This document shows positions 1 to 64,000 of a stretch of DNA of 64,000 bases, one piece after another. Position 1 is the first letter of the stretch. Each line of letters opens with the position of its first letter. The notes under the pieces are model-generated. The model was not told the DNA's origin. It saw only the letters and a program-made list of their open reading frames with translations, and made no database searches. The position numbers and the translations under genes were made by a program. Source of the stretch: Phycisphaerae bacterium (GTDB taxonomy: Bacteria; Planctomycetota; Phycisphaerae; UBA1845; UTPLA1); assembly GCA_019636475.1 (NCBI GenBank), contig JAHBXN010000001.1, positions 496,001-560,000 on the forward strand, read 5' to 3'.

Positions 1-3000
1 AAAACCGAAGCGTGTGAACACAGCATTCGTACATCAACGTGCCTGGCATCGTCTGATCATCGATGAAATGGCAGGTCAGAAACCAATCGTCCGGATGCAC
101 GTCCGCCTCAGCGCGGATCATGCCCAGACCGAACCGCCCGCCGACCGTATCAAGCTCAAGCACACGATCAAACAATTTCATGCGACCAGTCGGTAACCGA
201 AGCGGATCGCGCAGACCCAGTCCATCAAACATCGGTCCAAAGCAGCTTGCCAGATCGCCGGCCCGCAGTGCCGCCACCTGATCGGCATCATAGGATTCGA
301 CGCCTTCAAATGGGACCAGAGGCAGCCAGGTCGGATCACGCCGACCTGTTTCCGGTCGCTTTTCGTCGGCTGTGAGAATGAGGCCGCCGGAATTGGCAAT
401 TTCCTCATTAGTGAAGAAGCCCGCGCAGCCATTTCGCATTGTGAGCACGCGCTGCCCGCAGATCGTTCCATCGAACTCGAAGAAAAACAGGTACGTCTCG
501 CCCTGACGGACGAAGCGGAGAATTCGAATATCGTATCGAATTGTCTCTCCCGGCATGGGCAGATCACGATGAAACTCGACAGTCGCATCGAGGAGGCGAT
601 ACGCCCGCAAGCCCTTTACACGAAGATCGATTCCCAGATAACTCGAGAGAAACAGGTCGGCCTGACCCGCTTCAACCGTAATGCAAACCGGCGCACGACC
701 GCCATCAAGATACCACGCGCTCGGCGACACATCGTGCTCCGTCACGACGCGACCTCTCGTGAGCGAGCCTTTTTCACCTTCGACGCGCATGATTCGATCA
801 ACCAGCATCAGCGGCTCAGCCGGAAGGCGAACGCGGACGGGATAGGAATCGACGGCCGCGAAGCTCGGCCCGAGCACCGGCTCCAGGCGTCCGACCGCAA
901 ATTCCAAGCACATGGTGCGATCAAATAGTGGGGCCTCCAGATTTTGTACGGGTGGCGCATTCGATCGAGTTCCTGTATCGGTCGGATTCAGTGTTCGCCT
1001 GACTGGGTTCGGAATTCCGGCATCGCCGGGATGGTCGGTCACCGTGTTTGCTCGCTCGGGATTGAAGCCGGCAGACAGTGGTGGATCCGATGCACCCTGC
1101 CGATATGCGTCGGCCCAGCGCGGATCACTCAACGCATCGCCACCCGCCTGAATCAACTCCGCCTGCCTCGCGATGATATTGCCCACACCGCGCGCGGCGG
1201 TCTCCGAGAAATTCAGGAACTCCTGATGTGCACACCCCACCGCCAGCTGCGCATCGGTCAGAGCTTGCAGCGCCCCGTTCGTCGGCGCGCTCGGCAAGAC
1301 ACGATCAACATCTGGTAAGGCGCTGCGACTCGTCGCGACCGGCATCGCTGGCCTTGCACCCCGTCCCGATTGATGATTTTCCGGCGTTTTTTTCATGGCC
1401 CATTCCGGCCAATTCGGACTCGGCGACCGACGCCTCAACGGCACTTCAATCGACCGGCGGCTGTCATGCGGAACGACCGGCCGACTCGACACCACCACAC
1501 CGCGATTCACTGCATCGGCATCGATCGGCACGCCGTGTGCAGCAAGCGAGGCGGCGAGGCGCACAACCACGCGCGCCTCGTCATCGCGTTTTGCACTCGC
1601 AGACATGGCAAAGTGCTCACGCTTGCCCAGCGTCTTGCGGATCATTCGCGTGCAGGATGCCTGCGGACCTGCCTCGACAAAAAGCCGGACGCCGTCGGCA
1701 TAGGCACGCTCAATAACTCGCACGAAATCAAAACCGTGCAGCGCGTGTCCCGTGATCGCATCGGCCGCGCTTTCGGAAGTAACGTCAAATGGGCCGCCAT
1801 GAACGCCGCTGTAAATCCGCAAATCCCTCAGTGGTCGCGTGCGCATGACATGCAGGTCGCGGTACGCCGATTCCACTACACGGACTGCTTCAAAGTGTAC
1901 CGAAGGCACGTCCGCCAATGGCACCCAGCGGCACCCAGCCGCAGCTGCGACCGCATCAATCGAAGCGGGCAAACCTCCCACGACGCACTCGGTCGGTGTA
2001 TTGACAATCAGCAGACGCACGTGCGACGCGCCCTGCTTCTCTGCGGTATTGATTGCCCGCGCGACCACCTCCGCTGACTTCGGAATCAGGACGGCTCGCC
2101 AGCTCGCGGCATCCTCGGCGCTGAGTCCCCATGCTTGTCGAAGCACACGGCGCTCACCGTACAGGTCAGACGCAAAAAGGGAAGACGACATCATGCGCCG
2201 GAGCATTTCGTCGGAATCCGGCCAGGCGCCCGATGCGAACAATGCCGTCGATTCTCCGAGGCTGTACCCGATCAGCGCGGACGGGCGGATCCCGAATGAT
2301 TTCAGCAGTTCATACATGAACATGCCGAACGCCACCTGGCCGAAAATCATTCGACGCGAGTCGCTCGACATCGCTGCATTCGCGGCCGAACGCCAATCGC
2401 CGGACCACGAATGCCGATACGGCACGAACCACCGCGCCATATGCTGGCTTTTGAGCCGCTCCGTCCGCTCATCCATCGCATCCAGCACATGCGGCCAACG
2501 AAGCCCGATGTCGCGCCCCATGCCAACAAACTGATTGCCCGAACCCGGGAAGACGATTGCCACTTCTCCGGACGCGGCAAGCGGGTGCGGCTCGTAGAAT
2601 ACGCCGTCGCGCCCGTCGATCGCCTGTGTTGAATCCTCTCGCAAATGCTTGCAGGCGATTTCGATTGCAGAGCTAAGTTCGGTCGGCGTGGCGGCAACTA
2701 GCGCAACGACAAGTCGCCCATTGGCATCCCCCAAAACTGCCGCGGCCGGCAGCGATTGATTCACTCGTACCGAATGCAATAGCGCATGAAGTTCATTCAA
2801 TTGTATCGCGACGTCGGCACCGCGGACGAGGAATAGTTTGGCCGCGGCCGGTTCTACCGCTTCCGTCATGATTGGCACAGGACGGTGTTGGCCCCCGGCA
2901 TCCTCAAGAATGACGTGAGCCGCCTGCCCGTCGATTGTCAGCGAACCGACCATCGCACATCGAGGACCGTCCACCTGGTCGCGCAACCAGTACGAAGCCT

Positions 3001-5911
3001 GATTGGGGACATGCAGCCTCGTTTCACGCCAGTTCGCTCCTGTCGGCAACGATTCAAATCCTCGAAGCGGGGGCAGCACTCTGCGAAAAAGACAGACCGC
3101 GGTCTTGATGACACCCGCAAGCGATGCAGCCGCTCCCGGTCGACCGACGATTGCGGCCGTTGCACCGACCGCCGTGTCGTTTGCACAGCCGCAGAAAATA
3201 TCCCCGAGTACGCTCGCCTCGAATCGATCGCCTGCGGGGTCGCCGCATGCTGCGCATTCGACGTAGGAGATGGCGCTAAGGTCAGCGCGGGCGTCCCGCA
3301 GCGCGGCATCGACGGACCGTCGATAAGCCGCCACGCGAGCGGCCTCTTTGCGCGATTGCGAAGCCGACGCGACCTCGTCGCCCAGGCCCGTCATCCCGCC
3401 GATCTCCGCTCCGCCCGCTCGACCGATGCCTCGAACCACGGCATAGATCCGGTCGCCATCACTTCGCGCATCTGAGAGGCGCTTGAGCACCACGGACGCC
3501 GCACCTTCGCCGACGCGCGCGCCGCGCGAGCGGGCGTCAAGCGTCCCAGGCGTGCCATCAGCACTCGAAGCAACCCAGACCGGCGACGCGGTTCCATCGC
3601 CCCCAAACGCCGGCTTCATCCACTCAATCGCCGCGCCAGTCGCCAGCACCGAGCGTACGTCGCCCGCCAGATCGACCGCCCCCACAACCATCAAGTCCGT
3701 TTCGCCCTGCTGCAGCGAGCGAACCGCGGCTTCCAGTGCGACAATGCCCGAAGCGGATTCCGCCGAGACCGCGAAACTGGGACCACCGAACCGGAATTCC
3801 CGCGCGATGCGGCTCGCGATGATGTTTCCCAGCGCACCCATGGTGGCCGCTGGCGTAAGCGCCGGCCCGCATTCATCCCGCAACTGATTGATCCATGACG
3901 CCAGTTGCGCTTCGGTCGGTTCAGCCCCGATTTCCGAAATCCATCGCCTTGACTGTTCCTCCACCCACCAGCGCAAATGATGATTCGTCGTTTCAAAATC
4001 GAACGACATGCCAACGAGCACGCCTGCCAACGGTCGGCGCTCGCCGATCGAAATGCCGGCGTCCGCCATCGCGGCTGCGGCACTATCCAACGCAACCAGT
4101 TGCTGCGGAAGAATCTCCGGAATCTCATTTGGCGGAAGCCGGTACTTGCCGAAAGGAATCGATACCGATGTTATGCACCCGCCCGCCGAGCAACTCACAT
4201 TCAACTGTTCCGCCGGCGATGCCCGCTCACTTCGTACGCCAACAGGATGATCGACTTGGGTCGGATCCGTCCGGACCGCAATAAACTCACCGCGAATCAC
4301 CGCGCGTTCAAAGGCACCGAGCGATTCGATTTCTCCGAACCGCGCATCCATTCCCACAATCGCAATCGGCTCCGGCCCTGAACCGCCCCCGTCACGTTCC
4401 GGGGCAGTTTGATCGGCGCGAGCTGGCCTCGACGACGCAGCCCCCCCGAGAATGGTCCCCACGGCACTCTCGCCCTGTCCACGCCCCTGGCCGAGCCACT
4501 CCTCAACGAGGACATGCGCATTGATTCCGCCAAAACCGAATCCGCTGACCGCTGCCCGCCGTGGTATTTCCGCCGATCGACGCGCCCATGCTGCCGGGGC
4601 GGACTGAACCCGAAAAGGACTGTCTACCAGCGGAATTATTCGGTTCGGTCGCTCGAAGTTGATCGAAGGCGGCAGCACGCCTTCATTCATGGCGAGCAGC
4701 GTCTTGATGATTCCGGCAGCGCCGGCGCCTGTCAGCAGGTGGCCGATCATCGACTTGACCGATCCGATCGCACATCGACCGGGCGGGCCGGCGAGTCCGC
4801 TCCACAACTCGCACAAACTGGACAATTCGACTGCATCGCCCGTCGGAGTGCCCGTTCCATGACACTCAATCAGGTCAACCTCGTCAGGTTGCCATCCCGC
4901 CGCACGATAAGCCTCGCGCATCGCCCGGAGTTGCCCCTCGCCGTCCGGCGCGATCAGGCTGCCGCCGATGTCGTTCGAAAGTCCGATTCCGCGAATCACA
5001 CCGAGGATTTGATCGCCGGCACGGACCGCGTCGTCCAATCGCTTAAGAAGGACGATTCCCGCGCCCTCACCCACAACGAGACCATCCGCACGCTCATCGA
5101 ACGGACAACATCGGCCGCTTCGAGACAAAGCTCGAAGCTGCGTGAAGCCCATCTGCGTGTACAGGCAATCCGGGCGGGAAACACCGCCAGCAAGCATCGC
5201 GTCTGTACGACCCGAACGCAGCTCGTCGCAGGCCAGTTTGATTGAATAGAGCGATGACGCACAAGCGGCATCCAGCGTGTATGCGCCCCCGCCCAGCCTC
5301 AACGCCGACGCCAGCAGCGCGGCCGGAAGACTCGTTACCTGCCCGTTCAACCACCGAACACGCTCCGCACGATCACCGCCTGACCGGGTCTCGCGGGTTG
5401 ACAGCCGCTCGCGAATCCAGGCCGGTGCGTTGTCAAACAAACGCTGCTCGAACGCACGACCGAACACCTCGCGCGTGATCGCCGACGATCCATCAGTGGG
5501 CAGCGCAATCGCCGCAAGGATCACGCCGACACGATCGCGATCCAATTCGGACGCGGATGAACCCTGAAGGGCGGCTCGCCCGGCGTGTAGAACGAAGTGA
5601 TACAGCGGATCCAGCAATGAAAGCGCCGACGGATCAATGTCCAGTCCGGTCGCGTCGAGATGAAAGTCATCGACAAAGCAGCCGCGGGTTGTAAGCACGC
5701 GGTCAGCGGCGTTTCCGGCAAACGATGCCGCGGACGTGTCTATTTCAGCCGCGAGTCTCGCCCGCGCCGGATCCAGGATCCATCGACCGCCAGGCACCTC
5801 GCGTGTGAGTTCACGGCGATTGATGATGTTGTGCCAGAAGCGTGCAGGATCGAACGCGCCGGGAAAGACGCATCCCATGCCAACAACGGCAATCGGCGTT
5901 TGATCCTCCAA
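1..5911 (-). CDS. pfaC: PUFA/secondary-lipid synthase subunit PfaC-like (KS-CLF-AT-DH-DH), 3' end outside window
   Basis: Iterative fatty-acid/polyketide megasynthase subunit; 1,970 residues are visible and the frame is still open at base 1. Domains in order: a ketosynthase (about residues 5-450) with nucleophile Cys217 in DAACASS plus His351 and His391; a second ketosynthase-like domain (about 515-900) where the Cys is replaced by Ser719 (SAESASG), as expected of a chain-length factor; an acyltransferase (about 1090-1390) with FPGSGNQ and Ser1217 in GYSLGE, the PfaB-type variant of GHSxGE; a helical linker with AHQEFL near 1562; and FabA-type hotdog dehydratase from about 1690 (LMLVDRI, then CHFIDDQTMPG at the edge). 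This layout matches myxobacterial Pfa3 better than the separate PfaB and PfaC of marine gammaproteobacteria. The first usable start is TTG at 5911, 9 nt after the pfaA stop and behind AGGGGG. By analogy the missing end would complete the dehydratase and could carry an acyltransferase. Confidence 0.9.
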   Translation of the reverse strand, partial: MEDQTPIAVVGMGCVFPGAFDPARFWHNIINRRELTREVPGGRWILDPARARLAAEIDTSAASFAGNAADRVLTTRGCFVDDFHLDATGLDIDPSALSLLDPLYHFVLHAGRAALQGSSASELDRDRVGVILAAIALPTDGSSAITREVFGRAFEQRLFDNAPAWIRERLSTRETRSGGDRAERVRWLNGQVTSLPAALLASALRLGGGAYTLDAACASSLYSIKLACDELRSGRTDAMLAGGVSRPDCLYTQMGFTQLRALSRSGRCCPFDERADGLVVGEGAGIVLLKRLDDAVRAGDQILGVIRGIGLSNDIGGSLIAPDGEGQLRAMREAYRAAGWQPDEVDLIECHGTGTPTGDAVELSSLCELWSGLAGPPGRCAIGSVKSMIGHLLTGAGAAGIIKTLLAMNEGVLPPSINFERPNRIIPLVDSPFRVQSAPAAWARRSAEIPRRAAVSGFGFGGINAHVLVEEWLGQGRGQGESAVGTILGGAASSRPARADQTAPERDGGGSGPEPIAIVGMDARFGEIESLGAFERAVIRGEFIAVRTDPTQVDHPVGVRSERASPAEQLNVSCSAGGCITSVSIPFGKYRLPPNEIPEILPQQLVALDSAAAAMADAGISIGERRPLAGVLVGMSFDFETTNHHLRWWVEEQSRRWISEIGAEPTEAQLASWINQLRDECGPALTPAATMGALGNIIASRIAREFRFGGPSFAVSAESASGIVALEAAVRSLQQGETDLMVVGAVDLAGDVRSVLATGAAIEWMKPAFGGDGTASPVWVASSADGTPGTLDARSRGARVGEGAASVVLKRLSDARSDGDRIYAVVRGIGRAGGAEIGGMTGLGDEVASASQSRKEAARVAAYRRSVDAALRDARADLSAISYVECAACGDPAGDRFEASVLGDIFCGCANDTAVGATAAIVGRPGAAASLAGVIKTAVCLFRRVLPPLRGFESLPTGANWRETRLHVPNQASYWLRDQVDGPRCAMVGSLTIDGQAAHVILEDAGGQHRPVPIMTEAVEPAAAKLFLVRGADVAIQLNELHALLHSVRVNQSLPAAAVLGDANGRLVVALVAATPTELSSAIEIACKHLREDSTQAIDGRDGVFYEPHPLAASGEVAIVFPGSGNQFVGMGRDIGLRWPHVLDAMDERTERLKSQHMARWFVPYRHSWSGDWRSAANAAMSSDSRRMIFGQVAFGMFMYELLKSFGIRPSALIGYSLGESTALFASGAWPDSDEMLRRMMSSSLFASDLYGERRVLRQAWGLSAEDAASWRAVLIPKSAEVVARAINTAEKQGASHVRLLIVNTPTECVVGGLPASIDAVAAAAGCRWVPLADVPSVHFEAVRVVESAYRDLHVMRTRPLRDLRIYSGVHGGPFDVTSESAADAITGHALHGFDFVRVIERAYADGVRLFVEAGPQASCTRMIRKTLGKREHFAMSASAKRDDEARVVVRLAASLAAHGVPIDADAVNRGVVVSSRPVVPHDSRRSIEVPLRRRSPSPNWPEWAMKKTPENHQSGRGARPAMPVATSRSALPDVDRVLPSAPTNGALQALTDAQLAVGCAHQEFLNFSETAARGVGNIIARQAELIQAGGDALSDPRWADAYRQGASDPPLSAGFNPERANTVTDHPGDAGIPNPVRRTLNPTDTGTRSNAPPVQNLEAPLFDRTMCLEFAVGRLEPVLGPSFAAVDSYPVRVRLPAEPLMLVDRIMRVEGEKGSLTRGRVVTEHDVSPSAWYLDGGRAPVCITVEAGQADLFLSSYLGIDLRVKGLRAYRLLDATVEFHRDLPMPGETIRYDIRILRFVRQGETYLFFFEFDGTICGQRVLTMRNGCAGFFTNEEIANSGGLILTADEKRPETGRRDPTWLPLVPFEGVESYDADQVAALRAGDLASCFGPMFDGLGLRDPLRLPTGRMKLFDRVLELDTVGGRFGLGMIRAEADVHPDDWFLTCHFIDDQTMPGTLMYECCVHTLRF

Positions 5912-5920
5912 GACCGCCCC

Positions 5921-8900
5921 CTACGATGCCGCACCCGAAGCGCCCGCGGCCTCTCGATTGCGAAATGCTCTTGCCAGGCCCGCGTCAATCGTGCATTCAA
6001 CCCCTTCGAAGCGGGCCAGCACGACACCATCTCGTGTCAGTATTGTGGCATCCAGCACACATCGGTGCCGTTCAAACTTGCAGACTTCCAGCACCACGGA
6101 TAGGGCTTCCGCTGGATACTCAGCGCAATATTGCCGGTAACTACGCACGACCGACGGCAGGCACGGGGCACCCGCCAGTTCGACGGACCAGAGAATGGCC
6201 GCCTGAAACACGCAATCCACCACCAGCGGATCGGTCAACCAGTGGCTCCTGAGTGGATCGACCATCCATGCCGCCGGCTCGGTCGCGGGATTCACGCGAA
6301 CGACGATTCCATCCGGCGAAAATCCGTCCACGCGATCGATGCCGCGCATCAACTCGCCATGGAACAGAATCCCCGCATAGGCGCCCGCGGCGCCGCGCTC
6401 GTAAGCACGATCAATCAGCTCCGGCCGAGGCTCGAAATTCGGTGGGGCCATGAGCTTCGACGCCAACACCACGGTCGCCCGAGCATGGATGATCTCCGTC
6501 GTATCCGGGCCGCCTGTCACCCCGCGCATTTCGACGTCGACGTCGAATACCTCTCCGCTGCGTCGCACCTTACCGCAATAAAATCGCAAAGTCGGCGCCG
6601 ATTCGCGAACCACGACTCCCCTGAGCACCCGGAAGTCCGTCAGACCCTGTAACCGCAGTCCCGGATTCGCGTGCTGCGCCGCATGCCCCATCCACTCCAT
6701 GATCATCGCGGCGGGCAGTACCGGCCGACCGTCGATCACGTGTGACTTAAGAAAAGGGTGCCGTGAAACGTCCAGATCCCGTTCAAACGATAGCGCCATG
6801 GACTCGGCAGCGTGACCGACCGAACTCCCATGCAAGCCCGCCGCCTGCGCGGCGATTTCTCGCGATCCCGTGCTTGAGGCGCCTCCTGACGCCACACTCT
6901 CAAAATCCGAACCGACCACGATTTCAACGGCCGGCATGTCGTTCTCAGCGAGGCCGATGGATAGCTCATCCGCCACCAACTCCGCGCCGTCGTCCACCGA
7001 AATCAGTCGAAGCCCATGATTGACAAACTCCTGCCGAAGGGCCGGATGCACCATGCCGCCATCCCACGGACCCCAGTTGATTGAGACAATGCGCGCCGAC
7101 GGGACCATCGCCGACAATCGCTGCGATGCCTTGTTCAGTACCTCGTTGGCCGCCGCATAATCCGCCTGACCGACGTTGCCGCACCGTCCGCTTACCGACG
7201 AAAACATCACAACGCAGCGCAGCGCCGCCAAATCGATCGCATCCAGTACGTTTCGCAGACCAACGACTTTCGTGTCAAACACGTTGGCGAACTGCTCAGC
7301 CGATTTGTTCTCAATCCTCCGATCCTCGATCACGCCGGCGCCATGAATCAACCCGCGCACCGGGCCGAACTTCTCCGACACATCCTCAATCACGTCGCGA
7401 ACCGCAGCCGGATTGCAAACGTCAACCGGAAAGTACCGAACTATCGACCCCGCGGACTCGATCCTCGCCAGGTTACGACGGATTTCTCGACGACCAAGAT
7501 GCCGCGAAACTGACAGCTTCAGCTCCTTCGGTGTCGGCTTGCGATTGGCAAATTCGTGTTCGCGAACGGCCCGCCGGACTTCGTCGTCGGATTCCGCGTT
7601 CGCCAGCCATGATGGCTCTGACTCAGGCAACGACGTCCGGCCGAGCAACACCAGCGTCGGTCGATATCGCCGCGCGAGAGCGATTGCCGCATCGGCCGTT
7701 ACACCGCGCGCACCACCTGTCACAATCACCAGATCGCCCGGCGATAATCGATGCGGACGCGCCATTGTTTCAGCCGCAAATCTCGTCCCCGACTCGATCG
7801 ACGCCTCGCTCTGCTCCACCAGTTTCAGCCCGCGCCGGCGAGTCGAATCGAGGCCGACCTCCAGCGGGCTGTTCTCACCCAATTCTCGGAGTACTGCCGA
7901 TGCCGCCGACTTGGCATCAGACCAGGAGCACGCGACATCAATCGATCGGCAGGCGATATTCGGCCACTCTCGAGCGGCGGTCTTGCACAAGCCGGCGAGC
8001 GCACCCTGCGCGGCATCAAACGAACCGCCCAGCAGCCCGAATCCGCCGTCCATTCGCGAGACCGTCGCGAACAACGCGCCCCCGCGGGAAGCGGCTGTCG
8101 CAAGCGGTGAGACAGCCGCTTTCATCAGCGAGAAGGCTGACTTGATGAAAGCCTCGGACTCGCGTCGCCAAAGACCGTCATTCGCCGGTCGCGGCGGCGC
8201 CACGATGATCACCGCACCGATGTTGACCTTGCCCGCAGCCTCTGATGAGTCGATCGGAATCAGCCGTGCTCGATAGCCCGCCGAGTCCAGCCGCGCCACC
8301 ATCTGACGTGACAGCTCCGCACCATCGTCCGTCACGAGAATCTCCCGATCCTTTGCGACACGCAGCGCCTCGCCACACACCGACGGAAGATCAACAAGTG
8401 ATAGCACGCGACGGTTCAGCCTCTTTCGCCTGCCCGCCGCATCCTTCGCTTCGTTGCGCGGCGCCGGCTCTGATGACGTGGCACCTTCAGGGGCGGTTTC
8501 AGCCGCGTGTACGCCGGATGAATCCGACGAGGGAGTTTCGACGACACTCAATCTGGGCGCTGGCACGGCGTCGATATCGACCGGCGCACGGCCGCCCGTC
8601 TCTCCGATGCAATAGTCCGCGATCTGCGCCAATGTCCTGAGCGATCCCATGTACTCCGGCTTCACGGTCGGTAATCCCGGCACGCGAGCCTCAACTCCCG
8701 CCAGGATTTCGACGCGCTTGATTGAATCGATGCCCAGATCGGCCTCCATGTCCATGCCCAGTTCGAGCATGTCGCGCGGATACCCCGTCAATTCGGCGAC
8801 AACCGCCAACAGAGAATCCTCAAATGCCGCACGTCCGACACCATTGCCGCTCGCATCCGCCGGCGCCGCCGATTCACCCAATGCCGTCCCGGCACATTCC

Positions 8901-11900
8901 CGGCCAGATTCGCGCACGTCAGTCCCTGGCGCCACCGCGCCCGTCACTGAAGACGACGCGCCGCCTCCCGAATCTCCCGTGACGAAATCCACGATCTGAG
9001 CCAGCGTGCGGATCGAACCCATGTACTCCGGTTTCACCCCGCAGAATGTGGGAACGCGCTCCTCCAGTCCGGCGATGATCTCCACACGCTTGATCGAATC
9101 AACTCCCAGATCGGCCTCGATGTCCATCGAGAGATCAATCATGTCGACTGGATAACCCGTCTTTTCGCACACCACTTCAATCAGTGCGCGCTTGATCGCG
9201 TCGCGTTGGACCCCGCCCGATGAATCATGCTGGCTCGCCTTCGGCGCGACAACCGCTTCCACCGTAGTCGCTGTCGAAGTGTCATTCGGTCCCACCACCT
9301 TGGAAATCGTCTCGACGAATGGTGACTGAATTGGCGTGGCGGGCAAACCCGGAACCGCGACGGCCGACGCCACCCGCGCAGGCGAAACATATTCAATACC
9401 CTTCGGCAGCGCAGCTACGGATGGGTTCGCATTCGAGGGGTTTGCCGCCACCGTCGGCCCGGACGCTCGCGGTAACTCAGGGACGTGAGGCCCGGCGTCG
9501 GAGGACAACTTCCCACACGCACCGACCATCCGCTGATGGCTCTCAAGAATCATCTGAAGCGTCTGATGCGCCTGTGTCTGGCCTTCAAGAAAGCGTTGAT
9601 GTGCTTCGGCGGTCTGTTGCTGGAGACGCTGCATCGCAGTCATTCCCTGCTGCACCAGTTGCATCGATGCGTGTAGAGCGGCCGCTGATACGGAGGCATC
9701 TGATTCGGCATTCAACGCCGGAGATTTCATACCGGAAAGATCCTGCACATGCTGATGTTCGAAACTCATTGCCATTCCTGCATTCGAATCGCATTCCTCG
9801 GCGAGAGGTGCGATGTCTTCCGTCACTTGTTCGGATACTTCGCTTGCGGACGAATCACTCGCACTGATTGGTGTGCGTCCTGCTTCCCTCCCTCCGTCCG
9901 TCTCAATGCCCTTACGCGCGACACTATTCCTCTCCGAGTCGACCGTGGAATCCGGCATGGCGTGAGACTCTCCGACGCTCGCCGCATCCTCAGAATGATG
10001 AGTCATCGGCCGAGGCGCCTGCTTCGCTGAGGTGCCGCGCTTCTCCGCGCGATAGTTGGCTCCGGATAACGGAACCACCATCTTCGGAACGCGCGGTTCC
10101 GACACTGGAAGTTCCCATTGCGAGAGATCGACGTTGAATCCACCCGCCGCCAACCGTGCCAGAACCAAAGCCAGATCCAGCACACCCGAAGATCGTCCCG
10201 CGGACGCATCGATCGCGATGGCTGTATGCGGTCGCTCGCAGAGAATTTCCCGCACCAGTCCGGTCACGATGTTGCGAGGTCCCACTTCAACGAACATCCG
10301 CGCGCCGGCGGCGTGCATCGCTTCGATCTCGCCGACGAATTCCACCGGCCGCACGAGTTGCTCGCTCAGAATGCGCCGTGTCTCCGACAACGATGGCGGA
10401 TAGGCCGCGCCCAGGGTGTTCGCAAATACCTGTACGGAACCGGGTGATATCTCCGTCGCCTCCAGCGCATTGCGAAACGGCGGCAGCGCGGACTCCATCA
10501 ATCGGCTGTGAAACGCGCCAGAAACCCGCAGCGACGTCGACGCCCACCCGCGACGCTTGCACGCCTCGGCCGCCCGCCCCACCTCCGAGCGTTCACCCGA
10601 GAGCACAGATTGTGCCGGCGAATTCCGATTGGCGATCACCACATCAATCGATTCCTCGCTCAGCATCGCCGACAAGGCCGCATGCGGTGCTTTCACCGCA
10701 AGCATCGTGCCGCGACCGCTATCGCCTTCCGCCATCAGGCGCCCCCGAAGCCGCGCCAGACGGTGCAGCGCGGCACCATCGATGCGACCCGCGGCGCAAA
10801 GCGCGGTCAACTCGCCGAAGCTGTGGCCCGCCGTCATCGCAGGCCGAACGCCGAATCGCTCCAACACCCGGATCAGCCCAAGACTCACTGCGCCGAGTGC
10901 CGGCTGCGCGACTTCCGTACGAGTCAACGACTCCGCCTGTCGAACCCGTTCCGTTTCATCGAAGATCGGGCGCGGATAGATCAGATCCCCGAGCGATACA
11001 CCGCTGACTGCTTCGGCCTCCGCCAGTGTTGTCGTCATCTCCGCAAATGTGCATGACAGATCACGGCACATTTTCACATACTGGCTGCCCTGTCCGGGAA
11101 ACACGAAAGCCAGCTTCCCGTCAGCCGGACCGCTCCCGTAGAACGCATGCGACAGACTCCACGACGAATCGTCGGCAGCTTCGGCGAGCCGGGCGTCGAT
11201 CGTCGAAAAGTGTGTGCGCGGATCGACGCCTTCCTCCAGCACGATCAACAGGCGATGCCCTTCGTCGATCGAAAACGCGCTGCGCGACTGTGAAGCGCGA
11301 TAGGCAAACAAATCTGGATTAAATCGTTCCGACCCCGCAAACTCGATCCATTCCGAAAGCTCATCGCGAAGTTCGTCTCGCGTCGCCGCCGACAGCGCGA
11401 TTATCTGAACCGAACCGTCCCAGGCCGCTGCGGGCAGCGAAGCATCGTGCTCCTCCAGAACCGCGTGAAAGTTGCTCCCGCCGAATCCGAAGGCACTGAC
11501 GCCCGCGCGACGCGTACGACCCGACGGCGACAACCACGGTCGTAACTCCGTGCTGACATAAAACGGGCTCTCTTCAATGCCCATTTTCGGATTCGGCTCA
11601 CGCACCTTCACCGTCGGCGGCAAGGCCCGGTGATGAATCGCCAGCGCGGCTTTAATGAGACCGGCCACTCCCGCCGCTGCCTTCGTATGGCCAATCTGCG
11701 ATTTGACCGAGCCAATCGCACACCACGATCCAACTCGGGCCGTCTCGCCAAAGACAGTCTTCAATGCTTCAAACTCGGTCACATCGCCGACTTTGGTGCC
11801 TGTGCCGTGCGCCTCGATCAGTTCCACCGTATCCGGTCCGATGCCTGCCAGCCGATAGGCCTCACGCAACGCTCGAGACTGGCCTGCGGCGTGCGGCGCG

Positions 11901-12856
11901 TAAATGCTCTGCGAGCGGCCGTCACTGGAGGTGCCGATTGAGCGAATCACCGCGTAGATGCGGTCGCCATCGCGTTCCGCATCCTCGAGTCGCTTCAGCA
12001 ACACCATGCCGACTCCTTCGCCGAGCACCGTTCCGTCGGCATCGGCGGCAAACGGCCTCGCATCGCCTGTTGGCGAAAGAGCGGGGGTCTTGCTGAAACA
12101 CATGTACATGAAGATGTCGTTCAGCGTGTCGGCGCCGCCGGCCAGCGCCATCTCCGAACGGCCCAGCGACAGCTCCATCATTGCCAGATGAATGGCACTC
12201 AGCGAACTTGCACAAGCCGCGTCAACCGCGCAGTTCGTCCCGCGCAGGTTCAGCCGGTTCGCGATTCGACCAGCAACCACATTGCCGAGCAGCCCAGGGA
12301 AGGAATTTTCCTGCCAGGAAACATAGGAGTCGGCGATTCGTGCGACGACTTCCTCCGCCACTTCCGGTCCGACGCCGGCCTGCGAAAGGGCCCGCCGCCA
12401 GATCGGATGCCCAAGACGCGCCGACAAGGGCAGAACAAGTTCCTGCGTGCCCGTCACGCCAACCACCACGCTCACGCCGTCTCGGTTGAAGTCGCGATGT
12501 TCACCATATCCGCCGTCCTCAAGCGCAGCCTTCGCCGCAACCAGGCCGAGCAATTGCGTCGTATCAGTGGCCTCGAGAATCGTCGGCGGAATGCCGAACT
12601 CCGTCGGGTCAAACGGCACCGGCGAGACAAAACCCCCGCGAGCGCAATAAGTCATGTCCGGCTTCTTCGGATCCGGATCGAGGTAGTCGGCGGCATTCCA
12701 ATGAGTCGAAGGCACCTCAGCGATGCCGTCGCGGCCGCTGCGCAGCGTTCGCCAGAACTCCGTTAAGTTTCGTGCAGTCGGAAAGATGCAGCCCATGCCG
12801 ATAATGGCGATGGGGGTCTGGGGGATGTCCTTGTTCAGGTCGGCTTTGTTCGACAC
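5921..12856 (-). CDS. pfaA: PUFA/secondary-lipid synthase subunit PfaA-like (KS-AT-ACP-ACP-KR-DH)
   Basis: Core elongating subunit of the synthase, about 2,311 residues. Visible domains: ketosynthase (about 12-470, Cys215 in DAACASS); malonyl-type acyltransferase (about 590-890, FPGQGSQ and Ser679 in GHSFGE); a Gln-rich helical linker near 1050-1110 containing AHQRFLEGQ; two acyl-carrier domains with phosphopantetheine serines Ser1254 (LGVDSIKRVEI) and Ser1378 (LGIDSIKRVEI); ketoreductase (about 1700-1960, VTGGARG and YAAANE); and an N-terminal-type hotdog dehydratase (about 2030-2300, HPFLKSHVIDG and VLPAAM). Known PUFA synthases usually carry four or more ACPs, so two is few. The likely start is GTG at 12856, with GAGG 7 nt upstream; a TTG one codon earlier is too close to that site. 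No phosphopantetheinyl transferase gene is visible in the window. Confidence 0.93.
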   Translation of the reverse strand: MSNKADLNKDIPQTPIAIIGMGCIFPTARNLTEFWRTLRSGRDGIAEVPSTHWNAADYLDPDPKKPDMTYCARGGFVSPVPFDPTEFGIPPTILEATDTTQLLGLVAAKAALEDGGYGEHRDFNRDGVSVVVGVTGTQELVLPLSARLGHPIWRRALSQAGVGPEVAEEVVARIADSYVSWQENSFPGLLGNVVAGRIANRLNLRGTNCAVDAACASSLSAIHLAMMELSLGRSEMALAGGADTLNDIFMYMCFSKTPALSPTGDARPFAADADGTVLGEGVGMVLLKRLEDAERDGDRIYAVIRSIGTSSDGRSQSIYAPHAAGQSRALREAYRLAGIGPDTVELIEAHGTGTKVGDVTEFEALKTVFGETARVGSWCAIGSVKSQIGHTKAAAGVAGLIKAALAIHHRALPPTVKVREPNPKMGIEESPFYVSTELRPWLSPSGRTRRAGVSAFGFGGSNFHAVLEEHDASLPAAAWDGSVQIIALSAATRDELRDELSEWIEFAGSERFNPDLFAYRASQSRSAFSIDEGHRLLIVLEEGVDPRTHFSTIDARLAEAADDSSWSLSHAFYGSGPADGKLAFVFPGQGSQYVKMCRDLSCTFAEMTTTLAEAEAVSGVSLGDLIYPRPIFDETERVRQAESLTRTEVAQPALGAVSLGLIRVLERFGVRPAMTAGHSFGELTALCAAGRIDGAALHRLARLRGRLMAEGDSGRGTMLAVKAPHAALSAMLSEESIDVVIANRNSPAQSVLSGERSEVGRAAEACKRRGWASTSLRVSGAFHSRLMESALPPFRNALEATEISPGSVQVFANTLGAAYPPSLSETRRILSEQLVRPVEFVGEIEAMHAAGARMFVEVGPRNIVTGLVREILCERPHTAIAIDASAGRSSGVLDLALVLARLAAGGFNVDLSQWELPVSEPRVPKMVVPLSGANYRAEKRGTSAKQAPRPMTHHSEDAASVGESHAMPDSTVDSERNSVARKGIETDGGREAGRTPISASDSSASEVSEQVTEDIAPLAEECDSNAGMAMSFEHQHVQDLSGMKSPALNAESDASVSAAALHASMQLVQQGMTAMQRLQQQTAEAHQRFLEGQTQAHQTLQMILESHQRMVGACGKLSSDAGPHVPELPRASGPTVAANPSNANPSVAALPKGIEYVSPARVASAVAVPGLPATPIQSPFVETISKVVGPNDTSTATTVEAVVAPKASQHDSSGGVQRDAIKRALIEVVCEKTGYPVDMIDLSMDIEADLGVDSIKRVEIIAGLEERVPTFCGVKPEYMGSIRTLAQIVDFVTGDSGGGASSSVTGAVAPGTDVRESGRECAGTALGESAAPADASGNGVGRAAFEDSLLAVVAELTGYPRDMLELGMDMEADLGIDSIKRVEILAGVEARVPGLPTVKPEYMGSLRTLAQIADYCIGETGGRAPVDIDAVPAPRLSVVETPSSDSSGVHAAETAPEGATSSEPAPRNEAKDAAGRRKRLNRRVLSLVDLPSVCGEALRVAKDREILVTDDGAELSRQMVARLDSAGYRARLIPIDSSEAAGKVNIGAVIIVAPPRPANDGLWRRESEAFIKSAFSLMKAAVSPLATAASRGGALFATVSRMDGGFGLLGGSFDAAQGALAGLCKTAAREWPNIACRSIDVACSWSDAKSAASAVLRELGENSPLEVGLDSTRRRGLKLVEQSEASIESGTRFAAETMARPHRLSPGDLVIVTGGARGVTADAAIALARRYRPTLVLLGRTSLPESEPSWLANAESDDEVRRAVREHEFANRKPTPKELKLSVSRHLGRREIRRNLARIESAGSIVRYFPVDVCNPAAVRDVIEDVSEKFGPVRGLIHGAGVIEDRRIENKSAEQFANVFDTKVVGLRNVLDAIDLAALRCVVMFSSVSGRCGNVGQADYAAANEVLNKASQRLSAMVPSARIVSINWGPWDGGMVHPALRQEFVNHGLRLISVDDGAELVADELSIGLAENDMPAVEIVVGSDFESVASGGASSTGSREIAAQAAGLHGSSVGHAAESMALSFERDLDVSRHPFLKSHVIDGRPVLPAAMIMEWMGHAAQHANPGLRLQGLTDFRVLRGVVVRESAPTLRFYCGKVRRSGEVFDVDVEMRGVTGGPDTTEIIHARATVVLASKLMAPPNFEPRPELIDRAYERGAAGAYAGILFHGELMRGIDRVDGFSPDGIVVRVNPATEPAAWMVDPLRSHWLTDPLVVDCVFQAAILWSVELAGAPCLPSVVRSYRQYCAEYPAEALSVVLEVCKFERHRCVLDATILTRDGVVLARFEGVECTIDAGLARAFRNREAAGASGAAS

Positions 12857-13082
12857 CAATCGTCCTCGAAGCGCGTGGGAATGGAACGGCGTACGGATGG
12901 AAATTCAATAGTATAAGGGCAAAGTCCCCGACTCGCATGTCAGCCCTAACCTACTGACACAAAATTAATTAGGAAGTGCCCGCCTCCGCAGGATTGAGAT
13001 GGGGAACGCCACGCCATCACGCCCCGGTTGCCCTGCTTTATTTACTCGGAGAGAGCCTTCGAGGTACGGCATCCGCGGACAC
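12857..13082. other. Intergenic region between pfaD and pfaA
   Basis: About 226 bases without a credible gene. On the minus strand a TATACT hexamer (12915-12910) lies about 55 nt upstream of the pfaA start and could be a -10 element, but no good -35 sits at the right distance. It is therefore unclear whether pfaA has its own promoter or is read through from ispH-pfaD. Confidence 0.3.
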
Positions 13083-14993
13083 CTAATACGCAAGTATCGC
13101 TTCGATCTCTTCCATGGTCGCCGGTGCAAATCGCTCCGCCGCCGCCGGAAGGGCGACGCTCTGCTGCTTCAACGAATTCGCACGCGCCAACACACACGCG
13201 CCGACAAGAAGATTCATCGCGACGACTGCAACTTTTCGGTTCTCAGGCTTCTCGAGAAACGTACCTTTTGACCACTCATTGAACGCCCCCATCGCCGGGC
13301 CGCACCATATCTGAAAATCCACCTTGCGCGACGCATCGCCCGCATTAGCCCAGTTGGATGACTGACCCAGGTAGCTGCGGAACACCAGCGCCATCTTGTG
13401 TTTGGGATCCTGTTCGGCTCGGTCAATCTGGCTCGGATCGCGCGTTCGAAAGAACTCGCGTGTGGATCGCCAGGCTTCCTCGAACGTGCATCGGAGACAG
13501 TCGCGTTCAATGCTCGAACGCACCGCCGCTGGGACGGCTTCGAGACTCTCGTACTCTCGATACACGTCGTAGAGCTTCCTCGCCCGCACCGGAAACATGG
13601 TGCCCCACTTAAGCACCTGAACCTTGACGCCCATCTCAAACATGTCCGCGGCTGGCGCCATCGTGACATCGGCCTGACTCGCGTGCGCAAGCATCTCGCG
13701 GACGATCGACGAGGTGCCGGCCTCCACGCAAGCCTGATTCACCGAACCTGTCATTACAAACGCCGCCCCCATCGAAAAAGCCGCGGCCGCACTCGCCGGC
13801 GTGGCGATCCCGCCGGCGGCGCCGACTCGCAACGGCATCGAAAATCCATGAATGGACTGCAATTCGTCCCGAAGCGCGATCATCCCCGGAAGAAGCGTCA
13901 GCGCCGGACGGTTGTCCGTATGCCCGCCCGAGTCCGCCTCGATGGTCAGATCCTGTGCCACCGGCACCTGTTTCGCCAGTTCCGCCTGCGCCGCGCTGAT
14001 GGCACCCTGCTCAACCAGTTGCCGCAGAATCGCCTCCGGCGGCGGCGATAACATCTTGCGAGCCACCTCAATTCGAGAGACTTTGCCGATCACGCGATTT
14101 GGGCACACGATTCGCCCGTCAGCTTCGCGCCGGATGCCGTGCACGCGATATCGCACCAACGGCAGCGTCAGGTCGAGGTATGCCGACGCATCGACCAGCC
14201 GCACTCCACGTTTCAGGTACAACTCCACGACCCCGGCCTCAAGCAAGGGTTCGTTCGGACTGTGAATCAGGTTGAATCCGAACGGTGCCTCGCCAAGGCT
14301 CTTCTGCAATCGGTCGATCGCGGCGGAAACACGTTCCAGCGGCAGGCCGGCCGATCCGAAAAAGCCAAGCATCCCGGCGCGACTCATCGCTTCCACGATT
14401 TCGCAGGAGCCGATGCCGTTGGCCATCGCACCGGCAAGATAGGCATATTTCAATCCATAATCGGCCCGAAACGTCGGATCCCCGAGCGACTCCGGCCCAA
14501 TTGGCGGCACATACGCCCTCAGCGGATAGCTGCGGCCGACCGCTGCCGCATCCGCACCGATCACGCACCGGCCGTCCACCGCAAAGCCAACACCGTCGGG
14601 CAGATCATATGCAAACACCGATCTTCGCAGTCGCCGCATAGCCGATGCAGGAGACTCGGTACCCGCCGGCGCTGCTGCATCACCCGGAAGGTACCACCCC
14701 AGCGGCGACGACTCACCGGCACGGGACCGTCCCGCTATCGTGACGGCATGAATCCGACCCGCCGCGGATTCGAGCGTCACTTCCGTGTCACTCCCGTCAA
14801 TCGGAAGCCCGCGAGCCACCTTGACTCCCAGGTCCAGCAGGACATTGGCGCCGGCGAAAAGCGTCCCAACCGCCAGCCGGGTACCGGCTTTCGCGCCTTC
14901 CGCCGCCGTCTCCATCGCACTTCGGCCGCTCTCCAGCGCCGATTTCGCGAAGGCAGCTAGATTCGATTTCTGCGGTTCGCCCGTCTCGCTCAT
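13083..14993 (-). CDS. pfaD: PfaD-like enoyl reductase of the PUFA synthase
   Basis: FMN-dependent, 2-nitropropane-dioxygenase-type TIM-barrel enoyl reductase (about 636 residues) that acts in trans on the acyl chains held by PfaA. The glycine-rich flavin-binding stretch GAAGGIATPASAAAAF followed by GAAFVMTGSVNQA (about residues 395-425) is characteristic of PfaD and of trans-acting enoyl reductases. The length agrees with the family (about 540-640). The N-terminal 60 residues are Ala-rich and look like a helical extension. The start is taken as ATG 14993, 6 nt after GGGGA; a GTG one codon earlier is possible. It lies 43 nt downstream of ispH and upstream of pfaA. The order D-A-C corresponds to pfa1-pfa2-pfa3 of myxobacteria. 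Confidence 0.92.
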   Translation of the reverse strand: MSETGEPQKSNLAAFAKSALESGRSAMETAAEGAKAGTRLAVGTLFAGANVLLDLGVKVARGLPIDGSDTEVTLESAAGRIHAVTIAGRSRAGESSPLGWYLPGDAAAPAGTESPASAMRRLRRSVFAYDLPDGVGFAVDGRCVIGADAAAVGRSYPLRAYVPPIGPESLGDPTFRADYGLKYAYLAGAMANGIGSCEIVEAMSRAGMLGFFGSAGLPLERVSAAIDRLQKSLGEAPFGFNLIHSPNEPLLEAGVVELYLKRGVRLVDASAYLDLTLPLVRYRVHGIRREADGRIVCPNRVIGKVSRIEVARKMLSPPPEAILRQLVEQGAISAAQAELAKQVPVAQDLTIEADSGGHTDNRPALTLLPGMIALRDELQSIHGFSMPLRVGAAGGIATPASAAAAFSMGAAFVMTGSVNQACVEAGTSSIVREMLAHASQADVTMAPAADMFEMGVKVQVLKWGTMFPVRARKLYDVYREYESLEAVPAAVRSSIERDCLRCTFEEAWRSTREFFRTRDPSQIDRAEQDPKHKMALVFRSYLGQSSNWANAGDASRKVDFQIWCGPAMGAFNEWSKGTFLEKPENRKVAVVAMNLLVGACVLARANSLKQQSVALPAAAERFAPATMEEIEAILAY

Positions 14994-15036
14994 CACAATT
15001 CCCCGTCTCGAGCTGTCAGCATCGACCGCGACGTCC

Positions 15037-15993
15037 TCAACGCTTTAACGCGGCTCGCTCTTCCATTGCACGACGCAGATCAATCGGAATCTGAAACACC
15101 GTCGTCTCCTCGGCCGTGGTCACATACTCGACGCGGCCGTCGCCGCATTTGCGAAGACGGTCGACCACGCCCTGCACCACATCCTCTGGAGTGCTCGCGC
15201 CGGCCGTCACTGCCACACAAGTGACACCATCAAGCCATTCCGGGCGAATCTCATCCGCCCCGTCAATGAGAAATCCTCGCACGCCCCGCGCTTCGCCGAC
15301 TTCCACAAGGCGCGCCGCATTGCTCGAATTCCGCGATCCCACAACCAGCAGCAACTGCATTCCCCGGGCCGACATCTCCTTCACCGCGTCCTGCCTGTTC
15401 TGAGTCGCGTAGCACACGTCGTCGGTCGGCGGAAGCTCCAGATAGGCGAACCGTTTGCGCAGCGCCTCGATCACCGCCTTCGTATCATCCACGCCGAGCG
15501 TCGTCTGCGTCAGAACCATTAGCTTATCATGCGGAGGCAGCACAACGGTCGCCGCCTGGGCCTCATTCTCCACGAGAGTTATATGCCCAGGCGCTTCACC
15601 GATCGTGCCGATCACTTCGTCGTGACCATTGTGACCGATCAGCACAATGTGATATCCCAGCTTGACGAATCGATGAACCTCGAGATGCACCTTCGTAACC
15701 AGTGGACACGTCGCGTCGATAAGTCGCAGATTGCGCTCCCGAGCCTGATCAAAAACCAGCGGAGCGACGCCATGCGCACTCAGGATAGCGACCGAGCCGG
15801 GCGGAACGGCCGTCAATTCGTCGACGAAAACGGCGCCTCGGCTCCGCAGATCCCGAACGACATGGCTGTTATGCACGATCTCGCGCCGCACATATACTGG
15901 CGGACCGAAGGTCTCCAGCGCCAGATCGACGATCTTGATCGCCCGATCAACGCCGGCACAAAAGCCACGCGGATTCGCCAGGAGAATCTTCAT
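15037..15993 (-). CDS. ispH: 4-hydroxy-3-methylbut-2-enyl diphosphate reductase (IspH)
   Basis: Last enzyme of the MEP isoprenoid pathway: a [4Fe-4S] cytosolic reductase that makes IPP and DMAPP from HMBPP. It begins MKILLANPRGFCAGV, which fits the family start. The three cluster cysteines are visible in GFCAGV, DATCPLV and DDVCYATQNRQ, and VGSRNSSNAARL and VTAGASTPED of the substrate pocket are present. Length 318 residues is normal. An upstream in-frame start would add ten residues without homology, so ATG 15993 is preferred. It precedes pfaD by 43 nt on the same strand and may be co-transcribed with the lipid synthase genes. Confidence 0.97.
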   Translation of the reverse strand: MKILLANPRGFCAGVDRAIKIVDLALETFGPPVYVRREIVHNSHVVRDLRSRGAVFVDELTAVPPGSVAILSAHGVAPLVFDQARERNLRLIDATCPLVTKVHLEVHRFVKLGYHIVLIGHNGHDEVIGTIGEAPGHITLVENEAQAATVVLPPHDKLMVLTQTTLGVDDTKAVIEALRKRFAYLELPPTDDVCYATQNRQDAVKEMSARGMQLLLVVGSRNSSNAARLVEVGEARGVRGFLIDGADEIRPEWLDGVTCVAVTAGASTPEDVVQGVVDRLRKCGDGRVEYVTTAEETTVFQIPIDLRRAMEERAALKR

Positions 15994-16215
15994 CAGTCCC
16001 AATGCACCTCGTTTGCCGAGCACCGCGGCGGTATCCCATCCACCCAGTCCGTAGCTCGCCGCGCGGCCGGAGACTCGGCCCGTGCCTCATCACCCCAAAA
16101 TCATAGCAGAACCGCAACAGGCCGCGATGGAAATGAAAGAGCCGGCCCCGATAATGACTGTCGGAACCGGCTCCGTGTCTCTCGAATTTTCCAATGCGTC
16201 ACGTCCAATCGACGC

Positions 16216-17250
16216 TCATTCGCCTCCGCCCGACATTCGACCGCCCCCCGGGCCCGGCTCACGCGACGTGTCCGGAGGCGAACCCTCGCCCGGAGATTTC
16301 GGCGCAACCGGCGACGCGGCTGTATTAGTCGCGCCGCTCGATCCTCCGCTGGCCACGCGCGGCTCTCGCGGCCGTAAGTGGCTGCCATCGTCGTCGGACA
16401 GCTGCGCGATTCGCGTCGCGCTGAACCGCTGATTCGAATTATTGCCCGCTTCCTCGAGCGACAACACTTCGTGATACAGTTCAATCGCCTTGTCGCGATC
16501 ATGCAGCCGGAAATCGTAGATCACCGCCGCGTCAAACCTCGCCGGGTGCGGAGTGCGCGGGTCGAGCGTCCATGCCCACTTGAGATAACGAAGTGCCAGT
16601 TCGTTGTCCGGATCGTCATGCCGCAGAAATTCTTTGTAGATGTTGCCGATGTAGTAGGCCGCGTCGTCGACCTTGTCCGATGTGGGGTACTCCGCAATCA
16701 CGCGCTTGAAAATATCCACGGCCTGACGCGGTTCCGGCTTGTTCAAATACGCGAATCCGACAAAAGGAACGCCGACGAACTTGTCGTAAAGCTTGAAGCC
16801 CTGCTCAAACAGAGCGTCAGCCTCCGGAATCGAGTCACGCGGTATGACCTGCACCTGCACGTTCTGCTGCATGGGCGTCTGCTCGGTCAGATAGGGATAG
16901 ACCTCGATCCGCTCCGTCAGTTCGCGCTGCCGACGCGCCCAATTCGCCCGGTTGATGTCCCCGACATTCAGATAAGCCCGCTCCATCTGAATCAGATGGT
17001 TTATGTAGTCCGATCGCTTCTGAACCATTTCCTCGACCAGGTCGGGAAAATTGGCCGACTCCGATGACGCCGTCCGAAAATCCACATCCTCCGGAGGCGG
17101 GGAAATATCGCCGACGCGCGCGTCATGTCGTCGCGAAATGCCTTCGCAGCCGACGGCCGCCGTCATCGCGATAAATGCCATTGCAATGACACTTGCAGAC
17201 CTCTGCAAATCGCACGTTGAAACACGACGAGAAAGGAAAATACGGGACAT
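16216..17250 (-). CDS. TPR-containing lipoprotein (BamD/YbgF-like)
   Basis: Predicted exported lipoprotein of about 344 residues. ATG 17250 has AAGGA 8 nt upstream and is preferred to the in-frame ATG at 17259 that sits directly on that site. The N-terminus has a hydrophobic signal ending in TAAVGC (Cys35), which acts as a lipobox. Residues about 130-275 are helical with TPR-like units (for example AVDIFKRVIAEYPTSDKVDD and ELALRYLKWAWTLDP), resembling the periplasmic BamD/YbgF group. The last 55 residues are Pro/Gly/Ser-rich and probably disordered. Its role is likely as an envelope scaffold; the specific partner is unknown. It is separated from ispH by about 220 nt. Confidence 0.75.
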   Translation of the reverse strand: MSRIFLSRRVSTCDLQRSASVIAMAFIAMTAAVGCEGISRRHDARVGDISPPPEDVDFRTASSESANFPDLVEEMVQKRSDYINHLIQMERAYLNVGDINRANWARRQRELTERIEVYPYLTEQTPMQQNVQVQVIPRDSIPEADALFEQGFKLYDKFVGVPFVGFAYLNKPEPRQAVDIFKRVIAEYPTSDKVDDAAYYIGNIYKEFLRHDDPDNELALRYLKWAWTLDPRTPHPARFDAAVIYDFRLHDRDKAIELYHEVLSLEEAGNNSNQRFSATRIAQLSDDDGSHLRPREPRVASGGSSGATNTAASPVAPKSPGEGSPPDTSREPGPGGGRMSGGGE

Positions 17251-17481
17251 GGGTGTCATCCTTGATCGATCGCGCAGCGCCAAGCCGCGCGGGCCGTCCA
17301 AACCGCCCCCCGGAATGCAGGGCTGTCCGCCCAGATTCAGTACCCCACCTGCGGACTTACCCGTATTCCAACGCGATGCAAGCACAAGGTCAAGTGAATG
17401 GACCACAGACATGCGAATTCACAGGCGGAATCAACTCACCGAAACCGGACATGTGAATTGTCAGAAGCGGCACGAACGCAA

Positions 17482-18678
17482 TCAGCAGTGGTTCGCCGAG
17501 ACCCGTCCAGGGTCATTGGCAAGTGTTTCCCCGATCGTCATTCGCTGCATCTCGCTCGTGCCTTCGTAGATCTCCGTGATTTTCGCATCGCGAAGATACC
17601 GCTCAACTTCACTCTCGCGGCAGTAGCCCATGCCGCCAAATATCTGGATCGCCTGGTTTGCACAGAAACTGGCCGTCTCCGCTGCGAACAATTTGGCCAT
17701 CGCCGGAATGTGCAGGTTGTGCGTGCCGGCCGCTTTCAGGGCAGCCGACTTCAGAATCAGCGCACGCGACGCGGCGATTCGCGTCGCCATATCAGCGATC
17801 TTCCACTGAATCGCCTGAAAATCACCGATTGGCTTTCCAAACTGCTTGCGGGCCAGTGCATAGTCAATCGATTTGTCCAGTGCGGCCTGCGCGATTCCCA
17901 GCGCCTGTGCGGCGATGCCCACCCGGCCGCCGTCGATCGCCGTCAGTGCGATCTTCAACCCGCCGCCCCGTTGGCCCAGGGTGTTTGCGACAGGCACCCG
18001 AACGTTCTCGAAAATCAGCTCGACGGTGCTGCTGCCTCGGATGCCCAGTTTGTCCTCGTGCTTGCCGACCGTCAGGCCCGGCGTGGTTTTCTCAACCAGC
18101 ATGCATGTCGCATTTCGGCGCGGGGTATCCTCGGTGCGGACAAAAAGCAGCACGACATCGGCCTCGGCGCCATTGGTCACCCACATCTTGGTGCCGTTCA
18201 CAATCCATTCATCGCCCTTTAATTCCGCCCGGCACGACATGGCTCCGGCGTCCGAACCGCTGCCCGCTTCGCTCAGACTGAAGCAGCCCAGCCATTTGCC
18301 CGACGCCATTTTCGGAAGCCAGTTCCGCTTCTGGTCATTCGTGCCGAACTTGAGGACCGGGTCGATCACCAGCGAATTCTGAACGCTGTTAATCACGCCG
18401 ACCGATGCATCCGCATACGAGAGTTCCTCAACCACGATCGCCGATGCAATGGCGTCCATGCCCGAACCGCCATACTCCTCGGGCACGCAGATTCCCATGT
18501 AACCCATTTCGCCGAGCTGGCGGACCACGTCGCCAGGAAACTCCCCCTTGATGTCCCGTTCCATCGCACCGGCAGCCACAATGTTTCGGGCAAATTCGCG
18601 AATGCTGTCGCGAAGCATCTGGTGGTCTTCACCCAACTCATAGCCGAATGGAATCAACTCGCCGGTCATCATCGTCAT
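17482..18678 (-). CDS. Acyl-CoA dehydrogenase family protein
   Basis: FAD-dependent flavoenzyme of 398 residues, the normal length, that oxidises acyl-CoA thioesters to 2-enoyl-CoA. Signatures in order: GICVPEEYGGSGMD (N-terminal domain), CFSLSEAGSGSDAGAM and WVTNGAEAD (middle domain contacting FAD and substrate), DGGRVGIAAQALGIAQAALD and QIFGGMGY, and the YEGTSEMQRM stretch near residue 378 that holds the catalytic Glu of short-chain type enzymes. The chain-length preference cannot be told from sequence alone. The start at ATG 18678 has only a weak GGTGA behind it. A paralogue follows 138 nt upstream on the same strand, so the two may act on related acyl-CoAs. Confidence 0.93.
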   Translation of the reverse strand: MTMMTGELIPFGYELGEDHQMLRDSIREFARNIVAAGAMERDIKGEFPGDVVRQLGEMGYMGICVPEEYGGSGMDAIASAIVVEELSYADASVGVINSVQNSLVIDPVLKFGTNDQKRNWLPKMASGKWLGCFSLSEAGSGSDAGAMSCRAELKGDEWIVNGTKMWVTNGAEADVVLLFVRTEDTPRRNATCMLVEKTTPGLTVGKHEDKLGIRGSSTVELIFENVRVPVANTLGQRGGGLKIALTAIDGGRVGIAAQALGIAQAALDKSIDYALARKQFGKPIGDFQAIQWKIADMATRIAASRALILKSAALKAAGTHNLHIPAMAKLFAAETASFCANQAIQIFGGMGYCRESEVERYLRDAKITEIYEGTSEMQRMTIGETLANDPGRVSANHC

Positions 18679-18816
18679 TCATTCACCGATTCGTGTCATA
18701 CTTGTTCGATCGACCAGGCGACCAAACGGTCCGTCATATATCCGCCGATTTACACGTACAGGGCATGCTTCCGACGCCCGCTCGGCCGCCGGCCACGGCA
18801 CGTCCTGCGAAAACAC

Positions 18817-19971
18817 TCACGCGCTGCGCCGCGCATACTCCGCGCGGGCAATCAACATACGCTGCACTTCGCTTGAGCCTTCGCCGATTTCACAGAGCTT
18901 GTTGTCGCGAACCAGTCGCTCCACACACACATCCTTCGTATAGCCGGCGCCGCCATGAATCTGAATCGAATCCCAGCCCACGCGACTGGCCATCTCACTT
19001 GCGAAAAGCTTCGCGATTGAACTGAGCTCCTTGTCCGGTCGGCCGGCATCGTGCGTCGCCGCCGCCTGCCGCACCAGCAGACGCGACGCCTCGATCTGAG
19101 TCTCCATGTCCGCCAGCTTGAACTGGATGGCCTGGTGACCATGCAGCGGCTTGCCCATGCTCTGGCGTTCCGCCGCATACTTCACCGCCTCCTCCAGGCA
19201 TCCACGGGCCAGGCCGATTGAAAGCGATCCGATCGTCACCCGGCCGCGATCCAGCACACGCAGTGCATCGACATAGCCTCCGTGCAGCTCGCCGCATAGA
19301 TTTTCCGCGGGAATCTCGCAGTTCTCGAAGCCCACCGGAACCGTATCACTGCCGCGCATTCCCATCTTGTCCTCGGGCTCGCCGAGAATCAGGCCGGGCG
19401 TGTCCTTCTCGACAAGGAATGCCGAGATCGTCCGGGCGCCCCGCTCGCCAGACTTCGTTCGGGCCATGACGACAAACACGTTCGCCCGAATGGCATTCGT
19501 GATCCAGAATTTGTTGCCGTTCAGCACCCAACCCTTCGCCGTCTTTTCGGCACGAGTTGTCAGCGCTTCGGCATCCGTCCCGCAATGCGGCTCGCTCAGG
19601 CACCAGGCGCCGATCGCCTCGCCCGTCGCCAGCCGCGGCAGCCAATGCCGCTTCTGTTCATCATTTCCCGCAATGCGAATGTGCGTGGAACAAAGGCCGG
19701 AATGTGCCGCGATGAATAGCGCCGAAGCCCCGCACCACCGAGCGATCTCTTCGACGACCACCGTCATTCCCAAAAGGCCGAGACCGGATCCGCCATACTC
19801 TTCCGGAAACGCGACGCCCAGTATGCCGATTCGCCCCATTTCCTTGAACACTTCTGTTGGAATCCACTTTTCCGCGTCCCATTTCCGCGCATGGGGAGCA
19901 ATTCGCTCGGCGGCGAAGGCACGCGTCACGTCTCGAATTCCGACAAGATCCTCTGGCAGCTCAAAGTTCAT
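18817..19971 (-). CDS. Acyl-CoA dehydrogenase family protein (second copy)
   Basis: Second FAD-dependent acyl-CoA dehydrogenase, 384 residues. Motifs: GVAFPEEYGGSGLG, WCLSEPHCGTDAEAL (family consensus LSEPxxGSD), FWITNAIRAN, MGMRGSDTV, QIHGGAGYTKD and GEGSSEVQRM, the last carrying the expected catalytic Glu. It is clearly related to but diverged from the enzyme at 17482-18678, and probably has a different substrate range. In many bacteria such pairs belong to branched-chain amino-acid or fatty-acid breakdown. Here the neighbours (a lactamase-fold hydrolase and an MmgE/PrpD protein) do not define the pathway. Confidence 0.93.
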   Translation of the reverse strand: MNFELPEDLVGIRDVTRAFAAERIAPHARKWDAEKWIPTEVFKEMGRIGILGVAFPEEYGGSGLGLLGMTVVVEEIARWCGASALFIAAHSGLCSTHIRIAGNDEQKRHWLPRLATGEAIGAWCLSEPHCGTDAEALTTRAEKTAKGWVLNGNKFWITNAIRANVFVVMARTKSGERGARTISAFLVEKDTPGLILGEPEDKMGMRGSDTVPVGFENCEIPAENLCGELHGGYVDALRVLDRGRVTIGSLSIGLARGCLEEAVKYAAERQSMGKPLHGHQAIQFKLADMETQIEASRLLVRQAAATHDAGRPDKELSSIAKLFASEMASRVGWDSIQIHGGAGYTKDVCVERLVRDNKLCEIGEGSSEVQRMLIARAEYARRSA

Positions 19972-20291
19972 CGCTTCGCTGTCTCGATTCTATCGCTTTG
20001 TGGTGTTGGAAATTGGGGTCAACCGACGGGACGGTTAGATACTTCCCCGAATCTATCGAATCAGGCCATTATAGAAAAAGCTGCCCGCCGGTCAAAACGA
20101 GCCACGCCCGCGCGCTTTCCCCGACGTCGATGCACCACGGCTCGTGCCCTTTGACCGCCCGCTCGACAAACGGGAAGCTCCGGTCCGCCGCAGCCCCCCC
20201 CTTGGACGCACAACGGCGAATGCGGTCACCCAAACCGGGTCCGCAACGACAAACCCCAAATAGTGAAACGATTTATCCCCGACAAAATCGC
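19972..20291. other. Intergenic region, no supported gene
   Basis: About 320 bases between two minus-strand genes. It contains a C8 run near 20192-20200. A 67-codon minus-strand frame (20295-20092) starts with a GTG overlapping the stop of the downstream hydrolase gene, but it is Arg/Ser/Gly-rich with no recognisable domain. No promoter or terminator stands out. Confidence 0.4.
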
Positions 20292-21179
20292 TCACTCCAC
20301 TGCCGAAAGCGACAATCGACCTTTAACGTCACGAACCACGCGCCACTGAACCGCAGTTGGATCCTGCCCCAATAGCAATGTTGTGTTTGGTTGCTGAGCC
20401 TCGTTCAGGAGCCGCTCTTTGTTTAGCATATTCTCATAGGGAAGCAGATCATACGACATGTTAAACCGCAGTCCGACGTGCGCGGAAGTTGGCATCAGGT
20501 CGGCCGGCAGGATCGCCCGGCTGTCTCCGCTCTCGAATATCACGCCCTGCTGATGTCGCGTGTGTCCGGGAAACTGCCGGACATGAACCCCCGGGACGAT
20601 TTCCTGGTCACCTTCCACGAAACTCAGCACACCCGCCGCTTCCAGCGGAGCAAGATTCTCCTTGCGGTAGGTCCCGGTCATGACCGCGTGACCAGACACG
20701 GCATCGCTCCACTCGCCACGCTGCACGACGTACTTCGCGCGAGGAAATGTCGGTTCGAATCCGACGTGGCCCGCCGGCATCGTCCCGCCTCCCGCATGAT
20801 CAAAATGTAGGTGCGTCAAAATCACAAAATCGATCGATTCGCGCTCAATGCCCGCGGCCGCCAGTGAATCTGCCAGCCAGTGCTTGCTGAAATCGAAGAA
20901 CCCGTGCTCCTTGGCGTCGAACTTCGTCGCATGTCCGCAGCCGGATTCAACGATAAGCCGCTTGCCCCCTGCCTCTACATAAAAACAACTCGTTGCAAGC
21001 GGGATGCGGTTGGATTCGTCACATTGCACCAGCTTCGACCAGATCGGCTTCGGAATGATGCCGAACATGGCCCCGCCGTCGAGTCGAAGATGACCGCCGT
21101 CGAGAACCTGTATCACGAGGTCCCCCATATGAATTCGAGGAGGTGCTTCGGTCGGGCCGAGTCGGGCGGTTTGGATCAT
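20292..21179 (-). CDS. Metallo-beta-lactamase-fold hydrolase (lactonase-like)
   Basis: Zinc-dependent hydrolase of the MBL superfamily, about 295 residues. The metal-binding signature THLHFDHAGG (HxHxDH) is intact near the middle, followed by FPGHTRHQQG with the next His ligand and ILPADLMPTSAH with the bridging Asp. The arrangement and the long N-terminal part resemble N-acyl-homoserine-lactone lactonases and related carboxylesterases; the substrate is not determinable. ATG 21179 is preferred over an upstream TTG; ATG 21128 is also possible because similarity begins near MGDLVIQVLDGG. It lies divergently from the MmgE/PrpD gene. Confidence 0.85.
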   Translation of the reverse strand: MIQTARLGPTEAPPRIHMGDLVIQVLDGGHLRLDGGAMFGIIPKPIWSKLVQCDESNRIPLATSCFYVEAGGKRLIVESGCGHATKFDAKEHGFFDFSKHWLADSLAAAGIERESIDFVILTHLHFDHAGGGTMPAGHVGFEPTFPRAKYVVQRGEWSDAVSGHAVMTGTYRKENLAPLEAAGVLSFVEGDQEIVPGVHVRQFPGHTRHQQGVIFESGDSRAILPADLMPTSAHVGLRFNMSYDLLPYENMLNKERLLNEAQQPNTTLLLGQDPTAVQWRVVRDVKGRLSLSAVE

Positions 21180-21251
21180 GCCCAATCTTTTAGTGCCTTG
21201 GAAGTGGATCGACAAGCCGGTGCCCAGAAACCGACTGCCGATCTCGAACCA

Positions 21252-21280
21252 CTTTCAGCGACACGTCACGTCGATATAAT
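21252..21280 (+). promoter_or_regulatory. Possible promoter for the MmgE/PrpD gene
   Basis: A perfect TATAAT (21275-21280) lies 17 nt downstream of a weak -35 (CTTTCA, 21252-21257), about 130 nt before the coding start at 21413. The -10 is convincing, the -35 is not. Confidence 0.35.
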
Positions 21281-21412
21281 CCGACCCGCGCGAAATGCTG
21301 CGGCCCGGCGGGCCCGGATTTCCGCGAATACCCGAATTGCCGGGCGACGGGAATGCGACGAAGGAGCTTCGCATCCAATCAGAAATGAACGCCATTTTCA
21401 CGGAGCCGAACG

Positions 21413-22918
21413 ATGCTTCTGGCCGAAAAACTCGCGGACTGGACGAACAAAATCAAATACACCGACCTCACGCCGGAAGCGATTCACGAGACCAAACGGC
21501 GCTTCATTGATTCCCTGGGCACCGCGCTCGGAGCCTATAAGAGCAAGCCCGCCTCGATCGCCCGCGCCACGGCCCTGTCCGTCCCGTGCCCCAGGGGCGG
21601 ATCGGTGATTCTCGGCACGAAGCATCGTTCCACGCCCGCGCTCGCCGCATTCGCAAACGGCGCGCACGTGCGGTACCTCGACTACAACGACACCTATCTC
21701 TCGCTCGAACCCGCCCACCCGTCCGACAACATCGCCGCGACGCTTGCCGCCGCACAGGCCAACGGACGATCCGGAAAGGATCTCATCCTCGCCACTGTCA
21801 TTGCCTACGAAATTCAATGCCGCCTTTGCGACGCGGCCTCGCTCCGAGCGCACGGCTGGGATCACGTCATCTACGGCAACTACAGCGCCACGCTCGGCGC
21901 TTCGAAGCTTTACGGCCTTCGCACGGACCAGATGATTCATGCCCAGGGCCTCGCGGGTGTGTGTAACAACGCCACGCGACAGACACGCACCGGACAGATC
22001 TCCATGTGGAAGGCCTGCGCCTTCTCCAACGTATGCCGTGGCGCCCTCTTTGCAGTCAACCTTGCTCGCCAGGGTTTCACCGGTCCCAACGAAATCTTCG
22101 AAGGCCCCAAAGGCCTTTTCAACATGCTCACTCGGTGCGCATTCGACGTGGAGCTCGGCTCGAAGAGCAGGGGCTACATGATTAACAAAACCTACATCAA
22201 GTTCTGGCCCGCCGAATACCATGCTCAGAGTTCCATCGATGCGGCCCTTCAGATTCGCAAGGAATTCATGGCCGACGGCTGGTCATACAACGACATCGAT
22301 CGCGTCGAGATGGAATCCTTTGAGGCGGCAGTGTCCATCATCGGCAGCGAAAAGGAGAAATGGCGCCCGACCAGCCGCGAAACGGCCGACCACAGCATGG
22401 GATACATGACCGTCGCCGCGCTCGTCGATGGCGATGTCACCCGAGAAACATTTGAACCGCGAAAGTTCACGGACCCGAAATACCTCGATATTCTGGACCG
22501 AACGACCATCGTCGAGGCCGACGACCTGAACGCCGGCTATCCGGACGGCATTCCAAATCGCCTGCGTGTGCACCTGCGCAGCGGAAAGGTCTACGAAAAG
22601 ACCGTCAAGTATCCTCGCGGTCATGCGGGCAATCCAATGTCTGACGATGAAGTCGAACACAAGTTCCGCACCCTGGCCAAAGGGGTCATCTCCGACGCGC
22701 AGCAGGACAAGCTGCTTGCAGAAATGTGGAAGCTCGATTCGATGAAGAAGGTCGACAATCTCTGGCAGTTCGAAGTCGGCGCAAAGATTCCCGCCTCAAC
22801 CGGAAAAGCGTCCGCGAGGTCCGCGGGCAGGAAGCCCGTGAAGTCGAAGGCCGCCACGCCGAAAGCGGCAAAACGCAAGGCCGCGAAATCCGGGTCCAGG
22901 AGCGCCAGGAAAAAGTAA
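21413..22918 (+). CDS. MmgE/PrpD family protein with Lys/Ala-rich C-terminal tail
   Basis: Member of the 2-methylcitrate dehydratase (PrpD)/MmgE family, 501 residues. The all-helical N-terminal domain is visible (FIDSLGTALGAY, NGAHVRYLDYNDTY, HPSDNIAATLAAAQ), as are later family motifs (HAQGLAGV, KFWPAEYHAQ, HSMGYMTVAALVDG). The start ATG 21413 has GGAG 7 nt upstream. No prpB, prpC or acnD lies nearby, so a methylcitrate-cycle role is not supported; the family also includes aconitate isomerase-type and uncharacterised enzymes. The last 45 residues (about 457-501) are odd: almost only Lys, Arg, Ala, Ser and Gly, with PK/AK steps like histone-H1-type bacterial tails. Confidence 0.88.
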   Translation: MLLAEKLADWTNKIKYTDLTPEAIHETKRRFIDSLGTALGAYKSKPASIARATALSVPCPRGGSVILGTKHRSTPALAAFANGAHVRYLDYNDTYLSLEPAHPSDNIAATLAAAQANGRSGKDLILATVIAYEIQCRLCDAASLRAHGWDHVIYGNYSATLGASKLYGLRTDQMIHAQGLAGVCNNATRQTRTGQISMWKACAFSNVCRGALFAVNLARQGFTGPNEIFEGPKGLFNMLTRCAFDVELGSKSRGYMINKTYIKFWPAEYHAQSSIDAALQIRKEFMADGWSYNDIDRVEMESFEAAVSIIGSEKEKWRPTSRETADHSMGYMTVAALVDGDVTRETFEPRKFTDPKYLDILDRTTIVEADDLNAGYPDGIPNRLRVHLRSGKVYEKTVKYPRGHAGNPMSDDEVEHKFRTLAKGVISDAQQDKLLAEMWKLDSMKKVDNLWQFEVGAKIPASTGKASARSAGRKPVKSKAATPKAAKRKAAKSGSRSARKK

Positions 22919-23095
22919 TCGAACGCGATGTTTCAAGCTCCTCCCGAACCGGGTGAAGTCGCGTTCAACGTCCAGAATGAAAAATTAAGGCCTGCACACT
23001 TCGCGAAGTTTGCATTCGCTGGCCGGGCCCGCATATCCTGATGGAACATCCATCATGCGTCTGCGGGGTTGCCTGCAATTTTCGGAGGGAACGAC

Positions 23096-23938
23096 ATGAA
23101 CTTTCGCATCATGCACGGGCTCTGCCTCCTGGCCGTGCTCTCAATCAACATGCCCGCCGTGATCGCGACGCCCATCGAAATCGACGTCGATACCGGCCTA
23201 TCGAGCGTGACAGTGCAGTATTGCCTCGGCGCGAACTGCGCGAACGATTCTTCCCCCGTCATTGGTCTCACCGTGCTCAAGCTGGACTCCATCGCCTCAC
23301 CGGCTCAGATCCAACTGCACGACTTCTTCTTCGCGCTCACTGAGGATATTCAGCTCAATCTCACCGGCCTGTCCGCAGTGGGCGCCGGCATGATGTTCGA
23401 GTACGCGACGCCCGGCGTCCCGACGGAACCCGAGCCGGTCGGACCCGGCGGAGGATTCTCGCTATTCGACGTTCCCGCGAACCAGTCGGGCATCGTCTCA
23501 TACACCGCCACCGGAACCACATGCCTGCTCCTGACCTTCGCCGGCTATCCCTGCGCCGGTGCCATTGATCTGTCACAGCAGGGCACTCAGCTCGGATACT
23601 TCACCGGCATCGTCGAGACGCTGCCCGGTCGCGTCGTTCGGCTCACGCTCCATCCCGAGATCAGCGGCCCGCTCGACCCGGCCAACCCCGCCCTCGGGAC
23701 CGTCAGCATCACCGGCACGGTCGTCGGAATGGCCGCGATTCCCCTGCGCGGCGATGCCAATCTCGATGGCGCCGTCGACGCCGCCGACATACAGCCGTTC
23801 GTCGATACCCTGCTGGATCCAGGGGCGCAAAGCTGGCAGCGCCGATTCGCGGTGGATATGGACGATGACGACACGTTCGACAGTTTCGACGCCGCACGGC
23901 TCGTCGATTGCCTGATCGAGGGACAATGCGGCGACTGA
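23096..23938 (+). CDS. Exported protein with C-terminal dockerin-like repeat
   Basis: Secreted protein of 280 residues. ATG 23096 follows GGAGGG by 7 nt and opens a signal peptide (MNFRIMHGLCLLAVLSINMP, cleaved after about ATA). The central part is beta-rich with no family I recognise. The C-terminus, from about residue 220, has two calcium-loop units of dockerin type I style: GDANLDGAVDAADIQPFVDT and DMDDDDTFDSFDAARLVDC. Such ends recur in planctomycete exported proteins and are probably protein-protein or calcium-stabilised modules; a cohesin partner is not visible here. Function unknown. Confidence 0.75.
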   Translation: MNFRIMHGLCLLAVLSINMPAVIATPIEIDVDTGLSSVTVQYCLGANCANDSSPVIGLTVLKLDSIASPAQIQLHDFFFALTEDIQLNLTGLSAVGAGMMFEYATPGVPTEPEPVGPGGGFSLFDVPANQSGIVSYTATGTTCLLLTFAGYPCAGAIDLSQQGTQLGYFTGIVETLPGRVVRLTLHPEISGPLDPANPALGTVSITGTVVGMAAIPLRGDANLDGAVDAADIQPFVDTLLDPGAQSWQRRFAVDMDDDDTFDSFDAARLVDCLIEGQCGD

Positions 23939-24236
23939 CCGTCGGCGATGGTCGACCGGCGCGAGTCCCCCTTGACCGGCGTCCGGACTGATTCGCTCCG
24001 AGTCAAGCGACCGAAATCCGGCGTGACATCGAACCTTCGCCGAGCTAGAATCCGGGTGTTTGGAATGTGCAGGGATGCGGGCACGTTGTATGAAACGCCC
24101 TCGCCCTTCCAGGATTGCCGGTGGCCACGAGGTTCAGCCGGCTCCCCACCTCAGCGCCGAACACCGAGTTCGGGAATTCCGGTCTCATCGACGTGTGCTC
24201 GGGAAATATCTGCGGGTGGGTAGACTGACAGGTTCA

Positions 24237-24896
24237 TTGAGGTTGGAGAGCGCTTCCACGGACAGAGAAACAACACGTCGATTCCGAAAGCCGGTTGTCG
24301 GGCTCGCCGGCGGCGTCGGTGCCGGCAAGAGTTCGGTGGCGCAGATCATGTCCGACCTGGGCGGCGGCGTGATTTCGTCCGACGAGCTGAGCCATGAGGA
24401 GATCAACGCGTCCGATGTGAAGAACACCCTGGTTCGCTGGTGGGGTCCTTCCATCCTCGCCGCGGATGGCTCGGTCGATCGAAAGCAGATCGCGGCCTTG
24501 GTGTTCTCTGATCCGGCGCAGAGGCATCGCCTCGAATCGCTGATTCACCCGCGAGTCGCTGTCCGACGGCTTGACCGGATGGCCGAACTCGATGCGCAGC
24601 CGCGCACGAAGTTCCTGGTCATTGACAGCCCGCTGTTGTACGAATCCGACCTCGACCTCGAATGCGATGCGGTCGTCTTCGTGGACGCCGATGATGAGGT
24701 CAGACGGCAGAGGTCCGAAAAGTTGCGCGGCTGGCCCGAAGGGGAGATGGTCCGCCGGGAAAAATCGCAACAGCCCCTAGACATGAAACGTGCGAGAGCC
24801 GATTATACCTGTAAGAACAATTCCAATCTGGCCGACCTGCGAAAACAAGTTGAGCAAGTGATATCCCAAATCATCGCGGGCTTCGGTTCAATCTGA
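24237..24896 (+). CDS. coaE: Dephospho-CoA kinase (CoaE)
   Basis: Cytosolic P-loop kinase that phosphorylates the ribose 3'-OH of dephospho-CoA, the last step of CoA synthesis. The Walker A is GLAGGVGAGKSS; SSDELSHEEI, LIHPRV and VIDSPLLYESDLDLECD match the substrate lid and core of the family. The start is uncertain. The conserved domain begins about 19 codons after TTG 24237, which follows ACAGG by 4 nt. A GTG at 24216 and frames reaching back to 24060 are open but would add non-homologous residues. It is followed after 154 nt by rho on the same strand. Confidence 0.9.
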   Translation: MRLESASTDRETTRRFRKPVVGLAGGVGAGKSSVAQIMSDLGGGVISSDELSHEEINASDVKNTLVRWWGPSILAADGSVDRKQIAALVFSDPAQRHRLESLIHPRVAVRRLDRMAELDAQPRTKFLVIDSPLLYESDLDLECDAVVFVDADDEVRRQRSEKLRGWPEGEMVRREKSQQPLDMKRARADYTCKNNSNLADLRKQVEQVISQIIAGFGSI

Positions 24897-25050
24897 GGCT
24901 GTTCTTCCACGATCCCTGCGGCGACGTTCAACATAGAGCTCGGCTCGACTGGCGCGGATCAATTTTCACCAGGGAACATTTCCATCCGAACAAGATTCGA
25001 CAGGATTCACATCATGCGTCTGTATTGCCCAATCACTGAAGGAGCGGTCC

Positions 25051-26610
25051 ATGTCTAAGCAGCAAGGTGGGGGCGGTCACCGACCGCGAAAGAAAATTCG
25101 GCGATCCGGCGGAAACCCCGGCGGTCAACATCGCATTCGACCGAACGGTGGCCAGCCGGCTCGGGAAGCGTCCGTCGTCATCGAGCCCGATGACACACCC
25201 CTTGAAGAAATGGACTCCGCCGTCGATGAAGCGCCGATCGAGGAACATGCCATGGACGATACCCAGCAAGCTCAGCCTCCGCGCCAGCAACCCGCATCCC
25301 GTCCGGTCGATCCCGAAACGCATGAGCGGTACGAAAAAATCAAACGCGGTGACCTCCACATTACTGACTTGCAGAAGATGTCCATTCCCGAGTTGCATGA
25401 GATCGCAAACGCCGAGGGTGTCACCGATTACGCCCTCGTCAAAAAGCAGGACCTCATCTTCCGAATACTCAAGGAGCGCATCAATCGTCACGGACAAGGC
25501 CTCATGTACGGCGAAGGCGTTCTCGAAATCCTTCCGGACGGCTTCGGCTTCCTGCGCTCGCCTGAATACAACTACATCCCCTGCCCCGATGACATTTACA
25601 TCAGCCCGTCGCAGATTCGCCGATTCGGCCTGCGCTCCGGACACATCATCGCCGGCCAGATCCGCCCCCCCAAGGAAAGCGAAAAATACTTCGCCCTTCT
25701 GAGAGTCGAGGCCATCTGCTTCGAAGAGCCCGACAAAGTCACCGAAAAGACCAACTTCGAGGATCTCACGCCGCTACACCCCACGCGACGCATCGTCCTC
25801 GAAACGGCCTCCGCCGAGATCAACATGCGCGTCATCGATCTCGTCACGCCAATCGGCTTCGGCCAGCGCATGCTCATTGTCGCGCCGCCGCGAACCGGCA
25901 AGACCGTGCTCCTTCAGAAAATTGCCAATTCCATCACGACCAATCACCCGGATTCCTACGTCATCATCCTCTTGATCGACGAACGACCGGAGGAAGTGAC
26001 CGAAATGCAGCGGCACACCAAGGCCGAAGTGGTTTCGTCCACCTTCGACGAGCCTGCAAGCCGCCATGTGCAGGTAGCGGAAATGGTGATCGAAAAGGCG
26101 AAGCGCCTCGTCGAATACGGGCGAGATGTCGTCATCCTGCTCGATTCCATCACCAGACTGGCCCGCGCCTACAACACCGAAGTGCCGCACTCCGGCAAGA
26201 TTCTCACCGGTGGCGTGGATGCCAACGCCCTGCAGAAGCCGAAGCGGTTCTTCGGCGCCGCACGCAACATTGAAGAAGGCGGATCGCTCACCATCATCGG
26301 AACCGCCCTGGTGGACACCGGCTCGAAAATGGACGAAGTCATCTTCGAAGAGTTCAAAGGCACCGGAAACAGCGAACTGCACCTCGACCGCAGACTCGTC
26401 GAAAAACGAACCTGGCCCGCAATCGACATCGCCGCTTCCGGCACCCGAAAGGAGGAAATCCTGCTCGATCCGAAAGAACTGGAACTCGTGTACAAACTCC
26501 GCCGGGTCCTTGTCGACATGAACCCCGTCGAGGCCATGTCCATGCTGACGGCCCGTTTGCAGAAGGTGCGCACAAACGCCGAGTTCCTGATGACGATGAA
26601 CCTGGCGTAG
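25051..26610 (+). CDS. rho: Transcription termination factor Rho
   Basis: Hexameric RNA-dependent ATPase/helicase that ends transcription. Residues 1-100 are a Gly/Arg then acidic, Gln/Pro-rich extension typical of Rho proteins outside the enterobacteria (519 residues here against 419 in E. coli). They are followed by the Rho N-terminal helical domain ([17 protein letters not shown]), the cold-shock-like RNA-binding domain ([17 protein letters not shown]), the Walker [12 protein letters not shown], the Walker [17 protein letters not shown] and the Q/R-loop stretch [25 protein letters not shown] 25051 has GGAG 6 nt upstream. The gene is complete. Confidence 0.98.
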
Positions 26611-26668
26611 CGCGTGCCGCGGCCAAAGTTCCACAGCAATCGTCGCCTTTGATTAGCCGGCTTGGTCC

Positions 26669-28267
26669 ATGCCCAGAGTGCCGAAACGAACTCGATTCAT
26701 GGATCCAACCGCGAAATCCGGCGGCGATGGCCGGTGGGATCGGCCGCTGGGTCTCGCCGCTGCGGTTTTCGTCTTGATTACCGTCGGATTAATGTGCCTG
26801 TTTCCAGTGCGCTCCGACGACATCTTCATGCATCTCGAACTCGGGCGTCGCTTCTTCCACGAAGGCGGAATCCCCGAGGTCGACCCTTTCCTGTTCAGCA
26901 TCCCGAATTACCACTGGCAGGTCATTCACGAATGGGCATCGCACCTGGTTGCCTACGGTATATTCGCGATCGGTGGCTGGAACGCACTGATCACCACAAA
27001 AGCAGTGCTGATCCTCGCGATGGCCGCGACTCCCATGCTCGTCGCACGACGAGCACGCCACATGGCATGGGTTGTCCCGCCGGTTGTCCTGATCGCAAGT
27101 GGTGCAGCCTGTCAGCGGTTCATCGAACGATCTTCACTCGTCTCGGACTGCTTCACCACGATCGTCGTCGCCATCGTGTTGTCAGATCGGCGAGGGGCCG
27201 CCCGCCTCAAATACTTTCTGCCTCTGCTCTTCGCGATCTGGGTCAATTTCCACCCCGGATTCTACCCCGGACTCGCTGTCTGCCTGATCGCCCTGCTGTT
27301 CCGACTGCGACGCCCGCGAGAAACGGAAACACGACGATTCGCGGGCTGCGTCGTCGCTTCCGCGCTCGCCTGTTTCCTCAATCCCAGAGCCTGGCAGGGC
27401 GTGATATACCCGCTGCGACCGATCGTGGACCACACCTGGGACGTTCACCGCCGTTTCAACATGGAATGGTTGCCGACGCTCGACCCACGAAATCAGGCGG
27501 GCCTCATGGCGGTCTTCTTCCTTGTGCTCGTTGGATTGTCCATCCTGCTGCTGATCGTACGCCGCCGAGAAAAACCGTGGATTCATGCCGCGCTTCTGGC
27601 CGTGTTCGGCTATCTCGGGCTCTCCGCCATCCGCTTCCTCCCGACAGCCGCGTACGCTCTCGCAACCATCGCTGCCGACCTGTGCAATGGCGAACCGCAT
27701 GTCGCAACGGCGACATCGATCCGTTCGCGAACACTCATCAGTCGAATCGCCGCTGGAATCACAACCCTCGTCGCAGTCTCCATCGGCGTGAAAATCATGA
27801 TCGCCGGCTACGCGCCCTCCCACGCCGCCCGGCGACTTGGCGGCGGCCTCGAAACCAATGCCCACCCCATCCACGCCGCTCAGTTCCTGGACTCGATCGG
27901 ATTGTCCTCCAATCTTTTCAACCAGCATGGCTACGGAGCATATCTGGCGTGGCAATGGCACGGCCGCAGAAAGCTATTCTCCCACGGATTCGTCGACGAT
28001 CTCGATTTCTTTGGGCGAAACTATCTGGGTGCGTCTTCATCCCCCGCAGAGTTCGCTCGGATCGTGAGAGAATTCCGCCTCGGAGCATTCCTGCTGAAGC
28101 CGGCACGTGTCACGCGAGATTCCGGCCCGGCGCTGCATCGATTTCTCCTGAACGATCCGGAATGGACGCTCGTTTACGCCCAGCCCGACGGAATGGTGTT
28201 TCTGCGCGAATGTCCGGAAAACGCCGACGCATTCCGAAAGATCGATGCCTTGCCGCCAAACCGGTAA
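26669..28267 (+). CDS. Polytopic membrane protein, possible GT-C-type glycosyltransferase
   Basis: Integral membrane protein of 532 residues with about ten hydrophobic segments, including 28-46, several between 95 and 220, 290-310 and 365-385. After the first membrane span it has [19 protein letters not shown] and then DPFLF and [10 protein letters not shown]. This acidic first-loop pattern is seen in GT-C membrane glycosyltransferases and related uncharacterised proteins that use lipid-linked sugars. The last 150 residues form a soluble domain. Substrate and role are unknown. The start ATG 26669 has a weak ribosome site; ATG 26699 is an alternative. The stop lies 3 nt from the convergent DUF983 gene. 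Confidence 0.6.
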
Positions 28268-28270
28268 CCA

Positions 28271-28684
28271 TCACGGCCCATCCGACAGCTCCGGCTTGTT
28301 CGCGGCGTGTCGGTCCGTGTCTGCCGAACCGCCGCCCGTCGGATCAATGTAATAATCAATCGCGATGGCGACGCCCTTGCGGTGCGGCAGCGACACCAGC
28401 ATCACGAGTGCCGCCGCGGGGACTATCGTCATCCAGCCGATCGCCGCGCTATCCGGCGGATTCAGAAACGAGTACAGAAAGAAAAGGCCCGCGACCCCGG
28501 CACTGCTGAAGTACATGAAGAACCATGTGTTGCCGTCGGCCTGAAGTAGCTCAAAACCGCAGTTGGGGCAACGCGCATGGAGTGTGAACCAACTTTGAAA
28601 AATCCGGCCGGCCGCGCACCGAGGGCACCGACGTCGAAGCCCACGCCAGATAAGCGGAATCAGCGACGGCCGATCGAAACTCAT
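28271..28684 (-). CDS. DUF983 family membrane protein
   Basis: Small protein of 137 residues. The N-terminal zinc-ribbon pair RCPRCAAGRIF and ARCPNCGFEL (four Cys) is followed by two hydrophobic segments (AGVAGLFFLYSFL and AIGWMTIVPAAALVMLVSLP), the layout of DUF983. The C-terminal 25 residues are polar. Function is uncharacterised; family members often sit near cytochrome-oxidase genes, which are absent here. It lies 10 nt downstream of clpS on the same strand, so the two are probably one transcript. Confidence 0.8.
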   Translation of the reverse strand: MSFDRPSLIPLIWRGLRRRCPRCAAGRIFQSWFTLHARCPNCGFELLQADGNTWFFMYFSSAGVAGLFFLYSFLNPPDSAAIGWMTIVPAAALVMLVSLPHRKGVAIAIDYYIDPTGGGSADTDRHAANKPELSDGP

Positions 28685-28694
28685 CGTTCTGGAG

Positions 28695-29015
28695 CTATTC
28701 CGTCGGTTCGATTGTGACAGTGAGATTGCGCGACTGGAACTGTTCGAGGTAAAGCTCGGCCCGCTCCCGGTGAACGATAAGCAGCAGGGACACGCCGTTT
28801 TTGTCGGCCTCCTCGGTGCAACGCTGCGCGTCCTCTTTGTTGAGCGGCGTGAGCATCACGATCGTCTCGATCACATCGAGAAAGTCGTTGACATCGTCGT
28901 TATGCAGCAGAACCTTGTACTGAGGTAGATGGCGTGGGCGCGTCGCTTCCGGCGCGGCGACGGTCGCGTTTTCGGTGCCCGCCTTTGATGTTCCCTTGTT
29001 TCCGCCTTTTGCCAT
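28695..29015 (-). CDS. clpS: ATP-dependent Clp protease adaptor ClpS
   Basis: N-degron adaptor that hands substrates to the Clp protease; 106 residues. The conserved core YKVLLHNDDVNDFLDVIETI and ADKNGVSLLLIVHRERAELYLEQF contains the Asn-Asp-Asp substrate-pocket stretch and the ClpA/C contact face. The N-terminal 30 residues are a Gly/Ala/Thr-rich extension. ATG 29015 is chosen because GGGAG lies 8 nt upstream; an in-frame GTG at 29030 overlaps that site. No clpA or clpC lies in the window. Confidence 0.93.
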   Translation of the reverse strand: MAKGGNKGTSKAGTENATVAAPEATRPRHLPQYKVLLHNDDVNDFLDVIETIVMLTPLNKEDAQRCTEEADKNGVSLLLIVHRERAELYLEQFQSRNLTVTIEPTE

Positions 29016-29255
29016 GTCGGCCGCTCCCACTGCTGATTCGTATTACATCTAGTATAGCTTTGCGAGATTCCAACGGGCAAGTTCCAGGATGCGATATCAA
29101 AGGACTCCGATAACGGTATAATCGACGGGGTACCGGTTTTTCAACAGCCGCACCGCAACAAATATCATGTACTCTACCCCGGGCCGCCAAATCCGCTGAA
29201 TTCGGCGCCTCAAATGACAACAATGAACCATCATCAGCCGCCGTGATTTCCACAA

Positions 29256-30173
29256 ATGAGCGAGCCCATTCCTGAACACGCAGACCGACGGACAAACGGC
29301 TCACTGCTCGATCCGGATTTCATGGCCCGGCTGGAGCAACTGGCGATCGTCTCTCGAAAAATCCACGCAAGTCGCCGCAAGGGCGAAAGAAAGAGCAAAC
29401 GACGCGGCGAATCCGCCGAATTCGCCGATTATCGCAACTATGTCGTCGGTGACGACCTGCGACATGTCGATTGGAACATCTACGCACGCCTCGACCGTCT
29501 CTTTCTAAAAATGTTTCTCGAGGAAGAGGACCTCAACGTTTCCGTATTGATCGATGTGTCTCATTCAATGGATGCAGGCCAACCGTCGAAGGCGCTCTTC
29601 GCAAAACGAGTGGCTGCATCCGTGGCGTACATCGGCCTTTGTAATACAGACCGCGTCAACCTGTGTGCCTACGCGGATTCCATTGTCCGGATGAACTCAG
29701 GCTTGCGCGGACGGCGCCAGATGCCCCACGTTGTCCGTTTTCTTGAGGAATTGCCGCTTGAAGGCGGAAGTCGATTCGCCGTGGCCGCCAGGCAATTCGC
29801 CCTGCGCCAGCGGCAAAAAGGCGTCGTCCTCATCCTCTCCGACTTCATGGACAAGGGCGGCTGGGAAAACGGGCTGCGATTTCTCATTGGTCGTGAAATG
29901 GACATCTACGCCATCCAGATTCTCAGCCCTCAAGAAGTCAATCCCGATTTCACCGGCGACTTGAAACTCGTGGACTGCGAAGACGACGAGGCCGCTGAAG
30001 TCTCCATCAGCAAGCCCTTGATCGATAAGTACAAGGCCGGCCTTCACTCCTACTGCGAAGCTATTCGCTCGCACTGCATGTCGCGAGGCGTGACCTATCA
30101 CTACACGCTCACCACCACGCCGTTCGAGTCCCTGATTCTGAAATTTCTACGACAGCGAGGACTGTTCCGATGA
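29256..30173 (+). CDS. DUF58 domain protein (VWA-like)
   Basis: Protein of 305 residues with the DUF58 signature GEFADYRNYVVGDDLRHVDWN-like stretch (about residues 52-75), then a VWA-like fold with the MIDAS-type motif DVSHSMD near residue 97 and LSDFMDKGG later. DUF58 proteins usually accompany a MoxR AAA ATPase and Bat-type VWA membrane proteins in chaperone/metal-insertion or stress systems. Here the BatA-like gene follows with a 4-nt overlap (ATGA), but no MoxR gene lies upstream, where clpS is divergent. It is presumably a cytoplasmic, membrane-associated factor. Confidence 0.9.
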   Translation: MSEPIPEHADRRTNGSLLDPDFMARLEQLAIVSRKIHASRRKGERKSKRRGESAEFADYRNYVVGDDLRHVDWNIYARLDRLFLKMFLEEEDLNVSVLIDVSHSMDAGQPSKALFAKRVAASVAYIGLCNTDRVNLCAYADSIVRMNSGLRGRRQMPHVVRFLEELPLEGGSRFAVAARQFALRQRQKGVVLILSDFMDKGGWENGLRFLIGREMDIYAIQILSPQEVNPDFTGDLKLVDCEDDEAAEVSISKPLIDKYKAGLHSYCEAIRSHCMSRGVTYHYTLTTTPFESLILKFLRQRGLFR

Positions 30174-32227
30174 CTTTCACCACGCCATCGGTGAGCCTCA
30201 TCGCGGCCGGAATTGCGCTGCCGTCTCTCCTTTTGCTTTATTTTCTGAAGCTTCGCCGACAGCAGCACGTCGTGCCGTCGACCATGCTCTGGAAAAAAGC
30301 GGTGCAGGACTTGCAGGTCAACACCCCGTTTCAAAAACTTCGCAGAAACCTGCTTCTCCTGCTGCAATTGCTCATTCTCGCCGCGTTGCTCTTTGCCCTT
30401 GCCGGACCGACCGCCAATTTCCAGCAGGTACGCGGCCGGAATTTCGTCATTCTCATCGATCGATCCGGCTCGATGAAAACCATCGAATCAGACGGCCGCA
30501 CGCGCATCGAGCACGCCAAGGACGCTGCGGCCGACTTCGTCACCGCGATGCGCACCGGAACACGCGCGATGGTGATCGCCTTCGCGGACCGCGCAGAGGT
30601 GATCTGCACGTTCACCGTGGACGCGCGGCAGCTGCAGTCAAGGATTCGCGACATCGAAGCCGTCGATGCATCCAGCCGGATCGGCGAGGCCCTGCAACTG
30701 GCCATGGCATACTCGACGAGAACCGGCGATCAGACGGATTCGATGATGCATGAGCCTGGAATCTCGTCGGATGAATCAGTCCGAATCGAGTTGTTCAGCG
30801 ATGGTCGATTGGCGGATATCGATAAAGAGATCCTCACCCAGGGTGAGTTGAACTTTCACCGGATCGGCGAGGCCGCCGACAACACGGGAATTGTGGCATT
30901 CGACCTTCGCCATGAACTCGATCGGCCCGGCGTGGCAATCGCATTCGCCCGCGTGGAGAATTTCGGGCCATCCGAAATCACGACCGATGTTTCCTTCCTT
31001 GTGGACGGAAAACTGCTCAAAGTGCAGGAGTTGACCCTCGGCCCCGCTGACGCAGCGAGTGCCGATCTCGCGGCATCCGGCACGGCCGCTTCCGCCGGCG
31101 CCGGTTTGCTGGCCTCCGGCCCGGCCCGGATGGAGAAGGAACCGCGGTTCGCCTCGGCGCAAAATCTGATGTTCGAATTGGAGAATACGTCCGCCGCACT
31201 GATTGAATTGAGAATCAACAGGCCGGACGCGCTCGACATCGACAATTCGGTCGTCGCTCCAGTGGAAACACCGCGCGGTCTGCGTGTGTTGTCCGTGTCG
31301 GATCGGCCGGAAGTGCAGTACTATATGCGCCGGGCGTTTCAACTCGCCCTTGAAATTCCGGATTTTCGGGCGATCTCCACCGCCCGGTACGAATCCGGCC
31401 CGGATTCGGAGTTCACCGTCGACGGCCGCTCAGCCTACGATCTTGTGATACTCGACGATCACGATACGAACCGGCTTGCTCCAGGCAATTACATGTTCTT
31501 CGGCGGAATCCCTCAAATTGAAGGAGTTCGCCGCGAGAACGAAGTCGTTGACGAGCAGATTTTCGTCAACTGGCGAGAATCACACCCCCTCTTGCAGCAC
31601 GCCTCGTTTGAAAACATCGTCGTGCTCGGATGGGAGAAGCTCAGTCTCCCGGATTACGCGATCCGATTGGTCGAGGGCGAAAACTCGACCGCCCTCGCCT
31701 ATCTCACCGATCCGGGACACCGCTATGTCATCGCGGCGTTCGATCTAATGGAATCCAATTGTTTCGAACAGCCCGCGATGATTATCTTCCTGCAGAATGC
31801 CCTGTCCTTCCTGGCCGCCGGTCGCGCCGGTGAACAGGGGCGACTGGTCCAACCCGGCGAATCGATGACCCTGAACGTGCCGGCAGGCGCTTCCAGGGCG
31901 ATAGTCCGCTTGCCCGACTCCGAACGCATCGAACTGGACGCATCAAACCGACCGGCGATCACCTTCGCCAGGACCGGAAAACATGGGCTCTACAGCGCCG
32001 CTTTCGACGACCCGTCCTCGACAACTGAAAAATTCGCGGTCAACCTGCTCGATCCGAACGAATCGCGCATCGCCCCCGCGCAGAGTCTTGAATTCGGCAG
32101 CGGACGCATCGCCGCAATCGATCAGGATTCCCTGGCGGTTCGGCCGCTCTGGCCATATGCCGCCATTGCGGCACTTGCAATCGTGATGTTCGAATGGTGG
32201 GTCTACAACCGCCGCGTAATGATCTGA
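30170..32227 (+). CDS. BatA-like membrane protein with VWA domain
   Basis: Protein of 685 residues. The N-terminal double-transmembrane module typical of Bat proteins is visible: a first segment SVSLIAAGIALPSLLLLYFL, the basic turn KLRRQQHVV, then LLLLLQLLILAALLFALAG. A VWA domain follows with MIDAS motif LIDRSGSMKT (about residue 95). The middle is beta-rich and probably periplasmic. A last hydrophobic segment (AAIAALAIVMFEWWVYN) ends the protein. Translation is coupled to the preceding DUF58 gene by a 4-nt overlap. The pair is likely to form a membrane complex that works with a MoxR ATPase encoded elsewhere. Confidence 0.85.
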   Translation: MTFTTPSVSLIAAGIALPSLLLLYFLKLRRQQHVVPSTMLWKKAVQDLQVNTPFQKLRRNLLLLLQLLILAALLFALAGPTANFQQVRGRNFVILIDRSGSMKTIESDGRTRIEHAKDAAADFVTAMRTGTRAMVIAFADRAEVICTFTVDARQLQSRIRDIEAVDASSRIGEALQLAMAYSTRTGDQTDSMMHEPGISSDESVRIELFSDGRLADIDKEILTQGELNFHRIGEAADNTGIVAFDLRHELDRPGVAIAFARVENFGPSEITTDVSFLVDGKLLKVQELTLGPADAASADLAASGTAASAGAGLLASGPARMEKEPRFASAQNLMFELENTSAALIELRINRPDALDIDNSVVAPVETPRGLRVLSVSDRPEVQYYMRRAFQLALEIPDFRAISTARYESGPDSEFTVDGRSAYDLVILDDHDTNRLAPGNYMFFGGIPQIEGVRRENEVVDEQIFVNWRESHPLLQHASFENIVVLGWEKLSLPDYAIRLVEGENSTALAYLTDPGHRYVIAAFDLMESNCFEQPAMIIFLQNALSFLAAGRAGEQGRLVQPGESMTLNVPAGASRAIVRLPDSERIELDASNRPAITFARTGKHGLYSAAFDDPSSTTEKFAVNLLDPNESRIAPAQSLEFGSGRIAAIDQDSLAVRPLWPYAAIAALAIVMFEWWVYNRRVMI

Positions 32228-32250
32228 CGCGCGAACGCTGCTCCCGTCCT

Positions 32251-33225
32251 TCAGGACCGCGGCGCAATGCCGATCGCTTCGCGAACATTCAGCACGTCGA
32301 TCACTTCAGCGATCTGGTTCGCAATCGCGCCCGTGTCATCGCCGGCCGCATCGACCCATTCCGTCATCGGAAATTTGCGAAACCAGGTCCGCTGATGTTT
32401 GGCCAGCCGTCGCGTGTTGATCTTGATCCGCTCGACTGCATCCTCCAGCGACATGGCGCCGGCCAGGTACGCGATGATCTCGGCATAGCCGACCGCCTGC
32501 CGCGCCTGTTCGCTCAAGCCGGGCGGTTCGCTCAGCAGCGATCGAACTTCCTCAACCAGTCCCGTCTCGATCATCCCGCGCACACGGGAATTGATGCGCC
32601 GGGATGCTTCCTCCTTCTCCCGTCGAATCCCCACCACCACCGCACGGTATCGCAACGCCCCAGCCGACCACTGCACCTGCTGCTCAGACAATGGACGACC
32701 GGTGACGGCGTGGACTTCGAGCGCTCGTTCGATTCGCTTGTAATCATTCGGATGAATTCGCGCCGCAGCCTCCGGATCGACGCGGGTCAAATCCGAATGA
32801 AGCGCCCCGATGCCGTGCTCGCCTGCTCGCCGGCGAAACTCTTCACGCAGACCTGAGTCGGCCGACGGTCCATCAAACAAGCCATACATCAGTGACATGA
32901 GGTAGAGCGGCGTCCCCGCAACCACCAGCGGCGTCTTGCCGCGCGCTGCGATCCCGGCAATCGCCTCGTCCGCCATTTCGGTAAACCGCGCCGCGCTGAA
33001 GCTCTCGTGGGGATCGACCACATCAACAAGGTGATGACGAACAGCCGACAGCTCTTGCGCGGTCGGTTTCGCGGTGCCGATGTTCATTCTCCGATAAACC
33101 TGCATCGAATCGACGCTGACAATTTCGGCGTTAAACCACTGCGCAAGCTCAATCGCGACTGCGCTTTTGGCACTGGCCGTGACACCGAGCAAGAGTATGA
33201 GAGGTGGCTTGGAAGAAGTGCTCAT
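32251..33225 (-). CDS. miaA: tRNA dimethylallyltransferase (MiaA) with unusual P-loop
   Basis: Transfers a dimethylallyl group to A37 of tRNAs that read U-starting codons; about 324 residues. Diagnostic stretches are VSVDSMQVYRRMNIGTAKP, DVVDPHESFSAARF, the tRNA-contacting WFRKFP region and the C-terminal RRLAKHQRTWFRKF. The Walker A reads GVTASAKS, with Ala where GPTASGK(T/S) has the last Gly, and the GGTGLY loop reads AGTPLY. Both changes come straight from the sequence. ATG 33225 is the last start before the P-loop; upstream in-frame starts add unrelated residues. The substrate, DMAPP, is a product of the IspH pathway encoded at 15037. Confidence 0.92.
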   Translation of the reverse strand: MSTSSKPPLILLLGVTASAKSAVAIELAQWFNAEIVSVDSMQVYRRMNIGTAKPTAQELSAVRHHLVDVVDPHESFSAARFTEMADEAIAGIAARGKTPLVVAGTPLYLMSLMYGLFDGPSADSGLREEFRRRAGEHGIGALHSDLTRVDPEAAARIHPNDYKRIERALEVHAVTGRPLSEQQVQWSAGALRYRAVVVGIRREKEEASRRINSRVRGMIETGLVEEVRSLLSEPPGLSEQARQAVGYAEIIAYLAGAMSLEDAVERIKINTRRLAKHQRTWFRKFPMTEWVDAAGDDTGAIANQIAEVIDVLNVREAIGIAPRS

Positions 33226-33722
33226 AACCGCTGGTCCGCGTGGCATGGAAGAGGATTTATCCACAGCTTCGACGACGTGTAACTTCCCTGTAACGCAAAA
33301 CCAGCCGACAAACGAACGGAAAACCGCCGTGTCTGAACCCACAACCCGATCGACGCCCAATACACAATGCCGCTCAATCAGCGCAACCTACTGTTATTTC
33401 TGGAATTGCCATGGGGACGTTCGATCACGTTTCCTAACGACGCATATCGTATCTTACCGTATCATGTGCGTTTTGGCGTCTTTGATCGTCCAAAAGCAGT
33501 TGTAACCGCATGTTTCTCCGCAGCATCGAACAGCGAAATCGCTATAATAGCCCCGAACTGTTGCGAAAACCGGGACGTTCTGGAGGAGAAGAGCGCCTGC
33601 GCCGCCGCGATATGCGGTGGATCGAACTCAACACCCAAACGCTTGAATGAAAATGACTGGTGGCCGCGGGGTCGCCGAGCGAATGAATTCAGTTTTCACT
33701 TTTGATCACAGGAGAAGTATCA
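33226..33722. other. Intergenic region upstream of the cysteine-rich protein gene
   Basis: About 500 bases. It holds an isolated perfect DnaA-box 9-mer (TTATCCACA, 33257-33265) and a TATAAT at 33543-33548 with no good -35. An open frame at 33367-33705 has no domain and no ribosome site and is not called. AGGAGA at about 33709-33714 serves the next gene. The region probably holds the promoter and a long leader of that gene. Confidence 0.4.
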
Positions 33723-34760
33723 ATGCGACGAATCACGACTTTGTTGGCATGTTTGGCGGCGTGTAGCCTGGGTATCTCGACGGCGATGGCCGCCGGCCCG
33801 GGTTGCTCCGGCCAGAAGGAAGGCGGCGAGAAAACCGCATCCTGCACCAAGGCGGCTTCAGGCTGCAGTGAGCCGGGAGAATTCCCCCACATGGTGCGCA
33901 TGGTCGGGGACAAGAGCGTCGAGTGCCCCATGACAGCCGAGAAGATGGCGAAAGAGTCGAACACGAAGGTCATGTTCGCCGTCGCCGGTCAGAAGTTTGA
34001 GAAGGAAGGCGAGGCCTGGGCTGCCTTGGCCGACAACTCCGAGATGTTCGTCAAGCACTTCGCGACGATCGCATGCGTGATGGACGGCAAGACCTACTAC
34101 GTCTGCGATGATGGCGCCAAGTGCTGCGCGGACAAGTCCGCGTCGGCCTGCACCAAGGGCGGCGAAATGAAGACCGCCTCGGCCGGAGCAAGCTGCCACG
34201 GCGACAAGCAGGCTAAACTCGCCTCGGCCGATGACAAGCCCGCCACCTGCACCAAGAAGGAAGGCGAGCAGGTCGCGATGAAAGACAGCAAGAGCTGCTG
34301 CGCCACGAAGGGCAAGCTTGCCAGCGCCGAAGAGAAGAAGGAAGGCTGCGGCAAGGGCTGCGTTTCGAAGACCGGTGACGGCAAGGATTGCTGCGGTCCG
34401 CAGGGCCAGAAGATGGCCGTGATCGACGCCAAGACCTGCGCCGAAATGTGCAAGACTGCGAAAGATCAGAAGTTCATGGTCGCCGGCAACACCTACAAGA
34501 CCTGGGACGAAGCCGCCAAGGCTCGCGAACAGGTCATCACCGCGATCCACACCGTGTCGATGAAGTACATCGTGGACGGCAAGGAAGTCGACTGTGCGTC
34601 GAAGGTCTGCCCGACGGCCAAGTCCGAGGGCAAGGTCAAGTACGTCGTCGGCAAGAAGCAGATGGACTGCGAATTGATGGCCCGCGTCGAGCTGGCGAAG
34701 GCGCAGTTCGAAGCGGCAAAGGCCGTCAACGGCACGAAGGCTGTCGCGACCAAGATGTAA
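33723..34760 (+). CDS. Exported cysteine-rich protein with duplicated domain
   Basis: Predicted secreted protein of 345 residues with a signal peptide (MRRITTLLACLAACSLGIST, cleaved after AMA). The mature part has about 22 Cys, including three CC pairs (134-135, 192-193, 223-224), and many Lys. A unit of about 45 residues occurs twice: residues 82-128 (VMFAVAGQKFEKEGEAWAAL ... VMDGKTYYVC) and 249-291 (KFMVAGNTYKTWDEAAKA ... IVDGKEVDC), with a half copy from 304 (VKYVVGKKQMDC). The Cys-rich linker between them is low complexity. I recognise no family. Metal binding or redox buffering in the periplasm is an inference from the Cys content. AGGAGA 7 nt before ATG 33723 and the terminator after the gene suggest a well-expressed single-gene transcript. 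Confidence 0.75.
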   Translation: MRRITTLLACLAACSLGISTAMAAGPGCSGQKEGGEKTASCTKAASGCSEPGEFPHMVRMVGDKSVECPMTAEKMAKESNTKVMFAVAGQKFEKEGEAWAALADNSEMFVKHFATIACVMDGKTYYVCDDGAKCCADKSASACTKGGEMKTASAGASCHGDKQAKLASADDKPATCTKKEGEQVAMKDSKSCCATKGKLASAEEKKEGCGKGCVSKTGDGKDCCGPQGQKMAVIDAKTCAEMCKTAKDQKFMVAGNTYKTWDEAAKAREQVITAIHTVSMKYIVDGKEVDCASKVCPTAKSEGKVKYVVGKKQMDCELMARVELAKAQFEAAKAVNGTKAVATKM

Positions 34761-34800
34761 TTCGCGCCCTTCGACTCCGAATATCAACCGCACAACGCGA

Positions 34801-34837
34801 CAGGCCCGGCGCACGCAAGCGCCGGGCCTGTTTTTTT
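34801..34837 (+). terminator. Strong intrinsic terminator
   Basis: A perfect 11-bp GC-rich stem (CAGGCCCGGCG, 34801-34811, with CGCCGGGCCTG, 34820-34830), an 8-nt loop and seven T's (34831-34837). It ends the transcript of the cysteine-rich protein gene 40 nt after its stop. Confidence 0.95.
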
Positions 34838-34900
34838 GGAAAAACCCCCTGCGCGGATTTGGCGTAAAAAACCAATGCCGGGCAGAGTCACGCGAACGGA

Positions 34901-34929
34901 TTGCCGGGGCGGATTGAGAAGACAATAAT
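34901..34929 (+). promoter_or_regulatory. Sigma-70-type promoter before the candidate small selenoprotein gene
   Basis: The -35 TTGCCG (34901-34906, 4/6 matches) and -10 AATAAT (34924-34929, 5/6) are separated by 17 nt and placed between the upstream terminator and the ATG at 34962. A transcript would start near 34936. Confidence 0.5.
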
Positions 34930-34961
34930 CCCGCATTGAAAGCAAGGTGAGAATTACAGCG

Positions 34962-35240
34962 ATGAAACACGCGATAAGATCGATCATCGCGTCGGCTACA
35001 GCCTTCGGCGGCGCGACGCTACGGATGGCATATTGCTGAGGCGACCCCCTATCGACGCTCGGTCTGGGCGTGATCATCCTGAGTCTGCCACTTGCTTTTC
35101 ACTGGAGTCATGCCGCACGTGCGGCCGGCGAATCCGCGGGGTCCGTACGAACAGCACAGGCTGCGGTTTATGTCGCCGTTGCAGCGGTTGTGATTCAATT
35201 CGCCTGGCCGTGGGCGGCTCTGGCATTCTGGTCGTATTAG
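34962..35240 (+). CDS. Candidate small membrane selenoprotein (in-frame UGA at codon 26)
   Basis: A 92-residue frame read through one TGA at 35037-35039. The N-terminal 25 residues (MKHAIRSIIASATAFGGATL then RMAYC) put a Cys immediately before the TGA, giving a Cys-Sec pair. The rest is clearly membrane-protein-like: GVIILSLPLAFHW (about 36-48), a polar loop, then VYVAVAAVVIQFAWPWAALA (about 69-88). AAGGTGAG lies about 11 nt before the ATG and a promoter lies upstream. A bacterial SECIS-type hairpin starts 12 nt after the TGA. Nearby genes use TGA as a normal stop, so this is not a code change. The alternative is a gene broken by a nonsense mutation, or a 24-codon leader before an unrelated frame. 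I recognise no family. The gene begins a co-directional run that ends in a deiodinase-like selenoprotein. Confidence 0.5.
35051..35074 (+). promoter_or_regulatory. Putative bacterial SECIS hairpin (small membrane protein)
   Basis: Downstream of the TGA at 35037-35039: lower stem ATC/GAT (35051-35053 with 35072-35074), a single bulged G (35054), upper stem ACGCTC/GGGCGT (35055-35060 with 35066-35071, one G-U pair) and loop GGTCT (35061-35065). The loop begins 22 nt after the TGA. A 5' bulge, G's at the loop start and the GGUCUG sequence all match the E. coli fdhF SECIS pattern. Confidence 0.55.
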
Positions 35241-35283
35241 GTTGCAACGGATTTGACCGTTGCCAGGAAATCGGGAGCGCTCG

Positions 35284-36384
35284 GTGTCCATTCAAACCAT
35301 CCGCGAAATGTATCGATACAACGAGTGGGCCAATGATGTCGTGCTGGGCGTTGCGTCGGAGTTGTCAGACGCCCTGCTGGATCAGCAATATGAAATCGGT
35401 CCCGGCCTGATTCGCGAGGCCCTGCGACATATTTATTTCGCGGAACGCATCTGGGGCGTCCGCGTTGGCTGTGCCGATGCCGAGGCACTGCCGAGCCCGG
35501 AATCGCTCCACTCGGTGTCGGAGGTTCGCACCGCTATTTCGGCGCTTGCCGATGTGCGGGCGCGGTGGCTTCAGTCCGTTGACTCCGAAGCACTTGACCG
35601 CATGGTGGAGTACCGCGACATGAAGGGGAACCCGTGGCGCAATCCCCTGCGTGACATCCTCATGCACGGCTGCAATCATGGCATCCATCACCGCGCGCAA
35701 GTCGCCAACATGATCAGCCGCGGCGGCCGGAAACTGAGCAACATCGACTATCTCTTCATGCGTGTCGCCAGACCGACCGTGCGAATCGCCGATGCGTCCA
35801 CGCGCGAGAAACTGGAGAAATTCGGTCGACAGGTCGGTCTGGAGCTGGACACGTCGTGCGGATTCGAAGTTGCCGCGCTACAGACCTACTTCACATACAG
35901 CGATTGGGCGAGCGGACTTGTGCTCGACGCGGCGGCCGGCCTTTCCGATGCCGCACTCGACCGCCGATTCGACATCGGACTCGGGTCGATCCGGCGCACG
36001 CTCCTGCACCTTCAGGCGGCTGACCAGAACTGGCTGGAAAACTGGACCCAGGGATCAAAACCGGGATTCCACGAATTGCCGAAGGAAACGACCATTACCG
36101 AACTTCGCGAGCAATGGAGCCGTAGTATGGCCGGACGCAACGAGTACATCTCAAAGCAGACGGACGAATCACTCATGAAGGAGATTCTGGCCCAGCCGGC
36201 CGAGGGAATCCGCCTATTCTTCCGTCTCGGTGAATCGATGCTGCAACTGTGCGTCCATGCGACACTGCATCGCGCTCAGATCGTGAACATGCTGCGTCAC
36301 AGCGGCGTCACAATCGGAACGCTCGATCTGATCGCCTGGTCGCGCCGTCAGCACGCGGCGAGCGTCCATGCACGTCCGAATTGA
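35284..36384 (+). CDS. Protein with two tandem DinB-fold domains
   Basis: Protein of 366 residues made of two DinB/YfiT four-helix-bundle domains in tandem. Domain 1 (about 1-165) has MYRYNEWANDVVL, LRHIYFAERIWG and HGCNHGIHHRAQVANM. Domain 2 (about 195-350) has TYFTYSDWASGLVL, LLHLQAADQNWL and VHATLHRAQIVNML. Each retains the metal-type His pattern (one His in helix 2 and an HxxxH-like pair in the last helix). The superfamily includes mycothiol- and bacillithiol-dependent transferases and hydrolases, so thiol-dependent chemistry is plausible but unproven. The start GTG 35284 has GGGAG 6 nt upstream and lies 43 nt after the candidate selenoprotein gene. Confidence 0.85.
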   Translation: MSIQTIREMYRYNEWANDVVLGVASELSDALLDQQYEIGPGLIREALRHIYFAERIWGVRVGCADAEALPSPESLHSVSEVRTAISALADVRARWLQSVDSEALDRMVEYRDMKGNPWRNPLRDILMHGCNHGIHHRAQVANMISRGGRKLSNIDYLFMRVARPTVRIADASTREKLEKFGRQVGLELDTSCGFEVAALQTYFTYSDWASGLVLDAAAGLSDAALDRRFDIGLGSIRRTLLHLQAADQNWLENWTQGSKPGFHELPKETTITELREQWSRSMAGRNEYISKQTDESLMKEILAQPAEGIRLFFRLGESMLQLCVHATLHRAQIVNMLRHSGVTIGTLDLIAWSRRQHAASVHARPN

Positions 36385-36444
36385 CCTGCTTCGCGGCGCG
36401 CCGCGAGTCTTGGCAGCCGCCATGACATTCAGGAGCCGATGGCA

Positions 36445-36948
36445 ATGCTCAACATGGACGCGGCGAAGGAACTGTTCCGCTACAGTGACTGGGCGAACGG
36501 CCAGCTCATAATGGCAGCAGCACCGCTCAGCGACGACAAGCTTGATACGCCCGTCGAGATGGGCCCGGGTTCGCTGCGCCGGACGTTGATGCACTTGTGG
36601 GCAGGCGAGCATGTCTGGCTTCAGCGCTGGCAACGCCGAACAGAGACCGCATGGCCTGACGAGGCCGAGCGACTGTCTCCGAAGGAGATCGGGGAACGAC
36701 TATCCAAAGTGAGCGGCATCCGCGCGGCGTTTATCGATTCAGTCAAGCCCGAGTCTCTTGGCCGAGAAATCACCTATCGCGACTCCAAGGGCGACCTGTT
36801 CACCGCCACACTGTCGGACATGCTGATTCAAGGCATTCTTCATTCGGTCCATCATCGTGCTCAGGCAGTCAACATGATTCGCAGGGCCGGCGGTATATCA
36901 GTGGACCTGGATTACATGTACTGGATTCGGAAGCCGACGGGGAAATAG
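36445..36948 (+). CDS. DinB family protein
   Basis: Single-domain DinB-fold protein, 167 residues. It opens AAKELFRYSDWANGQLI, then has LMHLWAGEHVWLQRW (helix 2 His) and GILHSVHHRAQAVNMI (last-helix His residues). It is similar to each half of the preceding tandem protein, so the locus carries duplicated paralogues. ATG 36445 is preferred because AGGAG ends 9 nt before it; the in-frame ATG 36439 would leave only 3 nt. It is 60 nt downstream of the tandem DinB gene. Likely a metal-dependent, thiol-using enzyme; the substrate is unknown. Confidence 0.87.
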   Translation: MLNMDAAKELFRYSDWANGQLIMAAAPLSDDKLDTPVEMGPGSLRRTLMHLWAGEHVWLQRWQRRTETAWPDEAERLSPKEIGERLSKVSGIRAAFIDSVKPESLGREITYRDSKGDLFTATLSDMLIQGILHSVHHRAQAVNMIRRAGGISVDLDYMYWIRKPTGK

Positions 36949-37040
36949 ACTAGAATCCCGATCGTTACGTTCGCGCCAAGGTCTTCGGTGCCGCGGCGCG
37001 ACGTCAGGTCACGCACACCCGGAACCGAAAGGATGAGCGC

Positions 37041-37517
37041 ATGACTCCCAACATCGGCATCAACGACTCGAACAGGCAGGCTGTCTCGCAAATTCTCGCC
37101 GCTGTGCTGGCGGATGAGCACGTGCTTTATGTCAAAACGCGCAATTACCATTGGAACGTGGTCGGGCCCCAGTTCAACGATCTGCACAAATTCCTGGAGC
37201 AGCAATACAATCTTCTTGAAGAATCGATCGACGCGGTTGCGGAACGAATTCGCACGCTCGGCAGCAAGTCACCCGGTACAATGACCGAATTCGTCAAGCT
37301 CGCACGCCTCAAGGAAGAGCCCGGCAAGTTCCCGAACGCCCGATCGATGGTCGGCAATCTCCTGGCCGACCATGAGACGCTGATTCGCCAGCTTCGCACC
37401 GACCTTGAAGCCTGCGGCAGCAGGTTCGGCGACGCGGGGACCAATGACTTTCTGACCGGCTTGATGGAGCAGCACGAGAAAATGGCATGGATGCTGCGGG
37501 CATTCCTCGAAGAATAG
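37041..37517 (+). CDS. dps: Dps family ferritin-like DNA-protection protein
   Basis: Mini-ferritin of 158 residues that forms a 12-mer, oxidises Fe(II) with peroxide and shields DNA in stress. The inter-subunit ferroxidase site is visible: NYHWNVVGPQFNDLHKFLEQQY (His, His, Asp) and EESIDAVAERIRTLG (Glu). The C-terminal four-helix core (LLADHETLIRQLR, LMEQHEKMAWMLRAFLE) is complete. ATG 37041 follows AAGGA by 7 nt. Its place among DinB genes and a selenoprotein suggests a shared oxidative or metal stress theme (inference). Confidence 0.93.
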   Translation: MTPNIGINDSNRQAVSQILAAVLADEHVLYVKTRNYHWNVVGPQFNDLHKFLEQQYNLLEESIDAVAERIRTLGSKSPGTMTEFVKLARLKEEPGKFPNARSMVGNLLADHETLIRQLRTDLEACGSRFGDAGTNDFLTGLMEQHEKMAWMLRAFLEE

Positions 37518-37696
37518 CGGCCCAATCGCCTCCAGCGTTTCATTGTATCGCGCGTGCCCGCGCGAACGGGGATTCGCCAACCATCAAACCATAAACGGCG
37601 GACTTTCCAGCATTTCGGCCTGCCGATCCGTTATCATGCACGACTGGGCGGTAAGGAGAACCTAGCAGTCCTCGTCTTGGGCGATGCGGTATCGAT

Positions 37697-38188
37697 ATGG
37701 CCAAAGCAGCAAGCGGCGAAATTGAATTGCTACTCGAAATGATCGATGATGCCTTCGGCGGGAAGGCATGGCACGGGCCGAATCTTCGTGGCATCCTTCG
37801 AGGCCTGACGGCGGCCGAGGCTTCCGCCCGGCCGGCAGGAGTCAGACACTCGATCGCTGAACTGGTCATACACTGCGGATACTGGAAGTACGCCGTGCGA
37901 CGCAGGCTTCGCGGCGACAAGCGCGGGTCTTTTCCCTTCAAGGGCAGCAATTGGTTTGTCCTGCCGGATTCGCTGGATGACAAAACGTGGCGCAGCATCC
38001 TCAAGCTGCTTGATTCCGAGCACGCCGGGCTGCGAGCGGCCGTTGCGGAGGTTGCGCCGCGTCGTCTGGGTATACGCCTGCCCGGAAGCGAAGTACGCTA
38101 CCGCAAGCTGATTCACGGCATTGCTTCGCATGATGTATATCATGCCGGGCAGATTCGACTACTCAAGGCCATGCTCGCACGAGGATGA
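37697..38188 (+). CDS. DinB superfamily protein (divergent)
   Basis: A 163-residue DinB-fold protein, more distant from the two upstream paralogues. Visible features are RHSIAELVIHCGYWKYAV (helix 2, His) and LIHGIASHDVYHAGQIRLLKAM (last helix, SHDVYHAGQ is a strong DinB signature). The middle (about 85-135) contains FVLPDSLDDKTW. Its stop is 4 nt before the start of the deiodinase-like selenoprotein, so the two are almost certainly co-translated and may work together. The ribosome site of this gene is weak. Substrate unknown. Confidence 0.8.
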   Translation: MAKAASGEIELLLEMIDDAFGGKAWHGPNLRGILRGLTAAEASARPAGVRHSIAELVIHCGYWKYAVRRRLRGDKRGSFPFKGSNWFVLPDSLDDKTWRSILKLLDSEHAGLRAAVAEVAPRRLGIRLPGSEVRYRKLIHGIASHDVYHAGQIRLLKAMLARG

Positions 38189-38192
38189 ACGA

Positions 38193-38969
38193 ATGAGCCA
38201 TCGCAGTCTGAGCCGATTAGATCCACGCCGCCGGTCCGCCCTGACCGAGCGCGCGGCGGTTGTCGGCGTTCTGGTCGCCCTGTCCGGGGCTTTCGGCGGA
38301 TGCCAGTCGCCTGACCCAGTTGCGTCATTCATTCAACGACAGGACTCCCTGCCGCCCGATCAGCGCGTGCCGGACTGGGAACGCACCAAACGGTTGATGT
38401 TGAGGCCTGCCCCGGCCATCGGAGAACCCGCGCCTGATTTCGCCCTTGCGACGCTGGACGGCGCTCGAACGATTCGCATGAGCGAGTTTCGCGAAGCTCG
38501 TCCGCTTGTGCTGATATTCGGCAGCTTCACCTGACCTCCTTTCCGGCGCCAGTCTGGCGCTATCGAGTCGGTCTATCAGAACTACAAGGATCGAGCGAAC
38601 TTCCTGTTCGTCTATGTTTCCGAGGCCCATCCATCGGACGGGTGGCAAATGGACATCAACGAGGAGCAGAAGGTCGTCTATGAACAGCCAACGACCAAGT
38701 CGCGGCGCGATGAGATCGCCCAATCGTGTTGTGAGCGGCTGAAACTGACCATGCCATGCGTCGTCGACACGATCGACAATGCCGTTGACGAATTGTACGC
38801 CGGCTGGCCGGAGCGGATGTTCATCATCGGCACTGACGGCCGCATCGCCTATGCGGGCGGACCAGGGCCATTCGGCTTTCATGTCGAGGAAGTCGAATCC
38901 TGGCTCAAGCGGCACGCGCCGGAAAGGGGCCGATCCGTGTCGGCCGAAACAGCTTCAATCACCCACTGA
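38193..38969 (+). CDS. Iodothyronine-deiodinase-like selenoprotein, lipoprotein (Sec at codon 114)
   Basis: Selenoprotein of 258 residues read through the in-frame TGA at 38532-38534. The redox site reads LVLIFGSFT-Sec-PPFR, equivalent to FGSCT-Sec-PPF of vertebrate deiodinases. It is followed by LFVYVSEAHPSDGW, MPCVVDTIDNAVDELY, ERMFIIGTDGRIAYAGGPGP and a terminal VEEVESWLKRHAP, all in the expected order of the thioredoxin-fold deiodinase family. The N-terminus has a hydrophobic signal ending in GAFGGC (Cys near residue 35), so it is probably a lipid-anchored envelope protein. ATG 38193 has GAGG 8 nt upstream and is 4 nt after the DinB gene. A SECIS-type hairpin follows the TGA. Conservation on both sides of the TGA argues against a simple stop. 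The substrate in bacteria is unknown; reductive dehalogenation or peroxide/disulfide chemistry are options. Confidence 0.92.
38545..38561 (+). promoter_or_regulatory. Putative bacterial SECIS hairpin (deiodinase-like gene)
   Basis: Seven-bp stem GGCGCCA (38545-38551) with TGGCGCT (38555-38561) and loop GTC (38552-38554), starting 18 nt after the TGA at 38532-38534. The loop begins with G, as bacterial SECIS elements require, and the apical stretch AGUCUG is close to the GGUCUG of the element at 35051. Confidence 0.8.
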
Positions 38970-39203
38970 CCGTCACGATGAACGGGTAAGTCACTTCCAC
39001 TTGTTTCCGCGACACCGGGAATCGCGCTCTGTTCATGCGCCGCGTCAATCCTGCACGCCGCGCACCTCACTTCAAACAAAGCACCCACTCAAAGAGCGTC
39101 GCCGCGGCGGCACCGTTCGATTCGGGGGCAGTTCAGATTTGTTGCAACACGAAGCCCTTTCGCCGTACAATGATCCCAGTTGCCGGGTCAGTTCGGAGAG
39201 AGT

Positions 39204-39755
39204 GTGGGTACGGTTACGTCACTTCTTAAGGACGTCCGCGATGGGCTGCCGAATGCGCCAGACCGCCTGTTCGCGCACATCTATTCCGACCTGAAATCCG
39301 TTGCGCGAATGCACCTGGCACGTCACCGGCGCGGCGTACTTCAAGCAACCGAACTGGTCAATGCGGCGTACGCCCGCCTGGCGGCCAAGGAACCGATCGC
39401 CGCCCGCGATCGCTCGGAGATTTTCTACATCATCAGCCGTGCCATGCACGACGTGCTCGTGGAGCGGGTCCGCGCGGACCTCGCCTTAAAGCGCGGTCGC
39501 GAGATGCGCCGGGTACCGCTCATCGAGATTTCGCTCGAACCGCTGCCCCACCCCATCGATTTCATGGACCTGCATCAGGCCCTGAGTGAACTCGGCGCCA
39601 TCGACGAAGCCGCCGCCCACGTCGTCCTGATGAAGTTCTATTCCGGTCTGACACTGGAAGAGATCGCCGAGGCCATGGGCACTACGTTCGCGGTGACGCG
39701 GCGACATTGGGACTATGCCAAGGCTTGGCTGCACGAGCGACTGGCCCATCCCTGA
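39204..39755 (+). CDS. ECF-type RNA polymerase sigma factor, planctomycete subfamily
   Basis: Alternative sigma factor of 183 residues. It contains the region-2 helices (LFAHIYSDLKSVARMHLARH, GVLQATELVNAAYARLA, FYIISRAMHDVLVERVR) and the region-4 helix-turn-helix (MKFYSGLTLEEIAEAMG then FAVTRRHWDYAKAWLHERL). The LQATELVNAAYxRL stretch is typical of the planctomycete sigma group that sits beside Ser/Thr kinases. GTG 39204 is chosen, with GGAG 5 nt upstream; a TTG at 39180 is possible. The kinase gene follows 80 nt downstream. It probably transcribes an envelope regulon under kinase control (inference). Confidence 0.92.
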   Translation: MGTVTSLLKDVRDGLPNAPDRLFAHIYSDLKSVARMHLARHRRGVLQATELVNAAYARLAAKEPIAARDRSEIFYIISRAMHDVLVERVRADLALKRGREMRRVPLIEISLEPLPHPIDFMDLHQALSELGAIDEAAAHVVLMKFYSGLTLEEIAEAMGTTFAVTRRHWDYAKAWLHERLAHP

Positions 39756-39835
39756 ATCCGGCGCTTCGGGGTCACTTGAGACCTAAAAATTAAGAATTCG
39801 CGCAACGACGGGCTGAAAATTCGGCTATTACGATA

Positions 39836-42034
39836 ATGGCAGCATCGGATGAAACACGGCCGGGCGATTCAAGCTGGAACGAGAAGGAGGTCTTCCTGCG
39901 CGCTCTGACATTTCACGGGGCCGAGCGCGAGGCGTATTTGAAGGAGGCGTGCCCGGACGATGCCGCTCTCGAGCGAATCCGATCACTGATCGAGCATCAT
40001 CAGCAGGCCGACGAGGACCTGCTGAGCGTTTCGGTCAATACGACCGAGACTTCCGCCGAGCTCCCATCCCAGATTGAGGAATTCAAGATCATCCGCAAGC
40101 TGGGTGAGGGAGGCATGGGGGTCGTCTATCTTGCCGAAGACGCGATACTCGGACGCCGTGTCGCGCTGAAAGTTCTGGCGCGCCACAAGATCAATTCCGA
40201 GCACGCCCTCGCGCGCTTTCGCGAAGAGGCCCGAAGCGCCGCAGCGCTCAAGCACCCCGCGATTGTGCCTGTTTTCAAGTTTGGTCAGTCGGGCGAAGAC
40301 TACTTCATCGTTTCGGAGCTGGTGGAAGGTCAAACGCTCGCCGGGCTGATTCAAAGCAAGCGGAATGAGTTTCGGGCACGGCCGCATGAAGACGCCCGAG
40401 ACTGGCACAAGCAGGCCGCAGAGATTCTGGCGGTCATTGCGGATGCGCTGGACTGCGCGCATCGGGCGGGGATCGTCCATCGCGATGTAAAGCCGTCCAA
40501 TATTCTGCTGGACCATGACCGGGGGCCGCGCCTGACGGATTTCGGTATCGCCAAGCACGTAAACGACGAAGTGCCAAGTCCCCACTCCGGCGTCATCGGC
40601 ACCGTGCACTACATGAGCCCGGAGCAGGCGGCCATCGCGGAAACGCAGGTTGATCAGCGCAGCGATATCTTCTCGCTGGGCATTGTGCTGTACGAATTAC
40701 TTTCGTTTCGACTCCCATTCGACGGACCAACCATTCATCAGGTTCTGCAAGCGGTGATGTACGTCGAGCCCCAGAAGCTGCGTACGATCGATCGCTCCAT
40801 CGCGCAGGACCTCGAAACGATTTGTCACAAAGCCCTTGAGAAGCAACCCCATGATCGCTACCAGACGGCAGCCCACATCGCCGCAGATCTGCGCTGTTAC
40901 CTCACCAACGATCCGATTCTTGCCAGACCCCCCGGATTGAAGCACCGGATTGTCCGCTATGTTCGACGCCACCGGCGCCGTGTTGTCGCCGGAGTCATCG
41001 CTGCGTTGCTTGCAGCCATTGCATTGCTGTCGTGGAACGTCGTCGCCCAGACTCGACGGAGCATGTCACACATTCTCGCTACGTGCGAGGATCAGGATGC
41101 GCGACTATGGGTTCGGCCAATTGGCGGTTCCACCGCCAGCATTCCCAAATCGATGGACATGGGCAACCTGCCTGTCAAATTCGACCTGCCGACCGGCCTT
41201 TATCGTCTCACGGCGACTTCGGGTGACGGCTTCAGCGAAGCCACGCTGCTGATCACGACGACCGGCGACGAACGCACGATTGAAATGCCGCCTCCGAAGC
41301 TGATTCCCAACGATCCGAACATGGCCTATTTCGAGGCTGGTCAGGTCATGTCCGGCGTGCCTGGTCGTACCGGCTCGCAGTCACTCCGGGCGGTCCAACT
41401 GGATCCTTTCTATATCGATTTGGCGGAAGTCAGCAACGCGGAATACCGGCGCTTTGTCGAAGCGACCGGTCACCGGCGTCCCATCCATTGGGACAATCCC
41501 GATTTCGAACCGGGCCTCGATGATCGTCCGGTCGTGGGAGTGACCTGGGACGACGCCAACGCCTACTGCCGTTTCGTTCGGAAACGGCTTCCCACGGCAG
41601 ATGAGTGGGAGCATGCGATGCGCTGGCCGGATGGCCGGCTGGTGCCATGGGGAAGCCAGAGCCCAACTGAACTGCGGATCACCTCGATTGATGCAGCTGA
41701 GCGGTCTTCCTCGATCAACATGAGCGTTGCAATTGCTGAATACATCGCGAACACTCGGCCGGTTCGTTCCGACCAGTCGCTCCAAAGCTCGGTCGGCCTG
41801 TTTCACGGCGCAACCAATGTCAGCGAATTCACGGAGACGGTCGTCAGTGAGATCATGGGGCAGGTTGTCCTGAAAGGTGCTTCGTGGGCGAATCTGCCCG
41901 ACCAATGGGACCTGGCCAACAGCCGAAGCTATCCGATGGAAGTTGTGGATGCGTCAGGCCGGAGTCAGCCAGCCTGGTCGATGAAGATTGGTTTTCGCTG
42001 CGCGCGGAGCGCATTGCACAAACCGAGAGAGTAA
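39836..42034 (+). CDS. Ser/Thr protein kinase fused to FGE/sulfatase-modifying-type domain
   Basis: Receptor-like protein of 732 residues. Kinase domain about 83-345: GEGGMGVVY, Lys112 in VALKVL, HRDVKPSN (Asp217), DFG (235-237) and MSPEQA, all intact. One membrane helix follows (about 385-405, VVAGVIAALLAAIALLSW), then a beta-rich PEGA-like stretch. The C-terminal domain (about 490-725) is of the formylglycine-generating-enzyme type: LDPFYIDLAEVSNAEYRRFV, PVVGVTWDDANAYCRF, RLPTADEWEHAMRW and a final IGFRCAR. Whether that domain is catalytic or only a binding module is not clear. It is located 80 nt after the sigma-factor gene. The ribosome site is weak. Confidence 0.92.
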   Translation: MAASDETRPGDSSWNEKEVFLRALTFHGAEREAYLKEACPDDAALERIRSLIEHHQQADEDLLSVSVNTTETSAELPSQIEEFKIIRKLGEGGMGVVYLAEDAILGRRVALKVLARHKINSEHALARFREEARSAAALKHPAIVPVFKFGQSGEDYFIVSELVEGQTLAGLIQSKRNEFRARPHEDARDWHKQAAEILAVIADALDCAHRAGIVHRDVKPSNILLDHDRGPRLTDFGIAKHVNDEVPSPHSGVIGTVHYMSPEQAAIAETQVDQRSDIFSLGIVLYELLSFRLPFDGPTIHQVLQAVMYVEPQKLRTIDRSIAQDLETICHKALEKQPHDRYQTAAHIAADLRCYLTNDPILARPPGLKHRIVRYVRRHRRRVVAGVIAALLAAIALLSWNVVAQTRRSMSHILATCEDQDARLWVRPIGGSTASIPKSMDMGNLPVKFDLPTGLYRLTATSGDGFSEATLLITTTGDERTIEMPPPKLIPNDPNMAYFEAGQVMSGVPGRTGSQSLRAVQLDPFYIDLAEVSNAEYRRFVEATGHRRPIHWDNPDFEPGLDDRPVVGVTWDDANAYCRFVRKRLPTADEWEHAMRWPDGRLVPWGSQSPTELRITSIDAAERSSSINMSVAIAEYIANTRPVRSDQSLQSSVGLFHGATNVSEFTETVVSEIMGQVVLKGASWANLPDQWDLANSRSYPMEVVDASGRSQPAWSMKIGFRCARSALHKPRE

Positions 42035-42122
42035 TACCGAAAATACGTAAGCTGCGATTCGTAGGGCATTCTAATCGGAACAAGACAACATGACTCTTGC
42101 AGAAAACTGAAAGGAACTTCAC

Positions 42123-42539
42123 ATGTCAGACTATCTCGTTCATATGTGGCTCTACTTCAAAGACGACGATCGTAGATACGATCAGGAGTTCGTTGATCGA
42201 TTCGATCTGACAACCCAGATAGATTGGTGGCGTTTCACGCTCAGGAACATGACCCCGACAAATTTTTTGAATGAACTGGACAAGAAAATTCTCGACTCAA
42301 TGCGCGACAAGATTGCCGCGGACTTCGGCTGCAATCCATTAGATGTCAGTGATGTCGAAGCGTTCAGCAGCACACACGGACCCTGGAACACAGGGGCCGG
42401 CGGACAACACGAAAGTATCGAGGTGCCTGTTCGCGTCGTAATCAACCGGAGAGGCTCGCAAGACTGGAATTTCCCCCGCAACGACCCAGACCCTCGGAGC
42501 ATGTGGGTGCGGTGCCGTTGGATCATTACCCGAGTATGA
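42123..42539 (+). CDS. Hypothetical protein
   Basis: A 138-residue protein I do not recognise. It starts MSDYLVHMWLYFKDDDRRYD and is rich in aromatic and acidic residues, with no signal peptide or membrane segment, so it is likely cytoplasmic. A probable ribosome site (AAAGGAA) lies 6-8 nt before ATG 42123. The stop overlaps the start of the next gene (ATGA), which indicates translational coupling. It may act with the kinase-FGE protein immediately upstream, but nothing in the sequence proves this. Confidence 0.65.
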   Translation: MSDYLVHMWLYFKDDDRRYDQEFVDRFDLTTQIDWWRFTLRNMTPTNFLNELDKKILDSMRDKIAADFGCNPLDVSDVEAFSSTHGPWNTGAGGQHESIEVPVRVVINRRGSQDWNFPRNDPDPRSMWVRCRWIITRV

Positions 42540-43567
42540 CAATGTCCGATTGCGTGACGAAAATCAAACAGCGGAATGAAGCAGCGGGCGACTGCCACGC
42601 GGTATCCTTGCTGTTCGCTCCGACTCGAACTGTCATCGGCCACATTAAGACGATGCCAGCATCGTCATCGTCGCAGAACGATGGGTTTCTCAGAGAGTTC
42701 AAGTTTGCACCGGCGTGCCCGGCGAGGCACGAAGTCATATTCACGGTTCATTATTCCGGCGAACCGCCCGAATTGCTGACCGTAAATTGGTCAAATCAAC
42801 CCCCAGTCTCCCCGGCTGATTACTTTCGTGCGCCGGAGTTGCCCGCGGAGTTTCAGGCGATACTTGATGGGCGAAGGGAAATAGTGTGCAAAGCACGGGG
42901 GATTGAAAAGCGTCAACATGCATTCCTCTTCGATCTTGACCGAATGACGAACCCACAGTTTCTCGAGTTCGCAACGGAGTTGACACCCAGCGAAATTCAG
43001 CTGCGCTTACAAACGGTGGAGCGATTACAAGCCGGCCTGGTGGGAAATCTCAAAGCGAGGCAGTCCTCGACGACGCCGCCACCAAAAATAGAAAACGACG
43101 ACCTCCAGCTGGTATCGGACGTCTTCCGGGCGGCGGCGCGCAACCTGGATCAGTGGGAACCAGAGAAACACGTCGGTGCAGCATTGCTGGAGTTTGCTGC
43201 CGGCACCCTTGGAGCCAGGGTTCCCTTCAATGCCGCCGGGAATACGTATCCGGTCGCGGAGCCCAACTCGTGGATGCTGTTTCTCTTTGCCGAACTTGGA
43301 ATCGCCGCACAAAGGCTGGATGCCCAGTTCTGGAATCCGCCGCTGCTCCTTGATCTGGTCAAAATGCAGCGGTACTACATCTATCGATTCCGGCATCATG
43401 GGCCGCTGACAACTTTCACTAATCCAATCTACCCCCTGGACAAGCAGGTTCGAGGCAGAATCGATAGTAAATTCGCTATACACACGCCGGGAACCGTTGA
43501 CCTCAACAGCCTGATTCTTGAAAACATCCAAATCGCCGGCCGACCACGCTCGACGGCGAAAACTTGA
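42536..43567 (+). CDS. Hypothetical protein
   Basis: A 343-residue protein of no recognised family, translationally coupled to the preceding gene by an ATGA overlap. The N-terminal third is beta-rich (HAVSLLFAPTRTVIGHI, HEVIFTVHYSGEPPELLTV). The middle has a Pro/Ser linker near 185-195. The C-terminal part is helical (AALLEFAAGTLGARV, SWMLFLFAELGIAAQRL, LLDLVKMQRYYIYRFRHH). No signal peptide. The gene ends shortly before tRNA-Thr. Confidence 0.65.
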   Translation: MTMSDCVTKIKQRNEAAGDCHAVSLLFAPTRTVIGHIKTMPASSSSQNDGFLREFKFAPACPARHEVIFTVHYSGEPPELLTVNWSNQPPVSPADYFRAPELPAEFQAILDGRREIVCKARGIEKRQHAFLFDLDRMTNPQFLEFATELTPSEIQLRLQTVERLQAGLVGNLKARQSSTTPPPKIENDDLQLVSDVFRAAARNLDQWEPEKHVGAALLEFAAGTLGARVPFNAAGNTYPVAEPNSWMLFLFAELGIAAQRLDAQFWNPPLLLDLVKMQRYYIYRFRHHGPLTTFTNPIYPLDKQVRGRIDSKFAIHTPGTVDLNSLILENIQIAGRPRSTAKT

Positions 43568-43593
43568 TCGGTGGATGAATGGGATTCGCGCGA

Positions 43594-43599
43594 TATAAT
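43594..43599 (+). promoter_or_regulatory. Likely -10 element of tRNA-Thr
   Basis: A perfect TATAAT ends 15 nt upstream of the tRNA. No good -35 is seen at 16-18 nt; the best candidate is TGGATG at 43572. Confidence 0.45.
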
Positions 43600-43614
43600 T
43601 CGGTTTGCCACGCC

Positions 43615-43687
43615 GCCGCCGTAGCTCAGTTGGTAGAGCAGCGGTTTTGTAAACCGCAGGTCATGGGTTCGAGTCCCATCGGCGGCT
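43615..43687 (+). tRNA. tRNA-Thr (anticodon UGU)
   Basis: A complete cloverleaf can be drawn: acceptor GCCGCCG (43615-43621) pairs with CGGCGGC (43680-43686). The D-arm is GCTCAGTTGGTAGAGC, the anticodon stem GCGGT/ACCGC holds a 7-nt loop with TGT at the anticodon, and the T-arm contains GGTTCGAGTCC. The discriminator is T and the CCA is not encoded. It reads ACA (and other ACN) codons. Confidence 0.97.
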
Positions 43688-43760
43688 GTTTCACTTTTCG
43701 ATCGACATCCGCTCCAGAGACCGCATCTGACCGTAATCTCAAGATGTGACTGTTTCCCTG

Positions 43761-43791
43761 CTCAGGCGAATCCTGAGAGGTAGCGACCTCT
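43761..43791. repeat. Two adjacent small hairpins downstream of tRNA-Thr
   Basis: CTCAGG-CGAAT-CCTGAG (43761-43777) and AGAGGT-AGCG-ACCTCT (43776-43791) form two short stems that share two bases. No T-run follows, so neither is a classical terminator. The rest of 43688-43923 shows no gene. Confidence 0.4.
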
Positions 43792-43923
43792 TCTTCGGGA
43801 TGGGAGCGGTCGAAATCGACTGAATGGTAGTCGGTCGCGCGCCGCCACGGGATAGCCCAAAGGGGAAATCGCGATAGATTCACCTGGGGGCACCGCGTAG
43901 GCAAACAAGTTGCCGTAAACACC

Positions 43924-46761
43924 TCACTTCTCCAACGAAGAATCGAATTCTGCGAGCCTATCCCGCCACATGGCCGCCGTGGCCATGCGATCGGCGGTCG
44001 GCTGCGCCGCGCTCCAGGCATCATACAAGAGCACGACCCGAGCGAGTGCCTCTCGACGGCGAATGTCCTTGATTTGCTTCTCGGACGGCACGTCTGTATT
44101 ACTCCGGAGATACTCCCAAGCAGAAAGAAGCAACGGCTCCGCTCTATTGAATGCAGGTGTTGGATCACCGGTCTTCCCTGATTTCGATGGTTCAGATTTT
44201 GAATTGCCGCCGGATTCGATTGCGAAGACCCCGACCTCGCCAAGATAGGCTTCGCCAAGAAGGCTGATGGCATTGTACACGAGCCATGCGCGCTCATGGC
44301 CGTCCGGCCATGCTGCACGACGAATCGCCGCGCATTCATCCAGCATGGGAACGGCCGCGGCCGACGCATCGGATCGACGAAGCGAGAGCAACTTCGACGC
44401 ATAAACCGCCAGCAACGAAGCCCGATTCGTGTCAGGCAATTCCTTGGCCACCGGCGGATCGAAATCGATGATCACCTGCATGGCTTCATCGGTCCTGCCC
44501 AAGGCCTTGAGTACTTCGAAATACGTCGCACAAGCATCCCTACGGACGTCTGATCGCCAGTCCGGATGCCGTTTGCACATTTCATACGCTTCGCGAGCCA
44601 CGTTTTCGGCATCGGCCGCGCGGCCCAGCTCAAGCCTCACCGCAGCGAGATTAAAAAAGCTCATTGCCAACAGGGCATGGTCATCCCGGTAGATGCTTCG
44701 GCGCATGTCACTTGCCTGCGTAAACAATCGTTCTGCCTCATCCAACTGTTCCTTGGCATATTTAAGAGATGCAAGATTCTTGACAGCCGTCGCTACATCG
44801 GCATGACCTTGCGGATACAGCCGCTCATACATGGCCAGCGACTCTCGAAAGAGCGGCTCCGCCTCGTCATGTCGAACTTGCGCCTGATACAACAGCGCCA
44901 GGTTGCTCGTTACTTCGGCCGTGTCAGGATGATCACCCGAATAGATTCGACGACAAATCGCCAGAGCCTCTCTGAAATTCGATTCCGCATTCACATAGTC
45001 CCGTTTTGACTGCTGCGACGAGGCCAAAATATTCAGACTCGAAATGAGCGTGTGATCCTCGGTGACCCCGCGCTGTCTCAGAATCGTGATCGCTCGATCG
45101 GCTGCCCTGCCCGCTTCGATCCCTTTGTCCAAGCGGATCAGTAGCTGAGCGCAAATAGTAAGAACGTTGGTCAGTCGCTCATGTGGGATTTGATCCCAAT
45201 TTCTTGAGGTCAGTACGTCCACGCCGTTTGTTAATGCATGGGATATCTTCCTATCCTCGTATGTGCCTAAAGTCAGCAGAGACGACGACCGTACAGCGGG
45301 CTCCGATTGACGAACGAGCTCCAGCGCCAGTGTTTCTTCTTGGACGGATCCAAAGACAACGCCGAAAAACAAATCATTTTCCGCCTGTCGCTCCCGATTC
45401 TTATCCCTTTCCAATTGCAAATAAGCTATCTCCAGATCCTTCATGCGCGCCCGCACGATGCTCACCCCGGCGATCACAATGCTGATGACGATCGCGGCCG
45501 CTACAACAACCGCCGCGCGGTTGCGCCTGACAAACTTTCGCAACCTGTACATCGCACTGGGTGGGGCCGCCAGAACCGGTTGCCCCACGAGGTAACGCCG
45601 AATATCGGCTGCCATGCTCGTGGCGGACTCGTACCGTCGCTCCCGCACCTTCTCCAGCGCCTTCATCACGATACAGTCCAGCTCGCCGCGGATGATCGTG
45701 CCAAGCCGCTTCGGCTCGGTCGCGCGGCGGGCGGCTACGCTCGGCAATGTATCCAGCGTCTCGCTCAGCCGCGTCGATGGCTTCGGTGGTTCGACCTCAC
45801 AGATGATCCTCTGGATCTCTTTGAATGCGGCTGATCGCAGTCGCCTCGCATCGAATGGAGTCGTTCCGGTCAGAAGCTCATATAGCAATACACCCAGCGA
45901 ATACACATCGCTCCGCGTATCAATATTCGGATCCCCCGCCGCCTGCTCCGGACTCATGTATTGCGGCGTGCCAATCATCTGCTTGTGTTCTGTAAAAAAA
46001 GTCTTCTCCGTCAACTGCGCATTGGTCGCCTTGGCAATGCCAAAGTCGATCACCTTCGCCACCGGCCGATCGTCCTGCATGCTGACAAGCACGTTGCTCG
46101 GCTTAATGTCGCGGTGAATGATTCCCTTTATATGAGCATGCTGAACGGCCGTGCACACCTGCTCGAACAATTCCAACCTCTGCCGAATTGAGAAACTGTG
46201 CCTGTCGCAGAAGTCCGTTATCGGCTCCCCCTTGACTAACTCCATAACGAAATAAGGCCGCCCCGTGGCAGTCGCGCCGCCGTCGAAAACACGGGCGATG
46301 TTGGGGTGATCCATCATGGCCAGCGCCTGACGCTCGGCCTCGAACCGCGCGATCACCTGCTTTGTGTCCATGCCCAGTTTGATGACCTTCAGCGCGACGC
46401 GCCGTTTGACGGGCTCGCGCTGCTCGGCCAGAAACACCAGGCCGAATCCCCCCTCGCCAATAACCTGAAGCAGCTTGTAAGGTCCGATTTCCGCGCCGGG
46501 AGCTTCCCGAATCGGACGAGTCATTTGCATCGTTTCCTGATTTAAACTGATCGTCTCCTCCGAATCGTGAATATCCTTGATCGTGGGGGATTCCAGGAAT
46601 GACCCGGCACTGTCATGGCCGGCCAGCAATTTCTCGACCGCCTCGCGCAGAGATCGATTGTCCCCACAAGCGCTATCGAGAAACGCCGCGCGCTCGGATG
46701 CAGGCAATGCAAGTGCCTGATCAAAGATGCGACGAAGATCACTGTGTTCGTATTGAGGCAT
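43924..46761 (-). CDS. Ser/Thr protein kinase with TPR repeats
   Basis: Protein of 945 residues. A short helical N-terminal region (about 1-55) like that of other planctomycete kinases precedes a full kinase domain (about 95-385): GEGGFGLVF, Lys125 in [17 protein letters not shown] and MSPEQAAG. A single membrane helix (about 433-455, [18 protein letters not shown]) separates it from an outer part built of TPR units of about 42 residues (for example [20 protein letters not shown] and [20 protein letters not shown]), about residues 540-760. It is probably an envelope sensor using TPRs for partner binding. ATG 46761 has GGAGG 10 nt upstream. It is the last of a co-directional set with the exported proteins upstream. 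Confidence 0.93.
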
Positions 46762-46867
46762 GGGAGTTTTTCCTCCAACCGATTTGGTGTAAGAGGCATT
46801 TCATGAAATTCGCCTCATTTGCCTGGATCCAGGAAATCCTCATTCAGACGTGTTGACGGAGTTGCCC

Positions 46868-49165
46868 CTATTCGCATACATGGTCGACCAGTAAGCGTGC
46901 GGTGAATTCGGCAATATCATCCAGTGAGAGGCTGCCGTCGGCGACCATGTCCGCACACCCGCACCCCTCGGCGATCGATTCGCCGATCATGCAATCGACG
47001 AACGCCTGTATATCCTGGCCATCGCGAACGTGGTCTCCCGTCAGATCCCCCGGACAGGAAGTGCAGTTGCCCGGTACCTGGCATTCGTCCGGAATCCCAT
47101 TCTCATCCAAGTCCAGACTTGAGCCGCAACGCACATCGCATTCGTCGAGTATACCGTTTTCATTGCAGTCACTCTCCGAAGTAGATCGATTATGAAACAC
47201 GACGCATGTTGCGGCAGTCAGATTCGCGACGGCAAAATCGCTGCGGCCGTCGTCATTAAAGTCTCCGATGGCCAGACCGTGACACCCTGAATTTTGGCCA
47301 AAATCCCATGCATATGCCGGCATGAAGCCGCCGTTGCCCTCATTTTTATATGCTGTCACAGTGTTGGACCCGTAGTTAGCGATCACAACATCAACCCAGC
47401 CATCGGCGTTCAAGTCGAGCGCGCGAATTCGCCTTGGTGCGCTGCCGGTCAACATCGTTGTGAGAGCCGTAAACTGGCCGGATCCGTTATTCCGAAGCAG
47501 TGTGGCTGAGCCGGATGACGCATTGACCACGCCGATATCAATCGCTCCGTCGTTATTCCAATCGGCGAGCGTCACGTCGTATGGGAACATTCCGACTGAA
47601 TAAACCTCGGGCGATGTGGAGAATTGACCACCGATGTTCCGTACGATGGACACTGAGCCGACGATATTCGCATCACCGTTGCCAGAGATGATATCGAGGT
47701 CGCCATCGCCGTCGACATCCGCCAAAGCGACACTGCGCGGACGCACACCATTACCCGAACCATTCAGCACGGTGACCGCTTCTGCGCTACCAAACACCAG
47801 ATTACCCATGTTGCGATGAACGCACACAGATGGGCTATTCGCCTCGGCCCGGCCGACGAGAAGGTCGATAAAGCCATCGCCGTCGATGTCACCCGCAGCA
47901 ACACCGAACGGCTGGTTCCCAGTCACGAACGGTGCAACTGGGACGAACTGCCCACCGCCCTGGTTCCGCAAAAGCGTGATTGAGTTTGCGGTAAAACAAG
48001 TAACGGCCATGTCAGGAAGGCCGTCATTATCGAGGTCGGCAATGCAGACCGCGCGCGGCCCGTTGCTGACCGTGATGGGTGCCGCCATTGTGAAGGTCCC
48101 GTCGCCGTTATTCAAGAATAACGAGATCGTGCTATCGGAGGAATTCACGACAGCGAGATCGATGTCGCCATCCATATCCAGATCCCCTTCAGCAACGAAC
48201 CCAGGTCCGCCACCTGTCTGCATCGACGCCACAATGCTGAAGTCGATCGACTCGATGAGATCGGTTGTGTCCGGCACACCGTTTCCGTTGCAGTCATCCG
48301 AGAGCACGACCACCTGAGTCGCGTCAGCCGCGCTCACATTGGCGCCGCCCAACGGTAGTTCATTCAGGACTGCACTGGCATTAACGAATACAATGAAGTA
48401 GTAAACACCGGTCTCGCAGGCCGGCGCAGGAACAGACGCCGACGATTGATATGTCTCATTCGGAGGCAGCGAATTCGTATGCGCGATTTCCGCCACGAAG
48501 AGGTCTCCGGGATCAAATATCGTATCTTCGGAGAGGTAGACATGGTCAACCCATGTACCCGATGCGACGCCGGGGCCGATGTTTCGCACGGTCCAGCTCA
48601 CATCGGCATTCTCGCCATAAATCACAAACTCCGATGCAGTCACGCTCTCCAGCGATAGATCCGGCAAGGCCGCGTAGATGCTGACTTCCCGGGAGACGGC
48701 GTCACGCGATTCCCGATCGTCTGCCGACTCTTGATAGACACTCACTTCACAAGAGGTCGCATTCGATAAGTTCATATCGACGATCGAAACGACATAAACA
48801 CTAACTTCGCGTGATACGGCATTCGTGGCGGGCGCTTCAGGAACCGCGCCAACCAGGACGGAGACTTCGCGCGACACTGCATCCGTGTCAACGGTTTCGA
48901 GGGAAGATTGGAGATAGACGCTGACTTCCCGTGAAACGGCGTCCATCGGCAGTTCAGTGCCGATAGAGTCATTCAGCACAGAAATCTCCAGGGAAACCGC
49001 GTCCCCCGTATCCGCCAATAAGTCCGCCAGAAACAAATTCGACAATCCCAATATCGCGACCATCGCCGCGCGTCGCAACCCGGTTGACGATCGCAAGCCG
49101 CCACTCAGGAACGAGTGCCGATGACGTTCGGATTGCTTCGATTGTTTTGAAAGTCGGAATGTCAT
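46868..49165 (-). CDS. Exported protein: six 20-residue repeats, CARDB, FG-GAP/VCBS repeats, dockerin-like end
   Basis: Secreted protein of 765 residues. After a hydrophobic signal (about 33-50) come six copies of a unit with DAVSREVSVY as core, exactly 20 residues apart (cores at 55, 75, 95, 115, 135 and 155). A CARDB-type domain follows (about 168-285). Then come about seven FG-GAP/VCBS propeller repeats (about 300-650), each with a calcium loop such as GDLDMDGDIDLAV and ADVDGDGDLDII, then DCNENGILDEC and DENGIPDEC stretches. The final dockerin-like part is GDLTGDHVRDGQDIQAFVDC. It is an extracellular or surface adhesin or structural protein by composition; no catalytic motif is seen. Confidence 0.85.
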   Translation of the reverse strand: MTFRLSKQSKQSERHRHSFLSGGLRSSTGLRRAAMVAILGLSNLFLADLLADTGDAVSLEISVLNDSIGTELPMDAVSREVSVYLQSSLETVDTDAVSREVSVLVGAVPEAPATNAVSREVSVYVVSIVDMNLSNATSCEVSVYQESADDRESRDAVSREVSIYAALPDLSLESVTASEFVIYGENADVSWTVRNIGPGVASGTWVDHVYLSEDTIFDPGDLFVAEIAHTNSLPPNETYQSSASVPAPACETGVYYFIVFVNASAVLNELPLGGANVSAADATQVVVLSDDCNGNGVPDTTDLIESIDFSIVASMQTGGGPGFVAEGDLDMDGDIDLAVVNSSDSTISLFLNNGDGTFTMAAPITVSNGPRAVCIADLDNDGLPDMAVTCFTANSITLLRNQGGGQFVPVAPFVTGNQPFGVAAGDIDGDGFIDLLVGRAEANSPSVCVHRNMGNLVFGSAEAVTVLNGSGNGVRPRSVALADVDGDGDLDIISGNGDANIVGSVSIVRNIGGQFSTSPEVYSVGMFPYDVTLADWNNDGAIDIGVVNASSGSATLLRNNGSGQFTALTTMLTGSAPRRIRALDLNADGWVDVVIANYGSNTVTAYKNEGNGGFMPAYAWDFGQNSGCHGLAIGDFNDDGRSDFAVANLTAATCVVFHNRSTSESDCNENGILDECDVRCGSSLDLDENGIPDECQVPGNCTSCPGDLTGDHVRDGQDIQAFVDCMIGESIAEGCGCADMVADGSLSLDDIAEFTARLLVDHVCE
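48646..49003 (-). repeat. Six in-frame 60-bp repeats (DAVSREVSVY units)
   Basis: The coding repeat lies within the exported protein above; the period is exactly 60 bp (20 codons). The first copy reads DAVSLEISVL and the fifth NATSCEVSVY; the others keep xAVSREVS. The residues between the cores vary freely. Confidence 0.85.
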
Positions 49166-49300
49166 TGACTTGTCCTGATTCAGGGAAATCCTGAGTCGCA
49201 GCCGGACAGAAGACTCTCACTCGTCAATCGGGCGTCAGTGTGCATCAGCAGTGGCGCGTAATTCCGCGAGACGCAATTGATTGCAATCAATCACAAACGG

Positions 49301-50602
49301 TCACGACGGTTGCCTGCCGTGCGCCTGGACCACTGAGAAGCCGTCGGCGAAGGTGATCCGCGCTTCCCATGTGGATTCCTCAAAATTGCCGCTCACATAT
49401 TCCGCCTCGACTGTGAAGTCCTGGCCCATTTTCGGAATGACGCGAACGTCGAGCGTCCATGCGACTGGTGGAAGTGGAATATTCTTGCACTTGATCTGAA
49501 CGACGACCTCTCCTGCTTCCGCCAGTGGAACGTCGTAATTCGGATAATCAAGACTCGCGTGGGGATCGGCTGGGACTACGGCACTTCCGATTGAAATGAT
49601 CTCGACGATCGGCGTCTCCGCGGGCGGCCACACGATCACAGGTTGCGCAGGTACACCGAAACTTGCGTCTGGAACATAGTCGGATACGGCTGTGCTGGTT
49701 GATTCAAGTCGAATGCGACCGGCGCCGCCGGCACCAGCACCGAAGAAACTACTCGGGCCACCGACTGCTCGAAGGCGACCCGAACCAATAATCTGATCGG
49801 CTATGAGCTTAATGGCGCCACCGCTTCCACCTGATGAAGAGGAATCTCCACCCCCTACGCCATTTGCTTCAATGCCACCGCTGGAATTGATTCTCAAAAT
49901 GCCTTGGCAGGCGATTAAGATAGCGCCACCACCACCGCCTCCACATCCACCGATCGCCGAACTGCCGGTGGGCAGATACAATGCGCCGCTACCCCCAGAT
50001 CCACCAAGCAACTGTGTAATGCTGGCATTTCCATAAGTCGGCCCAGCACTCGATACTCCTGAACCAGACGATCCTGGCGTCGCATGGCTGCCACCGTACG
50101 GGCCTTGCCCATTCGCCAGGTTCCGTGTGCCGCCCGGCCCCAACCCTCCGGATTGCAGTTGTCCCAGGCCATGATTTCCTCGGCCTCCTCGGAATCCGCC
50201 CGGCCCAGGTTCACCAAATTGACCGTCAGCGCCGCCCATCTGCGTCGCGTTCACACTAAGAAGCCCGGAAATTGTGACATCGCCGGAAACAAGCCACACG
50301 ACAGGCGCACGTGACGGGTGATTCTTGAATGTCAGCGTCCGGCTCGCGTTAATATTCACGCTCGAGTACCGAAACACCACCGCCCTTTTCTCAGGAATGT
50401 ACACGCCCTTGCCGGGGCTGGGGTTCATGCCGGCTTCAAACTCGGCGAGCGAGATCGTCTCAGCTTCAGACAGATCACGCACCAAATTGGCGGTCACATT
50501 CAGATCCCCATCCGAGCCGTTTGCCCACTGAACCTCGATATCAGCCCGCGCTGCCACGGGAAATCCAACCATCAGGATCAATCCGACGATTCGCAATTTC
50601 AT
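49301..50602 (-). CDS. Exported Gly/Ser-rich protein
   Basis: Protein of 433 residues with a clear signal peptide (MKLRIVGLILMVGFPVAARA). Residues about 85-300 are Gly-rich and repetitive, with beta-helix-like phrasing (VWLVSGDVTISGLLSVNA, GGAILIACQGILRINSSGG, GGAIKLIADQIIGSGRLRAVGG). This resembles planctomycete and myxobacterial surface proteins of a right-handed beta-helix or glycine-rich type. The C-terminal 110 residues form a separate beta-rich domain. No catalytic motif or sorting signal is seen. It sits between a PEP-CTERM protein gene and the CARDB/FG-GAP gene on the same strand. Confidence 0.75.
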   Translation of the reverse strand: MKLRIVGLILMVGFPVAARADIEVQWANGSDGDLNVTANLVRDLSEAETISLAEFEAGMNPSPGKGVYIPEKRAVVFRYSSVNINASRTLTFKNHPSRAPVVWLVSGDVTISGLLSVNATQMGGADGQFGEPGPGGFRGGRGNHGLGQLQSGGLGPGGTRNLANGQGPYGGSHATPGSSGSGVSSAGPTYGNASITQLLGGSGGSGALYLPTGSSAIGGCGGGGGGAILIACQGILRINSSGGIEANGVGGGDSSSSGGSGGAIKLIADQIIGSGRLRAVGGPSSFFGAGAGGAGRIRLESTSTAVSDYVPDASFGVPAQPVIVWPPAETPIVEIISIGSAVVPADPHASLDYPNYDVPLAEAGEVVVQIKCKNIPLPPVAWTLDVRVIPKMGQDFTVEAEYVSGNFEESTWEARITFADGFSVVQAHGRQPS

Positions 50603-50829
50603 TTTAATCTCCTTAACTCGGACAAATGCCTTGCATGTGTGCCTGTCATTTGAGTCTTGAATGTCCTTGATGTGATGCGCAGATCACCGGGTCCCGCATC
50701 CCCCTTTTTTCCTTCCGTGCAAGCGATTGCCTAATCCTCGAAATCCCGCAAACGCGACGGGCCGCGCGCGGATCCCCCTGACAGGAGCGGGGATCGCTCG
50801 GGATTCCGTCGAGATAGAAAGCCTCGATC

Positions 50830-51465
50830 TTAATTGCGCAAGTCTCGCCTCGGTCGGCCAAGCAAAATCCAGAAAAGACAGATCGGCGTCAGCACCGCGG
50901 GCTCCGGCACAATAAACACAGTCGCCGGAACGAATTCCTGCGGAAACACCGAAGCGAAATCCATCGTCGCGGCCACGTTTCCACGATCGCCCTCACTCGG
51001 AGTAATTGTCAGGAACTGTCCGATCTGCGCCGTCGCCGGAATCGTCAAATCAAAATCAAAAAGCCGAACAACGTCCCCCACGACAGAACCGGGGTTCGGG
51101 GGAATCAGGTCGGTCGTGATTCCGGACGTGCCGACATAATGGTTGCCCTGCGCCAGACCTGCTGATGACAACACGAGATTATTAAAAACGACCGCATTCA
51201 AATCCACATTTGAAATCGCGGTCGCGGACAAATTCAGGCTGCCCGACAACTCTAGATCAATCGCAAACGCCACGTGCCCTGCACCGACAAGGTTATCGCC
51301 CTGCTGCGTCCGGGCCAATACGCGTAATTGAACGACCGCGCCCGGCACGGCCGTCGGCGATTGTCCGCCAAACAGGGCCGAAACTTCATAATCTGCCGCA
51401 TTCACCGAATTGATCGCCGACAACAAGCCGACAAGAATTCCCGTGATGATCACATCATGTTTCAT
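50830..51465 (-). CDS. PEP-CTERM-anchored exported protein
   Basis: Protein of 211 residues. A signal peptide (MKHDVIITGILVGLLSAINS) is followed by a beta-sandwich-like body with cohesin-like phrasing (PGAVVQLRVLARTQ, FAIDLELSG). The C-terminus is VPEPAVLTPICLFWILLGRPRR. The VPEP motif, hydrophobic segment and basic end form a PEP-CTERM sorting signal processed by exosortase in species that make exopolysaccharide. The start of this gene is 29 nt downstream of the stop of the giant CARDB gene, so they are probably co-expressed. The role is likely structural at the cell surface. Confidence 0.82.
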   Translation of the reverse strand: MKHDVIITGILVGLLSAINSVNAADYEVSALFGGQSPTAVPGAVVQLRVLARTQQGDNLVGAGHVAFAIDLELSGSLNLSATAISNVDLNAVVFNNLVLSSAGLAQGNHYVGTSGITTDLIPPNPGSVVGDVVRLFDFDLTIPATAQIGQFLTITPSEGDRGNVAATMDFASVFPQEFVPATVFIVPEPAVLTPICLFWILLGRPRRDLRN

Positions 51466-51494
51466 GTTTTCCGCTCCGCATTTCAGGCTTAAAG

Positions 51495-54400
51495 CTACTG
51501 CAACAAATCAACGAAATACTGAATGTCTAATCCATCGAATCTTCCGTCTCCGTTGACATCACCGACGCAACTACCCTGTACCGATGGATTCAGCAATTCG
51601 CTGACAAACATCTGAATATCCGAAAGACCCACCGCTCCACTGCCGTCAAAATCGCCTGTCCCGGGACCACTGCACGGAAGCGCGCTACTGACCAGAGCGA
51701 AATCACTGAAATTCACGCGGCTATCCCCATTCAAATCGGCCGACGCGACGAAGCCCGCCTGACCGTACTGGGTCCCCAACGCGCCTGTCACAATATCGAC
51801 ATCCGCCTGAGTAACGACCCCGTCGCCGTTGACGTCGCCGCTGATGCGCGTCTGCGCATTCGCAACAGAACTGAGTGGACTGTCTCCGGGAAAGGCATTC
51901 CTTGCCATGATCCGGAAGCCGTAGACCGTTTCGTATTGAAGCGCCCGAATCGTAACTAGGTTGGGCCATGCGGCTGCGGGCTGCCAGAACGGCGTCGCCT
52001 GTAGTCTCCCGTCCGTGCCCAGGTATCGTCCCGAATTGTTCTCAATAACAGCATATTCCGTCTCAGCAGGGTTCTGCGGCACAGTCTGGTTTAGTCCGAG
52101 CCCGAGATTGACGGTCGCTGCCGTCCGTAACAACACTTCGGGAGGATTCGGCTCGCGCAATGGGATGTATGTCTCTGCGTCTGCCGCGACCGGTGCGAGT
52201 TCGAGGTTGCCCACACGGTCCTTCGCAACTGAAAAGAACCAGTATCGGCGCCCCGGCTGCCCTTCGAATGTCTGCGCCTGCTCCAATGTATCAATCAGTG
52301 ACGGAATCGCCGCCGCAACACTCGGCTGGAAAGTTGTCAGCGGCGACGCGCTCGATTGCACCATGACGGAGAAGCCTGCCAGTCCGCTACCGCCGGGCGG
52401 ATCGACGCCGGTCCACGTTAACGGGAGCTGAGGGTTCGGGCTTTGCGGTGGCAATGGCGTGACGGAGCTGGCTGGTCGATCCGCATCAAGCGTGTTCATC
52501 ACCGTGTTCGTCACAAAAATCGCCTGGGAATCAAATGCGATTTCGCTCTCGTTGGGGATCGGCGCGCCGGTACCTGCGGAAGGTGACGGCGCTGCAAGCA
52601 ATTCAACGTAACCCGTGCCTCTTCCAGAGCCATCTTCCGGTGGTAGAATTCCTCGATTTGGATCCGCCGGCGGAAGGCCCGTGTTCGGATCAATGCTCTG
52701 CAAGATCCAATAAGCTTCGCGACGCACTGAGTCGACACCGGCAATTACGTTGAGAATGATCCCCTTCGACTCTGTAAGATCGTAGCTTCGGGAATAAGCA
52801 AACCGGTCCCTTAAATCTGTAATTGTGACATCGCCGATTCGAATATCGCCGAACCGGACACTTCCAAGATTATGGGCTGCGCTAAGCTTGTCCGTAATCC
52901 GGACCGTGCCTGCATGGGCACTGGCGCTGCTTAGATTCTCGAAATGAATAGTGTACTGCAGCGGTCTGGCAGCAACCATCCGCTGCGTACCGCCCGTACC
53001 GGATGGACCTGACTTCTCGTTCGGATCAATCGCGCCTCGCGCTGAACCGCACGCGCTGCTGTTGACCGCGAAATAGGCGCCAATCACGTCAAGAAACGAG
53101 CACGAGCGCCAAGCGAGTTGATCCCCCTCGCAATCTGAACACTGTGGATTGCAGTGGTTGCGATAGCATTTCAACAAGCCAGATCCATACTGGAGTATCT
53201 TCTTGGTGACGCAACGACGCACGCCCGCTCCAGCAAACGTACAATCCGACAGACCGTTTGTCAGTGGCCCGATTAGTGCGAGTCCTGCACAGTTAGCAAA
53301 TCCATCGCACCCGAATGAAGCTGACGATGTCGGTGGGCCGTCGATGAATCCGGTCTCGACAAACGACTCCGTAAAGTACGCCTTCCAGGCTGCCTGGTCG
53401 TTTACCAGCGATTGCAATTCTGCAGGCAGATCTGCAAAATTGGAGTTGAGCAGATATTGTCTAATTGTCTCGATGCGTCCGGCGAGGCCGGACGCAAACT
53501 CCTCATATGTGCCGGGATGCACGCTGAGTTCAAAATTAAATGGCCCTTCCACAAACTCCGTCACAACTGCGGAAAAACTGACTGCTTCGCTTGGGCCGAG
53601 GTCACGAATGTAGAATGTATCATACGTATGCCCTCCGAAGAAACTTGCCGTAGGTGACTGAATGGCCCACGCGTCTTCCGAAAAATCCGACACGCGCGGA
53701 AGTGAATCCTCCGGTCGACTCCATCCGATCACCGCATTCCCACTAAAATCTGCCAGTATCGTCACATAGGGGACATCGACATTGCTCGAATTTTGAATCA
53801 CACCATTCGCGATAAATGCCGTCCCCGCCCGAGGATCCAATTCCCCGTTTCCGGTGATGGATGTCGCCAGTTCACTCGCGGGCTCGATGGTGACTGCGCC
53901 TGGCAACGTGACAACCTGCCCGCCTGCTTCAATGAGGGCGACGTCATAAAGTCCAAGCGGAGCGTTCGACAAATCAAAACGCGCTCGAAGGTTCTGTCCG
54001 TCGACGACCCGAACATACTCCGGCGCAATAACCAACCCGCCGGATGCTCGAAGCTCCACGGCGACATCGCTCCCCAGTCTCGATCCCCCGATTCGTAACG
54101 TCACACGATCACCATTCCCGACGACCGGAGGCATTACCGAAGTAATGCCGAATGGAACAATCGTCGCAAGAATGGTCGCATTGACACCTGACGGGGACGA
54201 GGTTCCTGCCGTCGCGCGGGCGAGTATGTAGTACGCCGCCGCTTCCGTCGTCGGAATAAACAAGGTCTGGTTTGCCTCGTTCGGACGGTCAGATAGCAGA
54301 TCGAATTGTCCGACGCTCGGCACTTCACCCTTTCGCACATACAACTGGGTCCATGCGTCCGCACTGTCGTGATCCAGAGTGATCTTGACGGTCTCACCTG

Positions 54401-57400
54401 CGTTCGGAACCGCCAGAGCCAAGTACTGACTCCCCCCAGCCGGCAGAGGCAGATTCAACGGCTGCCCCAGTTCGATCGAACGCACGCCTACATGAATTTT
54501 CTCAGTGGAATGTCCAATGTTGTTATTAATATCCGTTTCCGGAATCTGGTTCAGAATGTCGGCCCGGACAATAACGTGATAGTCACCAGGAGCGACTGCT
54601 GGAAGAGCAATCCACTTCGAGAACGTCGCGGTCTCATGCCCACCAGGGATGTTGGTAAAAGGGTTCTGGACCCGCTCGACCAGCATGTCGTTAACATCCC
54701 ATGATACGTCGTCGGAGAGATAGATCGAGTCACTCCATACCCCGGTTACCGACACGTCGCCGGCATTCTCAACTGACCACGCGAATTCGACCTCCTCGCC
54801 AATCAACCCTCCCTCCGGCGTAGAGACACTGCTGACGATCAGATCGCCAGGTGACGGCAGGACGATATGGGTTATTTCATTTGTGTGCCTGTCGTTGTCG
54901 ACCTCCAATGACTCGCCGACCTGGTTGTAAGCGTCAGCCCGGACGATGACGAAATACGGTCCAGATAGTCCGGGGGGAATGACGAAACTTGCGTCGACCG
55001 GACGCGACTCACCGGCCCCTAGTGGATCCGAATGAGTGTATGTCCCGAGTAATCGATCCAGCTGCGGATCAAGAATCAGATCGAGTGACAAGTAGACGGC
55101 ATCTCGCCAGGACACCGCGCACGTCGGCCCCGCCCCCCCATTCACTGTCGTCCAGGATACGCCGACACTTTGCCCTGCAACGATCGAAGTTGGAGCGGAT
55201 ACTTCCTGCACTCGGAGGTTTGGCGCTTGTAGCGACTGAATCAGTATAACATCCTCAGATGCCATTGAATTGTCACTCTCTCGGCCGTTCTCATCGATAT
55301 GCCCGGCAGAATCAGTCCGAACGATGACGTAGTAGGACCCACTCACAGCACACGAGATCGAGAACTGCTGCGAAATCTCGCGTTCGTCACCATCGTTGAG
55401 CACACCTGAATGAACGAACTCACCCAGCAACAGATCGTCCGGCGTGAGTGCGGAATTCACTGAAAGATAAATCGAGTCCCGCCACAAACCCGAAGGCGTC
55501 GGCAGTTCGCCACCGTTTTGAACAATCCAGGTCACGTCCATTGATCCGCCGGACTCCAGCATCTGGGTCGCCAAAACCGATGTCACCGCCAAATTGGGCG
55601 CCGGCAGCGGTGGGCCGTCCACAAAGATTGGCACGTTGAGCAAATTATTGGATTCAGAAGACTCCAGAACCTCGTTGTTCACATCGCAGCCAAGGATCAG
55701 TCGGTACTCCCCTCCTGAGATGATTGGAATGTTCACCAGTTGCTGAACGACATACTCCTGACCCACTCCCAAGGCCTGAGTTCGCGGCACGGTTGCCAGA
55801 ACGATGTCACCACTATCCGGCCAATGATCGACCGAGAGGTATATTCGGTCGCGCCACGACGATACCGCGGTCGCCACATTGCCTGAATTTTGCACCCGGA
55901 ACTCGACGACAAACGCCGCGCCTGGTTCAGTCGATGGCGGACTACTCAATTGCGTCGCTTTGAGATCCGCAAGAAATATCGGATCCGGCGGATGAATCAC
56001 AAACGGCACGGTCGATGAAACATTGTTCGACTCGCCAGGCGATTGCTCATAGACGTGCGAGCCGTCGTCCGTCACAAACAGCAGATAATACAGACCACTC
56101 GCAGTCGATGGATGGATCTGCACTGTTCGCTGACCCACGTACGATGCACCCACCGCCAACGCACCGTTGTGGGTGACCATCGCAAGGCGAACGTCACCCC
56201 CGCCCAACGTCTGATCCGCTGACAGGTATACGGCGTCATACCAGAAGCTCACGGGTGTCGATGCGGTCCCCTCATTCGACACGGTCCATGTCATCGACAC
56301 TGATTGTCCGGCCACGGCCGAAGTCGGGAGTTCGTAGCCGACTGATCCTGCGGCGATCCGCAAGTCAGCCGATAGCAGCGTGACCAGGATGGGATCCGAT
56401 GCAAGAATGTTGTCATTCTCATCATTCCCTTCGCTGACCGTGTTATCCGCGTCTAGTTTCACGATCACATGATACTGACCGGCTTGCAGCGACACTGGCA
56501 TCGTGCTGTTCAGTGTCGCCGTCGGAGGCACAACATACTGCCCATTCTGGAAAAACGTGCTTCGATACACCGAACCAAGCAGAATATTCGTCCCGCCTTC
56601 CAAGGTCGGCGCCGTTGACAGATAGAGTTCATCCCGCCATCCGAGTCCGCTGACGGGAGGCGCGCCGGCATTCTCGGTCTCATATGTGACACTGATCGGA
56701 TGCGCAGGAAAGCCGACGGTAACAGGCTGCACGGATACGGGCCGAAGGTTCGGTGGTGGACTCAGCGTGACCGTCACCTGACTATTGCTGACAGCGATGT
56801 TGTTGTCCGCATAGCCGATCTCGGAGACGTTGTTATTCTTGTCGATCCGAATTTTCACAAAGAACAACCCGGACAACTCCTGAGGCAGCACTCTTGTGAT
56901 GCTCGCCATGGGGTCGCTCGATGTGGCGGCGAGCGGTGGCCCTGATCGGGTTCGCTGACCGAGAAGGATATCGCCGGCGTCAATCGATCGATTTGAATTC
57001 GTTGACAAATACACATCGTCCATCCACGTTCCGCTTGAAGTGGGGCCAGCGCCTTCATTGCTAGTCACCCAGTTGACCGTAAAGCTCGAGGCTGACGGCA
57101 CGACCTCCGGAGGAAAGTAAGAGACCAGATTGTCAGCCGCCACCAGGTCCGCCTGCGACTGGAGGGTGATTGAGAACTGATTTTCACTTCGACTCAGATT
57201 GTTCGTGTCGCTCAATTCAGAAACATTACCAGAAACGTTGTGGCAGCCTACACGATCCGCCACCACATACACATAAACTGTATTCGCCTGAATATGCGGC
57301 GGAATCGAGATTAGTGCCGACGACGTGTACTCGCCGTTGATCCCAAGATAGCTCTGATTACCCACCCGCGCCGCTAGATAGTAAAAAGGCTCGCCGCAAA

Positions 57401-59960
57401 TCAACTGATCGCCACCCGGAACCTCCAGCGACAGGTTCGGAGCCGTTGATAGAAAGACCTCATCCACCCATTGCGTGGCCGAGGTGGATGCGACGCCGAT
57501 ATTTCGAACCTTCCACGTGATCAGCGTACTCGTGCCGGATACAACCGCGCCGCCGGGAGCGACCACGTTCTCAACCACCAGGTCCGCCAATGGCAGGGCC
57601 TGAACCTCGACCGCCATGTCACTTATTGCGGTGTTGTCTGATTCCCCAGAGCCTTCCTCGACGGCGTCGTCCGCATCGGTCTTCACAACCACCCAATGCG
57701 GTCCCGGAGTCCCCGGCAGCCTGATCCTTACCACACGCTCGTACTCAAAGTCCGGCGCCAGCGCAGCCGGATAACTCAGCGTGGCTACCGCCGTATCTCC
57801 GCCGATCTGATCATCCGACGAGAAATAGACGCGATCATTCCACGGACCGACCGCCGTGTCGCTCCCCTCGTTTCTTACCGTGAATCGAAGGTCAAACTCC
57901 TGACCGGCCAATCCGAACAGCGGCACCGAGAACGGCGCCACCACGAGGTTCGGACGCGGAATCGGCAGAACATGAATAGTATCCACACTGACCGCATCGT
58001 TGTTCGACTCACCAACTCCCTCGAACAGGCTGTTCGTCGCGTCCGTTCGCACAACGACATGATACACACCCGCATTCGCCGGCAATGCAACCGCGACGAT
58101 CTGCTCGTAATACTGTCCCACCCCGAGCAATCCATCGAATACTGCGCTACCGGCCAGAAGGTCATCACCAACCTGATCGTCCGCCGAGAAGTAAACACGA
58201 TCAGTCCAGGTGCCAACAGCATCGGCCGTGCCCGTGTTTTCGATGACGAACCGCACGTCGATCGATTCGCCCGCGACGCCGATGTCCGGGAAGGAGATGC
58301 TGGTGACGACAAAGTCCGGGTGATCGCAGATGGCGGTCTCGCATTCATCCGGAATGCCGTTTTCGTTGCAGTCGGCGCTGGTCATATCGGCGATGTCGCA
58401 TTCGTCCGGAATGCCGTTGCCGTTGCAGTCGATGCCGGGCAGTTGAAAAACGTAGGCCGATCCGGCATCGAATCCGCCGGCATGATCGTTAAGGTGAGCT
58501 CCGATCGCGGCCGTATTGCCGTTGATCGCAACGCTGATGCCGAAAAGGTCGGAGGATGCAGCGTCGGATGCCGTCAGCTTGGCGATCTGCTGCCACACGC
58601 CGCTGATCTCACGGAAAACGTAGGCTGATCCGGCTTGGGTGCCGCCGGCATGGCTGTCCCGATAAGCGCCAATCACGGCCGTATCGCCGCTGATCGAAAC
58701 GCTGGAGCCAAACCAGTCACCGCTTGCCGCGTCAGACGCCGTCAGCTTGGCGATCTGCTGCCACACGCCGCTGATCTCACGGAAAACGTAGGCTGATCCG
58801 GCTTGGGTGCCGCCGGCATGGCTGTCCCGGTAAGCGCCAATCACGGCCGTATCGCCGCTGATCGAAACGCTGATACCGAACTGGTCAAAATTTGCCGCGT
58901 CAGACGCCGTCAGCTTGGCGATCGGCTGCCAGACACCGCCGTTCTCACGGAAAACGTAGGCTGATCCAGCACCGGTGCCACCGGCGTGGTCGTCCCCGAG
59001 AGCTCCGATCACGGCCGTATTGCCGCTGATCGAAATGCTGTAGCCAAAGTTGTCACCATTTGCCGCGTCAGACGCCGTCAGCTTGGCGATCTCAAGTGGA
59101 GGTGCATCGAACTCACAGGAATCCGGCAGGCCATTGGAGTTGCAATCCGGCTCGCACTCATCCGGCACGCCGTCACCATTGCAGTCGTTGTCGATCAACT
59201 CACACTCATCCGGCACACCGTTTGAATTACAGTCCGAACTCGTGCCGTCGAAAATGTCCAGAGAATCTTCATTGCCGTTCCCGTTACAGTCGACCCCGGG
59301 CCCCAATCCAGGAGTGATAGAGAACTGCACAAATCCGCCGCCGGCGGAGAGGATGGCCGGGCTGCCGCTATAGGACAGCAGTTCCATGCTGTATCGCAAC
59401 GTGTACTGGATCCCCTGCTGTAAAGGGATCTCCGCATTGATTGAACGAGTTCCGGATGGCGGGTCTCCAATGAGCGCATTAACGGAATACTGTTGATTGA
59501 AGAGAAGGGCACCACCGCCATCGGTCACATTGACAAAGAAGCTCACCTCCCGATCACCCGCCGCGAGGCTGTAGGTGTAGCTGCCATTAATGACAAGCGT
59601 GGAGTCGACCTGGGGCGTCAGCCTCAGATCGCCGGTCGAACGGGAAGAAAGGTCCGGATTCCCGGCGGCAGCGTGCGACCCTTCGGCGAGGAAGTAAAAT
59701 TGGCCTGAAGCGTCTGAAGCCACCTCGTACGTAGTGCTCGCGGTCGATGGTGGTGCGCTTGCAACTTGTTGGGCCGAGTACGGCGACTGGGGGACGGTCG
59801 AAACAATTGAATCAGTGCCGACTCCGATACCCGTAACTCTGGTGCCCAGAGTCCACGCCTCCACCTGAATCTCGGAAGCCGCCAGACGGACCGAGATCAA
59901 GGAATTGACAAGGAAGAGAACCACCGGAAGCAACCTATTAGTCAGCCTGACGATTCGCAT
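51495..59960 (-). CDS. Giant exported protein: FG-GAP repeats, ten CARDB domains, pre-peptidase and TIG-like domains, dockerin-like end
   Basis: About 2,821 residues. ATG 59960 has GAGGA 6 nt upstream and opens a signal peptide (LLPVVLFLVNSLISVRLAAS). In order: a beta-rich N-terminal domain, DCNGNGxPDEC calcium stretches, four 56-residue FG-GAP units (IAKLTASDAAN ... GSAYVFRE), more DCN stretches, ten CARDB-type domains of about 115-130 residues (each with a W-x-D-x-(V/I)-Y-(L/F)-S core), a pre-peptidase-like domain (LPLPAGGSQYLALAVP), a TIG-like domain (ITSVMPPVVGNGDRVTLRIGG), a DPNEKSGPSG region with a DUF11-like domain, an Fn3-like part, and dockerin-like calcium loops at the end (GDVNGDGVVTQADVDIV, GDVNGDGRFDGLDIQYFVD). 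It is probably a very long surface or matrix protein. Confidence 0.88.
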   Translation of the reverse strand: MRIVRLTNRLLPVVLFLVNSLISVRLAASEIQVEAWTLGTRVTGIGVGTDSIVSTVPQSPYSAQQVASAPPSTASTTYEVASDASGQFYFLAEGSHAAAGNPDLSSRSTGDLRLTPQVDSTLVINGSYTYSLAAGDREVSFFVNVTDGGGALLFNQQYSVNALIGDPPSGTRSINAEIPLQQGIQYTLRYSMELLSYSGSPAILSAGGGFVQFSITPGLGPGVDCNGNGNEDSLDIFDGTSSDCNSNGVPDECELIDNDCNGDGVPDECEPDCNSNGLPDSCEFDAPPLEIAKLTASDAANGDNFGYSISISGNTAVIGALGDDHAGGTGAGSAYVFRENGGVWQPIAKLTASDAANFDQFGISVSISGDTAVIGAYRDSHAGGTQAGSAYVFREISGVWQQIAKLTASDAASGDWFGSSVSISGDTAVIGAYRDSHAGGTQAGSAYVFREISGVWQQIAKLTASDAASSDLFGISVAINGNTAAIGAHLNDHAGGFDAGSAYVFQLPGIDCNGNGIPDECDIADMTSADCNENGIPDECETAICDHPDFVVTSISFPDIGVAGESIDVRFVIENTGTADAVGTWTDRVYFSADDQVGDDLLAGSAVFDGLLGVGQYYEQIVAVALPANAGVYHVVVRTDATNSLFEGVGESNNDAVSVDTIHVLPIPRPNLVVAPFSVPLFGLAGQEFDLRFTVRNEGSDTAVGPWNDRVYFSSDDQIGGDTAVATLSYPAALAPDFEYERVVRIRLPGTPGPHWVVVKTDADDAVEEGSGESDNTAISDMAVEVQALPLADLVVENVVAPGGAVVSGTSTLITWKVRNIGVASTSATQWVDEVFLSTAPNLSLEVPGGDQLICGEPFYYLAARVGNQSYLGINGEYTSSALISIPPHIQANTVYVYVVADRVGCHNVSGNVSELSDTNNLSRSENQFSITLQSQADLVAADNLVSYFPPEVVPSASSFTVNWVTSNEGAGPTSSGTWMDDVYLSTNSNRSIDAGDILLGQRTRSGPPLAATSSDPMASITRVLPQELSGLFFVKIRIDKNNNVSEIGYADNNIAVSNSQVTVTLSPPPNLRPVSVQPVTVGFPAHPISVTYETENAGAPPVSGLGWRDELYLSTAPTLEGGTNILLGSVYRSTFFQNGQYVVPPTATLNSTMPVSLQAGQYHVIVKLDADNTVSEGNDENDNILASDPILVTLLSADLRIAAGSVGYELPTSAVAGQSVSMTWTVSNEGTASTPVSFWYDAVYLSADQTLGGGDVRLAMVTHNGALAVGASYVGQRTVQIHPSTASGLYYLLFVTDDGSHVYEQSPGESNNVSSTVPFVIHPPDPIFLADLKATQLSSPPSTEPGAAFVVEFRVQNSGNVATAVSSWRDRIYLSVDHWPDSGDIVLATVPRTQALGVGQEYVVQQLVNIPIISGGEYRLILGCDVNNEVLESSESNNLLNVPIFVDGPPLPAPNLAVTSVLATQMLESGGSMDVTWIVQNGGELPTPSGLWRDSIYLSVNSALTPDDLLLGEFVHSGVLNDGDEREISQQFSISCAVSGSYYVIVRTDSAGHIDENGRESDNSMASEDVILIQSLQAPNLRVQEVSAPTSIVAGQSVGVSWTTVNGGAGPTCAVSWRDAVYLSLDLILDPQLDRLLGTYTHSDPLGAGESRPVDASFVIPPGLSGPYFVIVRADAYNQVGESLEVDNDRHTNEITHIVLPSPGDLIVSSVSTPEGGLIGEEVEFAWSVENAGDVSVTGVWSDSIYLSDDVSWDVNDMLVERVQNPFTNIPGGHETATFSKWIALPAVAPGDYHVIVRADILNQIPETDINNNIGHSTEKIHVGVRSIELGQPLNLPLPAGGSQYLALAVPNAGETVKITLDHDSADAWTQLYVRKGEVPSVGQFDLLSDRPNEANQTLFIPTTEAAAYYILARATAGTSSPSGVNATILATIVPFGITSVMPPVVGNGDRVTLRIGGSRLGSDVAVELRASGGLVIAPEYVRVVDGQNLRARFDLSNAPLGLYDVALIEAGGQVVTLPGAVTIEPASELATSITGNGELDPRAGTAFIANGVIQNSSNVDVPYVTILADFSGNAVIGWSRPEDSLPRVSDFSEDAWAIQSPTASFFGGHTYDTFYIRDLGPSEAVSFSAVVTEFVEGPFNFELSVHPGTYEEFASGLAGRIETIRQYLLNSNFADLPAELQSLVNDQAAWKAYFTESFVETGFIDGPPTSSASFGCDGFANCAGLALIGPLTNGLSDCTFAGAGVRRCVTKKILQYGSGLLKCYRNHCNPQCSDCEGDQLAWRSCSFLDVIGAYFAVNSSACGSARGAIDPNEKSGPSGTGGTQRMVAARPLQYTIHFENLSSASAHAGTVRITDKLSAAHNLGSVRFGDIRIGDVTITDLRDRFAYSRSYDLTESKGIILNVIAGVDSVRREAYWILQSIDPNTGLPPADPNRGILPPEDGSGRGTGYVELLAAPSPSAGTGAPIPNESEIAFDSQAIFVTNTVMNTLDADRPASSVTPLPPQSPNPQLPLTWTGVDPPGGSGLAGFSVMVQSSASPLTTFQPSVAAAIPSLIDTLEQAQTFEGQPGRRYWFFSVAKDRVGNLELAPVAADAETYIPLREPNPPEVLLRTAATVNLGLGLNQTVPQNPAETEYAVIENNSGRYLGTDGRLQATPFWQPAAAWPNLVTIRALQYETVYGFRIMARNAFPGDSPLSSVANAQTRISGDVNGDGVVTQADVDIVTGALGTQYGQAGFVASADLNGDSRVNFSDFALVSSALPCSGPGTGDFDGSGAVGLSDIQMFVSELLNPSVQGSCVGDVNGDGRFDGLDIQYFVDLLQ
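58435..59091 (-). repeat. Four 168-bp in-frame tandem repeats (FG-GAP units)
   Basis: The same anchor (GTCAGCTTGGCGAT) recurs at 58573, 58741, 58909 and 59077, an exact 168-bp period (56 codons). Units 2 and 3 of the protein are almost identical in DNA over about 135 bp, differing at one base there. This points to recent duplication. Confidence 0.93.
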
Positions 59961-60274
59961 TAAATTTCCTCGATTCACGGACGACCAAGATTCGCAGGCA
60001 TCACGAGCGAATTGACAAACATGCCCTGCGGAATCCTCTTCGTCGATTCCATATCAGGTGGCTCAGTTCAAGCTTCCATGAGGAAGTTGAGCCATGACCA
60101 GTTCAGCCAGGCGCGGGACAGACCGCGCCCCCGGTGGATCTCTGGTCGATCCAACAATGATCTTCAAGGTGAATTTGGTTTCCCCGGATACCGACGAAAC
60201 CCGCCCGAGAGTTCCAAGATAGCAAGAGTCTTAATCGCTTTCAAGTTTTGCTCCCTAATTTGTACAACCCCCGC

Positions 60275-60310
60275 GTGCCAGGAAGCCGGCCCGAACTAGC
60301 TCCCTGGCAC
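60275..60310. repeat. Inverted repeat GTGCCAGG/CCTGGCAC
   Basis: Perfect 8-bp arms (60275-60282 and 60303-60310) around a 20-nt spacer. No T-run follows on either strand. Confidence 0.5.
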
Positions 60311-60431
60311 CGCAGGAGGTCAAGGCGTTGACAGTGATCGGACGCTCTTCGCCGGGCAATTCAGCCCAACGGTCAAAGACTAACAGGCCAAAGCGGGCGA
60401 AGCAGGCCTGCCAGTCAATGCCACGCCATCG

Positions 60432-60455
60432 TCACGCCTTAATTAATAAGCGTGA
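60432..60455. repeat. Inverted repeat TCACGC/GCGTGA around TTAATTAA
   Basis: Arms at 60432-60437 and 60450-60455 with a 12-nt spacer that itself contains the palindrome TTAATTAA. It resembles a two-fold-symmetric protein-binding site. Confidence 0.45.
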
Positions 60456-60529
60456 ATTCGCCAGCCCACAGCCAACCAAATCACATTTATTCACTGAAAT
60501 GTTGATTGCAATTCGGCCCCTTGATCCCG

Positions 60530-60551
60530 AATTAGGGTAAACGCCCTAATT
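60530..60551. repeat. Operator-like palindrome AATTAGGG/CCCTAATT
   Basis: Perfect 8-bp arms (60530-60537 and 60544-60551) with a 6-nt spacer. The half-site CCCTAATTTG occurs again at 60253-60262, 290 bp closer to the giant gene. A repeated half-site of this kind suggests a regulator site. Confidence 0.5.
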
Positions 60552-60732
60552 TGGCGCGTAGCCGGACGGAAAAGTCAGGCCGTGCAATCGATCGACGTGA
60601 ATGTTGATGCGCTGCTTGGAGTTCGGGGTCCTAGCAACGCTTTGCGAGCCGACCCCGTAAAAGGCGAGCATATGGCAGCGGAGTCCATGCCTCAGAGCGA
60701 TTCAAAAATACAATCATCAGATTCAGGCAAGT

Positions 60733-62058
60733 CTACGGCGTCGACTTAGTGGCTGCACTCCAATCAAAAACCGACAGCCCGCGAAGATCGCGAACAACGA
60801 CCTGGCCGCCGCAGACCGCCACATGGGCCCACGAATCCGCATCGGCGACCTTTCTCCGATCCAGCAGCTTGAACTCAGCCGGATTGGCCAGCCAGAGTAT
60901 CAATTCCCCCCGCTCGTCGAGTGCCAGTACTTTGTCATCTTGAGCCGCCATGCTCCAGTATTTCCCAAATGACTTCGAACGCCAGCGCTGCTCACCTGTG
61001 CGCAGATCGATGCAGCAGAGTCGTCCGTTGCCCAGATGCAGATAGACGTGGTCACCCCGGACGATCGGCGAGGACATGTAGCCCTGCGCCTTGTTCGTCC
61101 ACAATTCGGAAAGGACCACCGAATCGCCCTCGCCCTGCTTCGTTGCATAGAAAAACGACTTGTTCTTGTGGGTACTGGTGAATACACCATCGGCATACAC
61201 TGTCGGCGTCAGGATGTTCATTCCCCGAAACGACGGCACCACCTGCGACCACAGAACTTTGCCACTGTCCGGATCAACGCCGCAGAGTTTCTCCCGCGTC
61301 TGCACCAGGATCTGCTCGCGACCATGCAGATGCGCCGGCACAGGCGACGAAAACGCGCTGCCGTACATCCCGCCACCGTCGACCAGCACGCGCCAGACCG
61401 GCTCGCCCGTGTGCTTGTTGAGCTTCACAAATCCACCGCCCGCCTGAACGTACACAAACTCACCGATCACCAGCGGCGAAGAGACGAAGCCAAAATCGGG
61501 TAAAGGCGCCTTGTAGAACTCCGGAAAATTCACGCGCCAGATTTCCCGGCCGTCAGCCACAGATAGTGCCACGAGCACGTCCCGCATTCCCGCGACATAG
61601 AGCGTTTCGCCGTCGAACGCCGGCGTGGAACGAATCCAATCCCCATTCTCCCTCGCAAAAAACGGAACCTTCATCGCGCCGTCCCACCGCGCGCTCCAGA
61701 TCTGCTTGCCGGTCGCTCTGTCAAACGCCCGCACCACTTCTTCTTTCTCTCGTCGCGTCTCCGTGACAAAAATCCGATCCGCCGACACGATCGGCCCGGA
61801 ATAGCTCGGCGACAACTTGACCCGCCAAACCTCCTTCAGGCCCTTCAGGTCGTCGGGCCACACCGGCCGATCCGCAGCTCGTCCGTCTCGCGTCGGTCCG
61901 CGCCACTGCGTCCATGTGTTCCCGCCGATGTCATCTCCAAGACACCTCGATCCCGGGCGATCCGCACCCAGGCAGCCGACCGCAACAGCAATGACGACGA
62001 CTCGCAGCCCATTCCCGAACCAAAACGCGGTACGGCCCATGCAGAACGGTGTCACCAT
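60733..62058 (-). CDS. Exported PQQ-type beta-propeller protein
   Basis: Protein of 441 residues with an N-terminal hydrophobic signal (GLRVVVIAVAVGCLGAD). It starts with the planctomycete phrase WTQWRGPTRDG and then has about seven PQQ/pyrrolo-quinoline-type blades (AFDRATGKQIWSARWDG, ALSVADGREIWRVNFP, GVDPDSGKVLWSQVVP, CIDLRTGEQRWRSKSFG). Such proteins are abundant in planctomycetes and mostly uncharacterised; there is no clear quinone-enzyme active site, so a binding or scaffold role is as likely as a dehydrogenase. ATG 62058 has GGGAG 9 nt upstream; ATG 62037 is an alternative. Confidence 0.85.
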   Translation of the reverse strand: MVTPFCMGRTAFWFGNGLRVVVIAVAVGCLGADRPGSRCLGDDIGGNTWTQWRGPTRDGRAADRPVWPDDLKGLKEVWRVKLSPSYSGPIVSADRIFVTETRREKEEVVRAFDRATGKQIWSARWDGAMKVPFFARENGDWIRSTPAFDGETLYVAGMRDVLVALSVADGREIWRVNFPEFYKAPLPDFGFVSSPLVIGEFVYVQAGGGFVKLNKHTGEPVWRVLVDGGGMYGSAFSSPVPAHLHGREQILVQTREKLCGVDPDSGKVLWSQVVPSFRGMNILTPTVYADGVFTSTHKNKSFFYATKQGEGDSVVLSELWTNKAQGYMSSPIVRGDHVYLHLGNGRLCCIDLRTGEQRWRSKSFGKYWSMAAQDDKVLALDERGELILWLANPAEFKLLDRRKVADADSWAHVAVCGGQVVVRDLRGLSVFDWSAATKSTP

Positions 62059-62378
62059 GAAACCCGGCTCCCTTCTTCGCGGCGATTCGATTACATGCCG
62101 CGCATGTCCGGCCCTCATTCGGGGCCGGCGATCAGATGATCATGGCTATCTTAGGCTTTCCGCGACCGCTGGACATCGCGAACCGGCCAACGCCGCCAAA
62201 GCCGTTCAATTCGGATTCAGCCCATCCGGATAGAACGCTCGTATTGTGAGACAAGAAACGGACTGTCCGCGTCGCGATTGGAGTGAATCGATGCGCACGG
62301 TGAGAACCTTCCCGACGAGCATTGGATTGCGGGCCAGTTCATCCCGCGCCAAGCCGGTGCGAACCGCGCGAGCGGCGA
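62059..62378. other. Intergenic region between the PQQ-propeller gene and recR
   Basis: About 320 bases. No gene, strong promoter or terminator stands out to me; it should hold the promoter of the propeller gene. Confidence 0.4.
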
Positions 62379-62981
62379 TCAGAAAGAGCGGCGTCCCTCG
62401 ATCGCATCCTGCAGCACGGCTCGGCTGGCGTACTCGATCTGCGATCCACTGGGTAGTCCGCGAGCCAGCCGTGTGATCTGTACGCCGGTGCCCGCAAGGA
62501 CGCTCTTGATGTGAAGACCGGTTCCCTCGCCTTCCATCGTCGGATTCGTCGCCAGGATGATCTCGTTGATGCCCCCGCGCTTCACGCGCTGAAGCAGAGC
62601 GTCAATCGTCAGATCCCCCGGCTCGATCCCGTCCAGCGGGGCGATATGCCCAAGCAGGACGTGATACACGCCACGAACCAGTCCTGTCGATTCAAGCAAC
62701 ATCAAGTCCTTCGGCTGCTCGACAACATAGACCTGCGACTGATCCCGCCGTGAATCCGTGCAGATGGGGCACGGATCCGCCTCCGTCAGGTTGAAACAGA
62801 TCCGGCAATGCCGAACCATCTCCTTGACTTCGCGGATTGCGCCAGCCAGCGCCAGCGCTTCTTCCTTGTTGGATTTGAGAATATGAAATGCCAAACGCTC
62901 GGCACTGCGCGGCCCGATGCCCGGCAGCTTGTTGAACTCGTCTTTCAGGCGAACAAGTGATGGCGGAAGCTGATCGGGCAT
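62379..62981 (-). CDS. recR: Recombination protein RecR
   Basis: Component of the RecFOR pathway that loads RecA at gaps; 200 residues, the usual length. The N-terminal helix-hairpin-helix (LPGIGPRSAERLAFHIL), the four-Cys zinc finger (CRICFNLTEADPCPIC) and the TOPRIM domain (VYVVEQPKDLMLLE, ILATNPTMEGEGTGLHI) are present, ending with the RecR-typical LARGLPSGSQIEYA. ATG 62981 follows AAGGA by 7 nt. It lies downstream of ybaB and dnaX in the conserved order. Confidence 0.98.
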   Translation of the reverse strand: MPDQLPPSLVRLKDEFNKLPGIGPRSAERLAFHILKSNKEEALALAGAIREVKEMVRHCRICFNLTEADPCPICTDSRRDQSQVYVVEQPKDLMLLESTGLVRGVYHVLLGHIAPLDGIEPGDLTIDALLQRVKRGGINEIILATNPTMEGEGTGLHIKSVLAGTGVQITRLARGLPSGSQIEYASRAVLQDAIEGRRSF

Positions 62982-63130
62982 TCAAGGATCCTTCGGTCCG
63001 GCCGTTACGCAAGGCACGCACACAACCGGCCGGGGCGAAAATCGAATGGCTCATTCCGGGTGACGGCGGAAAGAGAACTATCAGCCCAGGGTCCCTCAGA
63101 ACGAGTCGGCGCGGCGTGCAATGAAGAAAC

Positions 63131-63469
63131 CTACGCGCCCAGCATTGCATCGAGTCCCGGAAGGTTCATGCCGCCTGTGAGCTTCTGCATCTCGGCTCTC
63201 ATGCCTTCGGCGGCCTTTTTCTGTGCCGCGGCGACAGACGCCTTCACCAGGTCCTCCAGCATCTCCAGGTCGCCACCCGCCACTGCATCAGGCGATATCT
63301 TCACCGCGACCAATTCCATCCGCCCATTCACGGTCGCCTTGACCATGCCCGCGCCGCTCTCGGCATCAAACCGCAAATTGACGGCCTGCTCCTGCATTTC
63401 CTGCATTTTCGCTTTCATCTGCGCGACCTGCTTCATCATGCCGCCAATCTCGCCGAGCTTTCCAAACAT
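63131..63469 (-). CDS. ybaB: YbaB/EbfC family nucleoid-associated protein
   Basis: Small dimeric DNA-binding protein of 112 residues. The family phrasing is clear: MFGKLGEIGGMMKQVAQMKA, KMQEMQEQAVNLRFDAESG, VKATVNGRMELVAVKISPDA, LEDLVKASVAAAQKKAAEGM. The C-terminus is Met/Leu-rich (NLPGLDAMLGA). ATG 63469 follows GAGGA by 6 nt. The gene sits between dnaX (63 nt upstream) and recR (149 nt downstream), the conserved bacterial arrangement. Confidence 0.97.
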   Translation of the reverse strand: MFGKLGEIGGMMKQVAQMKAKMQEMQEQAVNLRFDAESGAGMVKATVNGRMELVAVKISPDAVAGGDLEMLEDLVKASVAAAQKKAAEGMRAEMQKLTGGMNLPGLDAMLGA

Positions 63470-63532
63470 TCGATTTTCCTCACAGAGTACTTTGCACTTA
63501 AAGGGTAAAGCCGATTCACGAAGCCGAAACGA

Positions 63533-64000
63533 TCACGACGCGACGTCATCCTCGTCTGCTTCGCCGGGAGATTCTAACCCCTCCGTCGTCGCCTGACGAT
63601 TGCGGCGCACATCCACGATCTGCCCGCCGAACAGGTCCAGCACCTCGCGAACAAGCGGGTCGTTCTGCGCGGCCCGAATGTCCTCCTGCGTCGTACGATG
63701 CGCAATAGTCGCGGATTCGGGAGCGGGTGACGGTGCACGAACCGCGGCCGGCTCAATCGGCGGCACCGGCTGCTGCAGGCCGCGCACTTCTTCATCGCGG
63801 CGGTCGTCAGAGCGCGCGATTGGCTCGCCCGAGGCGATGATCCGCGAGCCGGGCGTCAGCGGTCGCCGCTTGGCAGGCGCATCCGATTCAAGCCCGGTCG
63901 AAGTCGGAGAGGAACCGGCCGTTCGCTCATCGGCTATCTCGTTTTTTTTTTCAGAAGCGGCAACCCGGGGCGCCGGCTTGATGGCCTGTGCCGGAGCCGT
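63533..64000 (-). CDS. dnaX: DNA polymerase III subunit gamma/tau (DnaX), C-terminal end only
   Basis: Only the last 155 codons are inside the window; the frame is open at base 64000. The visible part is a Pro/Ala/Arg/Glu-rich disordered stretch followed by a short folded end, IRAAQNDPLVREVLDLFGGQ then IVDVRR. The NDPLVREVLDLFGGxIVDVR stretch is a typical DnaX tail. The position before ybaB and recR supports the call. A run of ten A's (coding strand, 63951-63942) encodes E-K-K-N here and is a likely slippage site for making a shorter gamma form. Confidence 0.9.
   Translation of the reverse strand, partial: TAPAQAIKPAPRVAASEKKNEIADERTAGSSPTSTGLESDAPAKRRPLTPGSRIIASGEPIARSDDRRDEEVRGLQQPVPPIEPAAVRAPSPAPESATIAHRTTQEDIRAAQNDPLVREVLDLFGGQIVDVRRNRQATTEGLESPGEADEDDVAS
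63942..63951 (-). promoter_or_regulatory. A10 slippery site in dnaX
   Basis: Coding-strand run of ten A's in the frame G-AA AAA AAA AA-C. One extra base (or a -1 ribosomal shift) leads to a TGA at 63929-63927 after four more codons. One base fewer (+1) leads to TAG at 63936-63934 after two. Both alternatives therefore stop almost at once, as in known dnaX slippage systems. Confidence 0.65.

Follow-up and report, generated by a model that had tools for sequence, protein, structure and literature searches.

Deiodinase-like proteins of bacteria, with either selenocysteine (Sec) or cysteine forms and a bacterial SECIS, were described in the Sargasso Sea study of 2005, where a redox role was suggested for them (PMC1088965). 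According to a 2026 review, such families are largely uncharacterised in function (PMC13188914). For twenty years, deiodinase-like selenoproteins of bacteria have figured in lists with no function attached.

We analysed a 64,000-nucleotide stretch of the genome of a Phycisphaerae bacterium (contig JAHBXN010000001.1; hereafter the window), which contains a gene that belongs to this already described family. Judging from comparison with its homologues, we propose with a probability of about 0.6 that the product is a thiol-dependent envelope selenoenzyme of the peroxiredoxin/ResA type, that its Sec would be recycled through a Sec-Cys bond, and that it is no physiological thyroid-hormone deiodinase.

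A gene of the PF00837 family read through an in-frame TGA

The initial annotation had placed a deiodinase-like selenoprotein gene with an in-frame TGA in this part of the window, and its coordinates proved exact (Table 1). Translation with table 11 breaks the gene into two separate ORFs, one ending at 38534 and one starting at 38649, just as had been foreseen for standard gene calling. The upstream DinB-type ORF has its stop at 38188.

Table 1. Features of the selenoprotein gene, in window coordinates
Feature	Position	Strand	Evidence
Probable ribosome-binding site, GAGG, 8 nt before ATG 38193	38181..38184	+	sequence, inferred
Read-through CDS, deiodinase-like selenoprotein, 258 aa	38193..38969	+	PF00837/Dio matches, in-frame homologues
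Start ATG (38193) and final stop TGA	38967-38969 (stop)	+	sequence
Predicted signal peptide with lipobox, lipidated Cys37 at 38301-38303	38193..38303	+	pattern match, near relatives
PF00837 domain, residues 75-241, peroxiredoxin-like thioredoxin fold with deiodinase insertion	38415..38915	+	profile, AlphaFold, PDB matches
TGA decoded as selenocysteine 114, motif GSFTUPPF	38532..38534	+	Dio alignment, homologue comparison
Bacterial SECIS hairpin, 7-bp stem, loop GUC with G first	38545..38561	+	folding, covariation
Codon of Cys179, conserved helix-alphaD Cys, proposed resolving partner of Sec114	38727..38729	+	alignment, role inferred
Codon of Pro206, in the place of Dio3 Phe258	38808..38810	+	alignment

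Searched with PF00837, a check that had been called for, the read-through product gave a match with E=1.2e-37 and a score of 130 bits against a curated cut-off of 27. The match spans the TGA, which agrees with the earlier observation of similarity on both sides of this codon. AhpC-TSA (38.3 bits) and Redoxin (30.5 bits) also scored above their Pfam cut-offs. The closest solved structures by sequence were crystal structures of the catalytic cores of mouse Dio2 (9h48, 5e-28) and Dio3 (4tr3, 8e-28), the active-site residue of which aligns with residue 114, and the motif EAHPSDGW is identical to that of the animal enzymes. In a profile search of the 4.4-Mb genome this was the sole PF00837 gene, with one TGA inside.

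We fetched homologues and compared them at the TGA. Had close homologues all ended at this codon, the selenoprotein reading would have lost its ground; instead, 103 of them continue in frame through a TGA and 14 have Cys there. We rejected decoding of the TGA as Trp or as a plain stop: homologues show Cys rather than Trp in this position, and a TGA also serves as the gene's own final stop.

SECIS hairpin and selenocysteine machinery

The 7-bp hairpin with loop GUC that had been reported 11 nt after the TGA is present (GGCGCCA-GUC-UGGCGCU), and the region 38532-38580 folds with a dG of -18.7 (z = -2.6). A scan of 38000-39100 against Rfam gave nothing beyond chance matches, with no known RNA family among them, and the SECIS assignment rests instead on a comparative test. 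Among 31 homologues, mostly from the same order, 96.3% of 217 stem cells pair, as against 33–49% in controls with slid partners; six of the seven stem pairs show compensatory changes on both sides, the covariation score was reached by none of 500 shuffles, and RNAalifold independently recovered the same helix. This set omits six near rows (one is a duplicate, the remaining five are divergent or differ in loop length); when all 36 distinct near sequences are counted, 88% pairing is obtained. The hairpin is displaced by a few bases in distant family members. With the best hairpin of each homologue chosen regardless of loop sequence, a G occupies one of the first two loop positions in 99/103 Sec homologues versus 6/14 Cys homologues. 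By these comparisons, the hairpin is a real SECIS.

The initial annotation had made its reading depend on selA, selB, selC and selD, and all four are present in this genome (completeness 95%). The selB gene (contig C4; 337 bits with its neighbour match, above cut-off) lies directly upstream of selA, which was identified by eye from the ORF beside selB, by sequence rather than by profile. A tRNA-Sec (selC) with anticodon UCA was found as well. The selD gene (371 bits; locus L020, 1396-2631 on the minus strand of contig C2) is itself a selenoprotein gene, with an in-frame TGA where the catalytic residue is encoded (YANCAGUAGK). Fourteen of 61 related genomes have a clear PF00837 match that contains a TGA; selB was above cut-off in 12 of these, and the other two are 75% and 80% complete.

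If the TGA were an ordinary stop, as standard gene calling has it, the locus would encode a truncated protein or be a decaying pseudogene. Similarity in frame on either side of the TGA, the presence of TGA at the exact codon in the 103 homologues and of Cys in the 14, the covarying SECIS and the full Sec machinery all speak against this, and we give it hardly any credence. On the comparative evidence 38193-38969 is a genuine bacterial selenoprotein gene of the PF00837 family, in agreement with the overall reading of the initial annotation, which comparison, machinery and SECIS support.

Distribution and genomic neighbourhood

Of 392 genomes sampled from the phylum, 118 carry a PF00837 gene; the figures are 74 of 397 for the class and 17 of 61 for close relatives (14 above the family cut-off). 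Most of these genes have exactly one in-frame TGA. No PF00837 gene occurred in 14 control genomes, and presence is patchy in the family to which the window belongs. A contig scan revealed one related locus, on Phycisphaera mikurensis isolate Bin_18_1, with a sequence identical to that of a locus from the window's order (L075); a plasmid search gave one distant match (25% identity).

The gene is surrounded by DinB-type ORFs, a Dps-type ferritin, an ECF sigma factor and a kinase. A redox operon suggested by these neighbours was considered and rejected: tblastn of homologous loci found no upstream genes conserved beside the homologues, and the neighbours therefore lend no functional support. The DinB-superfamily ORFs form a run around the ferritin gene at 35260-38188. 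Downstream, the sigma factor gene (39180-39755) precedes a gene in which a protein kinase domain is fused to an FGE-sulfatase (sulfatase-modifying factor) domain (39836-42034). Further away in the window we noted a 352-aa, Cys- and Lys-rich, apparently secreted and possibly metal-binding protein with no Pfam match (33702-34760), and an ORF on the minus strand (46868-49165) with a repeated DAVSREVSVY-like motif near the N-terminus followed by FG-GAP-like repeats.

Predicted fold and envelope location

An AlphaFold model built from 67 window and locus sequences had a mean pLDDT of 93.1. Its best PDB matches were Dio3 (E 1.2e-14) and Dio2, followed by ResA, DsbE-like proteins, AhpE and other peroxiredoxins, and a sequence-profile search agreed. 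Alignment, model and PDB matches together place the protein in the deiodinase fold with its EAH motif.

The proposed N-terminal lipoprotein signal was borne out as a pattern match: LVALSGAFGG-C37 has the form expected of a lipobox, and this feature recurs in most near relatives, eight loci of the window's clade among them; others have a plain hydrophobic segment. The protein is probably exported and held on the envelope by lipidated Cys37; with an N-terminus of this kind the active site would face outside the cytoplasm, like that of ResA.

The reaction shell of Dio3 is kept, the thyronine pocket is not

We aligned 117 bacterial homologues with the two mouse enzymes. The residues S111, T113, U114, Y141, E144 and H146 of our protein correspond to identical Dio3 residues (S167, T169, U170, Y197, E200 and H202, respectively), as do R172 (R225) and R208 (R260). 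Five other Dio3 residues are replaced: C168 by F112, H219 by P166, C239 by M187, F258 by P206 and R275 by P224. About half of the other homologues have Arg at the R275-equivalent position; in Dio2 the residue is Lys, so that R275 taken by itself is no strict criterion. Pro206 is shared by 116/117 bacterial homologues and is probably the cis-proline of thioredoxin folds. Structural equivalents of the thyronine-site residues of Dio have been given (PMC11592359); in Dio3 the Phe258Pro substitution reduces activity, and roles of H219 and R275 have been discussed (PMC7506546). Since S/T/U/Y/E/H/R are kept and H219, F258 and R275 are replaced, the reaction shell of an iodothyronine deiodinase is common to both proteins and its thyronine pocket is not. 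For the same reason the 'deiodinase fold' of the initial annotation holds as a description of fold, by PF00837, the EAH motif and the Dio structures, and is not to be equated with activity.

These residues also bear on the idea that the protein is a true reductive dehalogenase, in which Sec would strip a natural halo-aromatic compound of its iodine or bromine at the envelope. Dio3 and Dio2 being the nearest solved structures, the retention of all eight Dio3 residues listed above and the identical EAHPSDGW would fit it. Moreover, all residues of the proton relay proposed for Dio are kept save H219, which weighs against our main reading and leaves room for dehalogenation chemistry. Yet the same conserved shell could support other redox chemistry, the equivalents of Phe258, His219 and Arg275 are all Pro here, the proximal Cys is absent, and no halogen-related neighbours were seen. 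We consider such a dehalogenase distinctly unlikely.

Five changes suffice on the tree to account for the Sec, Cys and animal states, and the animal enzymes adjoin the window's clade, a position that would suit a dehalogenase although the fork is not strongly supported (SH-aLRT 87). With this weak fork and sampling of one phylum, we do not claim a bacterial origin of the animal enzymes. A bolder version, in which, among bacteria, the window's lipoprotein clade would stand nearest to the animal deiodinases and would already dehalogenate natural halo-aromatics, animal thyroid-hormone deiodination having arisen from it through a move of the resolving Cys and a change from the cis-Pro to Phe258, appears very improbable to us.

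A possibly mobile partner cysteine and the proposed mechanism

A second Cys is present in every one of the 103 Sec homologues; 97 have it in helix alphaD, three before Sec and three in loop D. The alphaD Cys is mostly at 179, otherwise at 173, 174 or 180, and is found in 11/14 Cys-form homologues. The three proteins with a Cys just before T-U and no alphaD Cys are L044, L145 and the very divergent L067, which may belong to another family; this is the place of the Cys of animal Dio1 and Dio3, and in human DIO1 the proximal Cys124 makes the corresponding bond (PMC9141512). L029, L030 and L073 have a loop-D Cys and no alphaD Cys. The swap between alphaD and proximal Cys gave a Fisher p=1.1e-4, a value obtained on related and hence non-independent sequences with tests picked after viewing the alignment. 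The partner Cys seems to relocate in the clade of L072, L029, L030, L044 and L073, of which L072 is the only protein with both an alphaD and a loop-D Cys.

Nine homologues have no normal TU/TC motif. In eight of them (L102-L106 and L108-L110, from genomes belonging to the same class) residue 114 is Ser, Glu or Ala instead of Sec or Cys; these are apparently chalcogen-less relatives, most of which lack the alphaD Cys. In the remaining one, L107, residue 114 is Cys. The alphaD Cys is present in 1/9 (L106) and Arg208 in 0/9, counts in which the chalcogen-less proteins may represent few lineages. The overall pattern of second Cys residues is the trace to be expected of a Sec-Cys redox pair whose partner is mobile in evolution.

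The protein could instead be a ResA/TlpA-like thiol-disulfide oxidoreductase acting on thiols or disulfides of envelope proteins rather than on small oxidants, as its best fold matches after Dio (ResA and DsbE-like proteins) and its similar extracytoplasmic anchoring would allow. It has no CxxC or UxxC, however, Sec+3 being Phe in 101/103 Sec homologues, and its second Cys lies at a distance, in helix alphaD; we regard this reading as unlikely. The canonical peroxiredoxin motif is PxxxT/SxxC. In our protein the AhpC-TSA/Redoxin domain is present and Ser is at -3 from Sec, while -7 is Leu107, and the missing Pro of the motif counts against a peroxiredoxin-like reading.

Under the peroxiredoxin/ResA-type reading that we prefer, SelB and tRNA-Sec of the cell itself insert Sec114 at the UGA, steered by the hairpin, as the comparative evidence shows, and the protein is predicted to be exported and then anchored in the envelope through Cys37. 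On attacking its oxidised substrate, for which a peroxide is the most likely candidate, Sec114 would become oxidised itself; Cys179 of helix alphaD would then join it in a selenenylsulfide, and this bond would be reduced by a thiol-disulfide reductant of the envelope. The comparison yields a testable mechanism with a chalcogen at 114, a movable partner Cys and Pro at the Phe258 gate of the thyroid enzymes. If it is true, the family would join the thiol-dependent peroxidase-like enzymes and give hints at changes that accompanied thyroid-hormone specialisation. Members of the family are common in the phylum and mostly encoded with Sec, and standard annotation would break their gene in two.

Comparison with known systems

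The protein resembles the Sargasso Sea family in PF00837, Sec position, the G of the SECIS apical loop and the occurrence of Sec and Cys forms (PMC1088965). The review of 2026 lists the motif UxxC, whereas our protein and almost all fetched homologues have UPPF or UGPF and the second Cys in helix alphaD; the lipoprotein anchoring predicted here is not mentioned there (PMC13188914). Mouse Dio2 and Dio3 share with it the fold, SxTUPPF, EAHPSDGW, the R225 and R260 equivalents and the deiodinase insertion, but have a transmembrane anchor in place of the lipobox signal, and H219, F258, R275, C168 and C239 of Dio3 are not retained. Peroxiredoxins (AhpC-TSA/AhpE) and ResA are similar in the AhpC-TSA/Redoxin profile scores above cut-off, in fold and in the probable cis-Pro; they differ in that our protein has the deiodinase insertion and EAH and lacks both the Pro of PxxxT/SxxC and CxxC. 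New to the family are the SECIS covariation, the distribution in the phylum, the pattern of Pro206 and partner Cys, and the lipoprotein form.
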